From positions 2,976,001 through 3,040,000 of the forward strand of contig NZ_CP062221.1 of the NCBI RefSeq assembly GCF_021590045.1: a stretch of DNA of 64,000 nt. Reading direction: 5' to 3'. The notes beneath the pieces were generated by a model, which was not told the DNA's origin, did not search any database, and worked only from the letters and a program-made list of their open reading frames with translations. This document shows, piece after piece, positions 1 through 64,000 of this stretch. Every line of letters starts with the position of its first letter. Within the stretch, counting starts at the first letter, position 1. A program made the position numbers and the translations under genes. Source of the stretch: Cellulomonas palmilytica. GTDB lineage: Bacteria; Actinomycetota; Actinomycetes; Actinomycetales; Cellulomonadaceae.

Positions 1-179
1 CGGATCACGGTGCGCTCCGTCACGGGGTTCGGCACGTCGTCGACGTACTGGATGCCGGCGGTGTTGCTCGGCGTCACGACCGTGAACGGCGGGTCGCCGC
101 CGTCGCCGGTGTTCCCGGTCTCCGACGTGGTGAGGTAGAGCCCTGGCTCGCCGAGCGCGAACCACGTGCGCAGCGTCAT
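1..179 (-). CDS. Phage tail-associated protein, C-terminus cut by window edge
   Basis: An open frame begins with ATG at 179, just downstream of the tailspike stop, and stays open to position 1, giving 59 visible residues. It starts MTLRTWFALGEPG and is rich in Gly, Thr, Asp and Pro, as in phage fibre or appendage proteins. It follows the tailspike gene in the same orientation and is probably co-transcribed with it. No family can be assigned from the visible part, and the remainder lies left of the window. Confidence 0.55.
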   Translation of the reverse strand, partial: MTLRTWFALGEPGLYLTTSETGNTGDGGDPPFTVVTPSNTAGIQYVDDVPNPVTERTVI

Positions 180-185
180 CTCGCG

Positions 186-1265
186 TCACCCCACCCTGAT
201 CGGCACGGGCGCGCCGTTGTCCATGAACACGTTCGCGTCGGGCCCGTACACCCAGTCGGACGTCGATGCGCCGTTGCTGGTGCCGGACTCCGCGCCGCAG
301 CTCGTCGGGACGAGGTTCGGGGCCTTCACGAAGCACTGGCCGCTGTTCTTCCCGGCGCGTGAGATCCGGTTCCGCTTGACCGACAGGTTCCCGATGCTCG
401 CCGTCGTCGCGACGTTGAGCGTGGACCCGTTGAGCGGGTCGCCGTAGCACCAGTTGTCCTCGACGATGCAGTCGCCCCACCCGTGCGCCGGGACGTCGGT
501 GTTGATGATCACGCACGAGGTGCGACCGCCGTGGAGCGCGTTCCCGATGATCTCGAGGTCGAGCGACCCGAGGCCCTGGATGCAGTCGTTGTGCGTCCAC
601 CCATCGGACTGCGTCGACGGCGACACGATCAGGTCGTGGATGTAGGTGCCCAGGATCCTCACGCGCTGTCGCGCAACTGCCTTCGTCGGTGTGTAGACCT
701 GAAGGCCGTCGACGGCACCGGACAGGTCGCAGCGGATCACGTCGACGCCGCGGCCGCGGATGCAGGTCGACTGCTCCTCGGTCGCGAGGCCCGGGTCACC
801 GACGGTCACGCGCGTGAACTCGACGAGGTTGCCGTGCGAGTTCTCAGCGTTGAACTGGATGCCGTTGATCTGCGTCGTCGACGGCTGCATGATCACCTCG
901 ACGTCGCGGATGATCACCCCGCTCTCCGCGGTGACGTTGATCCGCCCGTAGACCCTGATCCGCTCGGTCACGCCGGGCATGCTGATCGTGTACGTGTACG
1001 GAGACCCGGGCGACCCGAACGTCTGCGTCGGCGGGACGCGCGGCCCGGTGTTCTCCGCGGTCGGCTCGGTGATCTTGAGGTGGAACACGAGCCCGGGTCC
1101 GGGGATCGAAGGACGACCGCGCTGCCTCCACCTCCCGCCCCGCGCGACGCGGACGCCGACCACCGCGGCGAACCCCGTGAGCACGAACCCCCGAATGGTG
1201 GCCGCCGCGATCCGGGACGAGAACCGCTCCGCGGCGGACGCTGTCACCTGCCGCGTCGCGCGCAT
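186..1265 (-). CDS. Right-handed beta-helix tailspike-like protein
   Basis: A 359-residue protein (ATG at 1265, or an adjacent GTG at 1268) overlapping the previous stop codon. From about residue 100 the sequence shows the short beta-strand repeats of a pectate-lyase-like right-handed beta-helix, with motifs such as NVTAESGVIIRDVEV, DVIRCDLSG, DCIVEDNWCYG and LSVKRNRISR, each a strand ending in Asn or Asp. Such folds form phage tailspikes that bind or depolymerise host surface glycans. A hydrophobic stretch near residues 25-45 is unexpected for a spike. Placement after the lysis genes suggests an added host-range module. Enzymatic activity is not evident from sequence. Confidence 0.7.
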   Translation of the reverse strand: MRATRQVTASAAERFSSRIAAATIRGFVLTGFAAVVGVRVARGGRWRQRGRPSIPGPGLVFHLKITEPTAENTGPRVPPTQTFGSPGSPYTYTISMPGVTERIRVYGRINVTAESGVIIRDVEVIMQPSTTQINGIQFNAENSHGNLVEFTRVTVGDPGLATEEQSTCIRGRGVDVIRCDLSGAVDGLQVYTPTKAVARQRVRILGTYIHDLIVSPSTQSDGWTHNDCIQGLGSLDLEIIGNALHGGRTSCVIINTDVPAHGWGDCIVEDNWCYGDPLNGSTLNVATTASIGNLSVKRNRISRAGKNSGQCFVKAPNLVPTSCGAESGTSNGASTSDWVYGPDANVFMDNGAPVPIRVG

Positions 1266-2068
1266 CACGCCCCGTCCTCCTCGTCGCCCCCCTCAGTCCA
1301 CAGGTGCAGGTCCTCCATCCACGACGGCGGCGGCCCTCCGGGCAAGCCGACGAACGCGATAGTGTCGCCCTTCTCCGGGTCGTATCCCGCCGCGAGCGCA
1401 GCGTCCTTGTCCTCGAAGAGCCAGGTCTCCGTGTCGGGGTCGTAGAGGTTCGCCACGACCACCGGCGGCCGCGACGACGTCGACGCGGTGCCGGGTGTCG
1501 TCGAGTCGACGATCAGGCCGAGCTCGGCGAGCGTCGTCAGGAGGGACGCGAGCGCCTCGCCCGAGGCGCGTTCGCCGGTCACGGTCACCGGGAAGCCCAG
1601 GCCCGCGAGGAGTTGCTCGGCGGTCACGCCCCCGGTGTAGCCGACGACGCTCGACACCGCCGGCAGGGGCGCGGACACGCTCGGTAGGACGAGGCCCTTG
1701 CGCTGGATCTTGTCGAGGTCGAGCGTCGCCTGATTCTGGAGGGGCTGGAACCGGTACTCGTCGGTCTGCGTGCGGTTCCCGAACGCCACGGTGACCTTCA
1801 CCGTGTAGTACCAGTACGTCACCGCGAGGCCGGTGTTCGGGTCGAGGACACCGGCCTGGTTGACGTGGATGAGCGGGAACGACAGGCCGTCGCCGACGGG
1901 GGCGACGGGGACCTCCTGCTGCCCGTACAGGGTCTCCCCCGTCGCGGACCACACCAGGTCGCGGTCCGCCTTGACCGTCGCGCTCTTGACCACGCCTGCG
2001 TTGCCGAGGATGTCCTTCGGCGGCGACTTCGTGACCGTGCACGTCGTGATGCCGGCAGGAAGAGCCAC
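1265..2068 (-). CDS. Putative minor tail / appendage protein
   Basis: A 267-residue protein with a GTG start preceded by a GGGAGGT ribosome-binding site. The first half is beta-rich and fibre-like (VTYWYYTVKVTVAFGNRTQT); the middle holds a short helical stretch with the repeated pattern LASLLTTLAELGL, and the C-terminus is acidic. It has no signal peptide or membrane segment. It overlaps the tailspike gene by the stop and start codons, so the two are translationally coupled and may assemble together, for example as an adaptor between tail and spike. No named family is recognised; the role is inferred from position only. Confidence 0.55.
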   Translation of the reverse strand: MALPAGITTCTVTKSPPKDILGNAGVVKSATVKADRDLVWSATGETLYGQQEVPVAPVGDGLSFPLIHVNQAGVLDPNTGLAVTYWYYTVKVTVAFGNRTQTDEYRFQPLQNQATLDLDKIQRKGLVLPSVSAPLPAVSSVVGYTGGVTAEQLLAGLGFPVTVTGERASGEALASLLTTLAELGLIVDSTTPGTASTSSRPPVVVANLYDPDTETWLFEDKDAALAAGYDPEKGDTIAFVGLPGGPPPSWMEDLHLWTEGGDEEDGA

Positions 2069-2081
2069 GGTGACCTCCCGT

Positions 2082-2294
2082 TCAGTGTGAGTCCTCGCAC
2101 GCCGCAGCGGCGAGCGGAGACGGGTGCATTGACGGGCACTGCGTGCACGAGTGCAGCGGGATCGGCGGGACGAACTCGGGCGTCAGGCCGCGTGCGACCC
2201 TCGCCTCCCGCTCGGTCAGTCCGCGCAGCCGCGCGTTCTCAGCGACGAGGTCCGCGACGAGGTCGCAGCGGTCCGCGCACAGGGGCGTGCTCAC
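2082..2294 (-). CDS. Small Cys-containing phage protein, unknown function
   Basis: A 70-residue protein. The GTG start at 2294 overlaps the stop of the upstream holin-like gene (GTGA), which fixes the start and implies translational coupling. A short helical region (LVADLVAENARLRGLTERE) is followed by a Cys-containing tail (CTQCPS and a final CEDSH). The five cysteines could bind zinc, but spacing does not match a known finger. It sits at the end of the lysis cassette, so a role in lysis or membrane function is possible but unproven. Confidence 0.5.
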   Translation of the reverse strand: MSTPLCADRCDLVADLVAENARLRGLTEREARVARGLTPEFVPPIPLHSCTQCPSMHPSPLAAAACEDSH

Positions 2295-2746
2295 CTCGAC
2301 GTCCAGGGGCACGACGGGCAGTAGTGGAAGATGTCGTGGTACTCGGGCGTCGGGCATGCCGCGATCGCCGCCTGGCCCTCGTCGCTCAGCTGCTCGACTT
2401 CCGCGACCTCCGCCAGGACGGCATCCGCGGGCGTCAGCGCGTACACGGGGGTGCGCACGGAGCCGAGCACGATGCGCACGAGCCACAGCGGCAGGTGCCG
2501 CTCGAGGCGCCGCCAGACCCAGTACCAGAGCGCGATCACGAGCGTGACGACGAGGCCGAGCACGACGTCGGACGCGAGCACGTCCGCGAGCGCGTCGGCG
2601 ATGTTGTCGGGGAGGTGGCCGGCGAGGACGGCCAGGAGGGCGGCGACGAGGGTGCCCCAGAGTGCGGGGACGGCCGTGCGCAGCGTCGCGACGGCGAGCT
2701 CGGAGAGGGCCTGGTGCTCGTCGGTCGAGGGGGTCGGTGCGGTCAT
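2291..2746 (-). CDS. Holin-like small membrane protein
   Basis: A 151-residue protein with two or three hydrophobic segments: about residues 24-45 (TAVPALWGTLVAALLAVL), 58-80 (VVLGLVVTLVIALWYWVW), and a weaker one near 86-97. The N-terminus is polar. Small size, multiple membrane spans and position two genes after the endolysin match phage holins, which permeabilise the membrane at a set time so that endolysin reaches peptidoglycan. The C-terminal third is soluble and ends in CPSCPW, unusual for a holin. Two neighbouring genes also encode small membrane proteins, so which is the true holin is open. Confidence 0.6.
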   Translation of the reverse strand: MTAPTPSTDEHQALSELAVATLRTAVPALWGTLVAALLAVLAGHLPDNIADALADVLASDVVLGLVVTLVIALWYWVWRRLERHLPLWLVRIVLGSVRTPVYALTPADAVLAEVAEVEQLSDEGQAAIAACPTPEYHDIFHYCPSCPWTSR

Positions 2747-2748
2747 GG

Positions 2749-3102
2749 CTAGCTCCTGACGGGCCGAGGGGGCGGGGGTGGCGGTGCCTGGCGGTAGATG
2801 TGGTCGATGAGCACGCGGCTGTACTCGCGCTCGTCCTCGAGCTCGTCGAGGAGCCGGTCGGCGCGGGCGGTGACGCGAGCGACCTCCGCGCGCAGGCCGT
2901 TGACGTCCTCCTGGAGCTGGTCGATCTGGGCGTCGCGGTCGGCGATCGTGTCGCGGCGCTGGGCGGCCTCGTCGCGGCGTGCTTCGCGCTCGTCGCCCTT
3001 GATGCCGGCGGCGCGGGAGGTGCGGGTGCCCCAGATCGCGGCGATGCCGGACAGGACGCCGCCTGCGCCGAGGACGTAGGAGACGATCTGGTCCGTGCTC
3101 AC
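2749..3102 (-). CDS. Membrane-anchored coiled-coil protein of the lysis cassette
   Basis: A 117-residue protein; GTG at 3102 overlaps the previous stop (GTGA). An N-terminal hydrophobic segment (residues about 7-25, IVSYVLGAGGVLSGIAAIWG) is followed by a long, highly charged heptad-like helix (about 35-100) and a polyproline C-terminus with six consecutive Pro. Single-span proteins with a coiled coil are common beside actinophage endolysins and are often annotated as holin or antiholin partners; a spanin-like role is less likely because the host has no outer membrane. Function is inferred from context. Confidence 0.6.
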   Translation of the reverse strand: MSTDQIVSYVLGAGGVLSGIAAIWGTRTSRAAGIKGDEREARRDEAAQRRDTIADRDAQIDQLQEDVNGLRAEVARVTARADRLLDELEDEREYSRVLIDHIYRQAPPPPPPRPVRS

Positions 3103-3566
3103 GGGCGGCCCTCCGCTCGCCGGGCCGCTCGCCGCCTCTCCATGCGTCGATGGGTGCGTGCGACGGTCACCGTGTTGACGTGGAACACCCAGCAGTCGAG
3201 GGCGCGGCGGCCCACGCCGAGCGCGCCGAGCGTCATCGCTGCGGCGGCGGACAGGCGGGTCGGGACCTCGTCGATGCTCACCCACACGGGGAGAGCGCGG
3301 GCGCCGAGCAGGAACACGAGGACCGAGGCAGCGATCCACTCCATCCGCCAGCGGCGTGCGATGACGCCGGCGAGCCCGAGGACGCTCATGGTGGCGATCG
3401 CCCAGGTGCTGATGTGGATCTGCAAGTCCGGGACGACCCCGACGATCGTCAGCGAGGGCGCGAAGGCGTCACCCGCTGCGACGAGGCCCGCGAGAACGTA
3501 GGACAGGAAGCACACGCACCACCCGACGACCTTTGCCCACCGCGGGAGGTGCCTGTCCGGGCTCAC
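3099..3566 (-). CDS. Multi-span membrane protein, candidate holin
   Basis: A 155-residue protein whose GTG start at 3566 overlaps the endolysin stop (GTGA). At least three hydrophobic segments are visible: about residues 13-30 (VVGWCVCFLSYVLAGLVA), 52-70 (ISTWAIATMSVLGLAGVIA) and 77-95 (EWIAASVLVFLLGARAL), with a weaker one near 103-120. The C-terminus is strongly basic. Position directly after the endolysin in the same translationally coupled unit makes it the best positional candidate for the holin. No named family recognised. Confidence 0.6.
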   Translation of the reverse strand: MSPDRHLPRWAKVVGWCVCFLSYVLAGLVAAGDAFAPSLTIVGVVPDLQIHISTWAIATMSVLGLAGVIARRWRMEWIAASVLVFLLGARALPVWVSIDEVPTRLSAAAAMTLGALGVGRRALDCWVFHVNTVTVARTHRRMERRRAARRAEGRP

Positions 3567-4411
3567 GACTGCGAGCGCTGCTGGAGGCGCTCGCCCAGGC
3601 CGTCGAGGATCTTCGCCGCGAGCGCGGCCGCGTCCTCGGCGGGGACTCCCCCGTTCGTGAGGATCGTCGTGATGTCGCCGGAGACGGCGGAGAGCTTGAC
3701 GCCCTGCTCGCGCAGGAGGCGGACGATGCCCTCGCGGCCGTGCTTGCGGTCCCACGCGGTGTCGGCGGCCGCGGCGGTCGCCTGCTGGGCGGCGGTCTGC
3801 GCGTTCGCGTTGATGCGGCGCAGGAGCTTGTGCGTGTCGATGTCGTCGACGTCTGTGCCGGTGGGCTTGTAGGCCCAGACCGCCTGGGCGATCTCCTGAG
3901 GCGTGGGCATGTCGTCGTCCTCCTCGTGCGCGGGGGTGAGCGTGGCGACGAAGCGCGCCACGTCTCGGGCGGTCTTGCCCTTGGCGATGTCGAAGTGCAT
4001 GGCGTCGCGCCAGCCGGGGTTGTAGTCGAGGCCCCAGGCGAAGAGACCGCCTGCCTCGGCGAGGATCTGACGGACCTTCTTGACGCCCTCGGTGCCCCAC
4101 CCGCCGGTGCCGTACGTCGAGCTGTGCTTGCCGGCCTCGTACGGGTGCAGGTGCCCGTTCACGTCGACCGCGGTTCCGGACATGTGGTTCGAGCCGGGCG
4201 CGCCGCCGACCTGCTGGTTGTAGGCGGCGGACCGCCACCCGTTGACCTTGGTGACGCGCTCGACGCGGGCGTGGATCTGCTCGACGAGCCAGCTGAGCGC
4301 GATCGCGACGTCGCCGGTCAGGATCTGCGCGCCGTCGGCGTCGGCGGCCAGGTAGACGCGCGTGACCGCCGGCTCGTCGACGACGCGCCAGTCGTTGTTC
4401 GTGGTCGCCAC
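3563..4411 (-). CDS. Endolysin, M15-type D-Ala-D-Ala carboxypeptidase/endopeptidase domain
   Basis: A 282-residue endolysin. The N-terminal half is a peptidase_M15-like domain with the zinc ligands in SNHMSGTAVD (His76, Asp83) and MHFD (His139) and an upstream WRSAAYN motif. Such enzymes cut peptide bonds in peptidoglycan. The C-terminal part (about 165-282) is helical and may be the cell-wall targeting region. A GGAGGT site precedes GTG at 4411, so I prefer that start to a GTG two codons upstream. The downstream coupled genes encode small membrane proteins, forming a lysis cassette. There is no signal peptide, so holin-dependent release is expected. Confidence 0.88.
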   Translation of the reverse strand: MATTNNDWRVVDEPAVTRVYLAADADGAQILTGDVAIALSWLVEQIHARVERVTKVNGWRSAAYNQQVGGAPGSNHMSGTAVDVNGHLHPYEAGKHSSTYGTGGWGTEGVKKVRQILAEAGGLFAWGLDYNPGWRDAMHFDIAKGKTARDVARFVATLTPAHEEDDDMPTPQEIAQAVWAYKPTGTDVDDIDTHKLLRRINANAQTAAQQATAAAADTAWDRKHGREGIVRLLREQGVKLSAVSGDITTILTNGGVPAEDAAALAAKILDGLGERLQQRSQS

Positions 4412-4475
4412 GATCACCTCCGGGCATGAGGAAGCCCCCGGGCCGGGTGGCGCGAGGGCGCAGGATGAGGAGCGT

Positions 4476-5006
4476 TCAGACGCGGAAGGCGAGCGTGCCG
4501 ACCATGCGGCCGTTCGCTGCCCACGTGCCGGGGGTCGTGGTCGTGAACGCGGTCAGCGCGGCGGGGGTGCCGGTGTGGAACCGCAGCGACACCGGGTTGG
4601 TCGGTGTCGTCGACAGCAGCGCCGGGGTGATCGGGTGCGCGGTGCCGTTGTAGACGGGTCGCGCGATGCCGTGCCCCGTGACGTACCCGTGGGCCGGGGT
4701 GAACCCGGCCGGGAGGGTGATCGTGACGTCCCCCGCGATGTTCGGCGACGTGCCGAGCGTGATGTCGAAGTCCACGACGACGGTGTCGTCGCCGAGGACC
4801 GCGTACTGCGTGTCCACCACAGCCCCGGTGCCGAGCGACCCGCCGCCCCCGACCGCCACGGTCGCCGTGTAGGGCACGAAGGTGCCCCGGCTGCCGAGGG
4901 TCGTGAGCTGGGACCAGAGGTCCTCGAACCACTTCTTGAAGCCGTTGCCCGCGCCGCCTGCCGGCGTGCCGGGGACGAGCAGGGATGTCCCTGTGGGGGC
5001 AGGCAT
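4476..5006 (-). CDS. Small tail-tip / fibre-like structural protein
   Basis: A 176-residue protein whose ATG overlaps the stop of the large baseplate protein by one base. It has a short helical N-terminus (FKKWFEDLWSQLTTLG), then a long beta-rich Gly/Thr/Val domain typical of fibre or head-binding decorations (TYAVLGDDTVVVDFDITLG-like strands, then GDVTITLPAGF). No membrane or signal sequence. Located between the baseplate gene and the endolysin, where siphoviruses place their last minor tail proteins. Receptor binding is a reasonable guess, not shown. Confidence 0.6.
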   Translation of the reverse strand: MPAPTGTSLLVPGTPAGGAGNGFKKWFEDLWSQLTTLGSRGTFVPYTATVAVGGGGSLGTGAVVDTQYAVLGDDTVVVDFDITLGTSPNIAGDVTITLPAGFTPAHGYVTGHGIARPVYNGTAHPITPALLSTTPTNPVSLRFHTGTPAALTAFTTTTPGTWAANGRMVGTLAFRV

Positions 5007-7201
5007 CAGAGGCCTCCGATCGTGAGGAGCCAGGTGTCCAGGTCGTCGAACGTCGTCAGGCCCTTGGACCCGAGGAACGTGTCGAACTGGTCGAACGTCG
5101 TGACGCCGAGGGCGACGAGCGCGCGGTCGAGGTCGTTGAACATCGGGGCGAGGACGACGAGGCGCAGCCTCTGCGACAGGTCCCCCGCTTCGGCGGACAG
5201 CGACGTGCCGGCGACGAGGACCTTCGCTCCTATGCCGGTGAAGGTCGGGTCGACGAGCTTGCGGACGTCGCCGAGGCGGATTCCCATGTCGACCTGTGTT
5301 GCCTCGACCTGCTCGAGCACGGCCATCGGGGCGGAGGTCATGGCCTGCAGCCAGGACAGCGCCTCGGCGGCGAAGTCGGCGTCCTGCACCCAGGGGCCCA
5401 AGTCCACGGTCAGCGGGTTGCGGGCGGCGGTCGCCTCGGCGCCGGCGGCGATCGTGACCGGCTCGCCGGGCCGGGCGAGCGCGTTGCCGCGCAGGATCAG
5501 CGTGGGCGACCCGCTCGAGTCGACCGTCCAGAGCGTCGAGGAGGTGGTGTTCCGGATCGTCAGGACGACCCTCGACGCGGACGTCTGCACGGCCGTGACC
5601 CGCAGCGCGGAGTCGTTCGGGCGCGTCCCCCCGCCGTTCGCAGACGTCGCCGCGGCCCACCGCGAGTACGTGCCCGCCGGGGCCAGGCCCAAGTTGTCGG
5701 ACCAGATCGGGAAGAACGGCGCGAGCAGCGACGCGACCGCGTTGTCGAGGTCGACGACCTTCTGGACCGTCCGGCCCGGCCCGACCTTGATCGGCTCGTC
5801 GGCCTCCCAGATCGTCACGGAGTAGTCCTCGGCGAGCGTCAGGTTCGCGGGCCGGTACGACACCTCGACGCGGTCCGCGACGTCGTCCATCGACAGCGAC
5901 CACGGCAGGTCCGTCACCCCGTCCGCCGTGATCATGCCCTGCGACACCCCCGCGCCGCGCATCACGTCCCGCGGGCGGTAGACCAGGTTGCCGAGCTCAT
6001 CGATCCAGACCGCGCCCATCGTCGCCGCGGCGACCTCCTGGGCGAGGTCCCAGGCGCCGCGCGAGCCGACCCCCACGACCGCGTCGAGAGTCGACCCCGA
6101 CGCCGCGATCGTCGCCGTCGGAGGCGTCCACAGCGCGGCGTCATCGGCGCGCGCGATCTGCACGCCCGCGACGTTCATGAACCAGTCGAGACGTGTGATC
6201 GGCGCGGGGAGACTCGGGTGCGTGAGCGTCACCGTCCCGGCGAACGCGACACCCGGGCGGTCGCGTCCGGAGAAGCGGGTCTGCGTCGCGGACAGCCGTT
6301 CGATCTTGAACTGGAAGCGCTCGGGGTAGTCCGGCTTGTCGAACGGCAGACTCCAGGCACCCGACCCCAAGGTCTCGACGCCCCCGACGACCACCTTGCA
6401 CTCGAACGACGACGCGGGAGCGACCATGACGTAGGTCGTTCCTGCGTCGTCAGGATGCAGCTGGATGAGACCGCTGCCCGCAGCCTTGCTCGTGAACGTC
6501 ACGTAGACCGTCTCGCCCACGGCCCAAGGCTCGGTCAGGAGGTAGTCGCCGGGAGCCTGGTAGGCGAAGATCCGACCCCGCGGGTCCGTCTCCCAGAAGA
6601 GGTTGGGGTTGACACTCGGGACCGCGGTCCCGACCTCCGCGTCGAAGTTCCCGCACAGCGGAGCCGCGAGGATCGCCGAGGCAACGGGTGGCGGCACGGC
6701 GTGCCGGCCGCCCGCCTTCGCCGCGAGGTAGATCAGCCACGCGGCGTCGACTGACGTCGCGTTGATGCCGCCCGACGTCCCGATCAGAAGCGTCGGCGGG
6801 ATCGTGAGCTCGCCGCGCATCGCCCGCACGTCGTCCGTGATCGTCAGCGACCGCTCGGCCGACAGCGCGGTCGGCGTGGCGACGTCCGTCACGACCATGC
6901 GCGCGACCGGCTTCGGCGAGAACTGGAAGGCCGTCCCCGTGTCACCGTCGGCGTCGATCGCCACCGTTCCCCCGGGCAGGAACCGGGACGCCCGCCACGG
7001 TGTGCGCACCGCCGTGTCCTCGAGCGAGATCTCCCCCGACCCGACCGATGCGCCGGTCACAGCGCGCACCTGCCCGGGCAGACCGCTGCCCGTCAGGTCA
7101 CGGTCGACCGACCACGACAGCGCGACCGCGGCCTCTGCGCCGGCGCCGACGTCGACCGTGACAGCGTGCTGCGGGATCGAGACCGGGCGCGGCGTCGTCA
7201 T
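5006..7201 (-). CDS. Large minor tail / baseplate hub-type protein
   Basis: A 731-residue protein starting with ATG at 7201, overlapping the preceding distal tail gene. It is the third gene after the tape measure position in the canonical siphovirus order, where the tail-associated lysin or hub (Tal, gp27-like) is found. The sequence is mainly beta, with a probable hub-like region around residues 390-500 (LDAVVGVGSRGAWDLAQEVAAATMGAVW, split here by description only) in which a conserved pattern of WIDELGNLVYRPRD resembles phage tail proteins that read a ligand matrix. The C-terminus carries two similar segments ending in TTFDQFDTFL and TTFDDLDTWL. No catalytic motif seen. Confidence 0.7.
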   Translation of the reverse strand: MTTPRPVSIPQHAVTVDVGAGAEAAVALSWSVDRDLTGSGLPGQVRAVTGASVGSGEISLEDTAVRTPWRASRFLPGGTVAIDADGDTGTAFQFSPKPVARMVVTDVATPTALSAERSLTITDDVRAMRGELTIPPTLLIGTSGGINATSVDAAWLIYLAAKAGGRHAVPPPVASAILAAPLCGNFDAEVGTAVPSVNPNLFWETDPRGRIFAYQAPGDYLLTEPWAVGETVYVTFTSKAAGSGLIQLHPDDAGTTYVMVAPASSFECKVVVGGVETLGSGAWSLPFDKPDYPERFQFKIERLSATQTRFSGRDRPGVAFAGTVTLTHPSLPAPITRLDWFMNVAGVQIARADDAALWTPPTATIAASGSTLDAVVGVGSRGAWDLAQEVAAATMGAVWIDELGNLVYRPRDVMRGAGVSQGMITADGVTDLPWSLSMDDVADRVEVSYRPANLTLAEDYSVTIWEADEPIKVGPGRTVQKVVDLDNAVASLLAPFFPIWSDNLGLAPAGTYSRWAAATSANGGGTRPNDSALRVTAVQTSASRVVLTIRNTTSSTLWTVDSSGSPTLILRGNALARPGEPVTIAAGAEATAARNPLTVDLGPWVQDADFAAEALSWLQAMTSAPMAVLEQVEATQVDMGIRLGDVRKLVDPTFTGIGAKVLVAGTSLSAEAGDLSQRLRLVVLAPMFNDLDRALVALGVTTFDQFDTFLGSKGLTTFDDLDTWLLTIGGL

Positions 7202-7998
7202 GCAACCACCCCGGACACGCCGACCTCACGAAGCACGACCGACCGGTCCGAGCGACCGTGCCCCGACTCGAGGAGCAGCTGCAGCGTCCGCTGCGGGTCC
7301 AGGACCTGCACACGACACGGCATGCCCTGCCCCGGCTGCCACGTCGTCGCGGCGTCCGCGAACGTCGAACCCGAGACGGCCTGCACCAGGCGCAGGTTGC
7401 GCACCGTGCTCGCCGTGATCGTCACCGCGAGCACGACCGACGACGCCGGCGTGAGGACCACCGACCACCACCGCGAGCCAGACCCGGAGGGTGCGACGAC
7501 GTTCACCGCCGCCGCCGTGCCGAGCTTCGTGGTGCCCAGCACGGTCCCGGACGCCGACGTCGTCACGCCCGAGAGCCGGTACTGCACCCCCGCGCGGACC
7601 GGCACCTGGACGACCTGCCCCGCAGGCACGTTCGGCATCGCCGGCAGGCCCGTCGTGGCGTCCATCGACCCCTGCCACGAGCTCGCCGAGCGAGGCGCCG
7701 TGAACTCCGGCGGCAACATGTTCTCGCGCGCGAGCGACTCGTCGAGGAACCATACGTCACCGTCGATCCGGCCCTGCGCTGCCATGTGCAGCAGCGCGAT
7801 CGTCGAGTCCGGTGCCCCCCACGGCGCGAGGGAGAGCTCCCACTGCCGCGCGGCACGCGGTGCCTGCCGGATGAACTGGGCGCCCGACAGCGCCATGCGC
7901 GACGACGTCGGACGCTCGGTCGTCGTCGCGACGCCCGCCTGCACCCCATCCAGCTCGACCATCGCGGCGTACGGCCCCAGCCACAGACCCGACTTCAC
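7198..7998 (-). CDS. Distal tail protein-like minor tail protein
   Basis: A 266-residue protein; GTG at 7998 overlaps the tape-measure stop (GTGA). It follows the tape measure directly, the canonical place for the distal tail (Dit) protein. The N-terminal region has the pattern of beta strands around WELSLAPWG and a stretch that defines a target residue set, followed by a carbohydrate-binding-like beta sandwich (about residues 110-220, VPVRAGVQYRLSG, SRWWSVVLTPA). The C-terminal segment resumes the Dit-like fold. This insertion resembles evolved Dit proteins with a carbohydrate-binding module; that is inference from fold pattern. Confidence 0.68.
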   Translation of the reverse strand: MKSGLWLGPYAAMVELDGVQAGVATTTERPTSSRMALSGAQFIRQAPRAARQWELSLAPWGAPDSTIALLHMAAQGRIDGDVWFLDESLARENMLPPEFTAPRSASSWQGSMDATTGLPAMPNVPAGQVVQVPVRAGVQYRLSGVTTSASGTVLGTTKLGTAAAVNVVAPSGSGSRWWSVVLTPASSVVLAVTITASTVRNLRLVQAVSGSTFADAATTWQPGQGMPCRVQVLDPQRTLQLLLESGHGRSDRSVVLREVGVSGVVA

Positions 7999-10900
7999 TT
8001 CGCCCCCAACTTGTCCGCGGCCGTCTTGCCGGCCTGGTGGAGACGCGCCTGCTCGCGCTGGGTGAGCGCGAGGATCGCCTTGGGCGGGTTCGCGAGCAGC
8101 GCCGCCGCCTGGTACTCGCCGATCTTCTTCAGCTGCCACTCCGGCAGCTTCACGACCGTCGCCGACGCGGACGCGCTCGACGACGCGCCCGCGGTCGACG
8201 GCATCGCCTTCGGCGTCGACGAGCGCACCGCCGACGACCGCGACGAGCCACCGCCGGCGTCCAGGCCCAGCGCGCGGCGGATCGCGTTCGCGTTCAGCTT
8301 CGCGATCCGCTCGATCTCCTTCGCGATCGCGTCCCGCTTCTTCTCCAGTCCCTCGAGCACGCCCTCCGCAGCGGACAGACCACCGTCGTAGAACCCGCGG
8401 GTCACGATCTCGCCCGCACGGTCGGAGAAGCGCTGGATGTCCTTGAACGACTGCCGCAGCTGGCGCGACTCGCTGGCGTTCATCGACAGGATCGCGTCGG
8501 CCGCGACCGTGCCGTCCTCGACGCCCAGGCTCACCAGCTCCTGCAGGATCACGCCGGACGTGGGCCCGAGCTTCTTCTGCACCGCGTCGAGCTTCTTCCC
8601 GAACGCCTTGAGCTTGTTCGCGTACCCGCGAGCGCCGGCCAGGATCGACGACTTCGTGACGGGCTTGTCGTAGCCCCAGGCGTCCTTCTGCCCGAAGACG
8701 CTCGACAGTGAGAACCCGCCCCGCAGCGAGGACGACGCGGACGCCTTGATCGACGACAGCTCGGACACCCGGTCCCGTGCGTCGGCGAGCTTGCCCTCGA
8801 GCTTGTCGGCCTGCCCGTACAGCCGCTTGAACGCCGACTCCGCGCCCGCGGCCTGCTTCGCGAGGAAGTCGCGCTGCCCCTTGGAGAAGTCGCCGCTCTG
8901 CGCCATGCCCCGCAGCTGGTCGACGAGCCCGTACGCGCCCGAGAGGGACGACGTCGCGCCGGACACGAGCGTGCCCCGGCGGGACGCGAGGATCGTCTCA
9001 GAGCGCATCTGGCGGAGGCGCTCGAGCTTGTCCTGCGCGGCCTCGTAGCGGTCGCGTGCCTTCTCAGCGGCATCCTCGTCGGACTGCCTCCTCGAGCGGC
9101 GCGCACGGGCCATCGCCGCGTCATACGCACGGCGTGCGGCGTCGCGCTCGTTCGCGGCCGCGCCAACCGCGCCGCCAGCCGCGAACCGCGCCAGGCCTGC
9201 GCGGACGGCCGCCCGCATCCGGTACATCGCCTCGTGACCGCCGGCCTTCGCGACCTCGTCTGCGGTCCACATGTGCTCACCGTTCGACGCGGCGATCAGC
9301 ATCGAGTCGGACGTTCCGCTGCCCGGGCCTGAGATCGCGCCGCCACCCGCGAAGCCGCGAACCGTCGTGCCCGGGACCCGGAACGCCTCGCCGACGCGCG
9401 CGTCGACGTAGACGCTGATCCGGCGGCCGTTGTTCAATTCGATGAAGCGGTCGATCTCGTCCCGGGCACCCGCCGTCTCCATGTGCGCCTGGATCGTCCA
9501 CTCCTGCGGGATCAGGCCAACCGCGTCCGCGAGCGCCTTCGCCTCCTCGCTGCCCATGCCAGCGCTCTCGGCGAAGTCGATGTAGGCCTGGCGCGTGCGC
9601 TCGATCTCCGCCTGCAGGTCACCCTGGGTGGCGCCCGACTCGCGCATGGACTCGGCGACATCCATGCCCGACCTTGCGATCTCGTCGAGCGCCTCCTGGT
9701 TCGCGCGGCCCTTCTCGGTTGTGATGTCGAGGGTCGCGCCGTTCTCCTTGAGCGCCGCCGCGGCGTCGTCGATTGCCGCCTCGTAGTTCCGCTGGGCGTC
9801 GCGCAGCGACAGTGCGATCCCGGCCGCTTCACGCTGGGCGTCGATGACCTCCTTCAGCGCGTCGGTGTACGACTCCGCACTGCCGGTGCCGTCCTCGAGC
9901 GCGGCGGCGTAGTCATCGAGCGCGGACGTCGACTCGACGGTCTTCGCCGCAGCCTCCTCGGAGGCGATCCCGGCCTGACGGTCCGCTTCGGCCTTCTGCG
10001 CGGCCTTCTTCTCCGCGTCGGTGAGCGAGTCGGCCTGTGCGTTGAGGGCACCCTTGAAGAGGTTCGCTTCCTCGGTGGCCTCGCGCTGCTTGATCTCGGA
10101 GAACGAGTTGCGGTACTGGTCGAGTGCGCTCGTGACCTTGTCGACGGCGTCCGCGTTGCCGAGGATGTACCCCCGCAGGTCCTCGACCGCGAGGCCGTAC
10201 TTCTCGGCGTCGTCGATGAGGCTGGTGGCGTCCTGCCCGAACATGCGGTCGAGCCAGTCGCGCCGGTCGGCGGACAGTGCGTCGTTGATCTTGCTGATCG
10301 TCGCGTCGGTGCGGTTCCCGAACTCGTCGAGGGTCGCGGCGTACTCCTCGGTGCGCGCCTTCGCGTCCGCCTGGGCTGACGCCCAGGCGGTGACGGCGAC
10401 GGTCGCGATGCCGAGGGCGGCACCAACGCCGGCGACGGCGATGCTCGCCGTCTTCGCGCTGACGTTGAGCGCCTTGAGTGAGGCCTTGACATCACTGACG
10501 CCCACGACGAGCTTGCCGAGCCCCGCGACGCCGAGCGCAACGAGTCCGCCGCCGCCGATGATCGCGGTCGTCGCGGACTGCACACCGGAGGGCAGGTCGG
10601 AGAACGCGTTCACGACGTCCGTCGCGCCCTGCACGAGCCCGCGGAGCGGGCCGTTCGCGCCCTCGCCCATCTTGATGAGCGCGGTCTCGAAGGCGCCGGA
10701 CAGCCCTTCGAGGTCGCCCTTGAGGTTGTCGAGCTTCGTCGCTGCGACCTCGGCTGCGTAGCCCTGGTCGTCGACGGCGTCGATCCACCCCTGAACGCCC
10801 GCGGCGCCCTCGGAGTAGAGCACCGAGGCGGCGCGCACGGCGTCCGAGCCGAACATCACACTCAGGGCAGCGTTGCGTGCCTCGGGCGTGAGGTCGCGCA

Positions 10901-11735
10901 TCTTGGTCTGCAGCTGGCCCGCGAAGTCGGCGAGGCCGACGAAGTTCCCTTGCGCGTCGTACGCCGAGACGCCGAGGCGGTCGAACGTCGCCTGCGCCTC
11001 GGCTGACTGCGGCGTCAGGCGCTGCAGCATCGTCTTGAGCGACGTGCCAGCGTCCGACCCCAGCAGACCCGCCTGGGCGAACACCGCGAGCGCGCCGGTC
11101 GTCTCCTCGATCGACAGGCCAGTCTGCGCGGCGACGAGGCCGCCCTGCTTGAGCGCCTGGCCGAGGTCGGAGACGTCGCCCATCGCCTTGCCCGCGCCGG
11201 CCGCGAGCAGGTCGGCGACGTGCGAGGCCTGGTTGCCTCCGAGCTTGAACTGCTGCAGCGCGACCGAGGTGTAGCCGGCGGCGTCGGCGAGGTCGAGCGT
11301 TCCGGCCGACGCCAGGCTGAGCGCTCCGTCAAGACCGCCACCCAGGATGTCCGCGGCCGAGAGGCCGGCTTTCGAGAGCTCCTCGATCGCCGCAGCCGCC
11401 TCGGTGGCGGAGTAGACCGTGCGTGCGCCGGCGTCGAGCGCGGCCGCGCGAAGCTGGTCGATCGACCCGGCAGCCTCGGCCGATGTTGACTCGACGGCCG
11501 AGATCGCCTGGTCGAAGTCGGCGAACCGCTTCACCGCGAGCACGGCCACACCGGTCAGGCTGGCTCCCAGGAGTGCCACCTTGTTCGACAGCGAGTCGAT
11601 GTGCGCGGCGTTCTTCTCGATGCCCTTCGAGAGCTTCGAGCCGAACTCCGTCGCCGCCCCGGCCGCGGTCCGCAGCTTGCTCTGCAGGCCGGTGATGTTC
11701 GCGTCGATGACGAGCTTTACGGAGCGGTCAGCCAC
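7995..11735 (-). CDS. Tail tape measure protein
   Basis: At 1246 residues this is the longest gene of the prophage and sits directly after the frameshifted tail chaperones, as expected of a tape measure. The N-terminal 350 residues show the phage TMP region (DLGQALKQGGLVAAQTGLS; LLGSDAGTSLKTMLQRLTP; DAVRAASVLYSEGAAG), followed by hydrophobic segments near 390-460 and long Ala/Asp/Glu-rich helices. No peptidase or lysozyme domain is obvious. At roughly 1.5 angstrom per residue the tail would be near 185 nm, by the usual rule. The GTG start has a GAAGGGGTGA site upstream. Confidence 0.93.
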   Translation of the reverse strand: MADRSVKLVIDANITGLQSKLRTAAGAATEFGSKLSKGIEKNAAHIDSLSNKVALLGASLTGVAVLAVKRFADFDQAISAVESTSAEAAGSIDQLRAAALDAGARTVYSATEAAAAIEELSKAGLSAADILGGGLDGALSLASAGTLDLADAAGYTSVALQQFKLGGNQASHVADLLAAGAGKAMGDVSDLGQALKQGGLVAAQTGLSIEETTGALAVFAQAGLLGSDAGTSLKTMLQRLTPQSAEAQATFDRLGVSAYDAQGNFVGLADFAGQLQTKMRDLTPEARNAALSVMFGSDAVRAASVLYSEGAAGVQGWIDAVDDQGYAAEVAATKLDNLKGDLEGLSGAFETALIKMGEGANGPLRGLVQGATDVVNAFSDLPSGVQSATTAIIGGGGLVALGVAGLGKLVVGVSDVKASLKALNVSAKTASIAVAGVGAALGIATVAVTAWASAQADAKARTEEYAATLDEFGNRTDATISKINDALSADRRDWLDRMFGQDATSLIDDAEKYGLAVEDLRGYILGNADAVDKVTSALDQYRNSFSEIKQREATEEANLFKGALNAQADSLTDAEKKAAQKAEADRQAGIASEEAAAKTVESTSALDDYAAALEDGTGSAESYTDALKEVIDAQREAAGIALSLRDAQRNYEAAIDDAAAALKENGATLDITTEKGRANQEALDEIARSGMDVAESMRESGATQGDLQAEIERTRQAYIDFAESAGMGSEEAKALADAVGLIPQEWTIQAHMETAGARDEIDRFIELNNGRRISVYVDARVGEAFRVPGTTVRGFAGGGAISGPGSGTSDSMLIAASNGEHMWTADEVAKAGGHEAMYRMRAAVRAGLARFAAGGAVGAAANERDAARRAYDAAMARARRSRRQSDEDAAEKARDRYEAAQDKLERLRQMRSETILASRRGTLVSGATSSLSGAYGLVDQLRGMAQSGDFSKGQRDFLAKQAAGAESAFKRLYGQADKLEGKLADARDRVSELSSIKASASSSLRGGFSLSSVFGQKDAWGYDKPVTKSSILAGARGYANKLKAFGKKLDAVQKKLGPTSGVILQELVSLGVEDGTVAADAILSMNASESRQLRQSFKDIQRFSDRAGEIVTRGFYDGGLSAAEGVLEGLEKKRDAIAKEIERIAKLNANAIRRALGLDAGGGSSRSSAVRSSTPKAMPSTAGASSSASASATVVKLPEWQLKKIGEYQAAALLANPPKAILALTQREQARLHQAGKTAADKLGAK

Positions 11736-11779
11736 AAGTTCACCCCTTCCGGTCAGCGGGCTTGCGGGAGGATGCGGGC

Positions 11780-12163
11780 ATGACCGATGAGCCGGTGACG
11801 CCGCGCGACGAGACGCCGAAGAAGGGCGGCTGGGGCTGCCTGTGGCTGGCCGTTCTCGTGATCGGCGTCCCGGCTGCGTGCACTGCGATCGCGTCGTCGA
11901 GCGGACAGGGCTCCTGGGAGCCGACCTCCCGGGAGGCGACCGCCGTCTGTGAGGACTGGGTCCGCGAGAAGCTCAAGGCACCCTCGTCTGCCGAGTTCTC
12001 GGGAGCCACTGCCTCCGGGTACGGAGCGGGTCCCTACACGGTGTCAGGCAAGGTCGACGCTCAGAACTCGTTCGGGGCGCTCATCCGGTCCTCGTGGACC
12101 TGCACCATCGAGTACCGCGCGTCCGATGAGAAGTGGCACGGATCCGCGTCGCTGCTCGACTAG
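11780..12163 (+). CDS. Plus-strand membrane-anchored protein (moron-like)
   Basis: A 127-residue protein encoded against the surrounding tail operon. ATG at 11780 follows a GGGAGG site by eight bases. After a polar N-terminus comes one hydrophobic segment (about residues 22-43, WGCLWLAVLVIGVPAACTAI), then a compact extracytoplasmic domain with two Cys (AVCEDWVREKL and SSWTCTIEY), possibly disulfide-linked. The stop codon shares CTAG with the stop of the converging chaperone gene. Inverted orientation, own ribosome-binding site and a membrane anchor suggest a lysogenic conversion gene, for example superinfection exclusion; function is unproven. Confidence 0.8.
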   Translation: MTDEPVTPRDETPKKGGWGCLWLAVLVIGVPAACTAIASSSGQGSWEPTSREATAVCEDWVREKLKAPSSAEFSGATASGYGAGPYTVSGKVDAQNSFGALIRSSWTCTIEYRASDEKWHGSASLLD

Positions 12164-13058
12164 TCCGCCACGCTCGCACCCCACAGGAGCGCGTCGTCGT
12201 GGGTGCCCGCTGTGCCGTACTGCTGGTGGCGGGCGGACTGCTCGCGGCGGATCGCCGTCGTCACGTGGCACCGGATCGGCGGCGGAACGGACACCTTGAA
12301 CTCCGTCGCCGGGTCCTGGCAGATCGACTTCTCCATGCCGCACAGCGGGCACAGGTGCTGCTCGCGCCACGCCGCGAGTGCGAGCATCCACTGCTGCTCG
12401 ACGTCGTCCCACTCGGGCTCGAGCGTTGATGCGACCATGCGGCCGTCCTCGTCGTACTCGTAGACCGTGCGGGGCTCCCAGCCCTTGAACCGCTTGTAGG
12501 AGATCCCGAGCGCCTCGGCGCGCTCGAGCTCCGCCCTCAGGACTGGGTCGCGAGCGATGCGGCCTGCGAGAAAGGGGCACCGGTCACCCCGCGGTTCAGC
12601 CGCAGGACCGTCAGTGCGAACTCGTTGTACTGCGCGTTCGAGATCTCGTCGGCGAGCGCCGGCCAGTCGTTCGGCGCGTCGAACGGGATCGGCTCGCCGT
12701 CGGACTTGCGCGCGAGGCCGACGATGCTGACGGGCAGGACCGCGTCGAAGAACGTCGACGTGTTCACGCCGAGGCTCTTGTCCTCGTCGTTGCCCTCGCT
12801 CGGTGGGTGCGCCTCCTCGAACTCCGCCCACCGCTTGTGCGGCAGCGCGCGGAGCGTGAAGACGACGGTCTGGGCGGCCATCTCGTGCTCGACCTCGCGC
12901 ACCTTCTCGGCGAGGTCGCGCACGGCCTGCGAGGCCATCGTCCTCTGGTCGCGGCGCGCCTCGAGGAGCGCGCGCTCGAGCTGCTCGTGCTGCGCCTTCA
13001 GCGCGAGGTCGGTGCAGACCTCGACGGTCGTCTCGGCGCGGTTGATGGTGAGGCTCAC
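12160..13058 (-). CDS. Tail assembly chaperone G-T fusion made by -1 frameshift
   Basis: The frame from 12570 to 12160 lies in the -1 frame relative to the upstream chaperone and has no convincing start of its own. Slippage at 12570-12576 would join 163 residues of the upstream product to 136 residues from this frame (about 299 in total). The added part has a WREQHLCPLCGMEK zinc-binding-like motif and CQDP, as in actinophage T-type chaperones. These proteins wrap the tape measure during tail assembly, and the low-frequency fusion recruits the tube protein. The gene lies directly before the tape measure apart from the inserted plus-strand gene. Confidence 0.85.
12537..13058 (-). CDS. Tail assembly chaperone (G-type, unshifted product)
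   Basis: A 173-residue helical protein starting ATG at 13058, between the major tail protein and the tape measure. The N-terminal half is charged and helical, the middle holds FTLRALPHKRWAEFEEAHPP, a phrase typical of actinophage tail assembly chaperones, and the end is APFSQAASLATQS before TGA. It is the normal-frame product, made in excess of the frameshifted fusion. A strong hairpin lies upstream (13101-13137), just after the tail tube gene, so this gene may be expressed at a lower level than its neighbour. Confidence 0.87.
   Translation of the reverse strand: MSLTINRAETTVEVCTDLALKAQHEQLERALLEARRDQRTMASQAVRDLAEKVREVEHEMAAQTVVFTLRALPHKRWAEFEEAHPPSEGNDEDKSLGVNTSTFFDAVLPVSIVGLARKSDGEPIPFDAPNDWPALADEISNAQYNEFALTVLRLNRGVTGAPFSQAASLATQS
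12570..12576 (-). other. Slippery heptamer for -1 programmed frameshift
   Basis: On the minus strand the sequence reads C CCT TTC in the chaperone frame, a full X XXY YYZ slippery heptamer (CCCTTTC). Slipping by -1 re-pairs both tRNAs as CCC TTT and continues into the frame that is open to 12160. The site lies eleven codons before the zero-frame stop at 12537, the usual arrangement for tail chaperone genes. Confidence 0.85.
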
Positions 13059-13100
13059 GGTGGTGGGTCCTTCCGGTGGTCACGGTGGTGACGGTGGAGA

Positions 13101-13137
13101 CCCCGGCGCCCGCCCCACCGTGTAGCGGGCGCCGGGG
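13101..13137 (-). terminator. 13-bp perfect hairpin after the major tail protein gene
   Basis: CCCCGGCGCCCGC at 13101-13113 is the exact inverted complement of 13125-13137, with an 11-base loop. It begins eight bases past the major tail protein stop. No clear U-tract follows, so it may be a partial terminator or a 3' end stabiliser that lets the tail tube gene be expressed above the downstream genes. Confidence 0.65.
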
Positions 13138-13144
13138 TGGTACG

Positions 13145-13660
13145 TCAGGCGCCGGCGACGACCGGGACCTCGACGTGCACGGGGCCCGTGACGAAGCAGG
13201 CCCACGTGGAGCGGATGACGCTGTTCGCCTCGGGCGGGACGTCCTGCTTGACGCCCGGCTGGAACGGGATGACGGTCACCTTCTGGGTGGCCGCAGCCGT
13301 CGTGTCGAACGCGATGCCGCGACGACGGACGAGGTACTGCGCCGCCCCTTCGACGAGGGTGTCGACCAGCTCGTTCGCGTCGTCCTCGTCGTCGGAGTTG
13401 GTGTTGTCGATGCCCGTGAGGTTCAGGCCGTACGTCTTGCGACCCGGCTTACCGAACGTCTCCGTCGAGCAGAGACGCTCGTCGGTGATCGTCGCCTGGT
13501 CCACCGTCAGCGCGAAGCCGTCCGGCGTCAGGTAGCAGGAGACGTCGACGACGCCGGCCGCGGTGAGCTCGGCGACCGTGGGCGCGGACGGGTCCGCGAT
13601 CGCGGGGACGAGCCAGGTCGCGACGTTGCCGTCGGACGGGGTGCTGGGGATCTCGGCCAT
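13145..13660 (-). CDS. Major tail (tube) protein
   Basis: A 171-residue protein with an ATG start, placed between the tail completion genes and the tail assembly chaperones, the canonical position for the siphovirus tube protein. The sequence fits: an N-terminal arm, then ELTAAGVVDVSCYLTPDGF, a DERLCS..FGKPGRKTYGLN segment, and a beta-rich end. Hundreds of copies polymerise to form the tail tube. The perfect 13-bp hairpin just after the stop agrees with a highly expressed gene. No Ig-like extra domain is present at the C-terminus. Confidence 0.85.
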   Translation of the reverse strand: MAEIPSTPSDGNVATWLVPAIADPSAPTVAELTAAGVVDVSCYLTPDGFALTVDQATITDERLCSTETFGKPGRKTYGLNLTGIDNTNSDDEDDANELVDTLVEGAAQYLVRRRGIAFDTTAAATQKVTVIPFQPGVKQDVPPEANSVIRSTWACFVTGPVHVEVPVVAGA

Positions 13661-13662
13661 GT

Positions 13663-13896
13663 TCAGGACTCCTTCGGGGTGCTGGCCTCCACCGGCGCCT
13701 CGGACGAGGGCGCCGACTCACGCGAGGCCGGACGGCCCGCGAGCTTGATGTGGTGCTTGGGCGGCCGGGGGCGCGACGTCGGCGGGTACCGGTCGCTCTT
13801 GACGCGGTCGAAGGCACGTCCGATGCGCGGGTCGCCCTCGGGCACGTCGAACTCGTGCTTCGTGTCGCGGTCCTTGACGCGGACGAACACCGTCAC
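13663..13896 (-). CDS. Small phage protein of the head-tail/tail region
   Basis: A 77-residue protein. GTG at 13896 follows AGGAGG by five bases, fixing the start. The N-terminal half is a compact beta-like domain (VTVFVRVKDRDTKHEFDVPE) and the C-terminal half is basic then Ser/Pro/Glu rich and probably disordered. Genes of this type lie immediately before the tube protein in many actinophages, usually without known function. It shares the operon with the tail completion gene upstream and the tube gene downstream, two bases away. Confidence 0.6.
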   Translation of the reverse strand: MTVFVRVKDRDTKHEFDVPEGDPRIGRAFDRVKSDRYPPTSRPRPPKHHIKLAGRPASRESAPSSEAPVEASTPKES

Positions 13897-13952
13897 GGGA
13901 GCCTCCTCGGGCGGGGTGGGGGGCCTGGTCGCCGGCGGGTGCCGGCGGCGGG

Positions 13953-14348
13953 TCAGAGAGCCGGTCGCGCGGACGCGGTGAGCTCGAACTCGAGGACCGC
14001 GTAGAAGGCGGCCGTGTTGGTCGCCGGGAACGTGACCTGCGGGTCCCGCTCGACCGGACGTGAGTTGACGTGACGCAGCGGGCTGCACGTCCAGCCCTCC
14101 GCGTCGACGCGCGTGCCCTCGAGCGCGCGGACCTTCTCGGCGAGCACCATGCAGGCGTGGGCGTTCGCGGCCGCCACGGTCACGCGCATCCGCGCACGGT
14201 GCGCCATGACAGAGCCCGCGAGCGCGCGATCGCTCGGCGTCGGGATGTCGAGGACGGCAACGGTCCACGGCAGCGGTGCCGAGGCCGGGGCCTCCCCCTC
14301 GTAGGTGCCGACCGGGAGGGGCGCGAGGAGCGCCTCACGGAGCGTCAC
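13953..14348 (-). CDS. Tail terminator / completion-type protein
   Basis: A 131-residue protein; ATG at 14348 overlaps the stop of the preceding HK97-gp10-like gene (ATGA). It has an alpha-beta pattern with a central helix holding HACMVLAEKVRALEG and a C-terminal strand region AFYAVLEFELTA, as in phage tail terminator (gpU/gp17-like) proteins, which cap the tail tube and join it to the head. Position after the gp10-like gene and before the tube protein supports this. Sequence similarity cannot be tested here. Confidence 0.65.
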   Translation of the reverse strand: MTLREALLAPLPVGTYEGEAPASAPLPWTVAVLDIPTPSDRALAGSVMAHRARMRVTVAAANAHACMVLAEKVRALEGTRVDAEGWTCSPLRHVNSRPVERDPQVTFPATNTAAFYAVLEFELTASARPAL

Positions 14349-14731
14349 AGGAGCTTCCCCAGCGCCTTTGCGAGCGACGCCACCAGGCGGGGCTCCTCGG
14401 CCGCGAGCGGGCCGTCCAGATCGAGGGTGCCGCCGCCGCGCGACGTGCCGAAGTAGGCGATGTTGCCGAGCGCGCCGCCTCGGCGCTTCTTGTCCGGTCC
14501 GATCTCCGCCTCGACGCCTCGGCGCGTGACCTCGGTGTCGTACGAGATCGACGACGTCATGCCCTTGAAGTGCGCGGAGGCCGCGGCGTCCGCCTGCAGG
14601 TCCCGCTTGATGTTCAGTGCGCCGCGCTGCACGACGGGGCGCACGAGGTCCGTGGTGGCGGCGGCCGCCTTCGTGAGGTCGACCGCGAGCACGCGCAGCT
14701 CGGTGGTGTCGACGAAGATGCCGTCGGGCAT
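14345..14731 (-). CDS. HK97 gp10-like head-tail joining protein
   Basis: A 128-residue protein beginning at ATG 14731, preceded by GGGGGTGAGC as ribosome-binding site. Typical gp10-family features are visible: an N-terminal helix with basic residues (LAVDLTKAAAATTDLVRPVV), a central NIKRDLQADAAASAHFKGM segment, then EAEIGPDKKRRGGALGNIAYFGTS, in which the family's Y-E/F-GT pattern appears. It acts in head-tail or neck assembly. The divergent zinc-ribbon gene on the plus strand starts only 36 bases upstream. Confidence 0.72.
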   Translation of the reverse strand: MPDGIFVDTTELRVLAVDLTKAAAATTDLVRPVVQRGALNIKRDLQADAAASAHFKGMTSSISYDTEVTRRGVEAEIGPDKKRRGGALGNIAYFGTSRGGGTLDLDGPLAAEEPRLVASLAKALGKLL

Positions 14732-14767
14732 GGTGCTCACCCCCGGTTCACTGCGACGATGCGGTGC

Positions 14768-14938
14768 ATGGCAACGGAGCCCTGCAAGGTGTGTGGAAGC
14801 TCGGACGTGCGCGAGGTTCGCGTGCAAGGCGAGAGGTCGATCACGGACGTCACCGCGCCCGTTCACATCGAGCGGAGGTGTGGCAACCCCGACTGCCCGA
14901 CGAACACCGGCGACGCGTCGGCCCGCGACGTCGTCTAG
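14768..14938 (+). CDS. Plus-strand 56-residue zinc-ribbon protein (moron-like)
   Basis: A small gene inserted in the opposite direction inside the head-tail connector operon. The product has a clear zinc-ribbon layout: CKVCGS near residues 6-11 and RRCGNPDC near 37-43, with beta-like spacing VREVRVQGERS between. Four Cys could bind one zinc. Its stop codon shares CTAG with the stop of the converging connector gene. No strong ribosome-binding site precedes ATG 14768, so translation may be leaderless or weak. The Cys pattern makes chance coding unlikely, although the gene is short. Confidence 0.68.
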   Translation: MATEPCKVCGSSDVREVRVQGERSITDVTAPVHIERRCGNPDCPTNTGDASARDVV

Positions 14939-15345
14939 GCCGGGAGCTCCTCGACGGCGAGGCGGTAGGCGGTCGCCTGCGACTTGTGGAGCAGCCCGAC
15001 GACGCGGAAGTCGCGGTCGACGAGGTTCGGGTCGTCGACGGCCGTCGAGATCGTGACGACGTCGCCGATCACCGGCCTGTACGACCCGGACGGGATGTGC
15101 ACGGCGTAGCGCTGGACCGTCACCGTCCCGGCCGCGCCGATCTCCGGCGCGCGCTCCTGCGGCTCGGTCGTCTGCACGCGGCACACGCCGTCGTACACGG
15201 GATCGGAGTACACCGGCGTGACGTTCCCGTCGTCGTCGACGTCGGTGTCGACGACCCGACGCACGATGCACGCGTCGTGCATCCGCGAGCGCGCCTGCTC
15301 GCGCAGGAGCGGGAGGGCGGTGGCGATCTCGTCGCCGAGGCTCAC
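14935..15345 (-). CDS. Head-tail connector-type protein (DUF6093-like)
   Basis: A 136-residue protein. GTG at 15345 overlaps the previous stop (GTGA). The helical N-terminus (LLREQARSRMHDAC) followed by a small beta-barrel with a VQTTEPQERAPEIGAAGTV segment and HIPSGSY, PVIGDVV and RDFRVVGLL strands matches the DUF6093 or stopper-type connectors found after the Gp19-like protein in actinophages. It probably joins the portal to the tail. Its stop shares CTAG with the plus-strand zinc-ribbon gene. Confidence 0.68.
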   Translation of the reverse strand: MSLGDEIATALPLLREQARSRMHDACIVRRVVDTDVDDDGNVTPVYSDPVYDGVCRVQTTEPQERAPEIGAAGTVTVQRYAVHIPSGSYRPVIGDVVTISTAVDDPNLVDRDFRVVGLLHKSQATAYRLAVEELPA

Positions 15346-15761
15346 GGTCGACCCCAGCGAGTGAGTGGCGCGCCGTGCCAGCCCGGCTCGTACCGGATCG
15401 GCGAGGAGAACGCGGTGGGGACGTCGGGCGGGTCCAGGAGGGCCCACTCGTCGTCGGTGACGTACAGGCCGCCGGCGGAGGTCGCCTGGTCGCGGGTCTT
15501 CGTGACGGACCCGTCGTCGACGGCCACGGTCCAGGTGCGCAGGCCCTCGGGGTTGCGCAGGACGCGGACGACGGCGTTCGCCTCGACCATGACGGCGAGC
15601 TCGAGGAAGACCGGGTCGAGCGCGCGGTCATCGAGGTCGCGGATGCGGTTGCGGATCATCGCCTCGACGTCGCGGAGCAGCGCGTCGACCTGAGGTGCTT
15701 CGTCGTCGGCGATGGGGCGGCCGAGGCGCGTCTGCACGTCTTCGACACGAGCGAGCGTCAC
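15342..15761 (-). CDS. Head-tail adaptor, Gp19/Gp15/Gp42-like
   Basis: A 139-residue protein starting at ATG 15761, with the helical N-terminal half expected of a head completion or adaptor protein: DVQTRLGRPI, VDALLRDVEAMIRNRI and MVEANAVVRVLRNPEGL. The C-terminal part, GGLYVTDDEWALL, is typical of the Gp19/Gp15/Gp42 family that binds the portal ring. It lies directly after the capsid-associated gene and is coupled to the next connector. Confidence comes from motif and synteny together. Confidence 0.75.
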   Translation of the reverse strand: MTLARVEDVQTRLGRPIADDEAPQVDALLRDVEAMIRNRIRDLDDRALDPVFLELAVMVEANAVVRVLRNPEGLRTWTVAVDDGSVTKTRDQATSAGGLYVTDDEWALLDPPDVPTAFSSPIRYEPGWHGAPLTRWGRP

Positions 15762-15776
15762 GGCCGCCCCACCTCC

Positions 15777-16163
15777 TTACTGCTGCTGCGTCGCGGCGGC
15801 GACCGCGGCGCGGATGTCGTCCTTCGGCGCGTCGTCGGCGACGTCGACGCCCTGCTCCTTCGCCCACGCCAACCACGCGTCGCGGCTCGAGCGGCCGTCG
15901 GGCGGCGTGCTGGCGGTGCCGGCGTCCTGCGCCTCGGGCTCCGGCCCGGCCGGCGTGTCGTCGGCGGGCGGGTCGGTGGGGGTCGTGGGCTCGGCGGGCT
16001 TCTGCTCGCCGCTCGCCTTCGACGTCTTCCCGTCCGCGAGCAGATGGTCGCCCACCTTCGCGCCCTTGGGGACGTCGTCGCCGGCGCGGAGCGCGACCGG
16101 CAGGTCGTTGACGTACACGAACGTGACGCCCTCGAGGTCGTCACGGATCTTCTTCCCGGCCAT
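15777..16163 (-). CDS. Capsid-proximal phage protein with disordered centre
   Basis: A 128-residue protein directly after the major capsid gene and its hairpin. The N-terminus (residues 1-45, FVYVNDLPVALRAGDDVPKG) looks like a small beta domain; residues 45-95 are Pro/Thr/Glu-rich and likely disordered; the C-terminus (RDAWLAWAKEQGVDVADDAP) resembles a short SAP- or Rho-N-like helical pair. Genes like this are common after actinophage capsids, with unknown function; head completion or nucleic-acid contact is possible. It starts with ATG preceded by GGAGG. Confidence 0.6.
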   Translation of the reverse strand: MAGKKIRDDLEGVTFVYVNDLPVALRAGDDVPKGAKVGDHLLADGKTSKASGEQKPAEPTTPTDPPADDTPAGPEPEAQDAGTASTPPDGRSSRDAWLAWAKEQGVDVADDAPKDDIRAAVAAATQQQ

Positions 16164-16192
16164 GTCCGGGCCTCCTTCGCGGTGGGACGGGC

Positions 16193-16225
16193 ACGGGGGC
16201 GGTCGCGCGAGGTGACCGCCCCCGT
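16193..16225 (-). terminator. 12-bp perfect hairpin after the major capsid gene
   Basis: ACGGGGGCGGTC at 16193-16204 pairs perfectly with 16214-16225, loop nine bases, starting 12 bases past the capsid stop. As with the hairpin after the tail tube gene, there is no U-tract. It likely attenuates read-through or protects the 3' end of the capsid mRNA. Confidence 0.65.
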
Positions 16226-16237
16226 CTCGTCAGCAGG

Positions 16238-17257
16238 TCAGGACAGGACGGTCGCCTTGAACGACAGGTCCGCGTTGGCGAGGACCGGCATGCCGATCGC
16301 GTCGCCGTGGACCTCGGCGATCATGGGCGGCGTCTCGTGGCGGTAGACGCCCGTGACGATGCCCGGCTGGTCGGCGAGCTCGATGCCCCAGTCCTCGGCC
16401 GTCGAACTGAGGGTCTGCCCCCAGAACGAGGCACCGAGCTGGGTGCCCTCCCATTCGTCCGGGTCGACCGGAGCCGGCAGGAGCAGGAGCTCGTTGTCCG
16501 GCAGGACCAGGCCCGACGCGGTGCGCCGCGTGTAGACCTCGATCGGCGGGAGGCCGGCACCCTCGACGATCGCGTTCACGTCCGCGGCGGTGGCCGGGCG
16601 CGAGCCGCCACCCACGAGCGACGTCTTGAACTCGTCGCCCTGGGCCATCACGCGCAGCACGCGGCGCGGCATCAGGATGACGCCCGGCGCGACGCCGTTC
16701 GTGGCCTCGTAGGTGTCGCACCACGTCTGCAGGTCCGTGAGGCGGGAGACGCTGGTCGCGGACGACCACAGCGCCGACGCCGTCACGGTGTGGCTGCCCG
16801 AGCGGCCGAACGAGTCCGCCGCGCCGATCTCGGGGATCGTCGCGACGCCGGTCCGCAGGACGACGCCGCGAAGGCGCTCCATGCGGTCCGCGATGGCCTG
16901 CGCGACCCGCCGGCCGGTACCGAGGATCTCGTTGAGGATCGTCTCGTCCGACGCGCCGCGCGTGCGCAGCTGGTCGTACTCCGACACCGGGATGATCTGC
17001 CCGATCGGGGGCAGTTCGAGGATGGTGCGCTTGCCCGACGGCTTCTTGCCGACGGTCGGCTCCGCGTCGTACGCGCGGAACTCCGCCTCGACGACGAGCC
17101 CCGCCTGGCCGGCGACGAACCGGACCTGGACGTCCGGGACGGTGCGGTTGGGCAGGTAGCGCGCGAGGCTGCCGCGGCGCGCCTCGATGTCGGCGAGCGA
17201 CTCCCGCACGTACCCCGTGAGGGTCGCCGGGTCGATGAGGTCGGTCCAGAGTCCCAT
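16238..17257 (-). CDS. Major capsid protein (E-type)
   Basis: A 339-residue protein at the canonical place after the decoration protein. Sequence features agree with the phage major capsid protein E family: an N-terminal RGSLARYLPNRTVPDVQVRF segment, GKRTILELPPIGQIIPVSEYDQL, a central IADRMERLRGVVLRTG spine helix, and a C-terminal TGVYRHETPPMIAEV segment. It forms the icosahedral shell. A 12-bp hairpin follows the stop, suiting an abundantly expressed gene. No separate protease gene is visible nearby, as is usual with E-type capsids. Confidence 0.88.
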   Translation of the reverse strand: MGLWTDLIDPATLTGYVRESLADIEARRGSLARYLPNRTVPDVQVRFVAGQAGLVVEAEFRAYDAEPTVGKKPSGKRTILELPPIGQIIPVSEYDQLRTRGASDETILNEILGTGRRVAQAIADRMERLRGVVLRTGVATIPEIGAADSFGRSGSHTVTASALWSSATSVSRLTDLQTWCDTYEATNGVAPGVILMPRRVLRVMAQGDEFKTSLVGGGSRPATAADVNAIVEGAGLPPIEVYTRRTASGLVLPDNELLLLPAPVDPDEWEGTQLGASFWGQTLSSTAEDWGIELADQPGIVTGVYRHETPPMIAEVHGDAIGMPVLANADLSFKATVLS

Positions 17258-17273
17258 GTTCCGACTCCCCCTC

Positions 17274-17660
17274 TCAGATGAAGACGAACGTGGTGGCGGC
17301 GCGCTTCGCGGCCGCCGCGGGGGCGGTGAACGCGATGGGCAGCTTCGCCGTGCGGATGCGGCCGTGGTCGATCAGCGGGACCGCGAAGTCCGCCGTGCCC
17401 ACGACCTTCTGGTCGGTGAGGACGAAGCCGGCGAGGATGCCCGCGCCGGTCGTCGTCCCCTCCGTCGCGTCGTAGGGGACGAGGACGCCCCCGACCTTCG
17501 CGACGGGCAGGCCCGCCGGGATGTACCCGTTCGGGTAGTGCGTGCCGGCGGTGAAGGTCGAGATGTCGAGGATCTCGGTGCGCGCGTCGTTGATGCCGTG
17601 CGTCGAGCCGAGCCAGGACAGGTCGCCGCCGCCGAACGTCTCGGTCGTGAGACGAGGCAT
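17274..17660 (-). CDS. Head decoration protein
   Basis: A 128-residue protein immediately before the major capsid gene. The sequence has the pattern of lambda gpD-like decoration proteins as seen in actinophages: THGINDARTEILDISTF, HYPNGYIPAGLPVAKVGG, then AGILAGFVLTDQ and a beta-rich end. Such proteins trimerise on the capsid surface and stabilise it after expansion. ATG start with GGAGGGATC-type ribosome-binding site. Co-transcribed with scaffold and capsid genes. Confidence 0.8.
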   Translation of the reverse strand: MPRLTTETFGGGDLSWLGSTHGINDARTEILDISTFTAGTHYPNGYIPAGLPVAKVGGVLVPYDATEGTTTGAGILAGFVLTDQKVVGTADFAVPLIDHGRIRTAKLPIAFTAPAAAAKRAATTFVFI

Positions 17661-17686
17661 GGTGATCCCTCCTCAGGGAGTCGTGG

Positions 17687-18310
17687 TCAGGACTTCTTGC
17701 TGGGGTGCTTCTCGAGCCAGAGCTGACGCCCCGCCGAGACCGACGCCCCCTTGTCGGCGTCACCGTTGCCACCGCCCTGCGACCGGTCCGGCTTCGGACC
17801 GGTCGGCGCCGCCGCCGGGATCAGCGACTTGAGCTCGTCGGCGTCGGCCTCGAGCTCCGCGCGCGTCGACCCCGTCAGGCGCCCCGCGAGCTTGAGGTCC
17901 AGGCCCTTGTCGGCCGCGACCTCGTACCGCAGCGCCCTCAGCTGAGCCGCGGCAGCGTCGCGCTGCGCGGCGGCCAGATCGGCCGCGGCCTTCTCCTCGG
18001 CGGACAGCTTCGAGTCCTCGATCTCCTTGCGGAGCTTCGCGAGCTCGGCCTCGGCGGCGGCCCGAGCCTCACGCTCGGCGACCAGCGCCTTCTTGCCGCC
18101 CTCGCCGAGGGGCTCGTCGCCCGCGGCGCTCTTGCTCTTATCGCCGCCGGCGTTGCCGCCGTCGTCGCCGTTCGGGTTCGCCGCACCGGGAGTCCCGCTC
18201 TCGTTGCTCTGCGGGCCCGTGATGAACCGCAGGCGCGCGAAGCGGCCGGGCGTGCCGTGGGTGTGGGTGATCGGCCACGCCGTCGCGGCGCGGGCGGTGC
18301 TTCGGTGCAT
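17687..18310 (-). CDS. Scaffolding protein
   Basis: A 207-residue, low-complexity, highly charged protein between the MuF-like gene and the decoration gene. Residues about 75-150 form a long helix rich in Ala, Glu and Lys (ALVAEREARAAAEAELAKLR; EEKAAADLAAAQ), typical of phage scaffold proteins that template capsid assembly and are then released. The N-terminal 60 residues and the Gly-rich C-terminus are probably flexible; the last residues LWLEKHPSKKS may contact the capsid. Start at ATG 18310 is reasonable, but a start further downstream cannot be excluded. Confidence 0.8.
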   Translation of the reverse strand: MHRSTARAATAWPITHTHGTPGRFARLRFITGPQSNESGTPGAANPNGDDGGNAGGDKSKSAAGDEPLGEGGKKALVAEREARAAAEAELAKLRKEIEDSKLSAEEKAAADLAAAQRDAAAAQLRALRYEVAADKGLDLKLAGRLTGSTRAELEADADELKSLIPAAAPTGPKPDRSQGGGNGDADKGASVSAGRQLWLEKHPSKKS

Positions 18311-18379
18311 GGTGACTGTCTCCGAATCGCTCGGGAGGGCCCGGCCCGCATCGCGCGGTCGGGAGTCTGTGTGGCGGTG

Positions 18380-19366
18380 TCAGCCGCGCAGGTAGCCGTT
18401 CGCGCGCAGCAGCCGCAGGTAGTCCTCTGGGCTCGTCGCGACGGCGCGGATCGTCTCAGGCATCAGGCGCGGACGGACCCGGCCGCGGCTGCGCTGCTGC
18501 CCCGACGGGTCGAGGTAGCGACGGGCGGTCCCCCGCCGCGTCGTCCCCTCGGTCGTGATCTGGACCCTGCGGCCGCCGATCTGCGCCGCGCGCATCCCGC
18601 GGCGAGCGTTCACGACCTGACCGATGTCTGCACCGTTGCGGATCGCCTCCGCGCCGGCCGCCGTGAACACCTCGTCCTGCTCCGCTCGGGACAGCGAGTC
18701 GAAGTACTCGGTGGCGTTCACCGTCAGGTCGTCGGCCACCGCCTCCGACGCGGGGATGTGTCGACAGTCGCACCGCGGGTGGCGGAGGAACGGTGTGCCC
18801 GAGCGGTACACGCGACCCGCCAGGATCGCGCAGCGCGAGCAGGACGGCGGGTTGAGCATTCGCACGTACCCGGTGATCTGCGGTCGCACGCCCATCGCGA
18901 GCGACTCCGACTGCCGGCCCGTGTCCGACAGGACGGTCATCGTCGCCATCGAGAGCCACTGCCCTGCCTGCCGCAGCGCCTCCGGCCACGCGAGTGCCGG
19001 CCCCGACGACGCGACGAGCTGCTTCGCGTGCGTGACTGCTCCGTACAGCAGCGACTCGAGCGGACGCCCGTCGCCGGCGCGCCCGACGAGCGGCCGCGGG
19101 TCGGCCGTCGCGACGGGTCGCGCCGCCGAGCTCGAGCCCAGGTCCGCCAGGACCGCCGGCACGTACTCCTGGGCGCCGGTCGCGAGCGACTGCTGAGCCG
19201 CCGTGACCGCCGCGAGGAGGTCGGGCTCGATCGCCGCGTACGAGACATCGAAGTCGTCCCGCATCCGGCGCCAGAGGCCGAGCGTCCGCGCGACCGTGCG
19301 CGTGATGACCACGCGCTGCTCGGCGGCGTAGACCTCAGCGACCGCCGGCAGCGTCTGCAGAGGCAC
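18380..19366 (-). CDS. MuF-like minor capsid protein
   Basis: A 328-residue protein overlapping the portal gene by 32 bases, the usual portal-MuF arrangement. The N-terminal half is helical. The diagnostic motif lies near residues 172-208: NPPSCSRCAILAGRVY followed by RHPRCDCRHIPASE, the Cys/His cluster of phage MuF-type minor head proteins. These proteins enter the procapsid and may be ejected with DNA. The C-terminal end is basic. No toxin domain fused to the MuF part is evident. Confidence 0.83.
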   Translation of the reverse strand: MPLQTLPAVAEVYAAEQRVVITRTVARTLGLWRRMRDDFDVSYAAIEPDLLAAVTAAQQSLATGAQEYVPAVLADLGSSSAARPVATADPRPLVGRAGDGRPLESLLYGAVTHAKQLVASSGPALAWPEALRQAGQWLSMATMTVLSDTGRQSESLAMGVRPQITGYVRMLNPPSCSRCAILAGRVYRSGTPFLRHPRCDCRHIPASEAVADDLTVNATEYFDSLSRAEQDEVFTAAGAEAIRNGADIGQVVNARRGMRAAQIGGRRVQITTEGTTRRGTARRYLDPSGQQRSRGRVRPRLMPETIRAVATSPEDYLRLLRANGYLRG

Positions 19367-20720
19367 CAGCGTTGTCCTTCGCGTCGAGCAGGCTCAGCGT
19401 CGGGTCCTGCTCCTGCGCACGGAAGTACTCCCGCTCGCGCGCCTTCCGGGCGTCGGACCAGCCCATCTCGTCCCACGCGCCCTCGCGCGACAGGACCGGC
19501 ACACCGCCGGTCATCTTCGAGATCGCGTCGGCACGCTCGGCGTACGTCGGGGTCGCGGGGTCGAACCAGATCGTGCGGATCCTGTTCGCCTCGGGCCACT
19601 CACCCGTGCGGATGCGGGTCGAGAGGCCCTGTACCCAGCCCCAGCCGTCGCCCCAGTCCAGGGCCTTGCGCTCGGCGTTCTTGATCAGGCGCGACTCGTC
19701 CGCGCGGATCGCGCCCTCTGCAGCGGGGTTCGCGGCCGACGCGACGAAGTACCGCAGCGGAAGCCCCGAGACTGACGCCACGAGCTTGCCGTAGTGCTCG
19801 ATCGTCCCGGTGAGGTTCGACAGCTCGGCGGCCGCGAACGTTCCGGCCTTCGCGTCCTTCTCCGCGTAGACCATGAGAGCCGTGTAGTAGGCCTCCCACG
19901 TCGGGAGCGGCTCGCCGGTCGTCGGGTCGACCATCTTCTTCGGGTCGACGCCGAAGATGTACCGCCCCGGCACCGCGTGCGCCTCCTGCGCGATCTGGAG
20001 GTTCGTCAGCGACCGCGCTGCGGCGTCCGTGAGCGGGATCGCGTCGGCCATCTCCGAGGTCCCCCACCAGTCGCCGGGGCGGCGACGGTTGAGGAACATC
20101 ACGACGGGGGGCCGCCCGAGCTGGTGGTCGTCGCGGTCCTCGACCGTCCAGCCGTTCCTCGTGGCCTCGAGCCAGACCGTGGCGTCCGGGAGGTAGAGCG
20201 TCCGCCGCTGGCGGCCGTCCTCGTCCTTGTAGGCCCGCAGGTAGCCCAGCGCGCGCCGGGTCCGCGCGTCGACGAGCCCCGCCATCTGGCGGGTCGGCTC
20301 GACGGTGATCAGCGGGTGGTCGGGGTCGTCCTCGTTCGTGCCGACCGTGACGAACCCGCGCCCGTACTGTGCGGTCTCCTGGTGCAGCATCGGGGCGCCC
20401 GACTCGAGGTTGTTCGCCTCCCACTGCTCGCGCAGCTCCTCGGACGAGCCCTCCTGCCCCGCCTCGACGAACCCACGGACCTCGAGACGGTTCACGACCT
20501 CGTCGACGACGACGCGCGGCCAGTTCACGACGGTCTCGAACCGCCGCAGCTCGGGCGGCACCGCGATGCCGATCTGGTCGAGCCGCTGCGACCCCTCGTA
20601 GTACTTGCCCATGCGCGCGTCGTGCTTCGCGCGAGCCGTGAGCCGCTTCGCGAGCCGGGTCATCAGGGCCTGCTCGTCGTCGTCGAGCTTCACCGTCTGC
20701 AGGAGCTCGGCCACGGGCAC
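19335..20720 (-). CDS. Portal protein (SPP1 gp6-like)
   Basis: A 461-residue protein downstream of the large terminase subunit. Features of the SPP1 gp6-like portal family are present: helical N-terminus ending in YYEGSQRLDQIG, NWPRVVVDEVVNRLEVRGF, a wing region, WWGTSEMADAIPLTDAAARSL-type text around residues 225-245, and the stem-like SGLPLRYF..AANPAAEGAIRADE stretch. It forms the dodecameric ring through which DNA is packaged. The start at ATG 20720 lies four bases after the terminase stop. Confidence 0.9.
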   Translation of the reverse strand: MPVAELLQTVKLDDDEQALMTRLAKRLTARAKHDARMGKYYEGSQRLDQIGIAVPPELRRFETVVNWPRVVVDEVVNRLEVRGFVEAGQEGSSEELREQWEANNLESGAPMLHQETAQYGRGFVTVGTNEDDPDHPLITVEPTRQMAGLVDARTRRALGYLRAYKDEDGRQRRTLYLPDATVWLEATRNGWTVEDRDDHQLGRPPVVMFLNRRRPGDWWGTSEMADAIPLTDAAARSLTNLQIAQEAHAVPGRYIFGVDPKKMVDPTTGEPLPTWEAYYTALMVYAEKDAKAGTFAAAELSNLTGTIEHYGKLVASVSGLPLRYFVASAANPAAEGAIRADESRLIKNAERKALDWGDGWGWVQGLSTRIRTGEWPEANRIRTIWFDPATPTYAERADAISKMTGGVPVLSREGAWDEMGWSDARKAREREYFRAQEQDPTLSLLDAKDNAGASADAAGGR

Positions 20721-20724
20721 CCCC

Positions 20725-22473
20725 TCACCGGAACATGTACATCGAGCTGTCGGACTCCCGTACCCGGCGCAGGTACCCGTCGAGTGCGGTCACCGTCGCC
20801 TGGATCCCGTCGATGCGGGTAGAGGACTTCTTCCTGTCGGGCTTCACCGGCCGGATGTTGTCCAGCCCGTCGTTCTTCACCTCGACGACCGACGCCATCC
20901 ACCGCAGTACCGGGTTCCCGCCGTGTCGCAGCGCCCGCGCGCCGATCAGCCGCTCGAGCTCCTTCGACGCCGGCGACAGGCCCATGAAGGTCTGCGCCAC
21001 CGGCGCGAGCTCGACGCCGCCCAGCTCCTCGTCAAGCTCCTGCACGAGCTGGCCCGCGAACATCCGGTCGTACGAGACGCGCTGCACGTCGAAGTGCCGG
21101 CAGTCGCCGATCACCGCGGCCTTGACCGCGGTGTAGTCGATGACGTCGCCCTCGGTCGCCGTCACGAAGCCCTGGTCGATCCAGCGGTCCAGCGGGACCA
21201 TCAGCTTGCGCTGCAGGTCCTCGACGCGGTCGCCCGGCACCCAGAACCTCGCGAGAAGGTCGAGTTCGGCGCCCGGTCGGTTCGCCTCGACGAGCACGGT
21301 CCACGCCGTGAAGTCCGAGACCGCCGAGAGGTCGAGCCCGCCCCACGCCCGCCGACCGCGCAGGCCGGTGCGGTCGATCGCGCCGTCGAGCAGGTCCCAG
21401 CGGTCCAGGTCGATCCAGCGCGCCTGCTCGCGGCGCCGCAGGTTCAGCGTCAGCCGGCAGTACGTCGGGAAGTAGGACGGCGTCGTGCGCGCCTTCTCCG
21501 CTTCGCGGTGCAGGTACGCCCACGTCGGGGACTTCCCCGCTCCCGGGTTCGCCCTCGCGAGCGTCGCGTCCGCGAACGGGTCGTCGCCGTCCTCCGCTGC
21601 CCAGATGACGCCGTAGTGCCCGGGGTCCTTGACGATGCCGTTCGCGGCGTTCCGGGTGTACGTGTGCTTCTCGTCGTAGATCGTGCCGTCCTCGGCCTCG
21701 TCGGCCGTGGTGATGAACACGACGAGAGGCTGGTCACGCGCACCCGTGCCTGTCTCGATCGCCTCGACGAGCGCGCGGCGCAGGCGCAGCGTGTGCACCT
21801 CGTCGACCACCGCACCCGAGACGTTCAGGCCGTGCGCCGTCTCCGCGACGCGCGACAGCACCCGCAAGATCGAGCCCGTGCGCGGGACACGCACGACCTC
21901 CTTGAGGGGCTCCACGCGCTTGCGTGCCGCCGGCGAAGTCGCGAGCATCCGCTTCGCGTCGTCGAACACACGCGCCGCCTGCGTCGTCGAGCCGGCCGCG
22001 TTGTAGACCTCCGCGCCCGCCTCGCCATCCGCGAGGAGCAGTACGTTCGAGATCCCCGACGAGAGCGTCGACTTCCCGTTCTTGCGCGGGACCTCGATCC
22101 AGACCGACCGGATCACCCGCACGACCGCGTCGATCTCGGCGTCGTGGTAGACCCAGCCGAACACCGGGGCGATCACCCAGACGACCTGCCACGGGTCCAG
22201 GCCCTCGCCCAGCCGCAGCCGCACGCCGGCCCAGCGGCCCTTCGTGTGCTTGAACGCCGCGAGCGCGCGCAGGGCCTTCTGCACCCGCCGGACCTCGAAC
22301 CAGGCGCCCGGGTGCTGGTCTGCCTGGCACGCCATCACGAGCGGCGCGTGCGCCAGAGCGTCGTCGATCTGCTCGTCCGTCAGCCCGAGCTCGAGCAGAG
22401 CGTCGCGCGGGACGGGCAGCCTAGGAGTCGAAGGGGTCGTCCTCGTCGTCGTCACCGGCGCCCCCTCGTCCAC
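20725..22473 (-). CDS. Terminase large subunit
   Basis: A 582-residue packaging ATPase/nuclease. The ATPase domain shows a Walker A variant VPRKNGKST (near 130) and Walker B-type VVDEVH (near 230), and the C-terminal nuclease domain begins with GGLDLSAVSDFTAW, whose Asp residues fit the RNase H-like active site, and continues to a VKNDGLDNIRP segment. It matches the Terminase_1-like family common in cos-type actinophages. GTG starts at 22473 or 22455 both overlap the small subunit gene by tens of bases. Confidence 0.93.
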   Translation of the reverse strand: MDEGAPVTTTRTTPSTPRLPVPRDALLELGLTDEQIDDALAHAPLVMACQADQHPGAWFEVRRVQKALRALAAFKHTKGRWAGVRLRLGEGLDPWQVVWVIAPVFGWVYHDAEIDAVVRVIRSVWIEVPRKNGKSTLSSGISNVLLLADGEAGAEVYNAAGSTTQAARVFDDAKRMLATSPAARKRVEPLKEVVRVPRTGSILRVLSRVAETAHGLNVSGAVVDEVHTLRLRRALVEAIETGTGARDQPLVVFITTADEAEDGTIYDEKHTYTRNAANGIVKDPGHYGVIWAAEDGDDPFADATLARANPGAGKSPTWAYLHREAEKARTTPSYFPTYCRLTLNLRRREQARWIDLDRWDLLDGAIDRTGLRGRRAWGGLDLSAVSDFTAWTVLVEANRPGAELDLLARFWVPGDRVEDLQRKLMVPLDRWIDQGFVTATEGDVIDYTAVKAAVIGDCRHFDVQRVSYDRMFAGQLVQELDEELGGVELAPVAQTFMGLSPASKELERLIGARALRHGGNPVLRWMASVVEVKNDGLDNIRPVKPDRKKSSTRIDGIQATVTALDGYLRRVRESDSSMYMFR

Positions 22474-22915
22474 CCACGCGGGCCAGAGACGACGGCGTGA
22501 GGCCGAGCTCGGCTGCCAGCGACCGGAAGTGCGAGCGGTACTGGTTGAGGACCGTCGTCCACGGGTTCTTGACGCTTCCCCGCTCGGACTCGGTCACGAC
22601 GCCCTGCATCGACAGCGCGCGCTCGCCCTGGTCGATCCGCGCGAGCGTGATGCAGAGCTCGACGAGCGAGTCCTGCTGCTCACCGGTGAGGCCGACCGAG
22701 CGGGACAGCGTCGGAGCGAGCCGGCGCCAGTGCGTGGCCGCGACCGCTCGTGCGCGCCGCTCGGACCGCCGAGGGCCGGGGAACACCTCGCTCCACTTCG
22801 GCTCGATCAGTGCGGACGGGGGCAGCTTCACCGCGTCACGGACAGGCCGGTGACCGGGGTTCCCCTCGCGCACGACCGCGAGCGAGGGCTTCGGCTTGCG
22901 TCCGACCGTCGCCAC
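22421..22915 (-). CDS. Terminase small subunit (P27-like)
   Basis: A 164-residue protein directly upstream of the large subunit, overlapping it. It begins VATVGRKPKPSLAVVREGNPGHR, the typical basic N-terminus of P27-family small subunits with a GNPGHRP motif, followed by a helical core. It binds the packaging site and loads the large subunit. I choose GTG 22915 because AGGAGGTGG lies at the correct distance; an in-frame ATG at 22936 would place that site inside the gene. The acidic C-terminus (DDDEDDPFDS) is shared with relatives. Confidence 0.87.
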   Translation of the reverse strand: MATVGRKPKPSLAVVREGNPGHRPVRDAVKLPPSALIEPKWSEVFPGPRRSERRARAVAATHWRRLAPTLSRSVGLTGEQQDSLVELCITLARIDQGERALSMQGVVTESERGSVKNPWTTVLNQYRSHFRSLAAELGLTPSSLARVGGRGGAGDDDEDDPFDS

Positions 22916-23011
22916 GGAGCCCACCTCCTCACGCATTGCCGCAGGTCAGCCCGCAGAAACCGTTCATTTCGCGGGGCGGGGAGTTTGCCTCCCCGGCGGT
23001 CCCGCGGTCTG

Positions 23012-23037
23012 CCCCCTCGGGGGTACCCCCCTGGGGG
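23012..23037. repeat. Alternating C5/G5 palindromes between HNH and small terminase
   Basis: Runs of five or six C alternate with five G: C5-TC-G5-TA-C6-T-G5. This makes three overlapping palindromes, including a perfect GGGGGTACCCCC at 23019-23030. The block starts directly after the HNH stop codon. It could act as a terminator for HNH or as part of the packaging site; sequence alone does not decide. Confidence 0.6.
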
Positions 23038-23385
23038 TCATGCCCGATTCGCGGCCGCCGCGCCGCGCCTGCCGCCCGCGCCGCGGTTGCAAGGCAGGCA
23101 CTGCGGTCCGAGGTATCGACGGCGGTCCTCGTCGTGACCGAGGTCGAACGCCGACTCCGCGAGCTGGACGCCGCACGTCACGCAGAAGACCAACGTGCCC
23201 GACCGGATCCGATCCACGATCGCGGCGCGGCGGCGGTCGTGCTCACTGCCGTACCCGCGCTGCTGCCGCGTCCCTCGGCGCTGCTCGTACGCAACCGCGT
23301 GCGCCGGGCAGTACCTGACGCCCGCGGGGAGCATCGCCGGGCACGTCGACGAGCCCGTGCACCTGTGTCGAGGGGCGGTCGGCAT
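23038..23385 (-). CDS. HNH endonuclease of the packaging module
   Basis: A 115-residue protein with ATG 23385 and a GGAGGT site upstream. The C-terminal half has the HNH layout: FCVTCGVQLAE, FDLGHDEDRRRYLGPQC and LPCNRGAGGR, with the two CxxC-type zinc knuckles and the catalytic His in DLGHDED. The N-terminal half has another Cys cluster (CTGSSTCPAM, RYCPAH). HNH genes next to terminase are needed for cos cleavage in several siphoviruses, so this is probably part of the packaging machine, not a homing enzyme. Confidence 0.88.
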   Translation of the reverse strand: MPTAPRHRCTGSSTCPAMLPAGVRYCPAHAVAYEQRRGTRQQRGYGSEHDRRRAAIVDRIRSGTLVFCVTCGVQLAESAFDLGHDEDRRRYLGPQCLPCNRGAGGRRGAAAANRA

Positions 23386-23522
23386 GGAGCGGACCTCCTC
23401 ACGAAGGGGGGCCGGCACCGTCGGGCCGCTCGACGGTTCGACCACGACGCTCGGAGCCCCACCCAGGTGATGACGCGTCGCCCGCCGACCCCAGCAGCGC
23501 GGCCCCGGGCTTGACCCGGCCG

Positions 23523-23550
23523 CGCACGGCCTGCACCCCGGGGCCGTGCG
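23523..23550. repeat. 9-bp perfect inverted repeat in the rtcB-HNH gap
   Basis: CGCACGGCC at 23523-23531 is complementary to 23542-23550 with a 10-base loop. It lies in the 300-bp gap (23386-23685) that contains no plausible gene. It may be a terminator or part of the DNA packaging signal. Confidence 0.55.
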
Positions 23551-23568
23551 TGCCCCCGGGAAGCACGA

Positions 23569-23593
23569 AGGCCCGAACCAGCGGTCCGGGCCT
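23569..23593 (-). terminator. Hairpin in the rtcB-HNH gap
   Basis: AGGCCCG at 23569-23575 pairs with 23587-23593, and after one mismatch ACC/GGT extend the stem around an AGC triloop. This compact hairpin looks like an intrinsic terminator for the early operon ending with rtcB, although the following tract is only moderately T-rich. Confidence 0.5.
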
Positions 23594-23631
23594 CTCACGT
23601 GGGCATGACGAACCCACTGAGGCGCAGGCTA

Positions 23632-23683
23632 GCAGCGACGCGCCGCCTCCGCCAACAGGCAAGGCGCGGCGGCGCGTCGCTGC
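23632..23683 (-). terminator. 16-bp perfect inverted repeat right after rtcB
   Basis: GCAGCGACGCGCCGCC at 23632-23647 is the exact inverted complement of 23668-23683, with a 20-base loop. The stem begins two bases after the rtcB stop codon. It is the strongest hairpin seen in the prophage and is the best candidate for terminating the leftward early operon, or for a structured 3' element of the rtcB mRNA. Confidence 0.65.
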
Positions 23684-23685
23684 CG

Positions 23686-24864
23686 TCAGTCGCCCTTGAC
23701 GTTCACGATCTGCCGGAGCGTGTGGCGGATCTCGACGAGGTCGCCCGCGTCGGCCATCACGCGGTCGATGTCCTTGTAGGCCGCCGGGATCTCGTCGATG
23801 AACGCGTCCGTGTCGCGGTACTCGATGCCGGCCATCGCCTCACGGAGCTGCTCGTGCGTGAAGGTCCGACGCGCGGCCGAGCGTGAGTACTCGCGTCCGG
23901 CGCCGTGAGGCGAGGAGTTCAGCGAGAGCCGATCGCCCTTGCCGACCACGACGTACGAGGCCGTGCCCATCGACCCCGGGATCAGCCCCGGCCGGCCCTC
24001 GTCTGCCTGGATCGCGCCCTTGCGCGAGACCCACACCTTCTTCCCGAAGTGATGCTCCTGCTCGGTGAAGTTGTGGTGGCAGTTGATGCGGTCGAGCTCG
24101 TCGACGTCCTCGCCCATGTGCTCGGCGATCGCTGCGATGACGCGGTCCATCATCTCCTCGCGGTTCAGCAGCGCGAACCGCTGCGCCCACCTCAGCTCGC
24201 GGATGTAGGTCCAGAACTCGTCCGTCCCCTCGACGAGGTACGCCAGGTCCGGGTCCGGCAGCGAGATCCACCAGCGACGGCACAGGTCGGCCGCCACCTT
24301 GATGTGGTGCTGAGCGATCTTGTTGCCCACGCCACGGGATCCGGAGTGCAGGAACAGCCAGACCGCACCGGTCTCGTCGACTGACACCTCGATGAAGTGG
24401 TTGCCGGACCCGAGCGTGCCCAGCTGCAGCTTCCAGTTGCTCGCGTACGTCGCGGGGTCGAACCCTGCTCGTCCAGCCTCGGCCTCGAGCTCCTGCCCCC
24501 GAGACGCCGCGGACTCGGTGAGCGCCGTGTTGTACACGCCTGCGGACAGCGGGACGCGGGCCTCGATCGACTCCCGTAGAGGTGCGAGCGCACCGCGGGC
24601 CCGCACCTCGTCCTCCGTCCACTGCGTCCGGACCGCGATCATGCCGCAGCCGATGTCGACCCCCACCGCCGCCGGGATGATCGCGCCGCGCGTCGGGATG
24701 ACCGATCCGACGGTGGCACCCTTGCCGAGGTGCGCGTCCGGCATGAGGGCGAGGTGCGGGTAGATGAACGGCATGCTCGCCGTGCGAATCGCCTGGTCGG
24801 CGGTGTTGGGCTCGATGATCGACGCCCAGGAGATGAGCGTCCTGGACAGGTGCTGCCTGGTCAT
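23686..24864 (-). CDS. rtcB: RtcB-type 3'-phosphate RNA ligase
   Basis: A 392-residue RtcB ligase that joins 2',3'-cyclic phosphate or 3'-phosphate RNA ends to 5'-OH ends using GTP and Mn2+. All signature blocks are present: GVDIGCGM (metal ligands Asp70, Cys73), GSGNHFIE (His156), LHSGSRGVGN (His173), NCHHN (261-265), RKGAI, IPGSMG and SSPHGAGR, where His320 is the expected guanylylated residue. Length is slightly shorter than the usual 400-480. It is the last gene of the early operon, before the hairpin-rich gap and the packaging genes. No archease gene is adjacent. A likely phage role is repair of tRNAs cut by host anticodon nucleases. Confidence 0.95.
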   Translation of the reverse strand: MTRQHLSRTLISWASIIEPNTADQAIRTASMPFIYPHLALMPDAHLGKGATVGSVIPTRGAIIPAAVGVDIGCGMIAVRTQWTEDEVRARGALAPLRESIEARVPLSAGVYNTALTESAASRGQELEAEAGRAGFDPATYASNWKLQLGTLGSGNHFIEVSVDETGAVWLFLHSGSRGVGNKIAQHHIKVAADLCRRWWISLPDPDLAYLVEGTDEFWTYIRELRWAQRFALLNREEMMDRVIAAIAEHMGEDVDELDRINCHHNFTEQEHHFGKKVWVSRKGAIQADEGRPGLIPGSMGTASYVVVGKGDRLSLNSSPHGAGREYSRSAARRTFTHEQLREAMAGIEYRDTDAFIDEIPAAYKDIDRVMADAGDLVEIRHTLRQIVNVKGD

Positions 24865-24878
24865 GGTGGAGGATCCTC

Positions 24879-25019
24879 TCAGCGGGTCGATGTGCTGGGC
24901 GTAGGAATTTCCGAGCGGTCCTCGCAGTCCGCGGCGAGCGAGGGGATCGCGTGGTGCGTCTGGCGGCAGGCGCAGTGCCAGGGGGTGCGGCCGTGGCCGG
25001 TGCGTGCGGGCTCGGTCAC
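24879..25019 (-). CDS. 46-residue phage protein, unknown
   Basis: A very small gene; GTG at 25019 overlaps the previous stop (GTGA), and its stop is 14 bases from the rtcB start. The product includes TPWHCACRQTHHAIPS and one later Cys, so a zinc-bound structure is possible (Cys/His cluster). Tight coupling on both sides supports a real gene, but no family is recognised. Confidence 0.5.
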   Translation of the reverse strand: MTEPARTGHGRTPWHCACRQTHHAIPSLAADCEDRSEIPTPSTSTR

Positions 25020-25813
25020 GGGAGGACGGCCTCGCTGATCGGGTCGCCGAGCATGATGCGGATGTGCTCGCCGAGCACGCCGATCGTCGTCGAGTCCCAC
25101 GCCGCGCCGCAGCCCAGGCACACGGCGAGCAGCGGCTCGAGCCGGACCTGGAGCTTGCCGCGGACGTCGCAGTTCATGCACGGGACGTGCGGCTTGAGCG
25201 GTGCGGTGTCCCAGGTCGTGACGACCCGGGCCCGCGCCCAGAACCGGAGGACGTCGTGGTCGATGCATCGCAGGTCGTCGCGGTCGACCGTCGGCAGCCT
25301 GCGGATCAGGTCGACGGTGAGGTGCTCGACGTCGGCCGCCGGCTGGCGGTTCGTGATCGCGCCCACCCAGAAGCGCATGCCCTGGTCGATCGTCGTCCAC
25401 GCGTCGAGCGCCTCGAGGTTCGCGGTCGGGCGGGACTCCGGTCCGCTCGACGACGCAGCGCCGGCCGTGGACCCCACGATCGCGTCGTGCAGCTGCTCGA
25501 GCAGCGGCGGGTGTTCGACGACGTGCGAGCGGGGCACGAGCCGCTGACCGTCGCCGGCCCGCAGCGCGTACCCGCACTCGACGCACGTCGGGATCCCACG
25601 GTGCTCGGGGGTGAGCCGGCGCATCGCGGCGGCGTAGGACGTCGACGGGGCGGGCGGCGGCACCGGGCACGGCCCGGCGTGCGCGCGGACCCACGACGGG
25701 ACCGACGTCGTGCGCGGCTCGATCAGCTCGCGCAGACGGTCGGTGATGCGCTCGACGACGCGGCTCGACGCGGCGCGCTCGTCGGTGCGGTCCTGGGGTC
25801 GGGTGGTGGTCAT
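25016..25813 (-). CDS. Zinc-ribbon-containing early protein, unknown function
   Basis: A 265-residue soluble protein; ATG at 25813 overlaps the stop of the HNH-containing gene (ATGA). Three CxxC knuckles are seen: CVECGY (about 77), CMNCDVRG (about 215) and CLGCGAAWD (about 235). The middle is helical (YAAAMRRLTPEH; LDAWTTIDQGMRFW). Similar Cys-rich proteins lie near replication genes in actinophages but have no assigned role. DNA or RNA binding is a reasonable guess. It is translated between the HNH-type protein and a 46-residue protein. Confidence 0.62.
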   Translation of the reverse strand: MTTTRPQDRTDERAASSRVVERITDRLRELIEPRTTSVPSWVRAHAGPCPVPPPAPSTSYAAAMRRLTPEHRGIPTCVECGYALRAGDGQRLVPRSHVVEHPPLLEQLHDAIVGSTAGAASSSGPESRPTANLEALDAWTTIDQGMRFWVGAITNRQPAADVEHLTVDLIRRLPTVDRDDLRCIDHDVLRFWARARVVTTWDTAPLKPHVPCMNCDVRGKLQVRLEPLLAVCLGCGAAWDSTTIGVLGEHIRIMLGDPISEAVLP

Positions 25814-27015
25814 CGGGCGTCGCTTCCGGTCTGGCACTTGCGGCAGGGCTCGGGAAGGTTGTGGGTCGGGCAGTGCGTCTCGTCGCCCATCGGGTCGCGG
25901 GGGCCGCGGTAGCCGTGCCACGGAGATCCGTAGCGGCCAGGCGCAGGGGGCGGCTCGGGTGCAGGCCCGGCGTCGAGGGTCTGCGCGGGGCGGGGCCGGT
26001 CCTGACGCCCACCACGGCCACGACGACGGCGACGGCCCGAGCGGGGCGGAGCGGGCGACCCTGACGCCGGACCTTCTCCCGGACCCTCACCCTGTCCCTG
26101 ACCCTGACCCGGACGCGTACCCGCGGGCGTACCCGCACGCACGCCCGAGGAGACGATCGGGGGTTGCTTCGAGCTGTGCTCGGAGCTGTGCTTCGAGCTG
26201 TGCTCCCGGCCACCCGCGGGCTGCTCCTGGCGGCCCGTGTGCGACGCGGACGGCGCGGGCGAGGGCTCTGCGGCGAGCGGCGTGCTCGGCAAGCTCTCAG
26301 CGGCCGCGGCGGCCTCCTGGGCGGGCGTCAGGGCCCTGGGTGCGGCCCTGAGCGTCATGTCGGCGTCGCTGGGCGTGCGGCGGCCCTTGGTGCGGTTGCA
26401 GCCGCCGCACGCAACGACGAGGTTTCGCACACCGCGGGCCTTCGTCGGGTCGACGTGGTCCAGCGTCGGCTTCGCGTTCTCGTCCTTGCTCGAGCGGTCG
26501 TACCGCTTCACGCGGCGGCCGCAGTAGCGGCAGTCGGCCTGGTTCTTGAGCTTCGGGTCGAGCGGGTCCACGCAGTCGCGCAGCCACACCGCGTTCACGA
26601 CGTCGGGGTTCTGGAGCTCGCCACGCTTCGCGCGGGTCTCCCGCACGACCGCCGCGCGGTCGTACTTCATGGCCCACCAGTCGTGGTACCGCCAGCACGG
26701 CTGCTCGATGCCCGAGACGGGGTCCACAGCCGGCACCGGTTCGCAGCGATCGCAGTCGTGACCCGGTGCGTGCCAGAGCCCAGCGTCCACCAGCAGGTGG
26801 GCGAGCTCGAGCGCAGCGGACCGGTCGAAGATCAGCGACATCAGCGACTGCAGCGACACCAGACCGTCGGTCCCGACGTCCTGCGATGTCGAGCCGGCGA
26901 GCGTCCACACGCCCAGCGCGGCAAGGCCGCGGTCGTCACCCGCGAGCATGCGACCCGTCAACGCGCGGACCTTGCGGTTCGCGTGCAGGTGGTCGTCGAC
27001 CTGGAAGAAGGGCAC
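25810..27015 (-). CDS. Replication-type protein with HNH domain
   Basis: A 401-residue protein. The N-terminal 120 residues begin MPFFQVDDHLHANRKVRAL and look like the winged-helix region of phage replisome organisers. Residues about 160-215 form an HNH domain: CRYCGRRVKR, PTLDHVDPTKARGVRN, LVVACGGCNRTKG. A long disordered tail follows, with HSSKHSSEHSSK repeats, Gly/Gln/Glu repeats and an Arg-rich stretch, ending in a CPTHNLPEPCRKCQ zinc-like motif. It may load helicase and nick DNA at the origin, or be a free-standing HNH enzyme; the fold assignment of the N-terminus is tentative. Confidence 0.72.
   Translation of the reverse strand: MPFFQVDDHLHANRKVRALTGRMLAGDDRGLAALGVWTLAGSTSQDVGTDGLVSLQSLMSLIFDRSAALELAHLLVDAGLWHAPGHDCDRCEPVPAVDPVSGIEQPCWRYHDWWAMKYDRAAVVRETRAKRGELQNPDVVNAVWLRDCVDPLDPKLKNQADCRYCGRRVKRYDRSSKDENAKPTLDHVDPTKARGVRNLVVACGGCNRTKGRRTPSDADMTLRAAPRALTPAQEAAAAAESLPSTPLAAEPSPAPSASHTGRQEQPAGGREHSSKHSSEHSSKQPPIVSSGVRAGTPAGTRPGQGQGQGEGPGEGPASGSPAPPRSGRRRRRGRGGRQDRPRPAQTLDAGPAPEPPPAPGRYGSPWHGYRGPRDPMGDETHCPTHNLPEPCRKCQTGSDAR
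26169..26204. repeat. Three 12-bp direct repeats inside the HNH-type gene
   Basis: The unit tcgagctgtgct (middle copy cggagctgtgct) occurs three times in tandem and encodes the HSS-K/E repeats of the disordered linker. It is an in-frame microsatellite that could expand or contract without breaking the protein. Confidence 0.75.
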
Positions 27016-27031
27016 CAGGAGTCCTCTCGGT

Positions 27032-27127
27032 TCAGTCAGAGCACCGGCACTCGCCGGTGAACGGGTTGATCACGCCGTTGCAGGACTCGCAGCGCTGCGG
27101 GTCCCGGCGGCTCTGGTCGTCGGTCAT
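27032..27127 (-). CDS. 31-residue Cys-rich micro-protein
   Basis: A 31-residue ORF with a very strong ribosome-binding site: AGGAGGTGA ends six bases before ATG 27127. The protein has CESCNG near residue 13 and ends with CRCSD, a possible four-Cys zinc site. It fills the space between two tightly packed early genes. Strong initiation signal and Cys pattern favour a real gene despite the length. Function unknown. Confidence 0.6.
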   Translation of the reverse strand: MTDDQSRRDPQRCESCNGVINPFTGECRCSD

Positions 27128-27132
27128 GAGGT

Positions 27133-27306
27133 TCACCTCCTCCGGTCCTCGAAGGGCTCGGCATAGGCGGGAGGGTCCGCGGTGAAGCCGATCTGCCGCG
27201 TGTCCGCGCGCTCGACCAACGCGTCGATCTGCACCTCGCGGTCGCCCGCGTCGTCAGCGGGACGAGCACGCTCGACTTCGAGGGTCAGCGACAGGCGGAT
27301 CCTCAT
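27133..27306 (-). CDS. 57-residue early phage protein, unknown
   Basis: A small protein starting at ATG 27306, which overlaps the stop of the VRR-NUC gene (ATGA). It begins with a beta-strand pattern (MRIRLSLTLEVERA) and continues acidic to a helical middle (EVQIDALVERADTRQIGF). It lacks Cys and membrane segments. Its stop codon lies inside the ribosome-binding site of the next micro-gene, indicating tight coupling. No family recognised. Confidence 0.55.
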   Translation of the reverse strand: MRIRLSLTLEVERARPADDAGDREVQIDALVERADTRQIGFTADPPAYAEPFEDRRR

Positions 27307-27659
27307 GACGGCGTTCCCAACAGCTCGGCGATGACGCGCTCCCCCAGCCAGTCCGACGGACGCCAGACCCCGGCGTCCGCGCCGGCGACCGTCAGCGCCT
27401 CGAGCCACTGGCGCTGCTCGGGGCGGACGCGGCCGCTCTCGGCCTTCAGCTCGCGGAACAGCACCAGCCCGCGCCGCGGGTGGACGAGCACGAGGTCCGG
27501 AAAGCCCGGCTGCGAGCGCCGGGAGTCGTGGGTGTGATACGCGAGCCAACCGGCGCTACGGGCGGCGGTGAGGATCTGGGCCTGCAGGGCGGCCTCGGTC
27601 ATCTGGTCGGCGACGAGCGCGCGGTGCTGCAGCGGCGTCAGCGAGCGCGGGGCGGTCAT
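27303..27659 (-). CDS. VRR-NUC domain nuclease
   Basis: A 118-residue protein that is almost entirely a VRR-NUC domain, a PD-(D/E)xK nuclease type. The catalytic pattern is visible: an N-terminal TEAALQAQI helix with Glu22, then QPGFPDLVLV (Asp55) and FRELKAE (Glu70, Lys72), with VRPEQRQWLEAL and GVWRPSDW closing the fold. Phage copies act as Holliday-junction or flap nucleases in replication and recombination. ATG at 27659 overlaps the upstream stop (ATGA). Length is normal for stand-alone phage members. Confidence 0.88.
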   Translation of the reverse strand: MTAPRSLTPLQHRALVADQMTEAALQAQILTAARSAGWLAYHTHDSRRSQPGFPDLVLVHPRRGLVLFRELKAESGRVRPEQRQWLEALTVAGADAGVWRPSDWLGERVIAELLGTPS

Positions 27660-28243
27660 GGTGCGTACCCGAGGATGGCGAGGACGCGGCGCGCCTGGTC
27701 GCGGACGTGGTCGCGGCGGCGGGTGACGAGCTCGGTGAGGGTGCCGTGCTCGCCGTGCTCGGGGCAGGGCGTGAAGTCGGTCTCCCAGGGGCTGGGGTCG
27801 ATCGCCTGTGCGACGGCCTCCACCCGTCCCGCGCTCACGCTCGGGGCGGGCTGGGGCGAGCGGGCGGCGAGGGCATCGCGCTCAGCGGTGACCGCGGCCA
27901 GCGCCGCCCTCGTCTCCTCGTGCGCGCGCAGCTCCCGGTCGTACTCACTCCACCATGCGTCGGCCGACCCTCGCAGCCGCTCGACCAGCGCCTCCTCGTC
28001 GGACGGGGCGGGGGCGTCGGGGCGCGGGTGCAGGATCGCGAGAGGGAGTCGCAGCGACTCGACGCGACGCCCAAGCCCCTCCTCGTCGTCCTCGCGCCAC
28101 GACCACGCCCACCAGCGGCCGTCCTCGTCCTCCGTGAGGATCCACACGCGGAAGCCCTCGCGGACGACGACCGGCTCGGCCATCTCGCCCGCGGCTGCTA
28201 GGAGCGCGTCCAGCTCGGCGGCTGTGGTGATCTGCTCAGCCAC
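27656..28243 (-). CDS. Early phage protein, unknown function
   Basis: A 195-residue soluble protein with a GTG start. The first 80 residues form an alpha-beta pattern with Trp-rich text DGRWWAWSWREDD, the middle has a charged helix (residues about 85-125) that could be a coiled coil, and the C-terminus is helical and basic (LVTRRRDHVRDQARRVLAIL). It lies directly before the VRR-NUC nuclease gene with stop-start overlap, and overlaps the gene upstream by eight bases. No family recognised. Confidence 0.6.
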   Translation of the reverse strand: MAEQITTAAELDALLAAAGEMAEPVVVREGFRVWILTEDEDGRWWAWSWREDDEEGLGRRVESLRLPLAILHPRPDAPAPSDEEALVERLRGSADAWWSEYDRELRAHEETRAALAAVTAERDALAARSPQPAPSVSAGRVEAVAQAIDPSPWETDFTPCPEHGEHGTLTELVTRRRDHVRDQARRVLAILGYAP

Positions 28244-28700
28244 GGGACACCTCGCGCGCGATCCTCGGGGCGTGCTCGGTGAGCACCTCGACGAGCGCGT
28301 CCGCGAGACCGTACTCGCCCTCGGCCTGGGAGATGTGGTGACCGTGCTCGTCGAGGGTCCGCACCAGGGCGCGGACAGCCTCCTCGATCGGGGAGAGGTC
28401 GACCGTCGCGGGGGTGGAGTCGTGGTCGTCCGTGAGGCCGTTGTTCGCGAGGGTGTCGCGTCGGCCGAGCGCCTGGAGGAGCATGTCCCCGTCGATGTGG
28501 TCGATCTCGTCGTGGTTCAAGCCGAGGTGCTCGTTGAGCGCCGCGAGCTCGTCGAGCCGCGCGGCGGCCACGCGGCGCGCGCTGTCCAGTTCGCCCTCCG
28601 CGCGGGTCTCCCGCTCGCGCGCTGCGGTGAGCACGTTGACGGCCATCCAGCGCGCGGCGATCACGGCGCGGTCGATCGCGTTCGGGATGTGGTCGGTCAT
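28236..28700 (-). CDS. Helical early phage protein, unknown function
   Basis: A 154-residue, mainly helical, acidic protein. ATG 28700 overlaps the previous stop (ATGA), which supports the start. Residues about 20-60 form a charged helix (TAARERETRAEGELDSARR) and the C-terminus has a second helix (ADALVEVLTEHAPRIAREV). No Cys, no membrane segment. It belongs to the tightly packed early operon. A role in replication or takeover cannot be inferred from sequence. Confidence 0.58.
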   Translation of the reverse strand: MTDHIPNAIDRAVIAARWMAVNVLTAARERETRAEGELDSARRVAAARLDELAALNEHLGLNHDEIDHIDGDMLLQALGRRDTLANNGLTDDHDSTPATVDLSPIEEAVRALVRTLDEHGHHISQAEGEYGLADALVEVLTEHAPRIAREVSRG

Positions 28701-29269
28701 GGGTTCCTCCTGTTGCGGTGGTGTGCCTGCGCGGCGCGCACGGCCTGGTAGGTGGCGGTCGTCGAGCTGCGCTTGCCGGACGCGATCGCGCGGTCGTCGA
28801 CGACCGTCGACGTGGGCAGCGGGTGCGACGTCGCGGCGATCGCACGCGCGGCGCGGAGGCGGTCGAGCTCGCACGGCACGCCCGGGACCCGGTTCGGGTC
28901 CGCGCGCGGCAGACCGCGGCGCGCCCACGGGGAGTGCGGGTCGCACCGCCAGCCCTCCGCGTACGGGTGCGCGTCCGTCGACGAGCACGCCGGCACCGTG
29001 CACCGGCGGCCCGTCGACGCACGCTCCGCGGAGGGTGCGACGACCGGCTCCTGCACCGCCGCGAGGAGCTGGTGCACCAGGTGCCACGTCTCCTCCGACG
29101 GGGACCGGTCCAGACCCGCGTCCCGCCACACCGTGCGACGCATCCCTCCACCGACCGCGATGCCCTCGACCGTCACACCGAGGCGGCGCATCGAGTCCGC
29201 GAGCGCGCGGGCCTTCCTCTCGCGGTTCTCGCGGGCAAGGGCGGTGTGCGCGTAGTCGACGGGGGTCAC
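28697..29269 (-). CDS. Early phage protein with small Cys motif, unknown function
   Basis: A 190-residue basic protein; GTG 29269 overlaps the previous stop (GTGA). It starts helical (YAHTALARENRERKARALADSM) and has a small Cys/His patch (RRCTVPACSSTDAHP, then WRCDPH) that may bind zinc. The C-terminal 40 residues are basic. Position between two other Cys-containing early genes suggests a nucleic-acid-related role. No family recognised. Confidence 0.58.
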   Translation of the reverse strand: MTPVDYAHTALARENRERKARALADSMRRLGVTVEGIAVGGGMRRTVWRDAGLDRSPSEETWHLVHQLLAAVQEPVVAPSAERASTGRRCTVPACSSTDAHPYAEGWRCDPHSPWARRGLPRADPNRVPGVPCELDRLRAARAIAATSHPLPTSTVVDDRAIASGKRSSTTATYQAVRAAQAHHRNRRNP

Positions 29270-29628
29270 GAGGTCACCGCCTCGTCGAGGGTGCGCAGGT
29301 GCGACGGGTGGACGTCGGCGCCCCACACGTCGTCGCCGTCCCAGTGGACGTGCACGGCCGGGGTGCCCTTCGTCGCCGGGCAGTCGGACCTCACCGTGCC
29401 CCGGACCTCTCTGCCGCCGAACGTCATCGCGACACGGGTCCCGGGGATCAGCGAGCAGCCGCACTCCGCGCGAACGTCGGGCAGCGGCGCGCCCGAGACC
29501 GCGGCCATGAGCTCGTCGTCCGTCGCGTCGCCGAGGTCGCTGTCACACCCGTTGCACATGCGGTGCACCCGGAACCGCGTCGCGCCCGTCTCCGGGTCGC
29601 GCGTCGGCGGGGTCGAGGGGCGCGTCAC
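29266..29628 (-). CDS. Early phage protein with SH3-like fold pattern, unknown
   Basis: A 120-residue protein starting at GTG 29628, divergent from the plus-strand gene at 29683. It has CNGCDSDLGDA near residue 25 and CGCSL near 57. The C-terminal part (PGTRVAMTFGGREVRGTV, then VHVHWDGDDVW) looks like a small KOW/SH3-like beta barrel as in proteins that bind nucleic acid or regulate expression. It is the first gene of the block downstream of the inverted insert, so it may need its own promoter between 29629 and 29682. Confidence 0.58.
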   Translation of the reverse strand: MTRPSTPPTRDPETGATRFRVHRMCNGCDSDLGDATDDELMAAVSGAPLPDVRAECGCSLIPGTRVAMTFGGREVRGTVRSDCPATKGTPAVHVHWDGDDVWGADVHPSHLRTLDEAVTS

Positions 29629-29682
29629 GACGCACCGCCGTTCGCCAGACGGAGGCCGTTCGCCTGCAGTAGCGTCCAGCCG

Positions 29683-30102
29683 GTGCAGACCTTCGACTGG
29701 CGCTCCTGGGTCCTTGGGATCGTGAGCGCGCTGATCGTTGCCGGGGTGCTCGGGTTCGTCAGCTGGCTGCGTCGCCCCCGCGGACACCTACAGCCGTCCT
29801 TGGGCCGACTCCCCAACGGCGTCGTCCGCGTCACCGTGCGCTGGCTTGGTGCCGGAGAAGCGTGGGACGTCGTGCTGCTCCCCGAGGGGGGATCTGCGCT
29901 CAAGACCCCGGCGCTCCATGTCGGGCGGCTATCCGATGGGAACGGCGCCGCGTACATCGACCTGCCCCCAGGCGGCGCGACCGTCGTGTCCGCGCGCTGG
30001 CGCACGAAGTCGCTCGGCCGACGGGCGGCCGGCCTCGTCATCGACACGGAGACGCTGCGCACGCGGAAGCTCACGCACCGAGACATCCAGCGAGGCGCCT
30101 GA
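29683..30102 (+). CDS. Plus-strand single-pass membrane protein (moron-like)
   Basis: A 139-residue protein encoded against the early operon. After six residues comes one hydrophobic segment (about 8-28, SWVLGIVSALIVAGVLGFVSW), then a basic stop-transfer LRRPRG and a beta-rich cytoplasmic domain (VVRVTVRWLGAGEAWDVVLL; AAYIDLPPGGATVVSARW). The GTG at 29683 has no ribosome-binding site, but TAGCGT at 29670-29675 is placed so that a leaderless mRNA could begin at the start codon. Likely a lysogen-expressed gene such as superinfection exclusion; function unknown. Confidence 0.7.
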   Translation: MQTFDWRSWVLGIVSALIVAGVLGFVSWLRRPRGHLQPSLGRLPNGVVRVTVRWLGAGEAWDVVLLPEGGSALKTPALHVGRLSDGNGAAYIDLPPGGATVVSARWRTKSLGRRAAGLVIDTETLRTRKLTHRDIQRGA

Positions 30103-30118
30103 CACCGGGCGCCGACGT

Positions 30119-30805
30119 TCACGACCTGCTCCCGCGGAGGAACGCGGCCGCGCGCTGGACCTCGTCGAACGTGACCGCGACTCCGGGCAAGGCGGTGTCG
30201 GGGTGGGTGTGACGGCGTGCGCGGCGCACGAACGCGTCGAGGTCGACGACGCGGTGCGCGACGTCGTACTCGAGTCCGACGGCGTGCCTGTCCGGGTACA
30301 CCGCGGCGACGAGAATCCGAGCGGCCTCGAGGTCGGTCATGGGTGCCTCGGTGACGATCGCCGAGGCGCCGCCGATCTGCCGGAAGCCGCGGTAGTGCTC
30401 GCCGGAGGCCGCCGCGCCGTACCGGTCGACGGCGCGCAGGCACTCGAGGGTGCGGGCGACGGCGTAGACGTTGTGCTGCCACGGCTCCTGCATGCCGGAG
30501 CGCGACCAGTAGCCCGGCGCGGAGTACTGGTCCGACCGGTAGAGCAGCGGGCCGTGCTTCGACTCGAACGCGACGACGACGGCAGGCTGGTCGGCGCGCG
30601 CGTTCGCGCGGAGCATCCCGTCGAGGCGCACGTCCTGCTCGCGGACGTCAACCTCGATCACGAGGTCGACGCCGTCGATCATGACGAGCTCCCGCTCGAG
30701 CAGCTCAAGCGCGCCGGTCCACGTCACCCTGAACGGAGAGGCGGTGCGCTCGGCGGGCGGGCGCAGCCACGCGCGATCCGACAGGGGGCGGGTCGTGTAC
30801 CTCAC
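30119..30805 (-). CDS. Early phage protein with C-terminal J-domain-like motif
   Basis: A 228-residue protein; GTG 30805 overlaps the previous stop (GTGA). The main body has AFESKHGPLLYRSDQYSA and HNVYAVARTLECLRAVDRYG, text I associate with actinophage proteins annotated as DnaJ-like. The C-terminus has RRARRHTHPDTALPG followed by a helix FDEVQRAAAFLR; the His-Pro-Asp tripeptide in front of a helix is the J-domain signature that stimulates Hsp70. It may recruit the host DnaK during replication or assembly. The J-domain call is tentative because the domain is partial. Confidence 0.62.
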   Translation of the reverse strand: MRYTTRPLSDRAWLRPPAERTASPFRVTWTGALELLERELVMIDGVDLVIEVDVREQDVRLDGMLRANARADQPAVVVAFESKHGPLLYRSDQYSAPGYWSRSGMQEPWQHNVYAVARTLECLRAVDRYGAAASGEHYRGFRQIGGASAIVTEAPMTDLEAARILVAAVYPDRHAVGLEYDVAHRVVDLDAFVRRARRHTHPDTALPGVAVTFDEVQRAAAFLRGSRS

Positions 30806-31071
30806 AGCGGCCTCCACTCGACGAACGGGAACGTGAGGAGGACGCGGTGCTGCCGGCACCTGCGCCGCTCCCCCTGGGCGGCCATGTGGTCCTCGACGAC
30901 CTCGAGGTGTCGGCGGTGCTCGGCGCACGTGTTGATCCACGGGCACCCGTGACCGCACGACGCCCGCCCGGCGTACTGCGCGAGCGCGGTGCAGTCGGTG
31001 ACGGCGCACACGACGTCGAGCGCGAGGCTCTGCTCGAGGGTGGTCAGGTCGGTGTCGACGACGTCGTTCAC
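30802..31071 (-). CDS. Small Cys/His-rich early protein
   Basis: An 89-residue protein; GTG 31071 overlaps the stop of the HTH protein (GTGA). The C-terminal half has CGHGCPWINTCAEHRRHLEV and a later CRQH, giving a Cys/His cluster likely to bind zinc; the N-terminus is short and acidic. The layout, a small zinc protein coupled to an HTH protein ending ESRWSA, is repeated at 35939-37263, so this gene appears to be part of a duplicated pair. Confidence 0.6.
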   Translation of the reverse strand: MNDVVDTDLTTLEQSLALDVVCAVTDCTALAQYAGRASCGHGCPWINTCAEHRRHLEVVEDHMAAQGERRRCRQHRVLLTFPFVEWRPL

Positions 31072-31919
31072 GCGGACCACCTCGACTCGACGCCCAGGCG
31101 GTGGCGGATCCGCATCACGGTGTTCGCCGAGGTGCGGCACAGCCGTGCGATCTCGGGATCCGGGATGCCGCGGCGCGCGAGCTCGGGCACGAGGTGCTCA
31201 CGCTCAGCGACGGTGGTGGCGTGCTCCTGGCCGGCCAGGACGACCGCGACGACGGTCTGGTCGACGTCGTCGTGCAGGCCCGGGCGCGGCCCCGTCACGG
31301 CGGGCGTGCCGTCCGGGTCGTCGAGGGCGTCGTCGTCCCACGCGAGCGGCGGCACCCAGCCGCGGGCCAGTGCACGCTTCGTCGCGACGCTCCCCGGGCC
31401 CGGGGTCATCGACAGGTCGTCGTAGATCGCGCGGACACGGGCATGCAGGTCCGCCGACACGCGGCGCTGACGGCCCGACCGGACCGACGACAGCGTCATC
31501 ATCGGCACGCCGTACCGGGCGGCGAGCTCGTCGGCGGACCACCCCAGCACAGCGAGCGCCTGCAGGCGGCGGGCGAGACCGAACGCACCGAGCGACCCCT
31601 CCGTGGGCCATGGCTGCGAGGCGAGGATCGCGGCCGCGATCGCGCGGGACCACGACGCGGCCTCACCCGCCGCGCGGCGGTACAGGGCGCTGCGGATCGT
31701 CCGCTCGGGGACGCCCGCGGCCGACGCGATCGCCGACGGCGCCCACTCCGCCGCGAGGCGCGCGTCGACGACCTCCCACGCCTCCTGCGAGCGCGAGGGC
31801 GGCAGGAGGCCGAGCTCGGTGAGCTTGCGCAGGCGGCGGTGGATGCGGCGGCAGTCCGGGCAGGGGCACGACGGCCAGGTGCCGGAAGGCCGGCGGATGC
31901 AGCGGGTCCCGTCAGGCAT
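31068..31919 (-). CDS. HTH-containing early protein, paralogue A
   Basis: A 283-residue protein with ATG 31919 overlapping the upstream stop by eight bases. It begins with a Cys-rich segment (CIRRPSGTWPSCPCPDCRRIH), then several helix-turn-helix-like units (APSAIASAAGVPERTIRSAL; SADELAARYGVPMMTLSSV; PDPEIARLCRTSANTVMRI). The central motif PPLAWDDDALDDPDG and C-terminus RLGVESRWSA are shared with the protein at 36475-37263. It may be a DNA-binding regulator or replication accessory factor. The number of HTH units suggests binding of repeated sites. Confidence 0.68.
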   Translation of the reverse strand: MPDGTRCIRRPSGTWPSCPCPDCRRIHRRLRKLTELGLLPPSRSQEAWEVVDARLAAEWAPSAIASAAGVPERTIRSALYRRAAGEAASWSRAIAAAILASQPWPTEGSLGAFGLARRLQALAVLGWSADELAARYGVPMMTLSSVRSGRQRRVSADLHARVRAIYDDLSMTPGPGSVATKRALARGWVPPLAWDDDALDDPDGTPAVTGPRPGLHDDVDQTVVAVVLAGQEHATTVAEREHLVPELARRGIPDPEIARLCRTSANTVMRIRHRLGVESRWSA

Positions 31920-32739
31920 CGTGGTCACCCGCGTTCTGGGCGGGGATGACCGTGATGTCGGTGACGCCGGCGGCGCGCAGGGCGCGGGCGGTCTCGCGGA
32001 GGTCGTCGACGACGGACTCGGGCACGTCGACGTCCGTGGGGCGGCGCAGAGGGCCGAGGCCGGTTCGCCAGGTGGCGAGGTCGGTGCGCTCGGCGTCGCG
32101 GGCGTCGTCCCGCAGGAGCCAAGCGGGGACGGTGCCGAGGACCGTCGCGCCGAGACGCACGAGAACCGTGGCGGGGTCGTCCACGCCGTGCAGGCGCAGG
32201 GACGCGTCGTTGTACCAGGCGGCGACCGCGTTGAACCGGGCGACGTACTTCGCCTTGACCCGGTACGCGTCACCGTGGGACGGGACACCCTCGAGCGCGT
32301 CGAGGAGCAGGCGCGGCACGTCGGGGTACTTGTCGGCGACGTTCGCCGGGACGATGCGCTGCACGCGCAGCTGGCGGCCGTCGAGGAAGTGCCCGAGCTC
32401 GGTGAGCACGACGTGCTCGCGCGTCACCTCGATCCGCAGGAGCTCGTCGCACCAGTGCATGCGCGCCTCACCCGACGGCGGGGTGAACACGGCGAGCGCG
32501 GCGCGGACCTCTCCCACCGGCAGGTCGAACGGCTCGAGGTCGCCGTCCTCGTGCTCGACGGCGGCGTGCGCGACGACCGCCGTCGCGTAGTCGGTGCACC
32601 ACGCGAACACGGCGTCACCGGTCGGGACGAAGCGCACTCGGCCGAGGAGCGGGGTGTCGTCGGTCTCGCGGCCGGCGTGCGGGGCGGTCGCGAGGAGCAG
32701 CCCGCGGGCGTCCTGGCGGGTGATCGTGAAGCGCGTCAT
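31912..32739 (-). CDS. Early phage protein, possible sliding-clamp-like fold
   Basis: A 275-residue soluble protein; ATG 32739 overlaps the previous stop. The N-terminal pattern, MTRFTITRQDARGLLLATA followed by VFAWCTDYATAVVAHA and FDLPVGEVRAALAVF, recalls the first domain of DNA polymerase III beta subunit, where TLP/TATDLE-like strands alternate with a helix. The match is structural in pattern only; the usual second and third domains are not obvious, and 275 residues is short (bacterial DnaN is about 370). It could equally be an unrelated early protein. Confidence 0.5.
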   Translation of the reverse strand: MTRFTITRQDARGLLLATAPHAGRETDDTPLLGRVRFVPTGDAVFAWCTDYATAVVAHAAVEHEDGDLEPFDLPVGEVRAALAVFTPPSGEARMHWCDELLRIEVTREHVVLTELGHFLDGRQLRVQRIVPANVADKYPDVPRLLLDALEGVPSHGDAYRVKAKYVARFNAVAAWYNDASLRLHGVDDPATVLVRLGATVLGTVPAWLLRDDARDAERTDLATWRTGLGPLRRPTDVDVPESVVDDLRETARALRAAGVTDITVIPAQNAGDHDA

Positions 32740-33098
32740 CGACCCGCCTCCGCGTCCTGCGCGGTCTGCGCGCCGTCGATCAGGAAGTACGCGGCGACGC
32801 TCACGACGTTCGACGCCACAGCGAGCTCGTTGCCGTTGGAGACGCCGTCCTCGCGGACCTGCTCCGCGATGGCCCCAAGGGTCGCGGCCGCCCTGATCAG
32901 CGCCGCACCGGCCGCCGCGGCGTCGCCCTGCGCGCGGGCGGTCGTGGCGGCCAGGTGCTCGGCGAGACCGCGGCCTTCCTCGACGACACCGCCGATGAAC
33001 GTGTCGTACTCGGCGAGCGGGATCACCGCGTCGCGGATGTTCGCGACCTGCGCCTGCACGAACGCCGACTCCTGCGCAGGTGTCACCGGGGCGCTCAC
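32736..33098 (-). CDS. Small helical early protein, unknown
   Basis: A 120-residue acidic, Ala-rich helical protein. GTG 33098 overlaps the stop of the second ParB-like gene (GTGA) and fixes the start. Helices include ESAFVQAQVANIRDAVIPLA and AAAGAALIRAAATLGAIAEQ. No motifs recognised. Its coupling to a ParB-like protein raises the possibility of a functional pair, but nothing in the sequence proves it. Confidence 0.55.
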   Translation of the reverse strand: MSAPVTPAQESAFVQAQVANIRDAVIPLAEYDTFIGGVVEEGRGLAEHLAATTARAQGDAAAAGAALIRAAATLGAIAEQVREDGVSNGNELAVASNVVSVAAYFLIDGAQTAQDAEAGR

Positions 33099-33988
33099 CG
33101 GGTCACCACCGCGTCGGAGGTGACGACCGGGGCACCCGGGGCGACGCGCACGCCGACGGACGGCTGACCGCACAGGGCGCACTCGCCGCGGCGCGCGGAG
33201 TCCTGGCGGAGCTGGTCCTTCTCGTCCGCGCGGATCACGGACTCCCAGCAGCTGCCGCACGCGACGTCGCCGAGCCACGTGCCGCGCGGGTGCTCGAGCT
33301 TCCTGCACCGGGCGCGGGCGCGGGCGGCGAGCCGGTGGGTCTCCGACAGGTGCCAGCCAGACCCCTTCGCGCGGTTGCGGACCTTGCCGGCCTTGACGCG
33401 GCCGATCTGGATGCCGCGGGTCAGGCTCCGCTGCCCGGCGCGGATCTCCTCCTGCTCCTGCGGCGACAGGTTCAGCAGCGCCAGGCGCCCGGACACGTAC
33501 GACTGCGGGCGACCCACACGCTCGGCGACCTGCAGGTGCGTGAAGCCGTACACCGCCTGCAGCCGCGAGTACGCCCGCGCCTCCTCGATCGGGTCCAGCA
33601 GCACGCGCTGCTGGTTCTCCGCCAGCATCGCGACGAGCACCTGGTCCGCCGGCATCTCACGGCGCACGACGACGTCGACGTCACGCCACCCGAGCTTGCG
33701 CAGCGCCGCGAGGCGGCGGTGCCCACACACCACGACCAGACGGCCCGCGTCCCGGCGGACGATGATCGGCTGCAGCAGGCCCACCTGCGCGATGGACGCC
33801 GCGAGATCGGCGATCTCCGTCTCCTCGTCGCGCGGGTTGTTCGGGTCGCGGTGCAGCTCGGTCAGCGCCACGCGCTGCAGCTGCTGCGGCGGGGTCGCGG
33901 TCCGCGTGCGCGGGGCCGTCGGAACGGGCGGGCCGGCGACCGCGTCGAGCGCGGCCGCGAGCGCGGCGTTGGTGTCGGTCGTCGTCAT
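33095..33988 (-). CDS. ParB/RepB-like protein with C-terminal zinc ribbon
   Basis: A 297-residue ParB-family protein. The N-terminal CTPase-like (ParB/Srx) domain has LTELHRDPNNPRDEE, IAQVGLLQPIIVRR, VVVCGHRRLAALRKLG and AENQQR, followed by an HTH region (FTHLQVAERVGRPQSYVSGRL). The C-terminus adds a zinc ribbon with CGSCWE and CALCGQ. GHRR replaces the common GERR, as in many phage members. Phage ParB-like proteins have been linked to DNA binding, transcription control and nuclease activity. A second ParB-like gene lies two genes upstream. Confidence 0.85.
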   Translation of the reverse strand: MTTTDTNAALAAALDAVAGPPVPTAPRTRTATPPQQLQRVALTELHRDPNNPRDEETEIADLAASIAQVGLLQPIIVRRDAGRLVVVCGHRRLAALRKLGWRDVDVVVRREMPADQVLVAMLAENQQRVLLDPIEEARAYSRLQAVYGFTHLQVAERVGRPQSYVSGRLALLNLSPQEQEEIRAGQRSLTRGIQIGRVKAGKVRNRAKGSGWHLSETHRLAARARARCRKLEHPRGTWLGDVACGSCWESVIRADEKDQLRQDSARRGECALCGQPSVGVRVAPGAPVVTSDAVVTR

Positions 33989-33991
33989 CGG

Positions 33992-34315
33992 TCAGTCCTC
34001 CGAGGTCGAGTCGGTGGTGGTCGTTGTGGTGGTGTCGTTCGCCGGGCCCCCGCCCGACCAGGCGACGCGGACCGGCAGGCCGTGCTCGCGCTGGATCGCC
34101 CTTCGGTCCGCCTCCGAGGTGCCTCCCCAGATCCCGTGCACCGCGTGCGTCAGCGCGAACGCGAGGCAGTCGCGCTGGGCCGGGCAGCCCGAGCACACGC
34201 GCTTCGCCTCCGCGACCTGCGCGACGTGACGCGTCGACGCCGGGAAGAACAGCTCCGGGTCGTTCACGCAGGACGCGGGCTCGGAGAGCACCGGGAAGAG
34301 GAAGCCGTCAGGCAT
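33992..34315 (-). CDS. WhiB-family iron-sulfur regulator
   Basis: A 107-residue WhiB-like protein. Cys16, Cys41, Cys44 and Cys50 are the four cluster ligands, and GIWGGTS (61-67) is the family turn motif, followed by a basic segment. WhiB proteins bind a [4Fe-4S] cluster and act with the principal sigma factor. Phage copies, such as that of mycobacteriophage TM4, interfere with host WhiB2 and cell division. The C-terminus has a poly-Thr tail. It sits between two ParB-like genes, with no gap larger than six bases, so all three are co-expressed. Confidence 0.93.
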   Translation of the reverse strand: MPDGFLFPVLSEPASCVNDPELFFPASTRHVAQVAEAKRVCSGCPAQRDCLAFALTHAVHGIWGGTSEADRRAIQREHGLPVRVAWSGGGPANDTTTTTTTDSTSED

Positions 34316-34318
34316 GGG

Positions 34319-35869
34319 TCAGTCGTCCTCGCCCGACTCGTCGGCGTCCTCGTCGTCGTCCAGCGGGACGACGAGCGCGGCGCGCTCCGCGTCGGACACG
34401 ACGTAGCCGAGCTGCTCGAGCAGCGCGTACCAGCGCGCCGTCGTGACCGACCGGCCGCCGTACCGCCAGGTGTCCTCGCCGATCGGCTCGACCGCGGCCG
34501 CGAGCGCGGCGAGGAGCCGTTGCGGCGCGCTCAGGTCGGCGGCCGCGGCCGCGACGATCGGGAGGAGTTCGTCGCGGTGGTACGAGGGCCGGTAGTCGTC
34601 CGGCAGCTTGATACGGAGCCAGTCGACGAACGCGTCCGCGTCGGAGGTCTCCGTCGGGAACGGGTAGCCGCGGAACGCGCCCTTGTGGTACGTGCCGTCC
34701 CACGGGTGCTCGGCGGCCGCTGTCGCCACGTAGTCGAGCAGCGCCGCGGTCTGGTCCTTGGTGAGGGCCTTGCGGTCGTGGATCAGGTGCTCGAGGAACT
34801 CCCGGCGGGTCGCGGCCGTGACCGTCGCGAACTCCGTGCGCACCGCACGCGCCTGCGCCGCACGGGCCTGGGCCTCCTTCCACTCGGCGTCGACCGTTGC
34901 ACGCCGCTCGGCGGCCTCCGCCTGCTCCTGCGCCTCCTCGAGCGTGAACGGGCGGTAGACGATGATCTCGCCCCAGTACCAGCGCCAGGTCCACCCGGCG
35001 TCGACCTTGCCCGCGAGGTCCTCCGCGGCACCCGTGGCCCGACTCGCATGCGCGCGGAGGTGGACCACGGCGCCCTCGGGCGACTGCCACTCGTTCTTGG
35101 GCAGCTCGGTCGCGCCGGCGTCAGCGAGGACCTTCAGGAGCGGCGCGACCTCCTCCTCGAGGGCGACCGCCTCACGGGCCTTGCGGACCTCGTAGGCGAA
35201 GTTCGGTGTGCCGATCGCCTTGAGGACCGGCTCCTGCCGGTCCGGCGGGAGGGCGCTCAGCGCGGCGGCGTCCTCGAGCGTGATGTCACGGGCGTGGATC
35301 GCGTCGCGGGCCTTGCCCGGCAGCGCGGCGAGGCGCAGGCGGGAGCGCACGGTGGTCTCGGAGCGGCCCGTGTGCGCGGCGATCGTCGCGACGTCGACGC
35401 CGAGGTCGAGCAGGTCCTGGTACCCGTCGGCCTCCTCGACCGGGGTCAGGTCGACGCGCTGCAGGTTCTCGACGAGCATCAGCTCGCGCTGCGAGATCTC
35501 GTCGAGGCCGTGGTCGACGACGACGGGCACCGCCGTCAGTCCGGCGTCGCGGGACGCGGCCGCGCGGCGGTGACCGATGACGATGCGGAACGCGTCGCGG
35601 TCGTCCGGGTCGGGCACGACCAGCAGGTTCTGGCGCACACCGTGTGCGCGGATCGACGTCGTGAGCTCGGTCAGGTCGCCGAGGTTCTTGCGAGGGTTGT
35701 GCGGGTGAGGGCGCAGCCGCTCGAGCGGGACGAGCACGGCGTGCGAGTCACCGCCCGCCGTCGGCTGCGCGGTCAGCGCGTCCAGCGCACTGGAGGACGA
35801 CGCCGGCGCGGCGACCTCGGGCACGGACGCGCGGCCGCGGCGCGGCTTCGCGGTCGTCGTGGTGGTCAC
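34319..35869 (-). CDS. ParB-like protein with long C-terminal extension
   Basis: A 516-residue protein. The ParB/RepB core at the N-terminus shows LERLRPHPHNPRKNL, IRAHGVRQNLLVV, IVIGHRRAAASRDAG and VENLQRVDLTPVEEADGYQ, then an HTH (VATIAAHTGRSETTVRSRL). The C-terminal 290 residues are helical with an Ala/Glu coiled-coil (EAQEQAEAAERRATVDAEW) and an acidic end. It is the first gene of a three-gene block with WhiB and a second ParB-like protein. It could regulate early transcription or protect DNA; there is no ParA gene in the window, so plasmid-style partition is not implied. Confidence 0.85.
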   Translation of the reverse strand: MTTTTTAKPRRGRASVPEVAAPASSSSALDALTAQPTAGGDSHAVLVPLERLRPHPHNPRKNLGDLTELTTSIRAHGVRQNLLVVPDPDDRDAFRIVIGHRRAAASRDAGLTAVPVVVDHGLDEISQRELMLVENLQRVDLTPVEEADGYQDLLDLGVDVATIAAHTGRSETTVRSRLRLAALPGKARDAIHARDITLEDAAALSALPPDRQEPVLKAIGTPNFAYEVRKAREAVALEEEVAPLLKVLADAGATELPKNEWQSPEGAVVHLRAHASRATGAAEDLAGKVDAGWTWRWYWGEIIVYRPFTLEEAQEQAEAAERRATVDAEWKEAQARAAQARAVRTEFATVTAATRREFLEHLIHDRKALTKDQTAALLDYVATAAAEHPWDGTYHKGAFRGYPFPTETSDADAFVDWLRIKLPDDYRPSYHRDELLPIVAAAAADLSAPQRLLAALAAAVEPIGEDTWRYGGRSVTTARWYALLEQLGYVVSDAERAALVVPLDDDEDADESGEDD

Positions 35870-35938
35870 GGTGGGCTCCTGTCCGCCGGGGTCGAGACCG
35901 GCATCGGGTGGGTCGGTGGGTCGTGGTCGGTCTGGGGG

Positions 35939-36478
35939 TCAGACCGGGGTGCGGTGCCAGACGCGCGCGTACCGGTCCTCGAGGAGCTCGGCGGCGAGCG
36001 CGTAGTCCGCTGACAGGTCGGGGTCGTCGAGGCGCCAGTACGTGGCGGCGGAGTGCGCGAGCGCGGCGGCCGACGCGAGCGTCGCGGCCGGTCGCACCCG
36101 GGTGGTCGAACCATCCGGGTGGATCTCGAGCGGGCGGCTCGTCGACGTGCGCTCCCGCTGCAGCAGGACCGCCGCCAGGCGCCGCGGCCGCGGCACCGCG
36201 CGAGCGGCCGATACCGGGCTTTGACGGGCCGGGCACGTCGCGAAGTGCGTCAGCGCCGGGAACTCGTGCGGGGCGATCGGGTGGTCCACCGTCAGCGGCC
36301 GGCACGTCGTGCGGCCCGTCGACAGGGCGTGCGACGGCGGCACCGGGGACAGCGCGTCGTTGTAGTCCAGGTCCAGCGGGATGTACGAGCGCTTCTTGCT
36401 CTTGCGCGGGTGCTCCGGCACCACCAGCACGAGCGCGATCCGCGCACCGCACTCGTCGCACGTCGTCAGGTGCCTCAC
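35939..36478 (-). CDS. Early phage protein with N-terminal Cys motif
   Basis: A 179-residue protein; GTG 36478 overlaps the stop of the HTH paralogue (GTGA). It starts VRHLTTCDECGARIALVLV, a short zinc-knuckle half, and later has a CPARQ motif, which may complete a zinc site. The middle is basic, and the C-terminus helical (AAALAHSAATYWRLDDPDL; ADYALAAELLEDRYARVWH). The arrangement of an HTH protein followed by a Cys protein mirrors the pair at 30802-31919. Function unknown. Confidence 0.6.
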   Translation of the reverse strand: MRHLTTCDECGARIALVLVVPEHPRKSKKRSYIPLDLDYNDALSPVPPSHALSTGRTTCRPLTVDHPIAPHEFPALTHFATCPARQSPVSAARAVPRPRRLAAVLLQRERTSTSRPLEIHPDGSTTRVRPAATLASAAALAHSAATYWRLDDPDLSADYALAAELLEDRYARVWHRTPV

Positions 36479-37263
36479 GCGGACCACCTCGACTCCACGC
36501 CCAGGCGCTGCCGCTCACGGCGGACCGTCTCCGGCACGACACCGAGCTGCACCGCGATCCACCGGTCGGAGCGACCCCCCGCCGCGAGCGCGGCGATGAC
36601 CTCAGCGCGCTCGTCGCGGTTCAGGGGCACGGACATGTCGCCGTCGAGTGCGCGGGCGACCGCGACCGGGTCGACGTTGTCGGTGTCGATGCCGGTCTGC
36701 GGGCGTGCGTCGGGGTCGTCGAGGGTGTCGTCGTCCCACGCGAGCGGGGGTGCGTAGCCCAGCACCGCGGCGCGGCGGCGGGTGCGCTCGGACGGGCCCG
36801 GGGACATCGCGAGGGCGTCGTACGCGGCGACGACCGCGTCGTGCGTCTCGCGCGCGATCCAGTCGCCCACCTGGTGCAGCACGAGCTGCGACGTCGTCCT
36901 CGTGCCCATCCGCTCGGTGATGTGCGCGTGCGCCCAGCCGAGCGCGAGCAGCGCCTCGATCCGGCGTCGGGCGCCGAGGTTCGGGACGAAGCCGGGACCG
37001 TGCGGCCGGTTCAGGATCGAGTCCGGGCGGACCGCGAGGAGCGTGCGGGCGACCTTCACGGTCACGGTGGGCTGCTTGCCCGCCCCGATCTTCGAGACGA
37101 CGGACGGGCTGAGGCCTGCGCACTCCGCGATGCCGCGCACCGAGCAGCCCGCGGCGCGCAGCCGCTCGATGTGCCGGCGCGCCCTCGTCGCGGGCACAGT
37201 CCGAAGACGCCCCTGCTCGCGGTCGAGGCGCCACCGCTTCTGGTACGCCAGGTCGTACGTCAT
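36475..37263 (-). CDS. HTH-containing early protein, paralogue B
   Basis: A 262-residue protein starting at ATG 37263, which overlaps the previous stop (ATGA). It contains HTH-like helices (CSVRGIAECAGLSPSVVSKI; HAHITERMGTRTTSQLVLH; SDRWIAVQLGVVPETVRRE). The segment PPLAWDDDTLDDPDA and the C-terminus RLGVESRWSA match the protein at 31068-31919, so the two genes arose by duplication. The HTH units suggest DNA binding; the N-terminal Cys cluster of the paralogue is absent here. Basic YQKRWRLDREQGRLRTVPAT near the start. Confidence 0.68.
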   Translation of the reverse strand: MTYDLAYQKRWRLDREQGRLRTVPATRARRHIERLRAAGCSVRGIAECAGLSPSVVSKIGAGKQPTVTVKVARTLLAVRPDSILNRPHGPGFVPNLGARRRIEALLALGWAHAHITERMGTRTTSQLVLHQVGDWIARETHDAVVAAYDALAMSPGPSERTRRRAAVLGYAPPLAWDDDTLDDPDARPQTGIDTDNVDPVAVARALDGDMSVPLNRDERAEVIAALAAGGRSDRWIAVQLGVVPETVRRERQRLGVESRWSA

Positions 37264-37730
37264 CGGGCACCGCCGACGGCGTACTCGAGGTCCGGCTCGT
37301 CGACGAGCGCGAACGACACGTCCGCGCCGGTGCGCGGGGTGGACGCGGCGGTGGGAAGCCAACGGTCCACCGGACGCGGGTCACGGCCGTGGCACGCCGT
37401 GCATACGCGCCCGTGGTGCGGGCCGCGGTCGGCCAGCGAGCCCACCGTCCGCTGGCACCGGTCACACACCAGGTCGCCGGTCCCGCGGAGGGTAATCATC
37501 CCGGCGCGGCGCGCGACGAACCACAGGCTGTCCGGTGCGCGGTGCGCGGCACCGCCGAGCAGCAGGTGCCCCGCCGTGCCGTCGCCGACGAGCACGCCGC
37601 GACGGTCGAGCGGGCGCAGCATCGCCGAGCCCGTCTCGATCAGCGCCAGACGGGCCGCGTTGACCTCGGCCGGCGACTGCGCCGCCGCGAGCGCGAGGAG
37701 CGCGTCGGTGGGCGTGAGACGGGCGGGCAT
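37260..37730 (-). CDS. Early phage protein with zinc-ribbon-like motif
   Basis: A 156-residue protein, ATG 37730 overlapping the stop of the surface-protein gene by one base. It begins helical, and residues about 88-115 form a zinc-ribbon pattern: LVCDRCQRTVGS, GRVCTACHGRDPR. A short beta stretch precedes it (GMITLRGTGD). The C-terminus is acidic. Such proteins bind nucleic acid or other proteins. It lies between the surface protein and the HTH paralogue B in an unbroken coupled series. Confidence 0.6.
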   Translation of the reverse strand: MPARLTPTDALLALAAAQSPAEVNAARLALIETGSAMLRPLDRRGVLVGDGTAGHLLLGGAAHRAPDSLWFVARRAGMITLRGTGDLVCDRCQRTVGSLADRGPHHGRVCTACHGRDPRPVDRWLPTAASTPRTGADVSFALVDEPDLEYAVGGAR

Positions 37731-38635
37731 CAGAGCTCACCGCCGTCGCGGGGGTTGCGGGAGACTCCGATCGCGATGATGCCCAGCAGGACCGCGAGCA
37801 CGATCACGATGAACGCGACGCCGGTGTCGATGCCCGTCGCCGCGAGCGCGTCAGGGCTGGTCGGGGTCCGAGGGGACGAGGTGGCGTCCGAGGAAGGCTG
37901 GGGCTCGGCCGCCGGAGGTGCGGTCGACGGCGCGGCAGAAGGTGCAACTGGCGGGGTCGTGGGAGCTGGGCCCAGCGAGGGCGGCGCCGAGGGTGTGGCG
38001 GACGTCGGCGTCGGGCTCGGGGCCGGGCTCGTCGACAAGCTCGGGCTGGGCGTCGGGCTCGGGGCCGGGCTCGTCGACGGTGAGGGCTCGGAGGTAGGCG
38101 TCGCGGTGGGCTCGGGCGAGGCGGTCGGCGTCGGCAAGGTAGTCGGCACCGGGCTCGACGTGGGTGAAGGCGTGGTCGGGCACGGGGTCGGCTCCTTCGT
38201 CGTGAGGCAGACGGGCGGCTGGCCGCCCTCGCCGTAGTGCTCGTCGTACTGCGATACCTGCACCCACACGACGCACCCGTCGGTGATGCCGAACGCGGAC
38301 CACGGGACGAACGTCGCGCCGATCCACGACGCGCCCGGATGCCCCTGGTTCGGGTCGAGGTGCAGTCCGTGCGTCGTGCCGTCGTCGGTGCGGACGTTGA
38401 TGTGGCCGTGCGCCGGCAGGGGCGTCGGGAACGTGAGACCCGCGGTCGTGACGGTGTACGGGGTCGGGTCGTCGGATGCGGCGCGAGCCGCGGCCGCCCC
38501 GGCGATCGCGCCGAGCGCGAGGAACCCGAGCAGGACGAGCACGACGAGCACGCGACCGAGCGCGACCGACTCCGGGGGCATCGTGTCCGTCGCGCGGACG
38601 CGGGGCCGCGCGTGACGAGGCGTCGGGGCGGTCAC
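37730..38635 (-). CDS. Predicted sortase-anchored surface protein of the prophage
   Basis: A 301-residue protein with the full layout of a Gram-positive wall-anchored protein: N-terminal signal sequence (ALGRVLVVLVLLGFLALGAI, cleavage near ARAAS), a small beta domain with two Cys (residues about 55-145), a Pro/Thr/Ser stalk (about 150-255), the sorting motif LAATG at 264-268, a hydrophobic segment and a short charged tail. LAxTG motifs are recognised by class E sortases of actinobacteria. GTG 38635 overlaps the upstream stop. It may block superinfection or alter the lysogen surface; this is inference. Confidence 0.72.
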   Translation of the reverse strand: MTAPTPRHARPRVRATDTMPPESVALGRVLVVLVLLGFLALGAIAGAAAARAASDDPTPYTVTTAGLTFPTPLPAHGHINVRTDDGTTHGLHLDPNQGHPGASWIGATFVPWSAFGITDGCVVWVQVSQYDEHYGEGGQPPVCLTTKEPTPCPTTPSPTSSPVPTTLPTPTASPEPTATPTSEPSPSTSPAPSPTPSPSLSTSPAPSPTPTSATPSAPPSLGPAPTTPPVAPSAAPSTAPPAAEPQPSSDATSSPRTPTSPDALAATGIDTGVAFIVIVLAVLLGIIAIGVSRNPRDGGEL

Positions 38636-38922
38636 GCCGACACCTCGTCGGCGACGAGCTGCGGGACCACGATCGACTCAGGCACGACCGCGACGTCGCC
38701 GAGCAGCGTGACGAGCGGCGGGTACGCAGGCTCGCCCGCGTGGCCGAAGTCCGAGCGGACCGTGCCGTGCGCGGCCGAGTACTCGTGCTCCGCCGCGAGC
38801 GCGGAGGCGTGCTCGAGCGCGTTGACGAGGGCGTCGAGGTTGAGGGGGACGGCGGGGCCGTCGTAGTCGAGGACGCGCTCGGCGGCGTCCTGCAGGACCG
38901 CGGACAGGGGTCGGGTGGTCAT
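38632..38922 (-). CDS. Small early phage protein, unknown
   Basis: A 96-residue protein; ATG 38922 overlaps the previous stop (ATGA). A helical N-terminal half (LSAVLQDAAERVLDYDG; LVNALEHASALAAEHEYSAA) is followed by a hydrophobic C-terminus (PPLVTLLGDVAVVPESIVVP). No Cys or membrane span. Its coupling to the surface-protein gene that follows suggests joint expression. No family recognised. Confidence 0.55.
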   Translation of the reverse strand: MTTRPLSAVLQDAAERVLDYDGPAVPLNLDALVNALEHASALAAEHEYSAAHGTVRSDFGHAGEPAYPPLVTLLGDVAVVPESIVVPQLVADEVSA

Positions 38923-39386
38923 CGCGTGCTCCCGGCGAAGGCGGGGCGGCGCAGGGGCCGCACGGTGGCGAGGGGCAGCGTGGTCGCGGCCGGGTCGGTG
39001 TCGAGGTCCGCGATGACGGCCTCGTACGACTCCGGGTCGGTCCACGTCGGGGTGGTGATGACGTCGGCCGGGACGGGCGCCGGGGGCTCGGCGACGGCGT
39101 CCGCGAGGGACGTGACGGACTGCCGCTGCGACGGCGTCGGGGCCGCGTCCGCGGCGTCGAGGATCGCGGCCCAGTGCATGAGCGCGGCCTGGACCTGCGG
39201 CGAGTCGGCGCCGTGGCGCGCGATCAGCGCGTCGACGCGGCGCCGGGCCGCGGCGTACAGCAGCGACGGGGGCGTCGAGCCGCCGACGACCGTGCCGGGC
39301 ATCACCGTGCCCTGCGCGTCGGCGCCAGCGCGCAGCGACGCGAGGCCGGCCACGCTCGAGGAGCGCTCGTTGAAGTTCGTGGACAT
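38919..39386 (-). CDS. Early phage protein, unknown
   Basis: A 155-residue protein starting at ATG 39386, with GGAAGG ten bases upstream. The central part is helical (LYAAARRRVDALIARHGADS; VQAALMHWAAILDAADAA), the ends are flexible and rich in Pro, Ala and Thr. The start is supported by the ribosome-binding site and by a 44-base gap to the upstream gene. No family recognised. Confidence 0.55.
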   Translation of the reverse strand: MSTNFNERSSSVAGLASLRAGADAQGTVMPGTVVGGSTPPSLLYAAARRRVDALIARHGADSPQVQAALMHWAAILDAADAAPTPSQRQSVTSLADAVAEPPAPVPADVITTPTWTDPESYEAVIADLDTDPAATTLPLATVRPLRRPAFAGSTR

Positions 39387-39430
39387 GGGCGGTGCCTTCC
39401 GTGTCGGTCGAGGAACAGCGGTGGGCCGGG

Positions 39431-39808
39431 TCAGGAAGCCGCTGGGGCGGCGTGCTTGATGGCGTGGACGTGGCCGCGGTAGATCGCCTGCCGTGCGGCC
39501 ATGTCGGTGCAGACGGGGCACGCGTCCCCGCTGGAGGAGGGGCGGTCGGTCGGGGGCGACGAGGGGGCGGCGTCGCCCCCGACCGAGCTCGTGTCGACGA
39601 CGCGCGGGAGGCTGACGGAGCCCAGAGCCCCGGGCTTGCTCGTCGTCGCGGGGGCGGGAACGGGAAGCGCCTGGGGCGCGTCGTCGAGCTGGTCCGCCGC
39701 GACACCCGTCGCACGGCGGGCGGCGCGACGCTGGCGGGTCGCGTAGGTGGACTCCCCCACCGCGACCGCGAGCGCGAGCAGGGCGAGCACCAGCGTCAGC
39801 GCGGTCAC
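39431..39808 (-). CDS. Single-pass membrane protein with C-terminal CxxC
   Basis: A 125-residue protein; GTG 39808 overlaps the stop of the excisionase-like gene (GTGA). It begins directly with a hydrophobic segment (TALTLVLALLALAVAVGES), then a basic patch (RQRRAARRA), a Pro/Ser/Thr-rich linker and a terminal CPVCTDMAARQAIYRGHVH motif that may bind metal. Early expressed small membrane proteins often modify host functions or block superinfection. No family recognised. Confidence 0.58.
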   Translation of the reverse strand: MTALTLVLALLALAVAVGESTYATRQRRAARRATGVAADQLDDAPQALPVPAPATTSKPGALGSVSLPRVVDTSSVGGDAAPSSPPTDRPSSSGDACPVCTDMAARQAIYRGHVHAIKHAAPAAS

Positions 39809-40032
39809 GAGGCGGCCCTCGAGCCGATCGGCACGACGTTCGACTTCTCCGCGCGGTGCGAGCACAGCTGCCCGGCCTCCCACGCCGCGAGGCAGGCCGG
39901 CTCGATGAGCCAGCGGCCCTTGCGGGTGCGCTGCTTGCCGTGCAGTGTCCCGTCCGCGAGCGCGCGGCGGATCGTGTCCGGGTGTCGGCCCGAGGCCGCA
40001 GCCGCCTGGTCGGCGGTCAGGTCGCCGATCAC
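39805..40032 (-). CDS. Excisionase-like / HTH_17 DNA-binding protein
   Basis: A 75-residue protein; GTG 40032 overlaps the stop of the Cro-like gene (GTGA). The winged-helix pattern LTADQAAAASGRHPDTIRRA followed by DGTLHGKQRTRKGRWLI is that of HTH_17/excisionase-like proteins: a helix-turn-helix with a following basic wing. As second gene of the leftward early operon it may act as an excisionase or as an early regulator. Integration-excision control by it has not been shown; its place away from int is common in actinophages. Confidence 0.72.
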   Translation of the reverse strand: MIGDLTADQAAAASGRHPDTIRRALADGTLHGKQRTRKGRWLIEPACLAAWEAGQLCSHRAEKSNVVPIGSRAAS

Positions 40033-40298
40033 GACGCCCTCCGCGTGACCGTTGCGGTGTGCTCCGCGCGGCGGGTGATCTCCGACGCGGTGAGCCCGAG
40101 GATCTGGGCGACGTCGCCGAGCAGCGACGGACTGAACGCGATGTGGCCGTTGAGCCGGGCGGAGAGCGTCGCGCGGCGGAGCCCGAGGGTGTCGGCGATC
40201 CCGGTTACCGTGACCCCCTGCTGCCGAGCGATCTCGGCGCGCACCTCTTCCGCGACGGCCTCGTCGAGGGTGGTGAGCCCATTTCGGTTCGTTGCCAT
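40029..40298 (-). CDS. Cro-like HTH regulator, first gene of leftward early operon
   Basis: An 89-residue protein. The HTH is seen at residues about 34-55 (GIADTLGLRRATLSARLNGH), and the C-terminus is basic. The ATG at 40298 is placed about seven bases after CAAGGT, a candidate -10, so the mRNA may be leaderless. Codons 4-7 contain one copy of the operator-like decamer. By position and size it is the Cro counterpart of the repressor that is read in the other direction. GTG at 40304 is the alternative start. Confidence 0.8.
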   Translation of the reverse strand: MATNRNGLTTLDEAVAEEVRAEIARQQGVTVTGIADTLGLRRATLSARLNGHIAFSPSLLGDVAQILGLTASEITRRAEHTATVTRRAS

Positions 40299-40368
40299 GC
40301 GCACACCTTGGACCCATTTCGGTTCAGCGTCAACCCCCTTGTGCCGGGTGAACCGAAATCGGTACGGT
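40281..40368. promoter_or_regulatory. Divergent immunity switch with three operator decamers
   Basis: The decamer ATTTCGGTTC occurs at 40281-40290, 40316-40325, and in inverted form at 40350-40359. Leftward promoter candidate: TTGACG (40333-40328), 17-base spacer, CAAGGT (40310-40305). Rightward candidate: TTGTGC (40339-40344), 18-base spacer, TACGGT (40363-40368). The middle and right operators each lie in one promoter spacer; the left one lies in the Cro-like coding start. Both mRNAs would begin at the ATG codons. This reads as a lambda-like switch; assignments are inference from spacing and repetition. Confidence 0.75.
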
Positions 40369-40375
40369 TGTGCGC

Positions 40376-40777
40376 ATGGCCAGAGTCCCGAAGCCCCTAG
40401 AGCCGCTCGACCTCGAGATCGCCGACGTGCTGAACGAGGCCGTGGGACAGTCGGGCATGAGCCGCCGCGAGCTCGCGCTCCAGCTCGGCATGTCGATGAA
40501 CCGGATCGGCATCATCCTGCGGAAGGAACCCCCGCCGGCGACCGTCGGCGAGGTCGGTCTCCTGGCATCGATCGCGGGCCTGTCCGCGTCGCAGGTGATC
40601 GCCACCGCGGAGGAACGCCTCGCAGCCAAGGCGGGCACCCGCGCTCTGCGACTGGTTCCCGACCAGATCGAACATTCGTTCGAAGTAGATGGTCTGGTCA
40701 CCCTCAACCCCGCCGCGTCGGATGCCGATGACGTTGACCCTGACGCCGAGGTCGAGGCGCAGCAGAGCGAGCCGTGA
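40376..40777 (+). CDS. Immunity repressor (XRE-type HTH)
   Basis: A 133-residue protein read rightward from the switch. An XRE-like HTH lies at about residues 29-50 (MSRRELALQLGMSMNRIGII), after a short N-terminal helix; a second helical part (VGEVGLLASIAGLSASQVIATAEE) follows, and the tail is acidic and flexible. There is no LexA/CI-type self-cleavage domain, so inactivation is likely to depend on the ImmA-type protease encoded next, as in ICEBs1-like elements. ATG 40376 sits at the predicted transcript start, suggesting leaderless translation. Confidence 0.78.
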   Translation: MARVPKPLEPLDLEIADVLNEAVGQSGMSRRELALQLGMSMNRIGIILRKEPPPATVGEVGLLASIAGLSASQVIATAEERLAAKAGTRALRLVPDQIEHSFEVDGLVTLNPAASDADDVDPDAEVEAQQSEP

Positions 40778-41175
40778 TGGGAGAGTGCGTGGACGAGATG
40801 CTCGAGGTCGCGCGTGAGCGCGGTGTACGTGTCGCGTGGCGCGACCTGGGGCGGCGGAACGGCGAGTACCATTCGACCGGTCTCATCCTGCTCAACCCCA
40901 AGCGCAGCCAGACCGTGCAGCGCGTGACGCTCGCGCACGAGCTCGGGCACGCGAAGTACGGGCACGCGTGGACCGACGACCCCTCGGAGCACGCGCGCCA
41001 GGAACGCCTCGCGGACGAGTACGCCGCCGCGCTGCTCATCGACGCGCAGGACTACGCCCTCGCCGAGGCCGTCGTCGGCCCGCACGTCGGCGCGCTGGCG
41101 CGCGAGCTCGGCGTCACCGCGAGCATCGTCCAGGCGTGGCAGCGCGTCGCTCGGCGTCGCAGGAGGAGTGCATGA
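40777..41175 (+). CDS. ImmA/IrrE-family metalloprotease
   Basis: A 132-residue protein with the HELGH zinc-metalloprotease motif (His54-His58) in VTLAHELGHAKYGHAW, and a downstream Glu in ERLADEYAAALL, the typical third ligand helix of ImmA/IrrE proteins. These proteases cleave their partner repressors after DNA damage. The ATG at 40777 overlaps the repressor stop (TGATG), strong evidence for a functional pair. The C-terminal part is a helical, basic segment. The protein is full-length for stand-alone phage ImmA. Confidence 0.88.
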   Translation: MGECVDEMLEVARERGVRVAWRDLGRRNGEYHSTGLILLNPKRSQTVQRVTLAHELGHAKYGHAWTDDPSEHARQERLADEYAAALLIDAQDYALAEAVVGPHVGALARELGVTASIVQAWQRVARRRRRSA

Positions 41176-41281
41176 CGGCGCGTCGCGGGCCGTTCACCCA
41201 GCGGAGTGAAGCGGCGATAGCGGCCTCAAGAGGACAGCACTGGCTGTCGACGACCGGTGCGACGACAGAGGGGGTGCGTCC

Positions 41282-41767
41282 GTGGTCGCAGTGAGCTCCG
41301 GAGAACCACCCACGCGCTCCTGCCGGCAGATGGACGGGAGGGCGGGCACGGGCGGCACGTGGTCGCACTGCCGGGGCCGCAGTCCGCGGAGCCTGAACTA
41401 CTGGATCGCCGAGCTCAACGCGCTGATGAGCGCGTGCAGCACGGCGGACGGCCGGACTCTCAAGGCCGAGTTGCGGCGTCTCATGCAGCGCGCCGAGCAG
41501 GGCGATCTCCGGTTCGGCCGCGGTCAGGATGTCGATCGCATGGTCACGGCCAAGACAGTCCTCGAGATCCGGGCCCGGCGGAACGTGGGCATCACCGTTG
41601 GAGACGACACAGGGGACCGCGTCGTGCGGCTCTACTTCTCGGAGCCCGAGCATGCGCCGGACATGCTGCTGGCTGCGAAACTGGGGTGGAAGCACCCCGA
41701 GGGCAAGACCGAACAGAACGAGCACGCCGCCGAAGCCGCCGCCCGCGTGAGGGATTTCTTCACCTGA
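41282..41767 (+). CDS. RelE/HigB-superfamily toxin-like protein
   Basis: A protein of up to 161 residues (GTG 41282; ATG 41330 is an alternative, since the first 15-35 residues look non-conserved). The core LNYWIAELNALMS, RTLKAELRRLMQRAEQG, AKTVLEIRARRN, DRVVRLYFSEPEHAPDMLL and AKLGWKHPEGKTEQNEHA follows the RelE/HigB pattern: an N-terminal helix pair, LEIR strand, RLYF strand and a final helix. Such toxins cleave mRNA at the ribosome. The next gene encodes an XRE antitoxin, and toxin-first order is typical of HigBA. Function rests on pattern and context. Confidence 0.68.
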   Translation: MVAVSSGEPPTRSCRQMDGRAGTGGTWSHCRGRSPRSLNYWIAELNALMSACSTADGRTLKAELRRLMQRAEQGDLRFGRGQDVDRMVTAKTVLEIRARRNVGITVGDDTGDRVVRLYFSEPEHAPDMLLAAKLGWKHPEGKTEQNEHAAEAAARVRDFFT

Positions 41768-41855
41768 ACGGTGGCCACGTGCACCCAACTGCACATGGCA
41801 AGATGCGTGACGCGTGGTGTCGGAGGACTGTGGTACCGGCACACCAAGGAAGGGG

Positions 41856-42260
41856 ATGACGGTGGACCTTGACGAGATGCTCGGCTTCGACCCGAACAAC
41901 CGTGACGACCGGCACGCCGAGATCCTGGTAGACGAGCACGACGAGCTTCTTCGGCTGCTGGTCGAGGCGCGGCGCAGACACAACCTGGACCAGGACGACG
42001 TTGCCCTGCTCATGGGCATCGACCGCAGCGGCGTCTCGCGCATCGAGTCGGGCAGCCGCGATCTTCACCTGTCGACGCTGCGTCGGTACGCCTTTGCGGT
42101 CGGCGCGGTGATTCGCCACCAGGTCGAGGACATCGACACCGTCATCCGACGCGAGCGCGAGGCAGCGGCAGCTGGCTCCCTGCGCGCGCTCCCCTCCGAA
42201 TGGGCGACGCCCCGCGGCTTCCGCAGCGAGAAGCACACGCTCCCCGCGAGCTCGCGGTGA
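41856..42260 (+). CDS. XRE-family antitoxin (HigA-like)
   Basis: A 134-residue protein. ATG 41856 or GTG 41862 lies directly after AAGGAAGGGG; the GTG has better spacing. The HTH is clear: VEARRRHNLDQDDVALLMGI followed by DRSGVSRIESGSRDLHLSTL, with the DLHLSTLRRYAFAVGA helix typical of HigA/XRE proteins. The C-terminal 35 residues (from about residue 100) form an extension with Trp (PSEWATPRGFRSEKHT) not needed for an HTH. In toxin-antitoxin-chaperone systems an antitoxin extension of this kind is bound by the chaperone. The stop overlaps the next start (GTGA). Confidence 0.75.
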   Translation: MTVDLDEMLGFDPNNRDDRHAEILVDEHDELLRLLVEARRRHNLDQDDVALLMGIDRSGVSRIESGSRDLHLSTLRRYAFAVGAVIRHQVEDIDTVIRREREAAAAGSLRALPSEWATPRGFRSEKHTLPASSR

Positions 42261-42742
42261 CCGACTCGACCTACCCCGGCATCCCGATCGCCAGCAACGC
42301 GCCTGACACCATGCTGGCGGCCGTGGATATCGTGCGCTCCATCATCCAGCCGGTGACGGGAGACCGCGAGGCCGAGGCCCGCGAGCACGACAACGACGTC
42401 TGGACGATCTACGGAGATCAGTTCAGAGTGACGCCCGATCGACTGGCGTTCCGACTCTTCGGCGACCTCTCGATCTTCGACAACGGCTGGTTCGTGGGCG
42501 TGACGGTTGCAGTCATGGTCGACATGCGTGGCAACGACAGGCCCGCCACGCTTCCTGACGGCACATGGTCGCCTGCGACGGAGAACGCCCTGACCGAGCG
42601 TCTCGGCGCCTGGGCGTCTCACGTCATGTGGGACGTCGCGTCGTCGTGCGCACGGCGCCTCGCGGCGCAGAGCTACGCAAGCAGCCCCCACGTCCCCATC
42701 ACCACACCGGAAGCGGTCCTCCTACTCTCCGAAGAGGAATAA
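42257..42742 (+). CDS. Third gene of the toxin-antitoxin operon, possibly SecB-like
   Basis: A 161-residue soluble protein; GTG 42257 overlaps the antitoxin stop. After a helix (TMLAAVDIVRSIIQPVTG) come long beta strands (DQFRVTPDRLAFRLFGDLSI; NGWFVGVTVAVMVDMRG), and the C-terminal part has GAWASHVMWDVASSCARRLA and HVPITTPEAVLLL. This order, extended strands, then a long helix, then a Pro-rich end reading P-V-P-I, resembles SecB, whose C-terminal helix ends before a PVNF-type segment. SecB-like chaperones are the third gene of TAC systems. The resemblance is by pattern only; a structure prediction is needed. Confidence 0.55.
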   Translation: MTDSTYPGIPIASNAPDTMLAAVDIVRSIIQPVTGDREAEAREHDNDVWTIYGDQFRVTPDRLAFRLFGDLSIFDNGWFVGVTVAVMVDMRGNDRPATLPDGTWSPATENALTERLGAWASHVMWDVASSCARRLAAQSYASSPHVPITTPEAVLLLSEEE

Positions 42743-42745
42743 CCG

Positions 42746-43852
42746 GTGGCGTGGACCCGCAAGCTCGCATCGGGGTCGTATCAAGGGCTGTTCCGCGATC
42801 GCGACGGGAAGGTCCGGACCGCTGACGGCGGACCTTGGTCGCGGAAGGCCGAGGCGATGCGCCGCGCGGGTGAGGCAGAGGCTGCGGCGCGCGCTCTGGG
42901 GTGGCGCGACCCCGCGGCCGCGGGCGAGCTGTGGGGTGCCTGGCGCGTCGAATGGGAGAAGTCCCGGACCGTCGAGCCCTCGACGAAGCGCGCCGACGAC
43001 GGCCGCCTCACGAAGCACGTTGAGCCGCGCTGGGGGCGAGTCCCGCTCGTCGAGATCACGCGCCACGACGTCAAGGCCTGGTACGCCGAACTGCAGCGCG
43101 GCGGACTCTCCCCCGCCACCGCCCAACGGTGCGTCCACCTGCTGTCCGCCTCGCTCAACGCCGCCGTCGACGCCGGCGTGCTCAGCGCGAACCCCGCAGC
43201 ACGCTTGCGTCTGCACGTGCCCGCGCCCTCCACCGAGCGCTACCTGAGCCACGAGGAGTTCGACGCGATCGCCGCACAACTCGACGAGCCATGGGCTCGC
43301 ATGGCCCGGCTGCTTGTCGGCACCGGCCTTCGCTGGGGCGAGGCCGCTGGCCTGCACGCGCACCGCGTGACGCCGAGGTGGGTAGAGGTCGTCGACGTCT
43401 GGGACCAGCACGGCCGGCAGATGCGCTCCTACCCGAAGGGCAAGAAGCGTCGACAGGTCCCCCTACCCGCGTGGCTCGTGCTCGACACCGCGAGCGCGAC
43501 CTGCGGCCTGCGTCACGCGCGCGGGGTGTGTCGCGCGGGGCTCGTCGTCACGTCACCCGGTGGCTCCGTGATGGACGCCGGGCGGTTCCGCTCGAAGTGG
43601 GACGCCGCGTGCCGGGCCGCCGGCGTCGGGCACGTCCGCGTGCACGACCTGCGCCACACGTACGCGTCGTGGCTCCTGCAGGCTGGCGTCTCCCTCGCTG
43701 AGGTCGGGCGCCTGCTCGGGCACACCTCGCCGCTCACGACCCAGCGGTACGCACACCTCGCCGAGACACCGTCCGCAGCCGTGCTCGGCGCGCTCGGCGC
43801 CCACGGCCCCGCCCTCGTCGACGACGGGGCCCCGCGCCTGCGCGTCGTCTGA
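42746..43852 (+). CDS. int: Tyrosine integrase
   Basis: A 368-residue site-specific recombinase. The catalytic residues are Arg196 (GTGLRWGE), Lys near 231 (SYPKGKKRRQVPL), His300 and Arg303 (HDLRHTYAS), His326 (LLGHTS) and Tyr335 (TTQRYAHL). The N-terminal part includes an arm-binding-like region and the SAM-like core-binding domain (HDVKAWYAELQ; LLSASLNAAVDAG). The gene starts GTG four bases after the upstream gene and ends 469 bases before the tRNA-Met fragment, as expected for an integrase next to its att site. No frameshifts. Confidence 0.95.
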   Translation: MAWTRKLASGSYQGLFRDRDGKVRTADGGPWSRKAEAMRRAGEAEAAARALGWRDPAAAGELWGAWRVEWEKSRTVEPSTKRADDGRLTKHVEPRWGRVPLVEITRHDVKAWYAELQRGGLSPATAQRCVHLLSASLNAAVDAGVLSANPAARLRLHVPAPSTERYLSHEEFDAIAAQLDEPWARMARLLVGTGLRWGEAAGLHAHRVTPRWVEVVDVWDQHGRQMRSYPKGKKRRQVPLPAWLVLDTASATCGLRHARGVCRAGLVVTSPGGSVMDAGRFRSKWDAACRAAGVGHVRVHDLRHTYASWLLQAGVSLAEVGRLLGHTSPLTTQRYAHLAETPSAAVLGALGAHGPALVDDGAPRLRVV

Positions 43853-43856
43853 CGCC

Positions 43857-44105
43857 CTACGCCGAGGGCGGCTGGGAACCGGGCGCCCCCGGCTGCGGCG
43901 GGTACGGCTGACCTCCGTACGGCGCGGGAGGCTGGCCCGGGTACCCGTACGGCGGCTGTCCCCTGTACGGCGGCTGCGCGGCCTGCCGCGATGAGCGCGT
44001 CGCGAGCCGCACGATCAAGACGATCCCCCCGACCACCGCAGCGACGATCAGGAACAGGACGACGAGCACGATCAGGTGCATCGGCGTGAGCGAGTTTCGG
44101 GCCAT
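43857..44105 (-). CDS. Small membrane protein with Pro/Tyr-rich tail, between int and att
   Basis: An 82-residue protein encoded towards int (convergent, five bases apart). One hydrophobic segment lies at about residues 9-34 (MHLIVLVVLFLIVAAVVGGI), followed by a basic patch and a tail of repeated PPYxGQPP / PYGGQPYPPQPG units. Such a gene at the attachment end is likely to be expressed in the lysogen, for example for superinfection exclusion. The proline-tyrosine tail is similar to that of some actinobacterial membrane proteins, so a host origin is also possible. Confidence 0.65.
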   Translation of the reverse strand: MARNSLTPMHLIVLVVLFLIVAAVVGGIVLIVRLATRSSRQAAQPPYRGQPPYGYPGQPPAPYGGQPYPPQPGAPGSQPPSA

Positions 44106-44320
44106 GGCCGGAACCGTACGCCAGCGTGCGCCTGCCGCACGTGAGGCGCCGCGGTCGAGTCCTGAGCGCATCGGGCGCGTGCAGCAAACGTGCAGCAAAC
44201 TCCCGCCAGATGAGGGCGCGTGATGTCGCAAGAGCACGGACGCAGCCACGCCAGATCGGCGGCCTGACCTGCGCGAACGTCGCGTCGCGTCGCACCCCGT
44301 CGCATGACGTCGCACCCCGT
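44106..44320. other. Att-proximal noncoding region with candidate integrase arm sites
   Basis: This 215-bp stretch has no supported gene. It holds two tandem copies of CGTGCAGCAAA (44178-44188 and 44189-44199), two copies of CGCCAGAT (near 44204 and 44249), and GTCGCACCCCGT repeated at 44289-44300 and 44309-44320. Direct repeats at both sides of the space between int and the crossover site are what arm-type integrase sites look like. The promoter of the small membrane gene should also lie here. Confidence 0.6.
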
Positions 44321-44372
44321 GGAGCGGGCTCATAATCCGTGGGTCGTGGGTTCAAGCCCCACCTGCCCCACC
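44321..44372 (+). other. Right attachment site: 3' part of a tRNA-Met(CAT) gene
   Basis: The sequence includes an anticodon loop CTCATAA (44329-44335) closed by a stem, a perfect T-arm (GTGGG, loop TTCAAGC, CCCAC) and the 3' acceptor strand CTGCCCC with the following A, ending at 44372. The 5' half is missing: no GGGGCAG acceptor strand or D-arm lies upstream. This is therefore a duplicated tRNA 3' end, the right att core. The intact tRNA-Met should be at the left prophage border outside the window. Confidence 0.85.
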
Positions 44373-44416
44373 GAACCTCCCCACCGGACGTCCCCACCGG
44401 ACGTCCCCACCGAACG
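44365..44416. repeat. 13-bp tandem repeat beginning in the tRNA acceptor strand
   Basis: Four 13-bp units follow each other: 44365-44377, 44378-44390, 44391-44403 and 44404-44416, all of the type tccccaccggacg, with a partial fifth. The first unit contains the last bases of the tRNA acceptor strand, so the array looks like repeated duplication of the tRNA 3' terminus. Confidence 0.7.
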
Positions 44417-44457
44417 TCCCCGGCAGGGCGACGGAGGCGGGCGGGTACCGTTTGCCC

Positions 44458-44970
44458 GTGGCCGGCTTCCTCTCCACCCGAGCGATCACGGACGACGACC
44501 GTCGTCTGCTCGATCTTCGTCGCGGCGACCGTGTGCTCGTCGCGGCGACCCTCACGGACGGTCGCCGTGTGGTCGCGACACGTCTCGCGCTGCACGTGCT
44601 GCGCGACGACGAGGTGGCCCGCACGCCCTGGGCGGACGTCGACCGCGGATCGCTCGACCCCGAGACCCGCGCGCTGTCGGTGCGCTGGGTGTGGGGCGCG
44701 ACCGACACGTTCGTGTTCGGCTCGGACCGGCACTCGGTGCGGTTCACGCAGACGTTCCGCGAGCGCGTGCAGTCGTCCGTGGTGCACGCCACGTCGGTGG
44801 CCCTGCCCGGCGGCGACCAGGCCCGGGTCGCGCTGCGGCGCGACGAGGACGGTGAGCTGTTCACGCAGGTCGTCGCGGACGAGGGTGTCGACCTCGCGCG
44901 CCCCGAGGTGGCGGCGCTCGTCGACGCGGCGGAGTCCGTGCTGCGGTCGAGCGCCGGCCTGCCGGCCTGA
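44458..44970 (+). CDS. Conserved-looking actinobacterial protein, unknown function
   Basis: A 170-residue soluble protein read from GTG 44458 (TTG 44452 is also possible). The pattern is beta-rich: RRLLDLRRGDRVLVAATLTD, RRVVATRLALHVLRD, then RALSVRWVWGATDTFVFGSD, and a C-terminal helix with GVDLARPEVAALVDAAESVL. It has the feel of a PH-like or small housekeeping domain protein but no family is recognised. It is the first chromosomal gene past the prophage and directly precedes tRNA-Asn, in the same orientation. Confidence 0.75.
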   Translation: MAGFLSTRAITDDDRRLLDLRRGDRVLVAATLTDGRRVVATRLALHVLRDDEVARTPWADVDRGSLDPETRALSVRWVWGATDTFVFGSDRHSVRFTQTFRERVQSSVVHATSVALPGGDQARVALRRDEDGELFTQVVADEGVDLARPEVAALVDAAESVLRSSAGLPA

Positions 44971-45017
44971 GGTGGTCGGGAGCACCCCCGAACGGCTGCT
45001 AGAGTTCTGCAGCGCGA

Positions 45018-45090
45018 TCCCCCGTAGCTCAATTGGCAGAGCATTCGACTGTTAATCGAAGGGTTACTGGTTCGAGTCCAGTCGGGGGAG
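45018..45090 (+). tRNA. tRNA-Asn(GTT)
   Basis: A full cloverleaf of 73 bases: acceptor TCCCCCG pairs with CGGGGGA (45083-45089), D-arm GCTCAATTGGCAGAGC, anticodon loop CTGTTAA with GTT at 45051-45053, and T-arm with TTCGAGT. The CCA end is not encoded. It is intact and is not used by this prophage. Confidence 0.97.
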
Positions 45091-45097
45091 CTCCACG

Positions 45098-45127
45098 AGG
45101 CCCTGACCTGCATCGCAGGCAGGGCCT
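45098..45127 (+). terminator. Terminator after tRNA-Asn
   Basis: AGGCCCTG (45098-45105) pairs with CAGGGCCT (45120-45127), and inside it CCTGC pairs with GCAGG around an ATC loop, with one bulged A. TTCGTCGTG follows. This is a good intrinsic terminator for the tRNA transcript. Confidence 0.75.
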
Positions 45128-45285
45128 TCGTCGTGTCCGGGCAGGCGTGCGGACCATCTCTCGGACCAAACATCAGATGTCTGGGCGCGTCCAGGACGGC
45201 GGCACCGCGCGGCGGACGTAGGGTGGTGGTCGGTTCGGCGAGGCACCTGCCCCGAACCTCCCACCGAGACGGAGTCCAGCTCCCC

Positions 45286-46611
45286 ATGACCGACGCGCCG
45301 CGCCCCGTGCGCGCGTCGTCGCACCGCGCGATGGTCGTGTTCACCGCCGCGGTCGCCGCCTACTTCGTCGCGGTCCTGCACCGCACGTCGCTCGGCGTCG
45401 CGGGGGTCGAGGCCATCGAGCGGTTCGGGCTGGGCGCGACCGCGCTGTCCATGTTCTCGGTCGTGCAGCTCGCGGTGTACGCGGGCATGCAGCTCCCGGC
45501 GGGCCGGGTGCTCGACCGGTTCGGGGCGCGGGTCGTCATCGGCGGCGGGTCGGCCGTCATGGCCGCGGGGCAGCTGCTCCTGGCGTTCGCGGACTCCGTG
45601 CCGCTCGCGCTCGTCGCGCGCGTCCTGATCGGCGCGGGCGACGCGGGCATCTTCATCTCGGCGGTGCGGCTCGTCGCGCAGTGGTTCCCGCCGATGCGCG
45701 CGCCGCTCATGGTGCAGCTCACCGGCCTCGTCGGGCAGTCGGGGCAGCTCGCGTCAGCGATCCCGGTGGCCTGGCTGCTCCACCACCACGGGTGGTCGCC
45801 GACGTTCACGGTGCTCGCGGTGGTCGGCGCGCTCGCGACCGTGGGCTCGTTCCTGGCGATCAGCGAGCCCGCGGGCAGCCGGGACGGCACGCCTCACGCG
45901 GACACGTCGTTCGTGCGCGCGGTGCGCGCGGCCGTCGAGCCGCCCGGCACGCGCCTGGGCTGGTGGAGCCACTTCGCGACGCCGTTCTCCGCCAACGTCG
46001 TCTCGCTGCTGTGGGGCGTCCCGTTCTTCGTGACCGCGCAGGGCCGCTCGGCGGCCGAGGCCGGCGCCCTGCTGACCGTGCTGACGCTCACCGCGATGTC
46101 GACGGGACCGCTCGTGGGGCGGTTCACGGGACGGCACCCGCTGCGGCGCACGTGGGTGGTGCTCGGGTCGTGCGGCGCGTCGCTGGTCGCGTGGCTCGTC
46201 GTCCTCGTGCCCACGACCCCGCGCCCGATGTGGCAGCTCGTGCTGTTCGTGGTGCTCATCGGCGTCGGCGGGCCGGTCTCGCTCGTGGGCATCGACTTCG
46301 CGCGGACGTTCAGCGCCCCCGAGCGGCTCGGCACCGCGTCAGGGTTCGTCAACACCGGGGGGTTCGTCTCGACGATCGTCGGCGTCCTGGCCGTCGGCGT
46401 CGTGCTGCAGGCGGTCTCCCCCGCCGGCGCGACGACGTACTCGCTCGACGCGTACCGCTGGGCGTTCACGGTGCTGCTCGTGCCGTGGGCATTCGGCGTG
46501 TGGGGCGTGCTGCGCGGCCGTGCGCGCACGCGGGCCGCGATGGCCGACGACGGTGTCGTCGTCCCCGCGCTGCGCGACGCGGTGCGCCGCCGCCCCGGCC
46601 GACGTCGCTGA
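45286..46611 (+). CDS. MFS transporter
   Basis: A 441-residue major facilitator with about 12 hydrophobic segments in two halves. The loop 2-3 signature region is LPAGRVLDRFGARVVIGGG (about residues 67-85), with a G-x-x-x-D-R-x-G-x-R core. The C-terminal half includes GRFTGRHPLRRTW as the matching loop. The N-terminus has the phrase YFVAVLHRTSLGVAG, typical of an actinobacterial branch of small-molecule transporters. Substrate unknown; nitrate/nitrite-type or sugar-type relatives exist. ATG 45286, weak GGAG upstream. Convergent with the DUF1206 gene. Confidence 0.87.
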   Translation: MTDAPRPVRASSHRAMVVFTAAVAAYFVAVLHRTSLGVAGVEAIERFGLGATALSMFSVVQLAVYAGMQLPAGRVLDRFGARVVIGGGSAVMAAGQLLLAFADSVPLALVARVLIGAGDAGIFISAVRLVAQWFPPMRAPLMVQLTGLVGQSGQLASAIPVAWLLHHHGWSPTFTVLAVVGALATVGSFLAISEPAGSRDGTPHADTSFVRAVRAAVEPPGTRLGWWSHFATPFSANVVSLLWGVPFFVTAQGRSAAEAGALLTVLTLTAMSTGPLVGRFTGRHPLRRTWVVLGSCGASLVAWLVVLVPTTPRPMWQLVLFVVLIGVGGPVSLVGIDFARTFSAPERLGTASGFVNTGGFVSTIVGVLAVGVVLQAVSPAGATTYSLDAYRWAFTVLLVPWAFGVWGVLRGRARTRAAMADDGVVVPALRDAVRRRPGRRR

Positions 46612-46632
46612 CGCACGACGCCGGAACGCCCG

Positions 46633-47430
46633 TCAGAGCTTGCCGTACCGCGTGCGGACGACGCAGTACACGCCGAACGCGATGAACCCGAGCGCCACGA
46701 GCGTGAGCAGCAGCGTCCCCGCGGGGCCCTCCTTGAGCGTGCGCATCGCGCCGTCGAGCCCGGTGGCCTCCGACTCGTCCGCGTGCCACGCCGCGAGCCC
46801 GAACAGCACGCCGACGATGCCGAGCGCCACGCCCTTGGCGATGTAGCCGACGCGACCCGCGACGATGGTGCCGCGCCCCGCCTGCCCGCCCGGCAGGCCG
46901 GTGAGGTCCTCGAGGAACTTCTTCCGCCAGCCCTTGACCACGTGGTAGATCCCGACGCCGAGCACCGCGAGCCCGACCGCCCCGACGAGCAGCCGCCCGC
47001 CCGGTGCGGACATGAGGTCCGCGGTCATGCTCGTCGACTGCCCGGACGACGACGATCCCGCGCCGTTCGCCCACGCGAAGGACGTGACCGCGAGCGCCAG
47101 GTAGACGACGGCGCGGCCCACGGCCTTGGCGCGGTCGCCGCGGTGCGCGCGCCCCGCGTGGCCGACGTGCGCGGCCTTGGCGCCCTGCCAGGCACCGAGC
47201 GCGAGGAACGCCACGGCTGCGATCCAGAGCACGGCCTGACCGAACGGCTCCTGCGCGACCGTCGAGAGCGCGCCGGACTGGTCGGCGGACGCCGAGCTGT
47301 CGCCGAACGCGAGCTGCAGGGCCAGCACGCCGATGAGCGCGTGCAGCAGGCCGCTGACGGCGTACCCGGCGCGTGCGGCCTTCTCCCAGGCGTCCTGGGT
47401 GGTGCCGGCGACGTACGTGGTGCTGGACAT
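46633..47430 (-). CDS. DUF1206 membrane protein
   Basis: A 265-residue membrane protein made of three repeats of about 80 residues, each with two hydrophobic helices: ARAGYAVSGLLHALIGVLAL, AKAVGRAVVYLALAVTSFAW, and AGRVGYIAKGVALGIVGVLF open the repeats. This triple-repeat layout, with G-Y/V-x-A-x-G-x-x-Y/H phrases, is that of the DUF1206 family, common in actinobacteria and of unknown function. ATG at 47430 with GGAGACCTC upstream. Divergent from the transglutaminase gene; the 252-bp gap between them (47431-47682) contains their promoters but no gene. Confidence 0.88.
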   Translation of the reverse strand: MSSTTYVAGTTQDAWEKAARAGYAVSGLLHALIGVLALQLAFGDSSASADQSGALSTVAQEPFGQAVLWIAAVAFLALGAWQGAKAAHVGHAGRAHRGDRAKAVGRAVVYLALAVTSFAWANGAGSSSSGQSTSMTADLMSAPGGRLLVGAVGLAVLGVGIYHVVKGWRKKFLEDLTGLPGGQAGRGTIVAGRVGYIAKGVALGIVGVLFGLAAWHADESEATGLDGAMRTLKEGPAGTLLLTLVALGFIAFGVYCVVRTRYGKL

Positions 47431-47682
47431 GAGGTCTCCTGTCGTGGGGGTGCGGCGGAGGCAGGACCGATGCTGGCAGCGCCTCGGCCGGCCCGCGACC
47501 GGAAGCGCCCGGGGCACACGCGCCCCGCGTCCGCCGCGCCGCCGCGCGAGCCACCGAGGCACGCCGGTACGCCCCGCTGACCTGCGGCTTCGCACCCGCG
47601 CACCGGTGGGCTTGTCGAACCGTGCTCCGAGCCTCACACTTGCGCTGCCCCCTCGTGATTCCGGCCACCGACAGCCGGGGAA

Positions 47683-48507
47683 ATGGACCCGCCGGCCGTG
47701 CTGCGCACCGTCTCCTGCCACCTCTCCCTCGACGTGCGCAGCCCCCTCGAGCTCTACGTCGCCGTCGCGGTCGCGGACGGCTCCTACGACCGCACCGAGC
47801 AGCTCGTCGTGCGGCACGAGGACGGCCTCCTCGACGTCCTGGAGATCAAGTCCGGGCACGGCGGCCGGTCCCACCGCGTGCACGCTCCCGCGGGCCGCGT
47901 CGTCGTCGACTACCAGGCGACCGTGTCCGGCGCGGCGGGTCCGTCGCCGGTCGACGACCTCGACCTCGTCGAGTACCGCCGGCCGAGCCGGTACGCCCAG
48001 TCGGACCGGCTGCTCGCGTTCGCGCGCGACCAGTTCCGCGGACTGACGGGCACCGCACTCGTCGAGGCGGTCGTGGGGTGGGTCTCCGCGCACGTGCGGT
48101 ACGTGCCGGGGGCGAGCCAGCCGACCGACGGTGCGACCGAGACGCTCCTCGCGCGCCGCGGTGTCTGCCGCGACTTCGCGCACCTCGTCGTCGCGCTGCT
48201 GCGGGCGTGCGACACGCCCGCCCGCCTCGCGTCCGTGTACGCGCCGGGGCTCAAGCCCATGGACTTCCACGCGGTGGCCGAGGTGTACGTCGACGACGCG
48301 TGGCACCTCGTCGACGCGACGCGCCTCGCCCCGCGGGACACGATGCTGCGGATCGCGACGGGCCGCGACGCGACCGACACCGCGTTCCTGTCGTACTACG
48401 GCGGCGACCTGTCGCTGCGGGCGATGACGGTGACGGCGAGCGTGGTGCACGGGGCCGACGAGGGCGCCCGGGACGACGACGGCACGGGGCTGCGCACGCT
48501 GCGCTGA
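47683..48507 (+). CDS. Transglutaminase-like cysteine protease family protein
   Basis: A 274-residue cytoplasmic protein with the transglutaminase-like triad: Cys162 in RGVCRDFAHL, His196 in MDFHAVAEVY and Asp211 in HLVDATRLAP. The N-terminal 110 residues form the beta-sandwich that precedes the domain in bacterial members (SCHLSLDVRSPLELYVAVAV). These proteins are thought to be peptidases or amidases acting on unknown substrates. No signal peptide. ATG 47683 follows CGGGGAA. It is convergent with dnaG, with a shared hairpin between the two stop codons. Confidence 0.85.
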   Translation: MDPPAVLRTVSCHLSLDVRSPLELYVAVAVADGSYDRTEQLVVRHEDGLLDVLEIKSGHGGRSHRVHAPAGRVVVDYQATVSGAAGPSPVDDLDLVEYRRPSRYAQSDRLLAFARDQFRGLTGTALVEAVVGWVSAHVRYVPGASQPTDGATETLLARRGVCRDFAHLVVALLRACDTPARLASVYAPGLKPMDFHAVAEVYVDDAWHLVDATRLAPRDTMLRIATGRDATDTAFLSYYGGDLSLRAMTVTASVVHGADEGARDDDGTGLRTLR

Positions 48508-48540
48508 CGCCCGGGCGCACGGAGCGTGGGGTCCCGGGCG
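48508..48540. terminator. Bidirectional terminator between transglutaminase gene and dnaG
   Basis: CGCCCGGG at 48508-48515 pairs with CCCGGGCG at 48533-48540. The hairpin fills the 34-bp space between two converging stop codons and can serve both strands. Confidence 0.65.
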
Positions 48541-48541
48541 G

Positions 48542-50485
48542 TCAGGCGCTCTCGCGCAGCGTCCGACGACGGCCCTCGAGCGCGACGAGCTCGGCGAACG
48601 CCTGCTGGTAGGCCGCGGGGTCGGCGCCGGAGTCCATGCGCTGCAGCCGGCCGCGCAGCTCCGCGATCTGCCGCGTGAAGCCCATCTCCACGAGCCGCAG
48701 CACGACGCCGCGCACGTAGTCCGCCACCGCCTCGGGCCGGTCCTCCGGCACGGGCGCGACCGCGAGCTCGGTGACGAGCGCACGCACGGGCTCGGCGGCC
48801 TCCTCGAGCACCGCGCCCACCCACGCGGCGGCGCTGCCGTCCGCACCGACGGACGCGGCGCCGGCGGCGATGCCGCCCGCGGCGCGGATCGCCTCGTGCA
48901 CCGCGCGGTGCGCGGGCGCTGCGAACGCGTCGGCCCCGAGCTCGTCGAACTCCGTGGGCACGAGCGAGGGCGCCTGGAGCACGACCTCGAGGGCCGTGCG
49001 CTCGACCAGGAGCACCGGGTCGGAGCGGTCCGGGCGCGACGGGCGCGAGGGGCGGACCTGGTCGGGCGCACCGGGCCGCGACGGCCCGTTCGTCGGACCC
49101 CGCCCGGACGACGACGCGCCGCGGCGTGCGCCGTCGACCGCGCGCTGCACGGTCGACAGGTCCTCCATGCCGAGCCAGCCGGCGAGCTGGCGCGTGTACT
49201 CGGGACGCAGCGCGGTGTCCCGGATGCCCGCGACGACGGGCGCGGCGGCCCGCAGTGCGGCGACGCGACCCTCGGCGGTCGCCAGGTCGTACGCCGCGAG
49301 CGTCGAGCGCAGCACGAACGCGAACAGCGGCTGACGACCGCTGACCAGCGCGTGCACAGCGTCCGGTCCGCGCGCGAGACGCAGCTCGCACGGGTCCATG
49401 CCGCTGGGCTCGACCGCGACGAACGTCTGCGCGGCGAACGTCTGGTCCTCGCCGAACGCGCGCAGCGCGGCCTTCTGCCCGGCCTCGTCGCCGTCGAACG
49501 TGAAGATCACCTCGCCGCCCACGGACGCGCCGGTCGCGAGCTGCACGCCGCTGCTCGCGCCCGAGTCGCCGATGAGGCGGCGCACGATGCGCGCGTGGTC
49601 GGACCCGAACGCGGTGCCGCAGGTCGCGACCGCGGTGCCGACGCCCGACAGGTGCATCGCCATGACGTCGGTGTACCCCTCGACGACGACGACCTGCTTG
49701 GCGCGCTGCATCTCGCGCTTCGCGAGGTCGAGCCCGTACAGCACGTGCGACTTGCGGTAGAGCGCGGTCTCGGGGGTGTTGAGGTACTTGGGCCCGTTGT
49801 CCTCGTCGAACAGCCGGCGTGCGCCGAACCCGATGGTCTCGCCGGTGACCTCGCGGATGGGCCACACGAGCCGTCCGCGGAACCGGTCGTACACGCCGCG
49901 CTGCCCCTGGCTGACGAGCCCCGACGCGACGAGCTCGGCCTCGGTGAACCCGCGCCCCCGCAGGTGCCGCATGAGCGCGTCCCACCCCGTGGGCGCGAAC
50001 CCGACGCCGAACTGCTCGGCCGCGGAGCGGTCGAACCCGCGCTCGGCGAGGAACTGCCGGCCCGCGGCGCCGGCGGGCGTCGTGAGCTGCTCGCGGTAGA
50101 ACTCCTCGGCGACCTTGTGCGCCTCGATCAGGCGGCGACGACGTCCGGGCTCCTGCTCCGGCCGGGCGGGACCGCCGCCCTCCTCGTAGCGCAGCTGGAT
50201 CCCGACGCGGCCCGCGAGGTACTCGACCGCCTCGGTGAAGCCCAGGCCGTCGACCTTGATGACGAAGTCGATGACGTCGCCGCCCTCGCCGCACCCGAAG
50301 CAGTGGTAGCGGCCGACCTGGGGCCGCACGTGGAAGGACGGTGAGCGCTCGTCGTGGAAGGGGCACAGGCCCTTGAGCGAGCCGACGCCCGCGGTCTTGA
50401 GCTGGACGTGCGCGCCGACGACCTCGTCGATGCGCACACGCTCGCGGACCGCCTCCACGTCCTCCCGCCGGATGCGACCCGCCAC
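48542..50485 (-). CDS. dnaG: DNA primase
   Basis: A 647-residue primase that makes RNA primers for replication. The N-terminal zinc domain has CPFH and CFGC (Cys41, His44, Cys62, Cys65). The TOPRIM domain is seen in VVVEGYTDVMAMHLSG and FTFDGDEAGQKAALRAF, and the catalytic-core segment includes FRGRLVWPIREVTGETIGFG. The C-terminal 200 residues form the helicase-binding region, preceded by an unstructured Arg/Pro/Ser-rich linker (about 455-500). The gene starts GTG at 50485. Size and domain order are normal for actinobacteria. Confidence 0.96.
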   Translation of the reverse strand: MAGRIRREDVEAVRERVRIDEVVGAHVQLKTAGVGSLKGLCPFHDERSPSFHVRPQVGRYHCFGCGEGGDVIDFVIKVDGLGFTEAVEYLAGRVGIQLRYEEGGGPARPEQEPGRRRRLIEAHKVAEEFYREQLTTPAGAAGRQFLAERGFDRSAAEQFGVGFAPTGWDALMRHLRGRGFTEAELVASGLVSQGQRGVYDRFRGRLVWPIREVTGETIGFGARRLFDEDNGPKYLNTPETALYRKSHVLYGLDLAKREMQRAKQVVVVEGYTDVMAMHLSGVGTAVATCGTAFGSDHARIVRRLIGDSGASSGVQLATGASVGGEVIFTFDGDEAGQKAALRAFGEDQTFAAQTFVAVEPSGMDPCELRLARGPDAVHALVSGRQPLFAFVLRSTLAAYDLATAEGRVAALRAAAPVVAGIRDTALRPEYTRQLAGWLGMEDLSTVQRAVDGARRGASSSGRGPTNGPSRPGAPDQVRPSRPSRPDRSDPVLLVERTALEVVLQAPSLVPTEFDELGADAFAAPAHRAVHEAIRAAGGIAAGAASVGADGSAAAWVGAVLEEAAEPVRALVTELAVAPVPEDRPEAVADYVRGVVLRLVEMGFTRQIAELRGRLQRMDSGADPAAYQQAFAELVALEGRRRTLRESA

Positions 50486-50539
50486 GCCCGAAGTCTAGGT
50501 CGTCGGCCACCCCGTCCGGTCCCGCCGACCGGGTGGCGA

Positions 50540-50571
50540 GCGGAGGGGCCGGTGACGGCCGACCCCTCCGC
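50540..50571 (-). terminator. Terminator after the chitinase gene
   Basis: GCGGAGGGG at 50540-50548 pairs perfectly with CCCCTCCGC at 50563-50571, starting eight bases after the chitinase stop. GGCC/GGCC can pair inside. It separates the chitinase transcript from dnaG. Confidence 0.7.
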
Positions 50572-50578
50572 CGTGGCG

Positions 50579-52270
<1,692 letters not shown>

Positions 52271-52437
52271 CCTTGCCTCCCTGTGCGATGGGGAAGTGCG
52301 TGCATTTTGTAAGGGAAATTCACAAATCCCTCACCCATGAAACTAGTCAGAACGCCGGAATCCGGTCAACGACCGGACGGAAAATGGCGCGGCACTCCCC
52401 CGCACGCCCACAGGGCGCGCGGTTCGCGAGCAGGCGG
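52271..52437 (-). promoter_or_regulatory. Chitinase promoter/operator region
   Basis: This 167-bp intergenic region is clearly more AT-rich than its surroundings, around 52300-52350. An inverted repeat AGGGA (52312-52316) / TCCCT (52327-52331) with an AT-rich centre may be an operator for chitinase control. A second perfect repeat CCGGTC-AAC-GACCGG at 52362-52376 lies closer to dgt and may terminate it. A GGGAGG ribosome-binding site lies just before the chitinase ATG. No exact -10/-35 pair is assigned. Confidence 0.5.
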
Positions 52438-53721
52438 TCAGTGCCGCGGCGGGCGCACGAGACGCGCGTGCGTCTCGGCGGCGGACACGTCGGTCAGCGA
52501 CGCGACCTGGTCGATCACGACGCGCAGGCGTCCGGCGTCGTCCGGGGCCTGCGCCCAGTCGGCCGCGAACGGCGGCTCGAGCGCGAGCGGCGCACGGTCC
52601 GCCATGACGTGCACCAGGTCGGTGAGGACCTCGCGCTGACGGTGGTAGAGCGGCTCGAGCTCACGCGGCGCCATGACGTACGCGACCGCGAGGCCCTTGA
52701 GCACGAGGATCTCGGCCTGCGTCTCGACCGGCACGACGAGGTCCGCGGCGTACCGCGTGAGCGGGCCGGATCCGTACTGCGCGCGCGTCGCCTTCTGCGA
52801 GGCCTTGGCGAACCGGCCGATGAGCTGGCTCGTGGCGTCCTTGAGCATCGCGAGCGCGCCGCGCGACCCGTCGAAGCCCGTCGCCCACAGCCGCGCCGCG
52901 ATCAGGCGGTCCATCGCGTCCAGCAGGCCGTTCTCGTCGACCGCGTCGCCGTACCAGGTGGAGATCGCCTCGGCGACGCGCGCCCGCTCGCCGGGGATCG
53001 ACAGCACCGCGAGGTCGAGCCGCCCGCCGACGACCGCGTCCTCGACGTCGTGCACCGAGTAGGAGATGTCGTCCGCGAGGTCCATGACCTGCGCCTCGAG
53101 GCACTTGCGCCCCGCGGGGGCGTCGCGGCGCAGCCACTCGAACACCGGCAGGTCGTCCTCGTAGACGCCGAACTTGTGGGTCGGGCGACCGCTCGCGGGG
53201 CTCACCGGCCCCTGCAGGTACCGCCACGGGTACTTGACCGACGCGTCGAGCGACGCGCGCGTGAGGTTGAGCCCCACCGAGCGCCCGTCGGGCGCGACGA
53301 CCTTCGGCTCGAGCCGCGTCAGCAGACGCAGCGTCTGCGCGTTGCCCTCGAACCCGCCGATGCCCTTCGCGAGCGCCGCGAGCGCGCGCTCGCCGTTGTG
53401 CCCGAACGGCGGGTGCCCCAGGTCGTGCGCGAGGCACGCGGTGTCGACGACGTCCGGGTCGCAGCCCAGCGCCTTGGCGATCTCGCGGCCCACCTGCGCG
53501 ACCTCGAGCGTGTGCGTGAGGCGCGTGCGCACGAAGTCGTCCGACGACGGGCCGAGCACCTGCGTCTTCGCGCCGAGCCGGCGCAGCGCCGAGGAGTGCA
53601 CGATGCGCGCGCGGTCGCGCTCGAACGGCGTCCGTCCCTTGGACTTCGCGGACTCGGCGACCCAGCGCTCACGGTCGACGTCGACGTAGCCGCCGACGTC
53701 CAGGTGCTCGAGCGTGGTCAT
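52438..53721 (-). CDS. dgt: Deoxyguanosinetriphosphate triphosphohydrolase-like protein
   Basis: A 427-residue HD-domain dNTPase that splits dNTP into nucleoside and triphosphate. Metal ligands are visible: His70 in RTRLTHTLEVAQ, His99-Asp100 in LAHDLGHPPFGH with His103 and His108, and a later Asp in MDLADDISYSVHD. The N-terminal RDRARIVHSSALRRLGAKTQ segment is the family nucleotide-binding region. It controls dNTP pools and may protect against phage replication. The gene is upstream of the chitinase in the same direction, and downstream of the GH13 operon. Confidence 0.93.
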   Translation of the reverse strand: MTTLEHLDVGGYVDVDRERWVAESAKSKGRTPFERDRARIVHSSALRRLGAKTQVLGPSSDDFVRTRLTHTLEVAQVGREIAKALGCDPDVVDTACLAHDLGHPPFGHNGERALAALAKGIGGFEGNAQTLRLLTRLEPKVVAPDGRSVGLNLTRASLDASVKYPWRYLQGPVSPASGRPTHKFGVYEDDLPVFEWLRRDAPAGRKCLEAQVMDLADDISYSVHDVEDAVVGGRLDLAVLSIPGERARVAEAISTWYGDAVDENGLLDAMDRLIAARLWATGFDGSRGALAMLKDATSQLIGRFAKASQKATRAQYGSGPLTRYAADLVVPVETQAEILVLKGLAVAYVMAPRELEPLYHRQREVLTDLVHVMADRAPLALEPPFAADWAQAPDDAGRLRVVIDQVASLTDVSAAETHARLVRPPRH

Positions 53722-53761
53722 CGGTGCCCAGCGTACGCAACACCGGCGACGCCGCGGCGCA

Positions 53762-53795
53762 CCGGCCGGGTCAGCGGGTCACCCGTCGGGGCCGG
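53762..53795 (-). terminator. Possible terminator of the mal operon
   Basis: CCGGCC (53762-53767) pairs with GGCCGG (53790-53795), and CGGGT-C-ACCCG forms an inner stem. It lies downstream of the last GH13 gene of the mal operon and before dgt. Pairing is GC-rich but without U-tract. Confidence 0.4.
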
Positions 53796-53805
53796 CCAGG
53801 TCCGC

Positions 53806-55656
53806 TCACGAGAGCCGCCAGACCTGCACCGACGGCCCGGCGGCCGGCCCGATCACGAGCCCACCGGGTGCGAGGGTCGTCCCCGCGTCCTCGCCGTACA
53901 GCCGCTCGGCCGCGCGCGCCGCCACCGGGAGGCGCGCGCCCGGCCAGGCGTCGCGCGTGAGCACGACGAGCACGCGCTCGTCGGCCGTCTCGCGCAGGTA
54001 CGCGACCGCGTCGTCCTGCGCGAGCACCCAGCGCAGCCCGCCCTCGCGCAGCGCGCGCGAGGAACGCCGCAGCGCGACGAGCGCGCGGTAGGTCGCGAAC
54101 GTCTCCGGGTCCCACGGCGCACCGCCGGCGCCCGGGCGGCCGTCGATGCGGTCCCACGGCATGGGGACGCGCCCGTGCTCGCCGTTCACCCCCGTCAGCC
54201 CGCCCTCGTCCCCCGCCCAGATCACCGGCGTGCCGGGGTAGGTCAGCAGCAGCGCGGCGGCGACCTCGACGCGCTCGCGCGAGCCGGTGACGGTCCGGAT
54301 GCGGGCGGTGTCGTGCGAGCCGAGCAGGTTCCACTGGTGCCGCGTGACCGACCACGGGACGGTCGCGTCGAAGTCCCGCATGGTCGCGACCATGTCCGCT
54401 CCCCCGGCCCGCGGGACCGGCACGGGCATCCCCATGAACGGCAGCTCGGAGCCCGGCGCGACGAGCCACGTCCACAGCGGTCGCGTGAACGCCGAGTAGT
54501 TCATGTTGACGTGCCAGCCGCCGACGGCCAGGTCGCCCGCGGCGTCGTGGAAGTGCTCGGCGACGAGCGCCGCGCCGGGCTTGATCCCCGCCATGCGGGC
54601 GCGCAGCGCGCGGGCGACCGCGTGCGCGTGGTCGTCGTCGCGGTAGCGACCCGTCATGTTGGCGACGTCGATGCGCCAGCCGTCCAGGTCGAACGGGGGA
54701 CGCAGCCACCGCTCCGCCACCGAACCCTCGCCGGTGATCATCCGCTCGGTGAGCTCGGGTGCGCCGTAGTTGAGCTTCGGCAGCGACGCGTGCTCGAGCC
54801 ACCCGACGTACCCGGGCTCGTCGTCGGTCCAGTAGTAGAACGACGCCTCGGCGCTCGACCGGTCCGCGCGGGCGCGCTCGAACCACTCGTGCCCGGAGCC
54901 CGTGTGGTTCGTCGTGAGGTCGCCGACGACGCGCATGCCGCGCGCGTGCACCGCCGCCGACAGCGAGGCGAGCGCCTCGTCGCCGCCCAGCAGCGGGTCG
55001 ACGCGCGCGAAGCTCGTCGCGTCGTACCGGTGGTTGGAGCGCGCCGGGAAGATCGGCGTGAGGTAGAGCGTGTCGACGCCGAGCCGCTGCAGGTGGTCGA
55101 GCCGCTGCTCGACGCCACCCAGGTCGCCCCCGTACAGCTGCTGCGCGACGCCGTGCCCGGACCCGATCGGCTCGTCGGCCCAGCCCGCGGGGATCGCCCA
55201 CTCCGGCAGCGGTCCGCGCGGCGGGCCGTCGTGCCCCGACGACCGGGCGAACCGGTCGGGGAACACCTGGTAGACCACCGCGTCGTCCAACCAGCGCGGT
55301 GCGGCCTCGTGCACCGTGAGGCGGAAGTCCGCGGCGTCCGTGACGTCCCGCGTGTGCAGGCCGCGTCCGTTGAGCCAGCGGTACCCGCCGGGCTCGTCGA
55401 GCAGGAAGCGGTACTGCGTGACGGGGTTGTGCACGACGACGTCCGCGACGTACCAGCGCTCGCGCTCGTCGGCCCGTTCGAGACGAGCAGGCACGAACCG
55501 CGGCTCGCCGTCGCGGACGACGCGCACGTGCACGCCGCGCTCGGCCCGCGACGCGGGGACGCGTACCCGCACGGGTACGACGTCCCCGAGCCGCGGCGTG
55601 CCGCGCGCGACGTACCGCTCCGACCCGTCGTGGTGCGGCAGGTCCGGCAGCGTCAT
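53806..55656 (-). CDS. GH13 oligosaccharide hydrolase (neopullulanase/alpha-glucosidase type)
   Basis: A 616-residue cytoplasmic GH13 enzyme. An N-terminal beta domain (about 1-115, CBM34-like) precedes the barrel. Conserved regions: GDLTTNHT (region I), DGWRIDVAN with nucleophile Asp330 (II), VAEHFHD with acid/base Glu367 (III) and GSHDTAR with Asp449 (IV, Ser instead of Asn). It should cut imported maltodextrins. ATG 55656 overlaps the malG stop (ATGA), so import and hydrolysis are coupled. No signal peptide, which fits intracellular action. Confidence 0.88.
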   Translation of the reverse strand: MTLPDLPHHDGSERYVARGTPRLGDVVPVRVRVPASRAERGVHVRVVRDGEPRFVPARLERADERERWYVADVVVHNPVTQYRFLLDEPGGYRWLNGRGLHTRDVTDAADFRLTVHEAAPRWLDDAVVYQVFPDRFARSSGHDGPPRGPLPEWAIPAGWADEPIGSGHGVAQQLYGGDLGGVEQRLDHLQRLGVDTLYLTPIFPARSNHRYDATSFARVDPLLGGDEALASLSAAVHARGMRVVGDLTTNHTGSGHEWFERARADRSSAEASFYYWTDDEPGYVGWLEHASLPKLNYGAPELTERMITGEGSVAERWLRPPFDLDGWRIDVANMTGRYRDDDHAHAVARALRARMAGIKPGAALVAEHFHDAAGDLAVGGWHVNMNYSAFTRPLWTWLVAPGSELPFMGMPVPVPRAGGADMVATMRDFDATVPWSVTRHQWNLLGSHDTARIRTVTGSRERVEVAAALLLTYPGTPVIWAGDEGGLTGVNGEHGRVPMPWDRIDGRPGAGGAPWDPETFATYRALVALRRSSRALREGGLRWVLAQDDAVAYLRETADERVLVVLTRDAWPGARLPVAARAAERLYGEDAGTTLAPGGLVIGPAAGPSVQVWRLS

Positions 55657-56566
55657 CCCTTGACGGAGCCCGCCGTGAGACCGCCGACGATGTACTTCTG
55701 AAGGAACATGAACAGCAGCACCACGGGCACGGCCGCGACCACGGCCCCCGCGGCGAACAGCCCCCACGGCGCCGTGCGCTCGTCGGCCGCGAGCGAGTAC
55801 AGCCCCACCGCGACGGTCCAGTTGTCCGCGCGCTGCAGCACGACCTTGGCGATGAGGAAGTCGCCGAACGACGAGATGAACGACAGCAGCCCGACGACCG
55901 CGAGGATCGGCGTGACCATCCGCAGGATGATCGTCCAGTAGATCTGCCCGTGCGTCGCGCCGTCCATCTTGGCGGCCTCGTCGAGCTCACGCGGCACGGT
56001 GTTGAAGAACCCGTACATGAGGAACGTGTTCACGCCGAGCGCGCCGCCGAGGTACACGAAGATCAACCCGAGAAGGCTGTCCAGGCCGAGCGCCGGGAAC
56101 ACGTCCTTCAGCGTGAGCAGCAGCAGGAAGATCGCGACGAACGCGAGCGTCTGCGGGAACATCTGCGCGAGCAGCAGGCCGGTCAGGCCCTTCTCGCGGC
56201 CCTTGAACCGGAACCGCGAGAACGCGTACGCGGCGGCCGCGCCCATGAGCACCGTGCCGATCGCGGTGACGGTGCACACGACGAGCGAGTTGCCGAGCCA
56301 CGTCCAGAACCCGCGCGCCTCGAGGTCGGCGAAGTTCTCCCCCGACACGGTGCGGAACAGGCGGTTGGACCCGACGAGCGAGCCGCCCGGGTTGAGCGAC
56401 GCGGAGATGACGTACAGCAGCGGCGTCACGCAGATGATGATCATCACGGCGGCCACCACGTAGCGCCAGAACACCTCGCGCCACCAGCGGCGTCCGCGCG
56501 TGCCGCTGCGCCGCAGGTTCGTGGTCTCCGCCTTGGCCGGCTGGGTCCGTGCGGTCTGGGTGGTCA

Positions 56567-56567
<1 letters not shown>
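55653..56567 (-). CDS. malG: Maltose/maltodextrin ABC transporter permease MalG
   Basis: A 304-residue permease with six hydrophobic spans. The EAA loop that contacts the ATPase is seen in PRELDEAAKMDGATHGQIYW, with the G-x-x-x-x-x-x-x-P pattern near the end of the loop. The N-terminus is polar and basic. ATG 56567 overlaps the malF stop by one base. It pairs with MalF in the membrane. No ATPase gene lies in the operon; a shared MsiK-like ATPase encoded elsewhere would be expected for an actinobacterium. Confidence 0.93.
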
Positions 56568-58189
<1,622 letters not shown>

Positions 58190-58318
58190 GGGGTCCTCCG
58201 CGCGTCGCCCGTCGTCGGGCGTCGATGTGTGCAGTGTGCTCCGCCGCCGCACGGCGCGCGCGTGGGGCGCGGTGCGGGGCGCGGGGTCCGGGGGTGCCGA
58301 CGGCGCGGCACGTGAGTC

Positions 58319-58355
58319 GGCCGCCCGCACGCGCCGTGCGGCGGTGCGGGCGGCC
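58319..58355 (-). terminator. Long hairpin between malE and malF
   Basis: GGCCGCCCGCAC (58319-58330) pairs perfectly with 58344-58355, and CGCC/GGCG extend the stem inward around a GTGC loop. It starts eight bases after the malE stop. Such intercistronic hairpins keep the binding protein in excess of the permeases. Confidence 0.7.
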
Positions 58356-58362
58356 GGTCAGG

Positions 58363-59622
58363 TCACGCAGCGTCGATCGCGTCCTGCATGTTCGTCACCA
58401 TCGTGTTCCAGGCGCCGACCGGGTCGCTCGCCTGACCACCGATGATCTGCACCTGCGTGGTGCCCCAGAACTGCCACATCGCACCCATCTCGGGGATCGA
58501 CGGCATCGGAGCACCGGTCGCGCCGGCCTCGTTGAAGCCCGCGAGGATCGGGTCGGAGACCTTCGCCGCGGCCGTCTTGAGGGCCGGCAGGCGGCCGCCC
58601 AGCTCGTAGAGCTCGGACTGCACGGGCTCGGTCGTCAGGTAGTTGACGACGAACTCGTTGGCGAGGACCGGGTTGGCCGACTTGGCCGAGATGAACGCAC
58701 CCTGCACGCCCACGAACGGCTTGGCCTCGGACCCACCGGCGCTCGGCACCGGGAGGACCGAGATGTCGAGGCCCGCGTTGGTGAACTCGGTCGTGTACCA
58801 GGGGCCCGTGACGATGTACGGGGACTCGCCGGCGAGGAAGGCCTCCTTGACCTGGTCGCCGCCGAGCGCCGGGTCGAGCACCTTGTCCGCGCCGAGCTTC
58901 TGCAGGTACGTCGCGAACTTCTCGCCGTTCTCGCCGCCGAGGCCGAGCTCGGAGGTGTACGAGCCGTCCTCGGTCTGCGTGAAGATCGGGGCGTCGAACG
59001 AGGTCTGCAGCGGGTACAGGTGGTACGCGTCGCCCTGGTCACCCTGCTGGATGAGCACCGGGTACTTGACGCCGGCGGCCTTGCCCTCGGCGACCAGCTC
59101 GTCGAACGTCGTCGCCTTGGTCTCGGGGACGAGCTTGTTGTTGCGGACGAGCGCGATGTTCTCGATCGCGTACGGCGCGCCGTAGACCTGGCCGTCGTAC
59201 GTGAACGCCTGCACGGCGGACGGCGCGAACTCGTCGCTCTTGTCGCCGAACTGGATCGGGGCGACGACGCCGTTGTTGACGAACTCGCCGGTCCAGTCGT
59301 GCGCGCCGATGATGACGTCGGGGCCCTGGCCGGTCGGGACCTGCGAGACGAAGTCGGTGCGGATGTCGCCCGAGACCTTCTGCACGAGGTCGACCTTGAC
59401 GCCGGTCTCCGTCTGGAACTCCTCGACGATCGGCTTCATGACGTCGATGCGGGTCTCGTCGACCCACATGGTGAGCGTGCCGGTGAGGGCCGGCTCGGTC
59501 GTGGCCGCGCCCTGCGTCGGCTCGGCGGTCTCGTTCGCACCGTCGTCCCCGTTTCCGCCGCACGCGGTGAGGGTCAGTGCGAGCCCCAGAGCGGCCGCGA
59601 GGGCCGGGATGCTCCGTCGCAT
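58363..59622 (-). CDS. malE: Maltose/maltodextrin-binding lipoprotein MalE
   Basis: A 419-residue solute-binding lipoprotein. The signal peptide ends in LTACGG with the lipidated Cys near residue 21, followed by an acidic linker. Binding-protein features are clear: TMWVDETRIDVMKPIVEEF, GQGPDVIIGAHDWTGEFVNNG, YGAPYAIENIALVRNNKLV and a C-terminal MGAMWQFWGTTQVQIIGGQ region. Those motifs match the maltodextrin cluster of family 1 binding proteins. It delivers ligand to MalFG. ATG at 59622 follows GGAGACAAC. First gene of the operon; the operators lie upstream. Confidence 0.95.
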   Translation of the reverse strand: MRRSIPALAAALGLALTLTACGGNGDDGANETAEPTQGAATTEPALTGTLTMWVDETRIDVMKPIVEEFQTETGVKVDLVQKVSGDIRTDFVSQVPTGQGPDVIIGAHDWTGEFVNNGVVAPIQFGDKSDEFAPSAVQAFTYDGQVYGAPYAIENIALVRNNKLVPETKATTFDELVAEGKAAGVKYPVLIQQGDQGDAYHLYPLQTSFDAPIFTQTEDGSYTSELGLGGENGEKFATYLQKLGADKVLDPALGGDQVKEAFLAGESPYIVTGPWYTTEFTNAGLDISVLPVPSAGGSEAKPFVGVQGAFISAKSANPVLANEFVVNYLTTEPVQSELYELGGRLPALKTAAAKVSDPILAGFNEAGATGAPMPSIPEMGAMWQFWGTTQVQIIGGQASDPVGAWNTMVTNMQDAIDAA

Positions 59623-59721
59623 CGTGTTGTCTCCTGATCTTGGGTGGCGTAGCCCAGAGACGACCACGCGACGACCGTGCAGTGACGGGCCCGTGCGACC
59701 GGCTCTGGCCTGATGTCGCTG

Positions 59722-59820
59722 ACGCTAACGCCGTTGCAACGACCCCTGCAAGTCGTTACGGTAACTTTCAGGCAACGGTTTCAGACAGTCGTCCAGGCTG
59801 CCGATGACTGCTCCTGAAAC
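59722..59820. promoter_or_regulatory. malE promoter and candidate LacI-type operators
   Basis: The divergent gap 59623-59869 holds a candidate malE promoter on the minus strand, TTGCAG (59751-59746), 18-base spacer, TAGCGT (59727-59722). Symmetric motifs occur at GTTGCAAC (59733-59740, inside the spacer), AACGAC/GTCGTT (59738-59743, 59752-59757), GTTACGGTAAC (59755-59765) and GTTTCAG/CTGAAAC (59778-59784, 59814-59820). The first three overlap the promoter, so binding of the adjacent LacI-type protein should repress malE. Which is the true operator is open. Confidence 0.6.
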
Positions 59821-59869
59821 GACTCGAAGTACACGAACTGACCCGAACGGGCGAGGACGAGGAGGTCCC

Positions 59870-60940
59870 ATGTCCCCTACGCTGCCTCCCGTGCGTACGC
59901 GGTTGACGGACCTTGCGGAACAGGCCGGTGTCAGCACCGCCACCGTCTCCCGCGTCCTCAACGGCAAGCACGGTGTGTCGGCGCAGGCACGCCAGGCCGT
60001 GCTTGCCGCTCTCGACGTGCTCGGCTACGAGCGCCCCGAGAAGCTGCGCACGCGCTCGGCGGGCCTCGTCGGCCTCGTCGTGCCCGAGCTCGCCAACCCC
60101 GTGTTCCCCGCGTTCGCCCAGGTCATCGAGTCGATGCTGACCGAGCGCGGCTACACGCCCCTGCTGTGCACGCAGTCGCCCGGCGGCACCACCGAGGACC
60201 AGTACGTCGAGATGCTCCTCGAGCACGGCGTCGCCGGCATCGTGTTCGTCTCCGGGCTGCACGCCGACACCTCCGCCAGCAAGGAGCGCTACCACCGGCT
60301 GCGCAGCCGCGGCATGCCGATCGTGCTGGTCAACGGCTTCGCCGCGGGGGTCGACGCACCGTTCGTCTCGACCGACGACGAGGCCGCGCTCGACCTCGCG
60401 TTCCGGCACCTCGTCTCGCTCGGCCACCGCTCGATCGGCCTCGCGATCGGTCCCGACCGGTTCGTGCCCGCGCAGCGCAAGCGCGACGCGTTCGCCGTGA
60501 ACCTGCGGCGGCACCTCGGGGTCACGGACGCCGCCGACCACATCGTCTCGACGCTGTTCACCGTCGAGGGCGGCCAGGCCGCCGCGCTCGAGCTCATCGC
60601 GTCGGGCCACACCGCGATCGTCTGCGGCTCGGACCTCATGGCGCTCGGTGCCATCCGCGCCGCGCGCTCGCGCGGGCTCGAGGTGCCGGACGACCTGTCG
60701 GTCGTCGGCTTCGACGACTCGCCGCTGATCGCGTTCACCGACCCGCCCCTGACCACGGTGCGCCAGCCCGTGCTCGCCATGGGGCACGCGGCCGTCTCGG
60801 CGCTCGTCGCCGAGATCAACGGCACGCCCGCGTCGCGCATCGAGCTCAAGTTCCACCCCGAGCTCATCGTGCGCGGGTCCACCGGGGCCGCGCCCGCCAC
60901 CGTCGAGCTCGCACCCGCGGAACCCGCCGCGACCCGCTGA
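59870..60940 (+). CDS. LacI-family regulator of the mal locus
   Basis: A 356-residue regulator. The LacI HTH at about residues 11-33 is RLTDLAEQAGVSTATVSRVL, with hinge NGKHGVSAQARQAVLAALD. The periplasmic-binding-like effector domain follows (GLVVPELANPVFPAFAQVIE; GIVFVSG; CGSDLMALGAI; SVVGFDDSPLIAF; TTVRQP). ATG 59870 is preceded by GGAGG. Encoded divergently from malE and in front of an alpha-glucosidase gene, it is almost certainly the maltodextrin repressor. Effector is likely a malto-oligosaccharide; binding sites lie in 59733-59820. Confidence 0.93.
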   Translation: MSPTLPPVRTRLTDLAEQAGVSTATVSRVLNGKHGVSAQARQAVLAALDVLGYERPEKLRTRSAGLVGLVVPELANPVFPAFAQVIESMLTERGYTPLLCTQSPGGTTEDQYVEMLLEHGVAGIVFVSGLHADTSASKERYHRLRSRGMPIVLVNGFAAGVDAPFVSTDDEAALDLAFRHLVSLGHRSIGLAIGPDRFVPAQRKRDAFAVNLRRHLGVTDAADHIVSTLFTVEGGQAAALELIASGHTAIVCGSDLMALGAIRAARSRGLEVPDDLSVVGFDDSPLIAFTDPPLTTVRQPVLAMGHAAVSALVAEINGTPASRIELKFHPELIVRGSTGAAPATVELAPAEPAATR

Positions 60941-61094
60941 CCAGCGCACGCGCCGGCCCAACCTCCCGGTCCGGGGCGCCCCGCCGCGCTCGTCGTCGTC
61001 CTGCCACGCCCGACGGGCGTCCCTCCCCCGGGCCTCCCCGGCCCCTGCCCTCCACCCTCGTCCGCGCCCGCGGACCCCACAGAGAGACCACCGA

Positions 61095-62855
61095 GTGACC
61101 ACCCTCGACACCCGACCGACCCTCGTCCACGCACCCGGCTCGCCCGACGGCGAGTGGTGGCGCGACGCCGTGATCTACCAGGTCTACCCGCGCTCGTTCG
61201 CGGACGGCACGGGCGACGGCGTGGGCGACCTGCCCGGCATCACCGCCCGGCTGCCGCACCTCGCCGAGCTCGGCGTGGACGCCGTCTGGCTCTCGCCGTT
61301 CTACCGCTCGCCGCAGGCCGACGCGGGCTACGACGTCGCGGACTACCGCGACGTGGACCCGCTGTTCGGCACGCTCGCCGACTTCGACGTCATGCTCGAG
61401 ACCGCGCACGGCCTGGGGCTGCGCGTGATCGTCGACCTCGTGCCGAACCACACGTCCGACGAGCACGCGTGGTTCGTCGAGGCGCTCGCGGCCGGCCCCG
61501 GCTCGCCCGCGCGCGAGCGCTACCTGTTCCGCGACGGCCGCGGCGAGCACGGCGAGCTGCCGCCGAACAACTGGCAGTCGATCTTCGGCGGCCCGGCGTG
61601 GACGCGCGTGCCGGACGGCCAGTGGTACCTGCACCTGTTCGACTCCAAGCAGCCCGACCTCGACTGGGAGCACCCGCAGGTCCGCGCCGAGTTCGAGGAC
61701 GTGCTGCGGTTCTGGCTCGACCGGGGCGTCGACGGGTTCCGCATCGACGTCGCGCACGGCATGGTCAAGGCGCCGGGCCTGCCCGACTGGGACGGCCACG
61801 TGTCGATGATCGAGGGCTCGGAGGACGCCTTCGAGGCCGCCGAGCACGCGCTGCACGACGCACCGGCGTCCGCGTCGGCGCTCGACCGCGTCGACGAGGT
61901 CACGGGGTCCGGCAACCAGGGCCCGATGTTCGACCAGGAGGGCGTGCACGAGATCTACCGCGCCTGGAACCGGGTGCTGGCCGAGTACGACGGCGACCGC
62001 GCGCTCGTCGCCGAGGCGTGGGTCGAGCCGCTGTCCCGGCTCGCGCGCTACGTCCGGCCCGACGAGATGCAGCAGGCGTTCAACTTCGCGTTCCTCGCGA
62101 CGCTGTGGCACGCGCCGTCGCTGCGTGACGTCATCACCGCCTCCTACACCGCGAGCGACGCCGTGGGCGCGCCGACCACGTGGGTGCTGTCGAACCACGA
62201 CGTGGTGCGCCACGCCTCGCGCCTGGGCCTGCCGGTGCCGGGCTCGCGCCCGAACGGGATCGGCGAGCGCGACGAGCAGCCCGACGAGGAGCTCGGCCTG
62301 CGCCGGGCGCGCGCCGCGACCCTGCTCATGCTCGGCCTGCCCGGCTCGGCGTACGTGTACCAGGGCGAGGAGCTCGGTCTGCCCGACCACACCGCGCTGC
62401 CCGACGACGCGCGGCAGGACCCGGCGTTCTTCCGCACGCAGGGCGCCGAGCTCGGCCGCGACGGCTGTCGCGTGCCGCTGCCCTGGTCGGCCGAGGCGCC
62501 GGCGTTCGGGTTCTCCCCGACGGGCGCGTCCTGGCTGCCGCAGCCGTCGTCGTGGGCGCGGTACGCGCTCGACGCGCAGCGCGGCGTGGCCGGCTCGACG
62601 TACGAGTTCTACCGCTCCGCGCTCGCCCTGCGGAAGGCCGAGACGCTCGGCTCGGGCGGGCTGGCGTGGCTGGCATCGGACGACGACGTGCTCGACCTGG
62701 TGAACCGCGACGTGCGCGTCGTGGCGAACCTCTCGGCCGGGCCGGTCGCGCTGCCCGCGACGACGCAGGTCCTGCTCGCGTCGGGCCCGGTCCCGACCGA
62801 CGCGTCGGGCGCGCTGCTGGTCGAGCCCGACACGACCGTCTGGGTGCGCGCCTGA
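61095..62855 (+). CDS. GH13 alpha-glucosidase (oligo-1,6-/alpha-1,4-glucosidase type)
   Basis: A 586-residue cytoplasmic enzyme starting at GTG 61095. The barrel begins WWRDAVIYQVYPRSFADGTG, with conserved regions DLVPNHTSDEH (I), GFRIDVAHG with nucleophile Asp218 (II), VAEAWVEP with Glu307 (III) and SNHDVVRH with Asp369 (IV). Residues about 222-285 carry the long loop typical of bacterial alpha-glucosidases of GH13_30 type. The product should release glucose from maltodextrins. It is 154 bp downstream of the LacI-type gene and may share its transcript; no separate promoter is assigned. Confidence 0.93.
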   Translation: MTTLDTRPTLVHAPGSPDGEWWRDAVIYQVYPRSFADGTGDGVGDLPGITARLPHLAELGVDAVWLSPFYRSPQADAGYDVADYRDVDPLFGTLADFDVMLETAHGLGLRVIVDLVPNHTSDEHAWFVEALAAGPGSPARERYLFRDGRGEHGELPPNNWQSIFGGPAWTRVPDGQWYLHLFDSKQPDLDWEHPQVRAEFEDVLRFWLDRGVDGFRIDVAHGMVKAPGLPDWDGHVSMIEGSEDAFEAAEHALHDAPASASALDRVDEVTGSGNQGPMFDQEGVHEIYRAWNRVLAEYDGDRALVAEAWVEPLSRLARYVRPDEMQQAFNFAFLATLWHAPSLRDVITASYTASDAVGAPTTWVLSNHDVVRHASRLGLPVPGSRPNGIGERDEQPDEELGLRRARAATLLMLGLPGSAYVYQGEELGLPDHTALPDDARQDPAFFRTQGAELGRDGCRVPLPWSAEAPAFGFSPTGASWLPQPSSWARYALDAQRGVAGSTYEFYRSALALRKAETLGSGGLAWLASDDDVLDLVNRDVRVVANLSAGPVALPATTQVLLASGPVPTDASGALLVEPDTTVWVRA

Positions 62856-62879
62856 CGCACCGCCGTCCGGCAGCACGAC

Positions 62880-62918
62880 GGGCCGGGTCTCGCGGACGCC
62901 TCCCGCGGGACCCGGCCC
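62880..62918. terminator. Bidirectional terminator between alpha-glucosidase and amylase genes
   Basis: GGGCCGGGTC (62880-62889) pairs perfectly with GACCCGGCCC (62909-62918); CGCGG (62891-62895) pairs with CCGCG (62903-62907) inside, around a seven-base loop. It lies between two converging stop codons. Confidence 0.8.
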
Positions 62919-62937
62919 CTCGTGTGCCAGGCGCGTG

Positions 62938-64000
62938 TCAGCGCGTGCGGCTCACGTCCCACGCGACGGCGGCACCCGCGGGCACGACGACGTCGACCTG
63001 CCCGTCCCGCACGCGCGTGGCCGCGCAGTCCTCGCCGCCGGCCAGGACGTCGCAGTACTCGCCGTCGGGCAGGCTCGTCGCGAGGGTCGTGCGCAGCTCG
63101 TCGTCGCCGAGGTTCACGACGACGAACCCGCGCTGCCCGCGCCCGAGCGCGACCGCGTCGCCCTGCGACCAGGTGTCGACCACGGGGGCGTCGCCCACGA
63201 CCGTGCGCCAGCCGACCATGCCCGCGACCTGCGGCCAGCGGTGCTGGCAGACCCAGTCCCCCGGGGCGAGGTCGTCGCCCGGGGCCGGGGCGGGGCCGCA
63301 CGCCGCGTCGAGCACGCGGCCGTCCGCGCCCTGCCGCGGGCCGGTGTCGGTGTCGTCGAACGCGTAGCCCGAGTACACCTGCGGCGTGCCGTACGTGCCG
63401 GCGAGCATGAGCACGGTCGCGAGCGCGTCGTCCGTGCGGGCGCGGTAGGACAGCGTCGAGCCGTTGCGCTCGGTGTCGTGGTTCTCGACGAACGAGATCG
63501 CGTCGTCGGACGGCACGTACCGCGCGGTCGCCTCGCCGAGCTCGAGCGCGAGCCCGGGCGACCCGGCGACGACCCCGGCGAGCTCCTTGCCGTACGTGAA
63601 CTCGTACACCTGGCCGTTGGCGGTGTACTCCTCGGGCGTGATCGGCTCGGCCGAGCCGCGGATGACCTCCTGCATGACGGCGATGTCGTCGGGCAGCGCG
63701 CCGACGATCGCCGCGACGTCCTCGGCGGCCATGTGCTTCGCCGCGTCGATGCGGAAGCCGTCGACGCCGAGGTCCACGAGGTCCTGCAGGTAGGCGGCGA
63801 GCCGCTCGCGCACGCGCGGGGCGCCCGTGTCGAGGTCGGCGAGGTTGAGCAGCTCGCACGTCTGGACCTGGGCGCGGTCGAGGTAGAGCGCGATGTCGTC
63901 GCCGGGCGTCAGGCCGCAGTGGTGGAAGTCGGTCGTCGTCCAGATGCCCGGGTACTCGTAGTGCTCGTACGACGAGCCGGCCCAGCCGGTGCCGGGCGCG
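62938..64000 (-). CDS. Alpha-amylase, N-terminus cut by window edge
   Basis: The last 353 codons of a GH13 alpha-amylase. Visible catalytic regions are DLGVDGFRIDAAKH (nucleophile Asp), DIAVMQEVIRGSA (Glu) and SFVENHDTERN (Asp). Upstream text SSYEHYEYPGIWTTTDFHHC and ELLNLADLDT is typical of the secreted Streptomyces-type amylases (GH13_32-like). The C-terminal beta domain has CDVLAGGEDCAATRV, a likely disulfide, and no starch-binding module follows. It should attack extracellular starch and supply maltodextrins to the adjacent importer. The 5' part lies beyond position 64000. Confidence 0.93.
   Translation of the reverse strand, partial: APGTGWAGSSYEHYEYPGIWTTTDFHHCGLTPGDDIALYLDRAQVQTCELLNLADLDTGAPRVRERLAAYLQDLVDLGVDGFRIDAAKHMAAEDVAAIVGALPDDIAVMQEVIRGSAEPITPEEYTANGQVYEFTYGKELAGVVAGSPGLALELGEATARYVPSDDAISFVENHDTERNGSTLSYRARTDDALATVLMLAGTYGTPQVYSGYAFDDTDTGPRQGADGRVLDAACGPAPAPGDDLAPGDWVCQHRWPQVAGMVGWRTVVGDAPVVDTWSQGDAVALGRGQRGFVVVNLGDDELRTTLATSLPDGEYCDVLAGGEDCAATRVRDGQVDVVVPAGAAVAWDVSRTR

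Follow-up and report, generated by a model that had tools for sequence, protein, structure and literature searches.

Gene layout and prophage setting

Genes A, B and C lie in the window (the whole stretch of 64,000 nucleotides that was analysed), in a plus-strand cluster with the order HTH protein, protease, A, B, C and integrase. The features, in window coordinates, are the following.

40029..40304, minus strand: small regulator (phrog_4583 'transcriptional repressor', E 7.7e-9)
40370..40777, plus strand: HTH protein that opens the plus-strand lysogeny cluster and is likely the prophage repressor (HTH_31, E 0.0077, below the cut-off; phrog_686, E 3.5e-4, and weaker regulator matches)
40774..41175, plus strand: ImmA/IrrE-type metalloprotease (Peptidase_M78, E 6.7e-14; phrog_87, E 9.1e-19)
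41282..41767, plus strand: gene A, likely toxin, 161 aa (open reading frame)
41779..41794, no strand assigned: possible operator in the A-B gap, inverted repeat GTGCA-N6-TGCAC with 5-bp arms
41856..42260, plus strand: gene B, likely antitoxin, 134 aa from ATG 41856 (HTH_3, E 9.4e-9; phrog_1373, E 2.4e-14)
42129..42257, plus strand: last 43 codons of B, candidate chaperone-addiction (ChAD-like) tail, with the Trp116 codon at 42201-42203
42257..42742, plus strand: gene C, predicted SecB-fold protein, likely a dedicated chaperone, 161 aa (AlphaFold2 model, Foldseek)
42746..43852, plus strand: tyrosine integrase (Phage_integrase, E 1.2e-19; phrog_1, E 8e-58)
44329..44372, plus strand: attR, a 44-bp copy of the 3' part of tRNA-Met

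The cluster diverges from the small regulator at 40029-40304 and from the minus-strand structural genes. Among nine minus-strand prophage proteins scanned, PHROG families identify a terminase, a portal protein, a head maturation protease, a major head protein, a tape measure protein, a ParB-like protein and the small regulator; the remaining two have no match. A second 44-bp att copy lies 48.1 kb upstream, within an intact tRNA-Met gene (G000:C1:2972197-2972240); the tRNA-Met repeats therefore mark an integrated prophage, the left end of which is 3.8 kb outside the window. Together with the head and tail genes, they bear out the prophage location proposed in an initial annotation of this DNA. 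That annotation had also placed three plus-strand genes between an ImmA-type protease and int, as the open reading frames and the Peptidase_M78 and Phage_integrase matches confirm, and had noted a GTGA overlap of the third gene with the second, which is found at 42257-42260, where the GTG start of gene C (42257) meets the stop of gene B. The open frame of gene B begins at GTG 41814, the preferred start being ATG 41856, as in most relatives. A 40-codon open frame is present between the protease and gene A (41172-41294, ATG at about 41173), and a six-copy 12-bp repeat occurs at 51709-51804, in the chromosomal part to the right of the prophage.

Conservation of the A-B-C set

Six-frame whole-genome searches, contig scans and tblastn yielded 18 further loci, making 19 with that of the window. 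All three genes are open, in the same order and on one strand in 16 of the 19 loci. The carriers include the actinophages JuJu, Agueybana, Juicebox and Wrigley, which are likely temperate, a Curtobacterium plasmid and other genomes; JuJu was found through the B protein of the window, independently of the fold match described below, and Juicebox through the B protein of JuJu. B and C overlap or are separated by at most 6 nt in all 16 intact loci (the overlap is of 4 nt in seven of them) and the A-B distance ranges from 16 to 113 nt, the start codons used for both spacings having been partly chosen by hand. The recurrence of this order across genomes shows that the trio is a conserved unit and more than a product of chance.

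Three loci were kept among the 19 as exceptions. The frame of B is broken and the third gene has 105 aa in L022, and BeeGee (L062) has just a 69-aa gene at the toxin position. In L019, the toxin- and antitoxin-like genes are followed in third place by a DUF6941 protein (528-950), a possible alternative partner of the same toxin–antitoxin pair. As A and B are accompanied there by an unrelated third gene, the chaperone is not universal. Other candidates were set aside: L005, L009 and L010, where weak matches lie within open frames of 785, 632 and 515 aa, respectively, and Skog (L066), where a B-like match falls in a 300-aa gene with no clear trio.

Left-out profiles recovered all 19 A proteins and 16 of the 18 C proteins with scores above those of all controls, which consisted of the other proteins of the set, Gp49 proteins and 200 shuffles each; the close sisters L021 and L023 stayed in each other's profile in this test. 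The C proteins missed were those of Juicebox and of L017, the third gene of which rests on position. A swapped toxin in L007 was considered and rejected, its toxin being recovered as A by the left-out profile (31.7 bits, best control 7.1).

The A-B-C family is rare. A search of 5.8 billion proteins returned solely the window's own C when queried with C, and a single relative, P0003 (55%), located on a contig of 1,570 bp, when queried with A; a profile search added P0007, and P0004-P0006 match rows already in the query alignment. No C was detected by tblastn in phages or plasmids, and no A in plasmids. Scanning of viral contigs with A gave one locus, L011; the scans with C, the C alignment and P0004 gave none, and the C protein of L011 recovered itself alone. 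Among 394 genomes of the class, the window's own counted, the A profile is found in six and the C profile in two.

Neighbourhood of related sets

Downstream of the trio, JuJu, Agueybana and Wrigley carry a protease gene, then a single small gene (of the HTH type in the latter two phages) and, on the opposite strand, an integrase gene. A gene named immunity repressor lies upstream of the trio in JuJu and Wrigley. The Juicebox trio is located between a protease, two genes apart, and an integrase, much like that of the window. In the phage and plasmid records, A and C are annotated as 'hypothetical protein', and B as a regulator, HTH or hypothetical protein. In the Gordonia phage Agueybana (L061), the toxin gene is directly preceded by an 87-aa gene (2477-2740) without a Pfam match, which resembles by eye the C-terminal half of a second SecB-like protein.

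The position of the trio near protease and integrase genes in the window, JuJu, Agueybana, Wrigley and Juicebox, and the match of B to the 'transcriptional regulator' family phrog_1373, would suit a cassette for the regulation of lysogeny, in which B regulates phage transcription with A and C as partners and no toxin is involved. We consider such a cassette quite improbable in view of the distant, profile-level resemblance of A to Gp49 (see below) and of the defence genes found beside the trio at four loci chosen by eye, where seven of the nine proteins scanned match defence models, a selection that implies no enrichment. The neighbours are a type I restriction gene and PD-Lambda-5 in L022, a type I restriction gene in L004 and a DpdE/ZorD-like helicase in L020. 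In L002 (MT837022.1, 3441-6403), SIR2 and HerA follow the trio and one unassigned intervening gene; this unannotated fecal record of a phage collection possibly represents a bacterial defence island and not a phage.

Predicted SecB fold of protein C

The AlphaFold2 monomer model of C (pLDDT 81) is predicted to have the SecB fold. Among the 23 best Foldseek chains, 19 belong to SecB or the Rv1957 chaperone and four to two proteins of unknown function, the TM-scores to these 23 chains being modest (0.30-0.46 by query length). The fold search thus upholds the SecB-like nature proposed earlier for the third protein, and the P-V-P-I-like end described with it is present (PHVPITTPE). Comparison of sequence profiles gave the claim no such backing: neither a profile of nine C proteins nor the single C of the window or of L011 retrieved a SecB from the PDB. 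None of the nine C proteins reaches the cut-off of the SecB model PF02556, and the C protein of the window has no convincing family match in Pfam, NCBIfam, PHROGs or PADLOC. The Curtobacterium C scores 15.9 bits against PF02556 (E 0.013, cut-off 26) and matches Rv1957 by sequence with an E of 0.002. In BFVD, the top fold match of C is a protein of 151 aa, the same length as the Juicebox C gene, and that of JuJu (182 aa) is second; by phage and length, these matches were assigned to Juicebox gp27 and JuJu gp44. Two streptococcal proteins of unknown function (PDB 2o2a and 2hng) match the C model as well as SecB does.

Not one of 98 genomes of the class, that of the window among them, has a match to PF02556, which leaves no indication of an export SecB pathway for C to join. 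The C protein of the window suggests that a chaperone of the SecB kind can be present yet invisible to this model. A chaperone for phage export or assembly, paired with a toxin–antitoxin system by accident, would also have a predicted SecB fold, which is shared by some phage proteins (Wrigley_46, as described in PMC9670969). It appears highly improbable, given both the result for the 98 genomes and the place of C as the gene after B in 16 of the 19 loci.

Protein B, its C-terminal tail and the A-B gap

The second gene had been described as an XRE protein with a C-terminal extension, and this description holds: the HTH_3 match (E 9.4e-9) leaves about 43 residues beyond it. The boundary of this tail was set by hand, 12 residues past the RRYA motif. 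Tails of 34-98 residues follow the HTH domain in all 18 B proteins, and 15 of them contain Trp, where 9 to 11 would be expected at 1.4-2% Trp; the tails of L011, L004 and L018 have none. Trp occupies 22 of the 940 tail positions, compared with 6 of the 1698 positions outside the tails, and by manual count 15 of the 22 tail Trp are directly followed by A, N, S or T. In the toxin–antitoxin–chaperone (TAC) system of Mycobacterium tuberculosis, W108 and Y114 are reported to lie within the chaperone-binding stretch, and the ChADs of different TACs to have no significant similarity to one another (PMC5105189). The analogy of the Trp is thus suggestive of a ChAD-like tail in B.

The three tails without Trp, and locus L019 with A and B but without a C-like third gene, are compatible with an ordinary two-gene toxin–antitoxin pair to which the SecB-like gene is linked as a helper with another job, for example the stabilization of a phage protein. 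The presence of C directly after B in 16 of the 19 loci, spread over phages, a plasmid and bacterial genomes, and the tail carried by 18 of 18 B proteins make a simple pair unlikely.

The palindrome in the A-B gap of the window has 5-bp arms, which are frequent by chance, and is weak alone; its pattern was found once against 0.09 expected, the pattern being derived from the site itself. Wrigley, Juicebox, Curtobacterium and Agueybana (together loci L061, L063, L064 and L065) have palindromes with arms of 7-10 bp between A and B, for example AGTAGAGGTTAACCTCTACT in Wrigley. These gaps look as if they held an operator for the antitoxin together with an internal promoter. A search for promoter or terminator consensus found none.

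Protein A, the candidate toxin

Close relatives of A have VLE(I/L)R ... VRLYF(S/T)EP ... K ... EQ..HA..A..R in common. No convincing match was obtained for A in Pfam, NCBIfam, PHROGs or PADLOC (best phrog_30724, E 0.013), and none of ten A proteins matches Pfam, the curated cut-off of PF05973 (Gp49) included; the Curtobacterium toxin matches Gp49 below the cut-off (E 0.084). Among the other relatives of A and C that were scanned, no match to a family library rose above its cut-off. The structural check against RelE/HigB that had been proposed for the first gene lent no fold support, as the AlphaFold2 model is unreliable (pLDDT 42.6) and Foldseek found no fold match with it.

Kinship with RelE/HigB emerges at the level of profiles. 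A profile of 19 A proteins scores 26.8 against a Gp49 (PF05973) profile of 31 proteins, from which L029 (short) and L058 (internal stop) were left out, and is collinear with it over 113 columns, with an hhalign probability of only 19.7%. The score is 24.4 without L007 and Curtobacterium. Sixty column shuffles, made for the 19-sequence set only, reach at most 13.7, and the C profile, the reversed A profile and the B profile score 8.5, 11.7 and 11.5, respectively. With a score of 16.6, an earlier profile of 13 A sequences fell inside the range of its 20 shuffles (maximum 17.5), and the addition of L007 to these 13 gave 25.1 (C profile 13.1, reversed A profile 11.2); the enlargement to 19 sequences was made post hoc and in another MAFFT mode than that of the 13-sequence set. 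In view of the scores of 26.8 and 24.4 on the one hand and 16.6 on the other, A is therefore called a likely, not a proven, relative of RelE/HigB, and belongs to an unnamed family that is distantly Gp49-like by profile. For the RelE/HigB-like pattern noted in the initial annotation, the 19-sequence profile exceeds its shuffles, Pfam offers no match and the 13-sequence profile stays within the shuffle range. With no Pfam match, a low-confidence model and a kinship by profile only, A is the weak point of the reading of the trio as a TAC system.

Proposed function

We propose, with a probability of roughly 80 per cent, that A-B-C is a conserved set of the lysogeny module that works as a TAC system. 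The gene order in 16 of 19 loci, the fold model of C and the Trp-bearing tail of B support this reading, which had been put forward from the letters of the window. Building on the observed presence and conservation of the genes, the HTH domain and the Trp in the tail of B, and on the modelled fold of C, we infer all later steps of the mechanism as follows. C would bind the B tail so that the antitoxin stays folded, and B would neutralize A, presumably an RNA-cutting toxin that would stop translation. B would also repress the operon, perhaps through an operator in the A-B gap. Without C, the antitoxin would misfold or be degraded and A would be freed. Release of A could follow from the capture of C by a protein of an incoming phage or from loss of the prophage; the prophage would then be hard to lose, and infection by other phages would be aborted, as reported for CmdTAC (PMC11618068) and HigBAC (PMC11980606) of Escherichia coli.

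The place of the set among the lysogeny genes is consistent with its expression in the lysogen, hence the stabilization of the prophage or the exclusion of other phages as suggested roles. TAC-like sets may keep a dormant prophage in place or help the cell to resist other viruses. A broader scenario is tentative and rather doubtful as a whole: actinophage lysogeny modules may carry a fast-diverging TAC branch missed by annotation, with the SecB-like chaperone as the sensor. Proteins of rival phages would draw the chaperone off the tail, which would set the RelE-like toxin free and abort superinfection, and the joint divergence of toxin, tail and chaperone would let each prophage watch different rivals. 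Phages of Gordonia and Corynebacterium that have been isolated, and are likely temperate, have the set close to their protease and integrase genes and provide laboratory material for studying the guarding of prophages and the exclusion of rivals.

Comparison with known TAC systems

Rv1955-Rv1956-Rv1957 is described as HigBA1 with a SecB-like chaperone (PMC5105189). Unlike in that system, the toxin of the window is outside all Pfam models, the chaperone is outside PF02556, and the set is carried by a prophage and phages; the tail sequences are unrelated, as is usual among TACs according to the same source. HigBAC of E. coli C496 is reported to comprise the HigB toxin, the HigA antitoxin and the SecB-like chaperone HigC, and to be activated by the major tail protein of lambda, abortive infection following (PMC11980606). 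The set of the window shares the predicted combination of toxin, antitoxin and SecB-like chaperone with HigBAC, but its A and C are below the family cut-offs. CmdTAC of E. coli ECOR22, a phage defence system, is described with a toxin, a tail-bearing antitoxin and a SecB-like chaperone, CmdT being an ADP-ribosyltransferase and CmdA consisting of two helices and an unstructured domain (PMC11618068, PMC9519451); in contrast, B of the window is an XRE HTH protein. A is without any family match. CmdTAC and HigBAC tie SecB-like chaperones to phage sensing in E. coli, yet PF02556 has no match in the 98 genomes mentioned above.

The predicted structure of Wrigley_46 from Gordonia phage Wrigley is reported as SecB-like (PMC9670969). 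By position (L065), Wrigley_46 is gene C, Wrigley_47 is B and Wrigley_48 is A. Wrigley_46 is not tied there to Wrigley_47 and Wrigley_48 as a TAC, the word 'toxin' occurring 0 times in the main text of that paper. No TAC in actinophages is described in the literature titles and abstract beginnings covered, subscription journals being mostly outside this coverage. TAC systems as such are already known, and the set of the window is a divergent, largely unannotated branch of them, distinct in its toxin and chaperone, both invisible to family models, and in its carriage by a prophage and actinophages.
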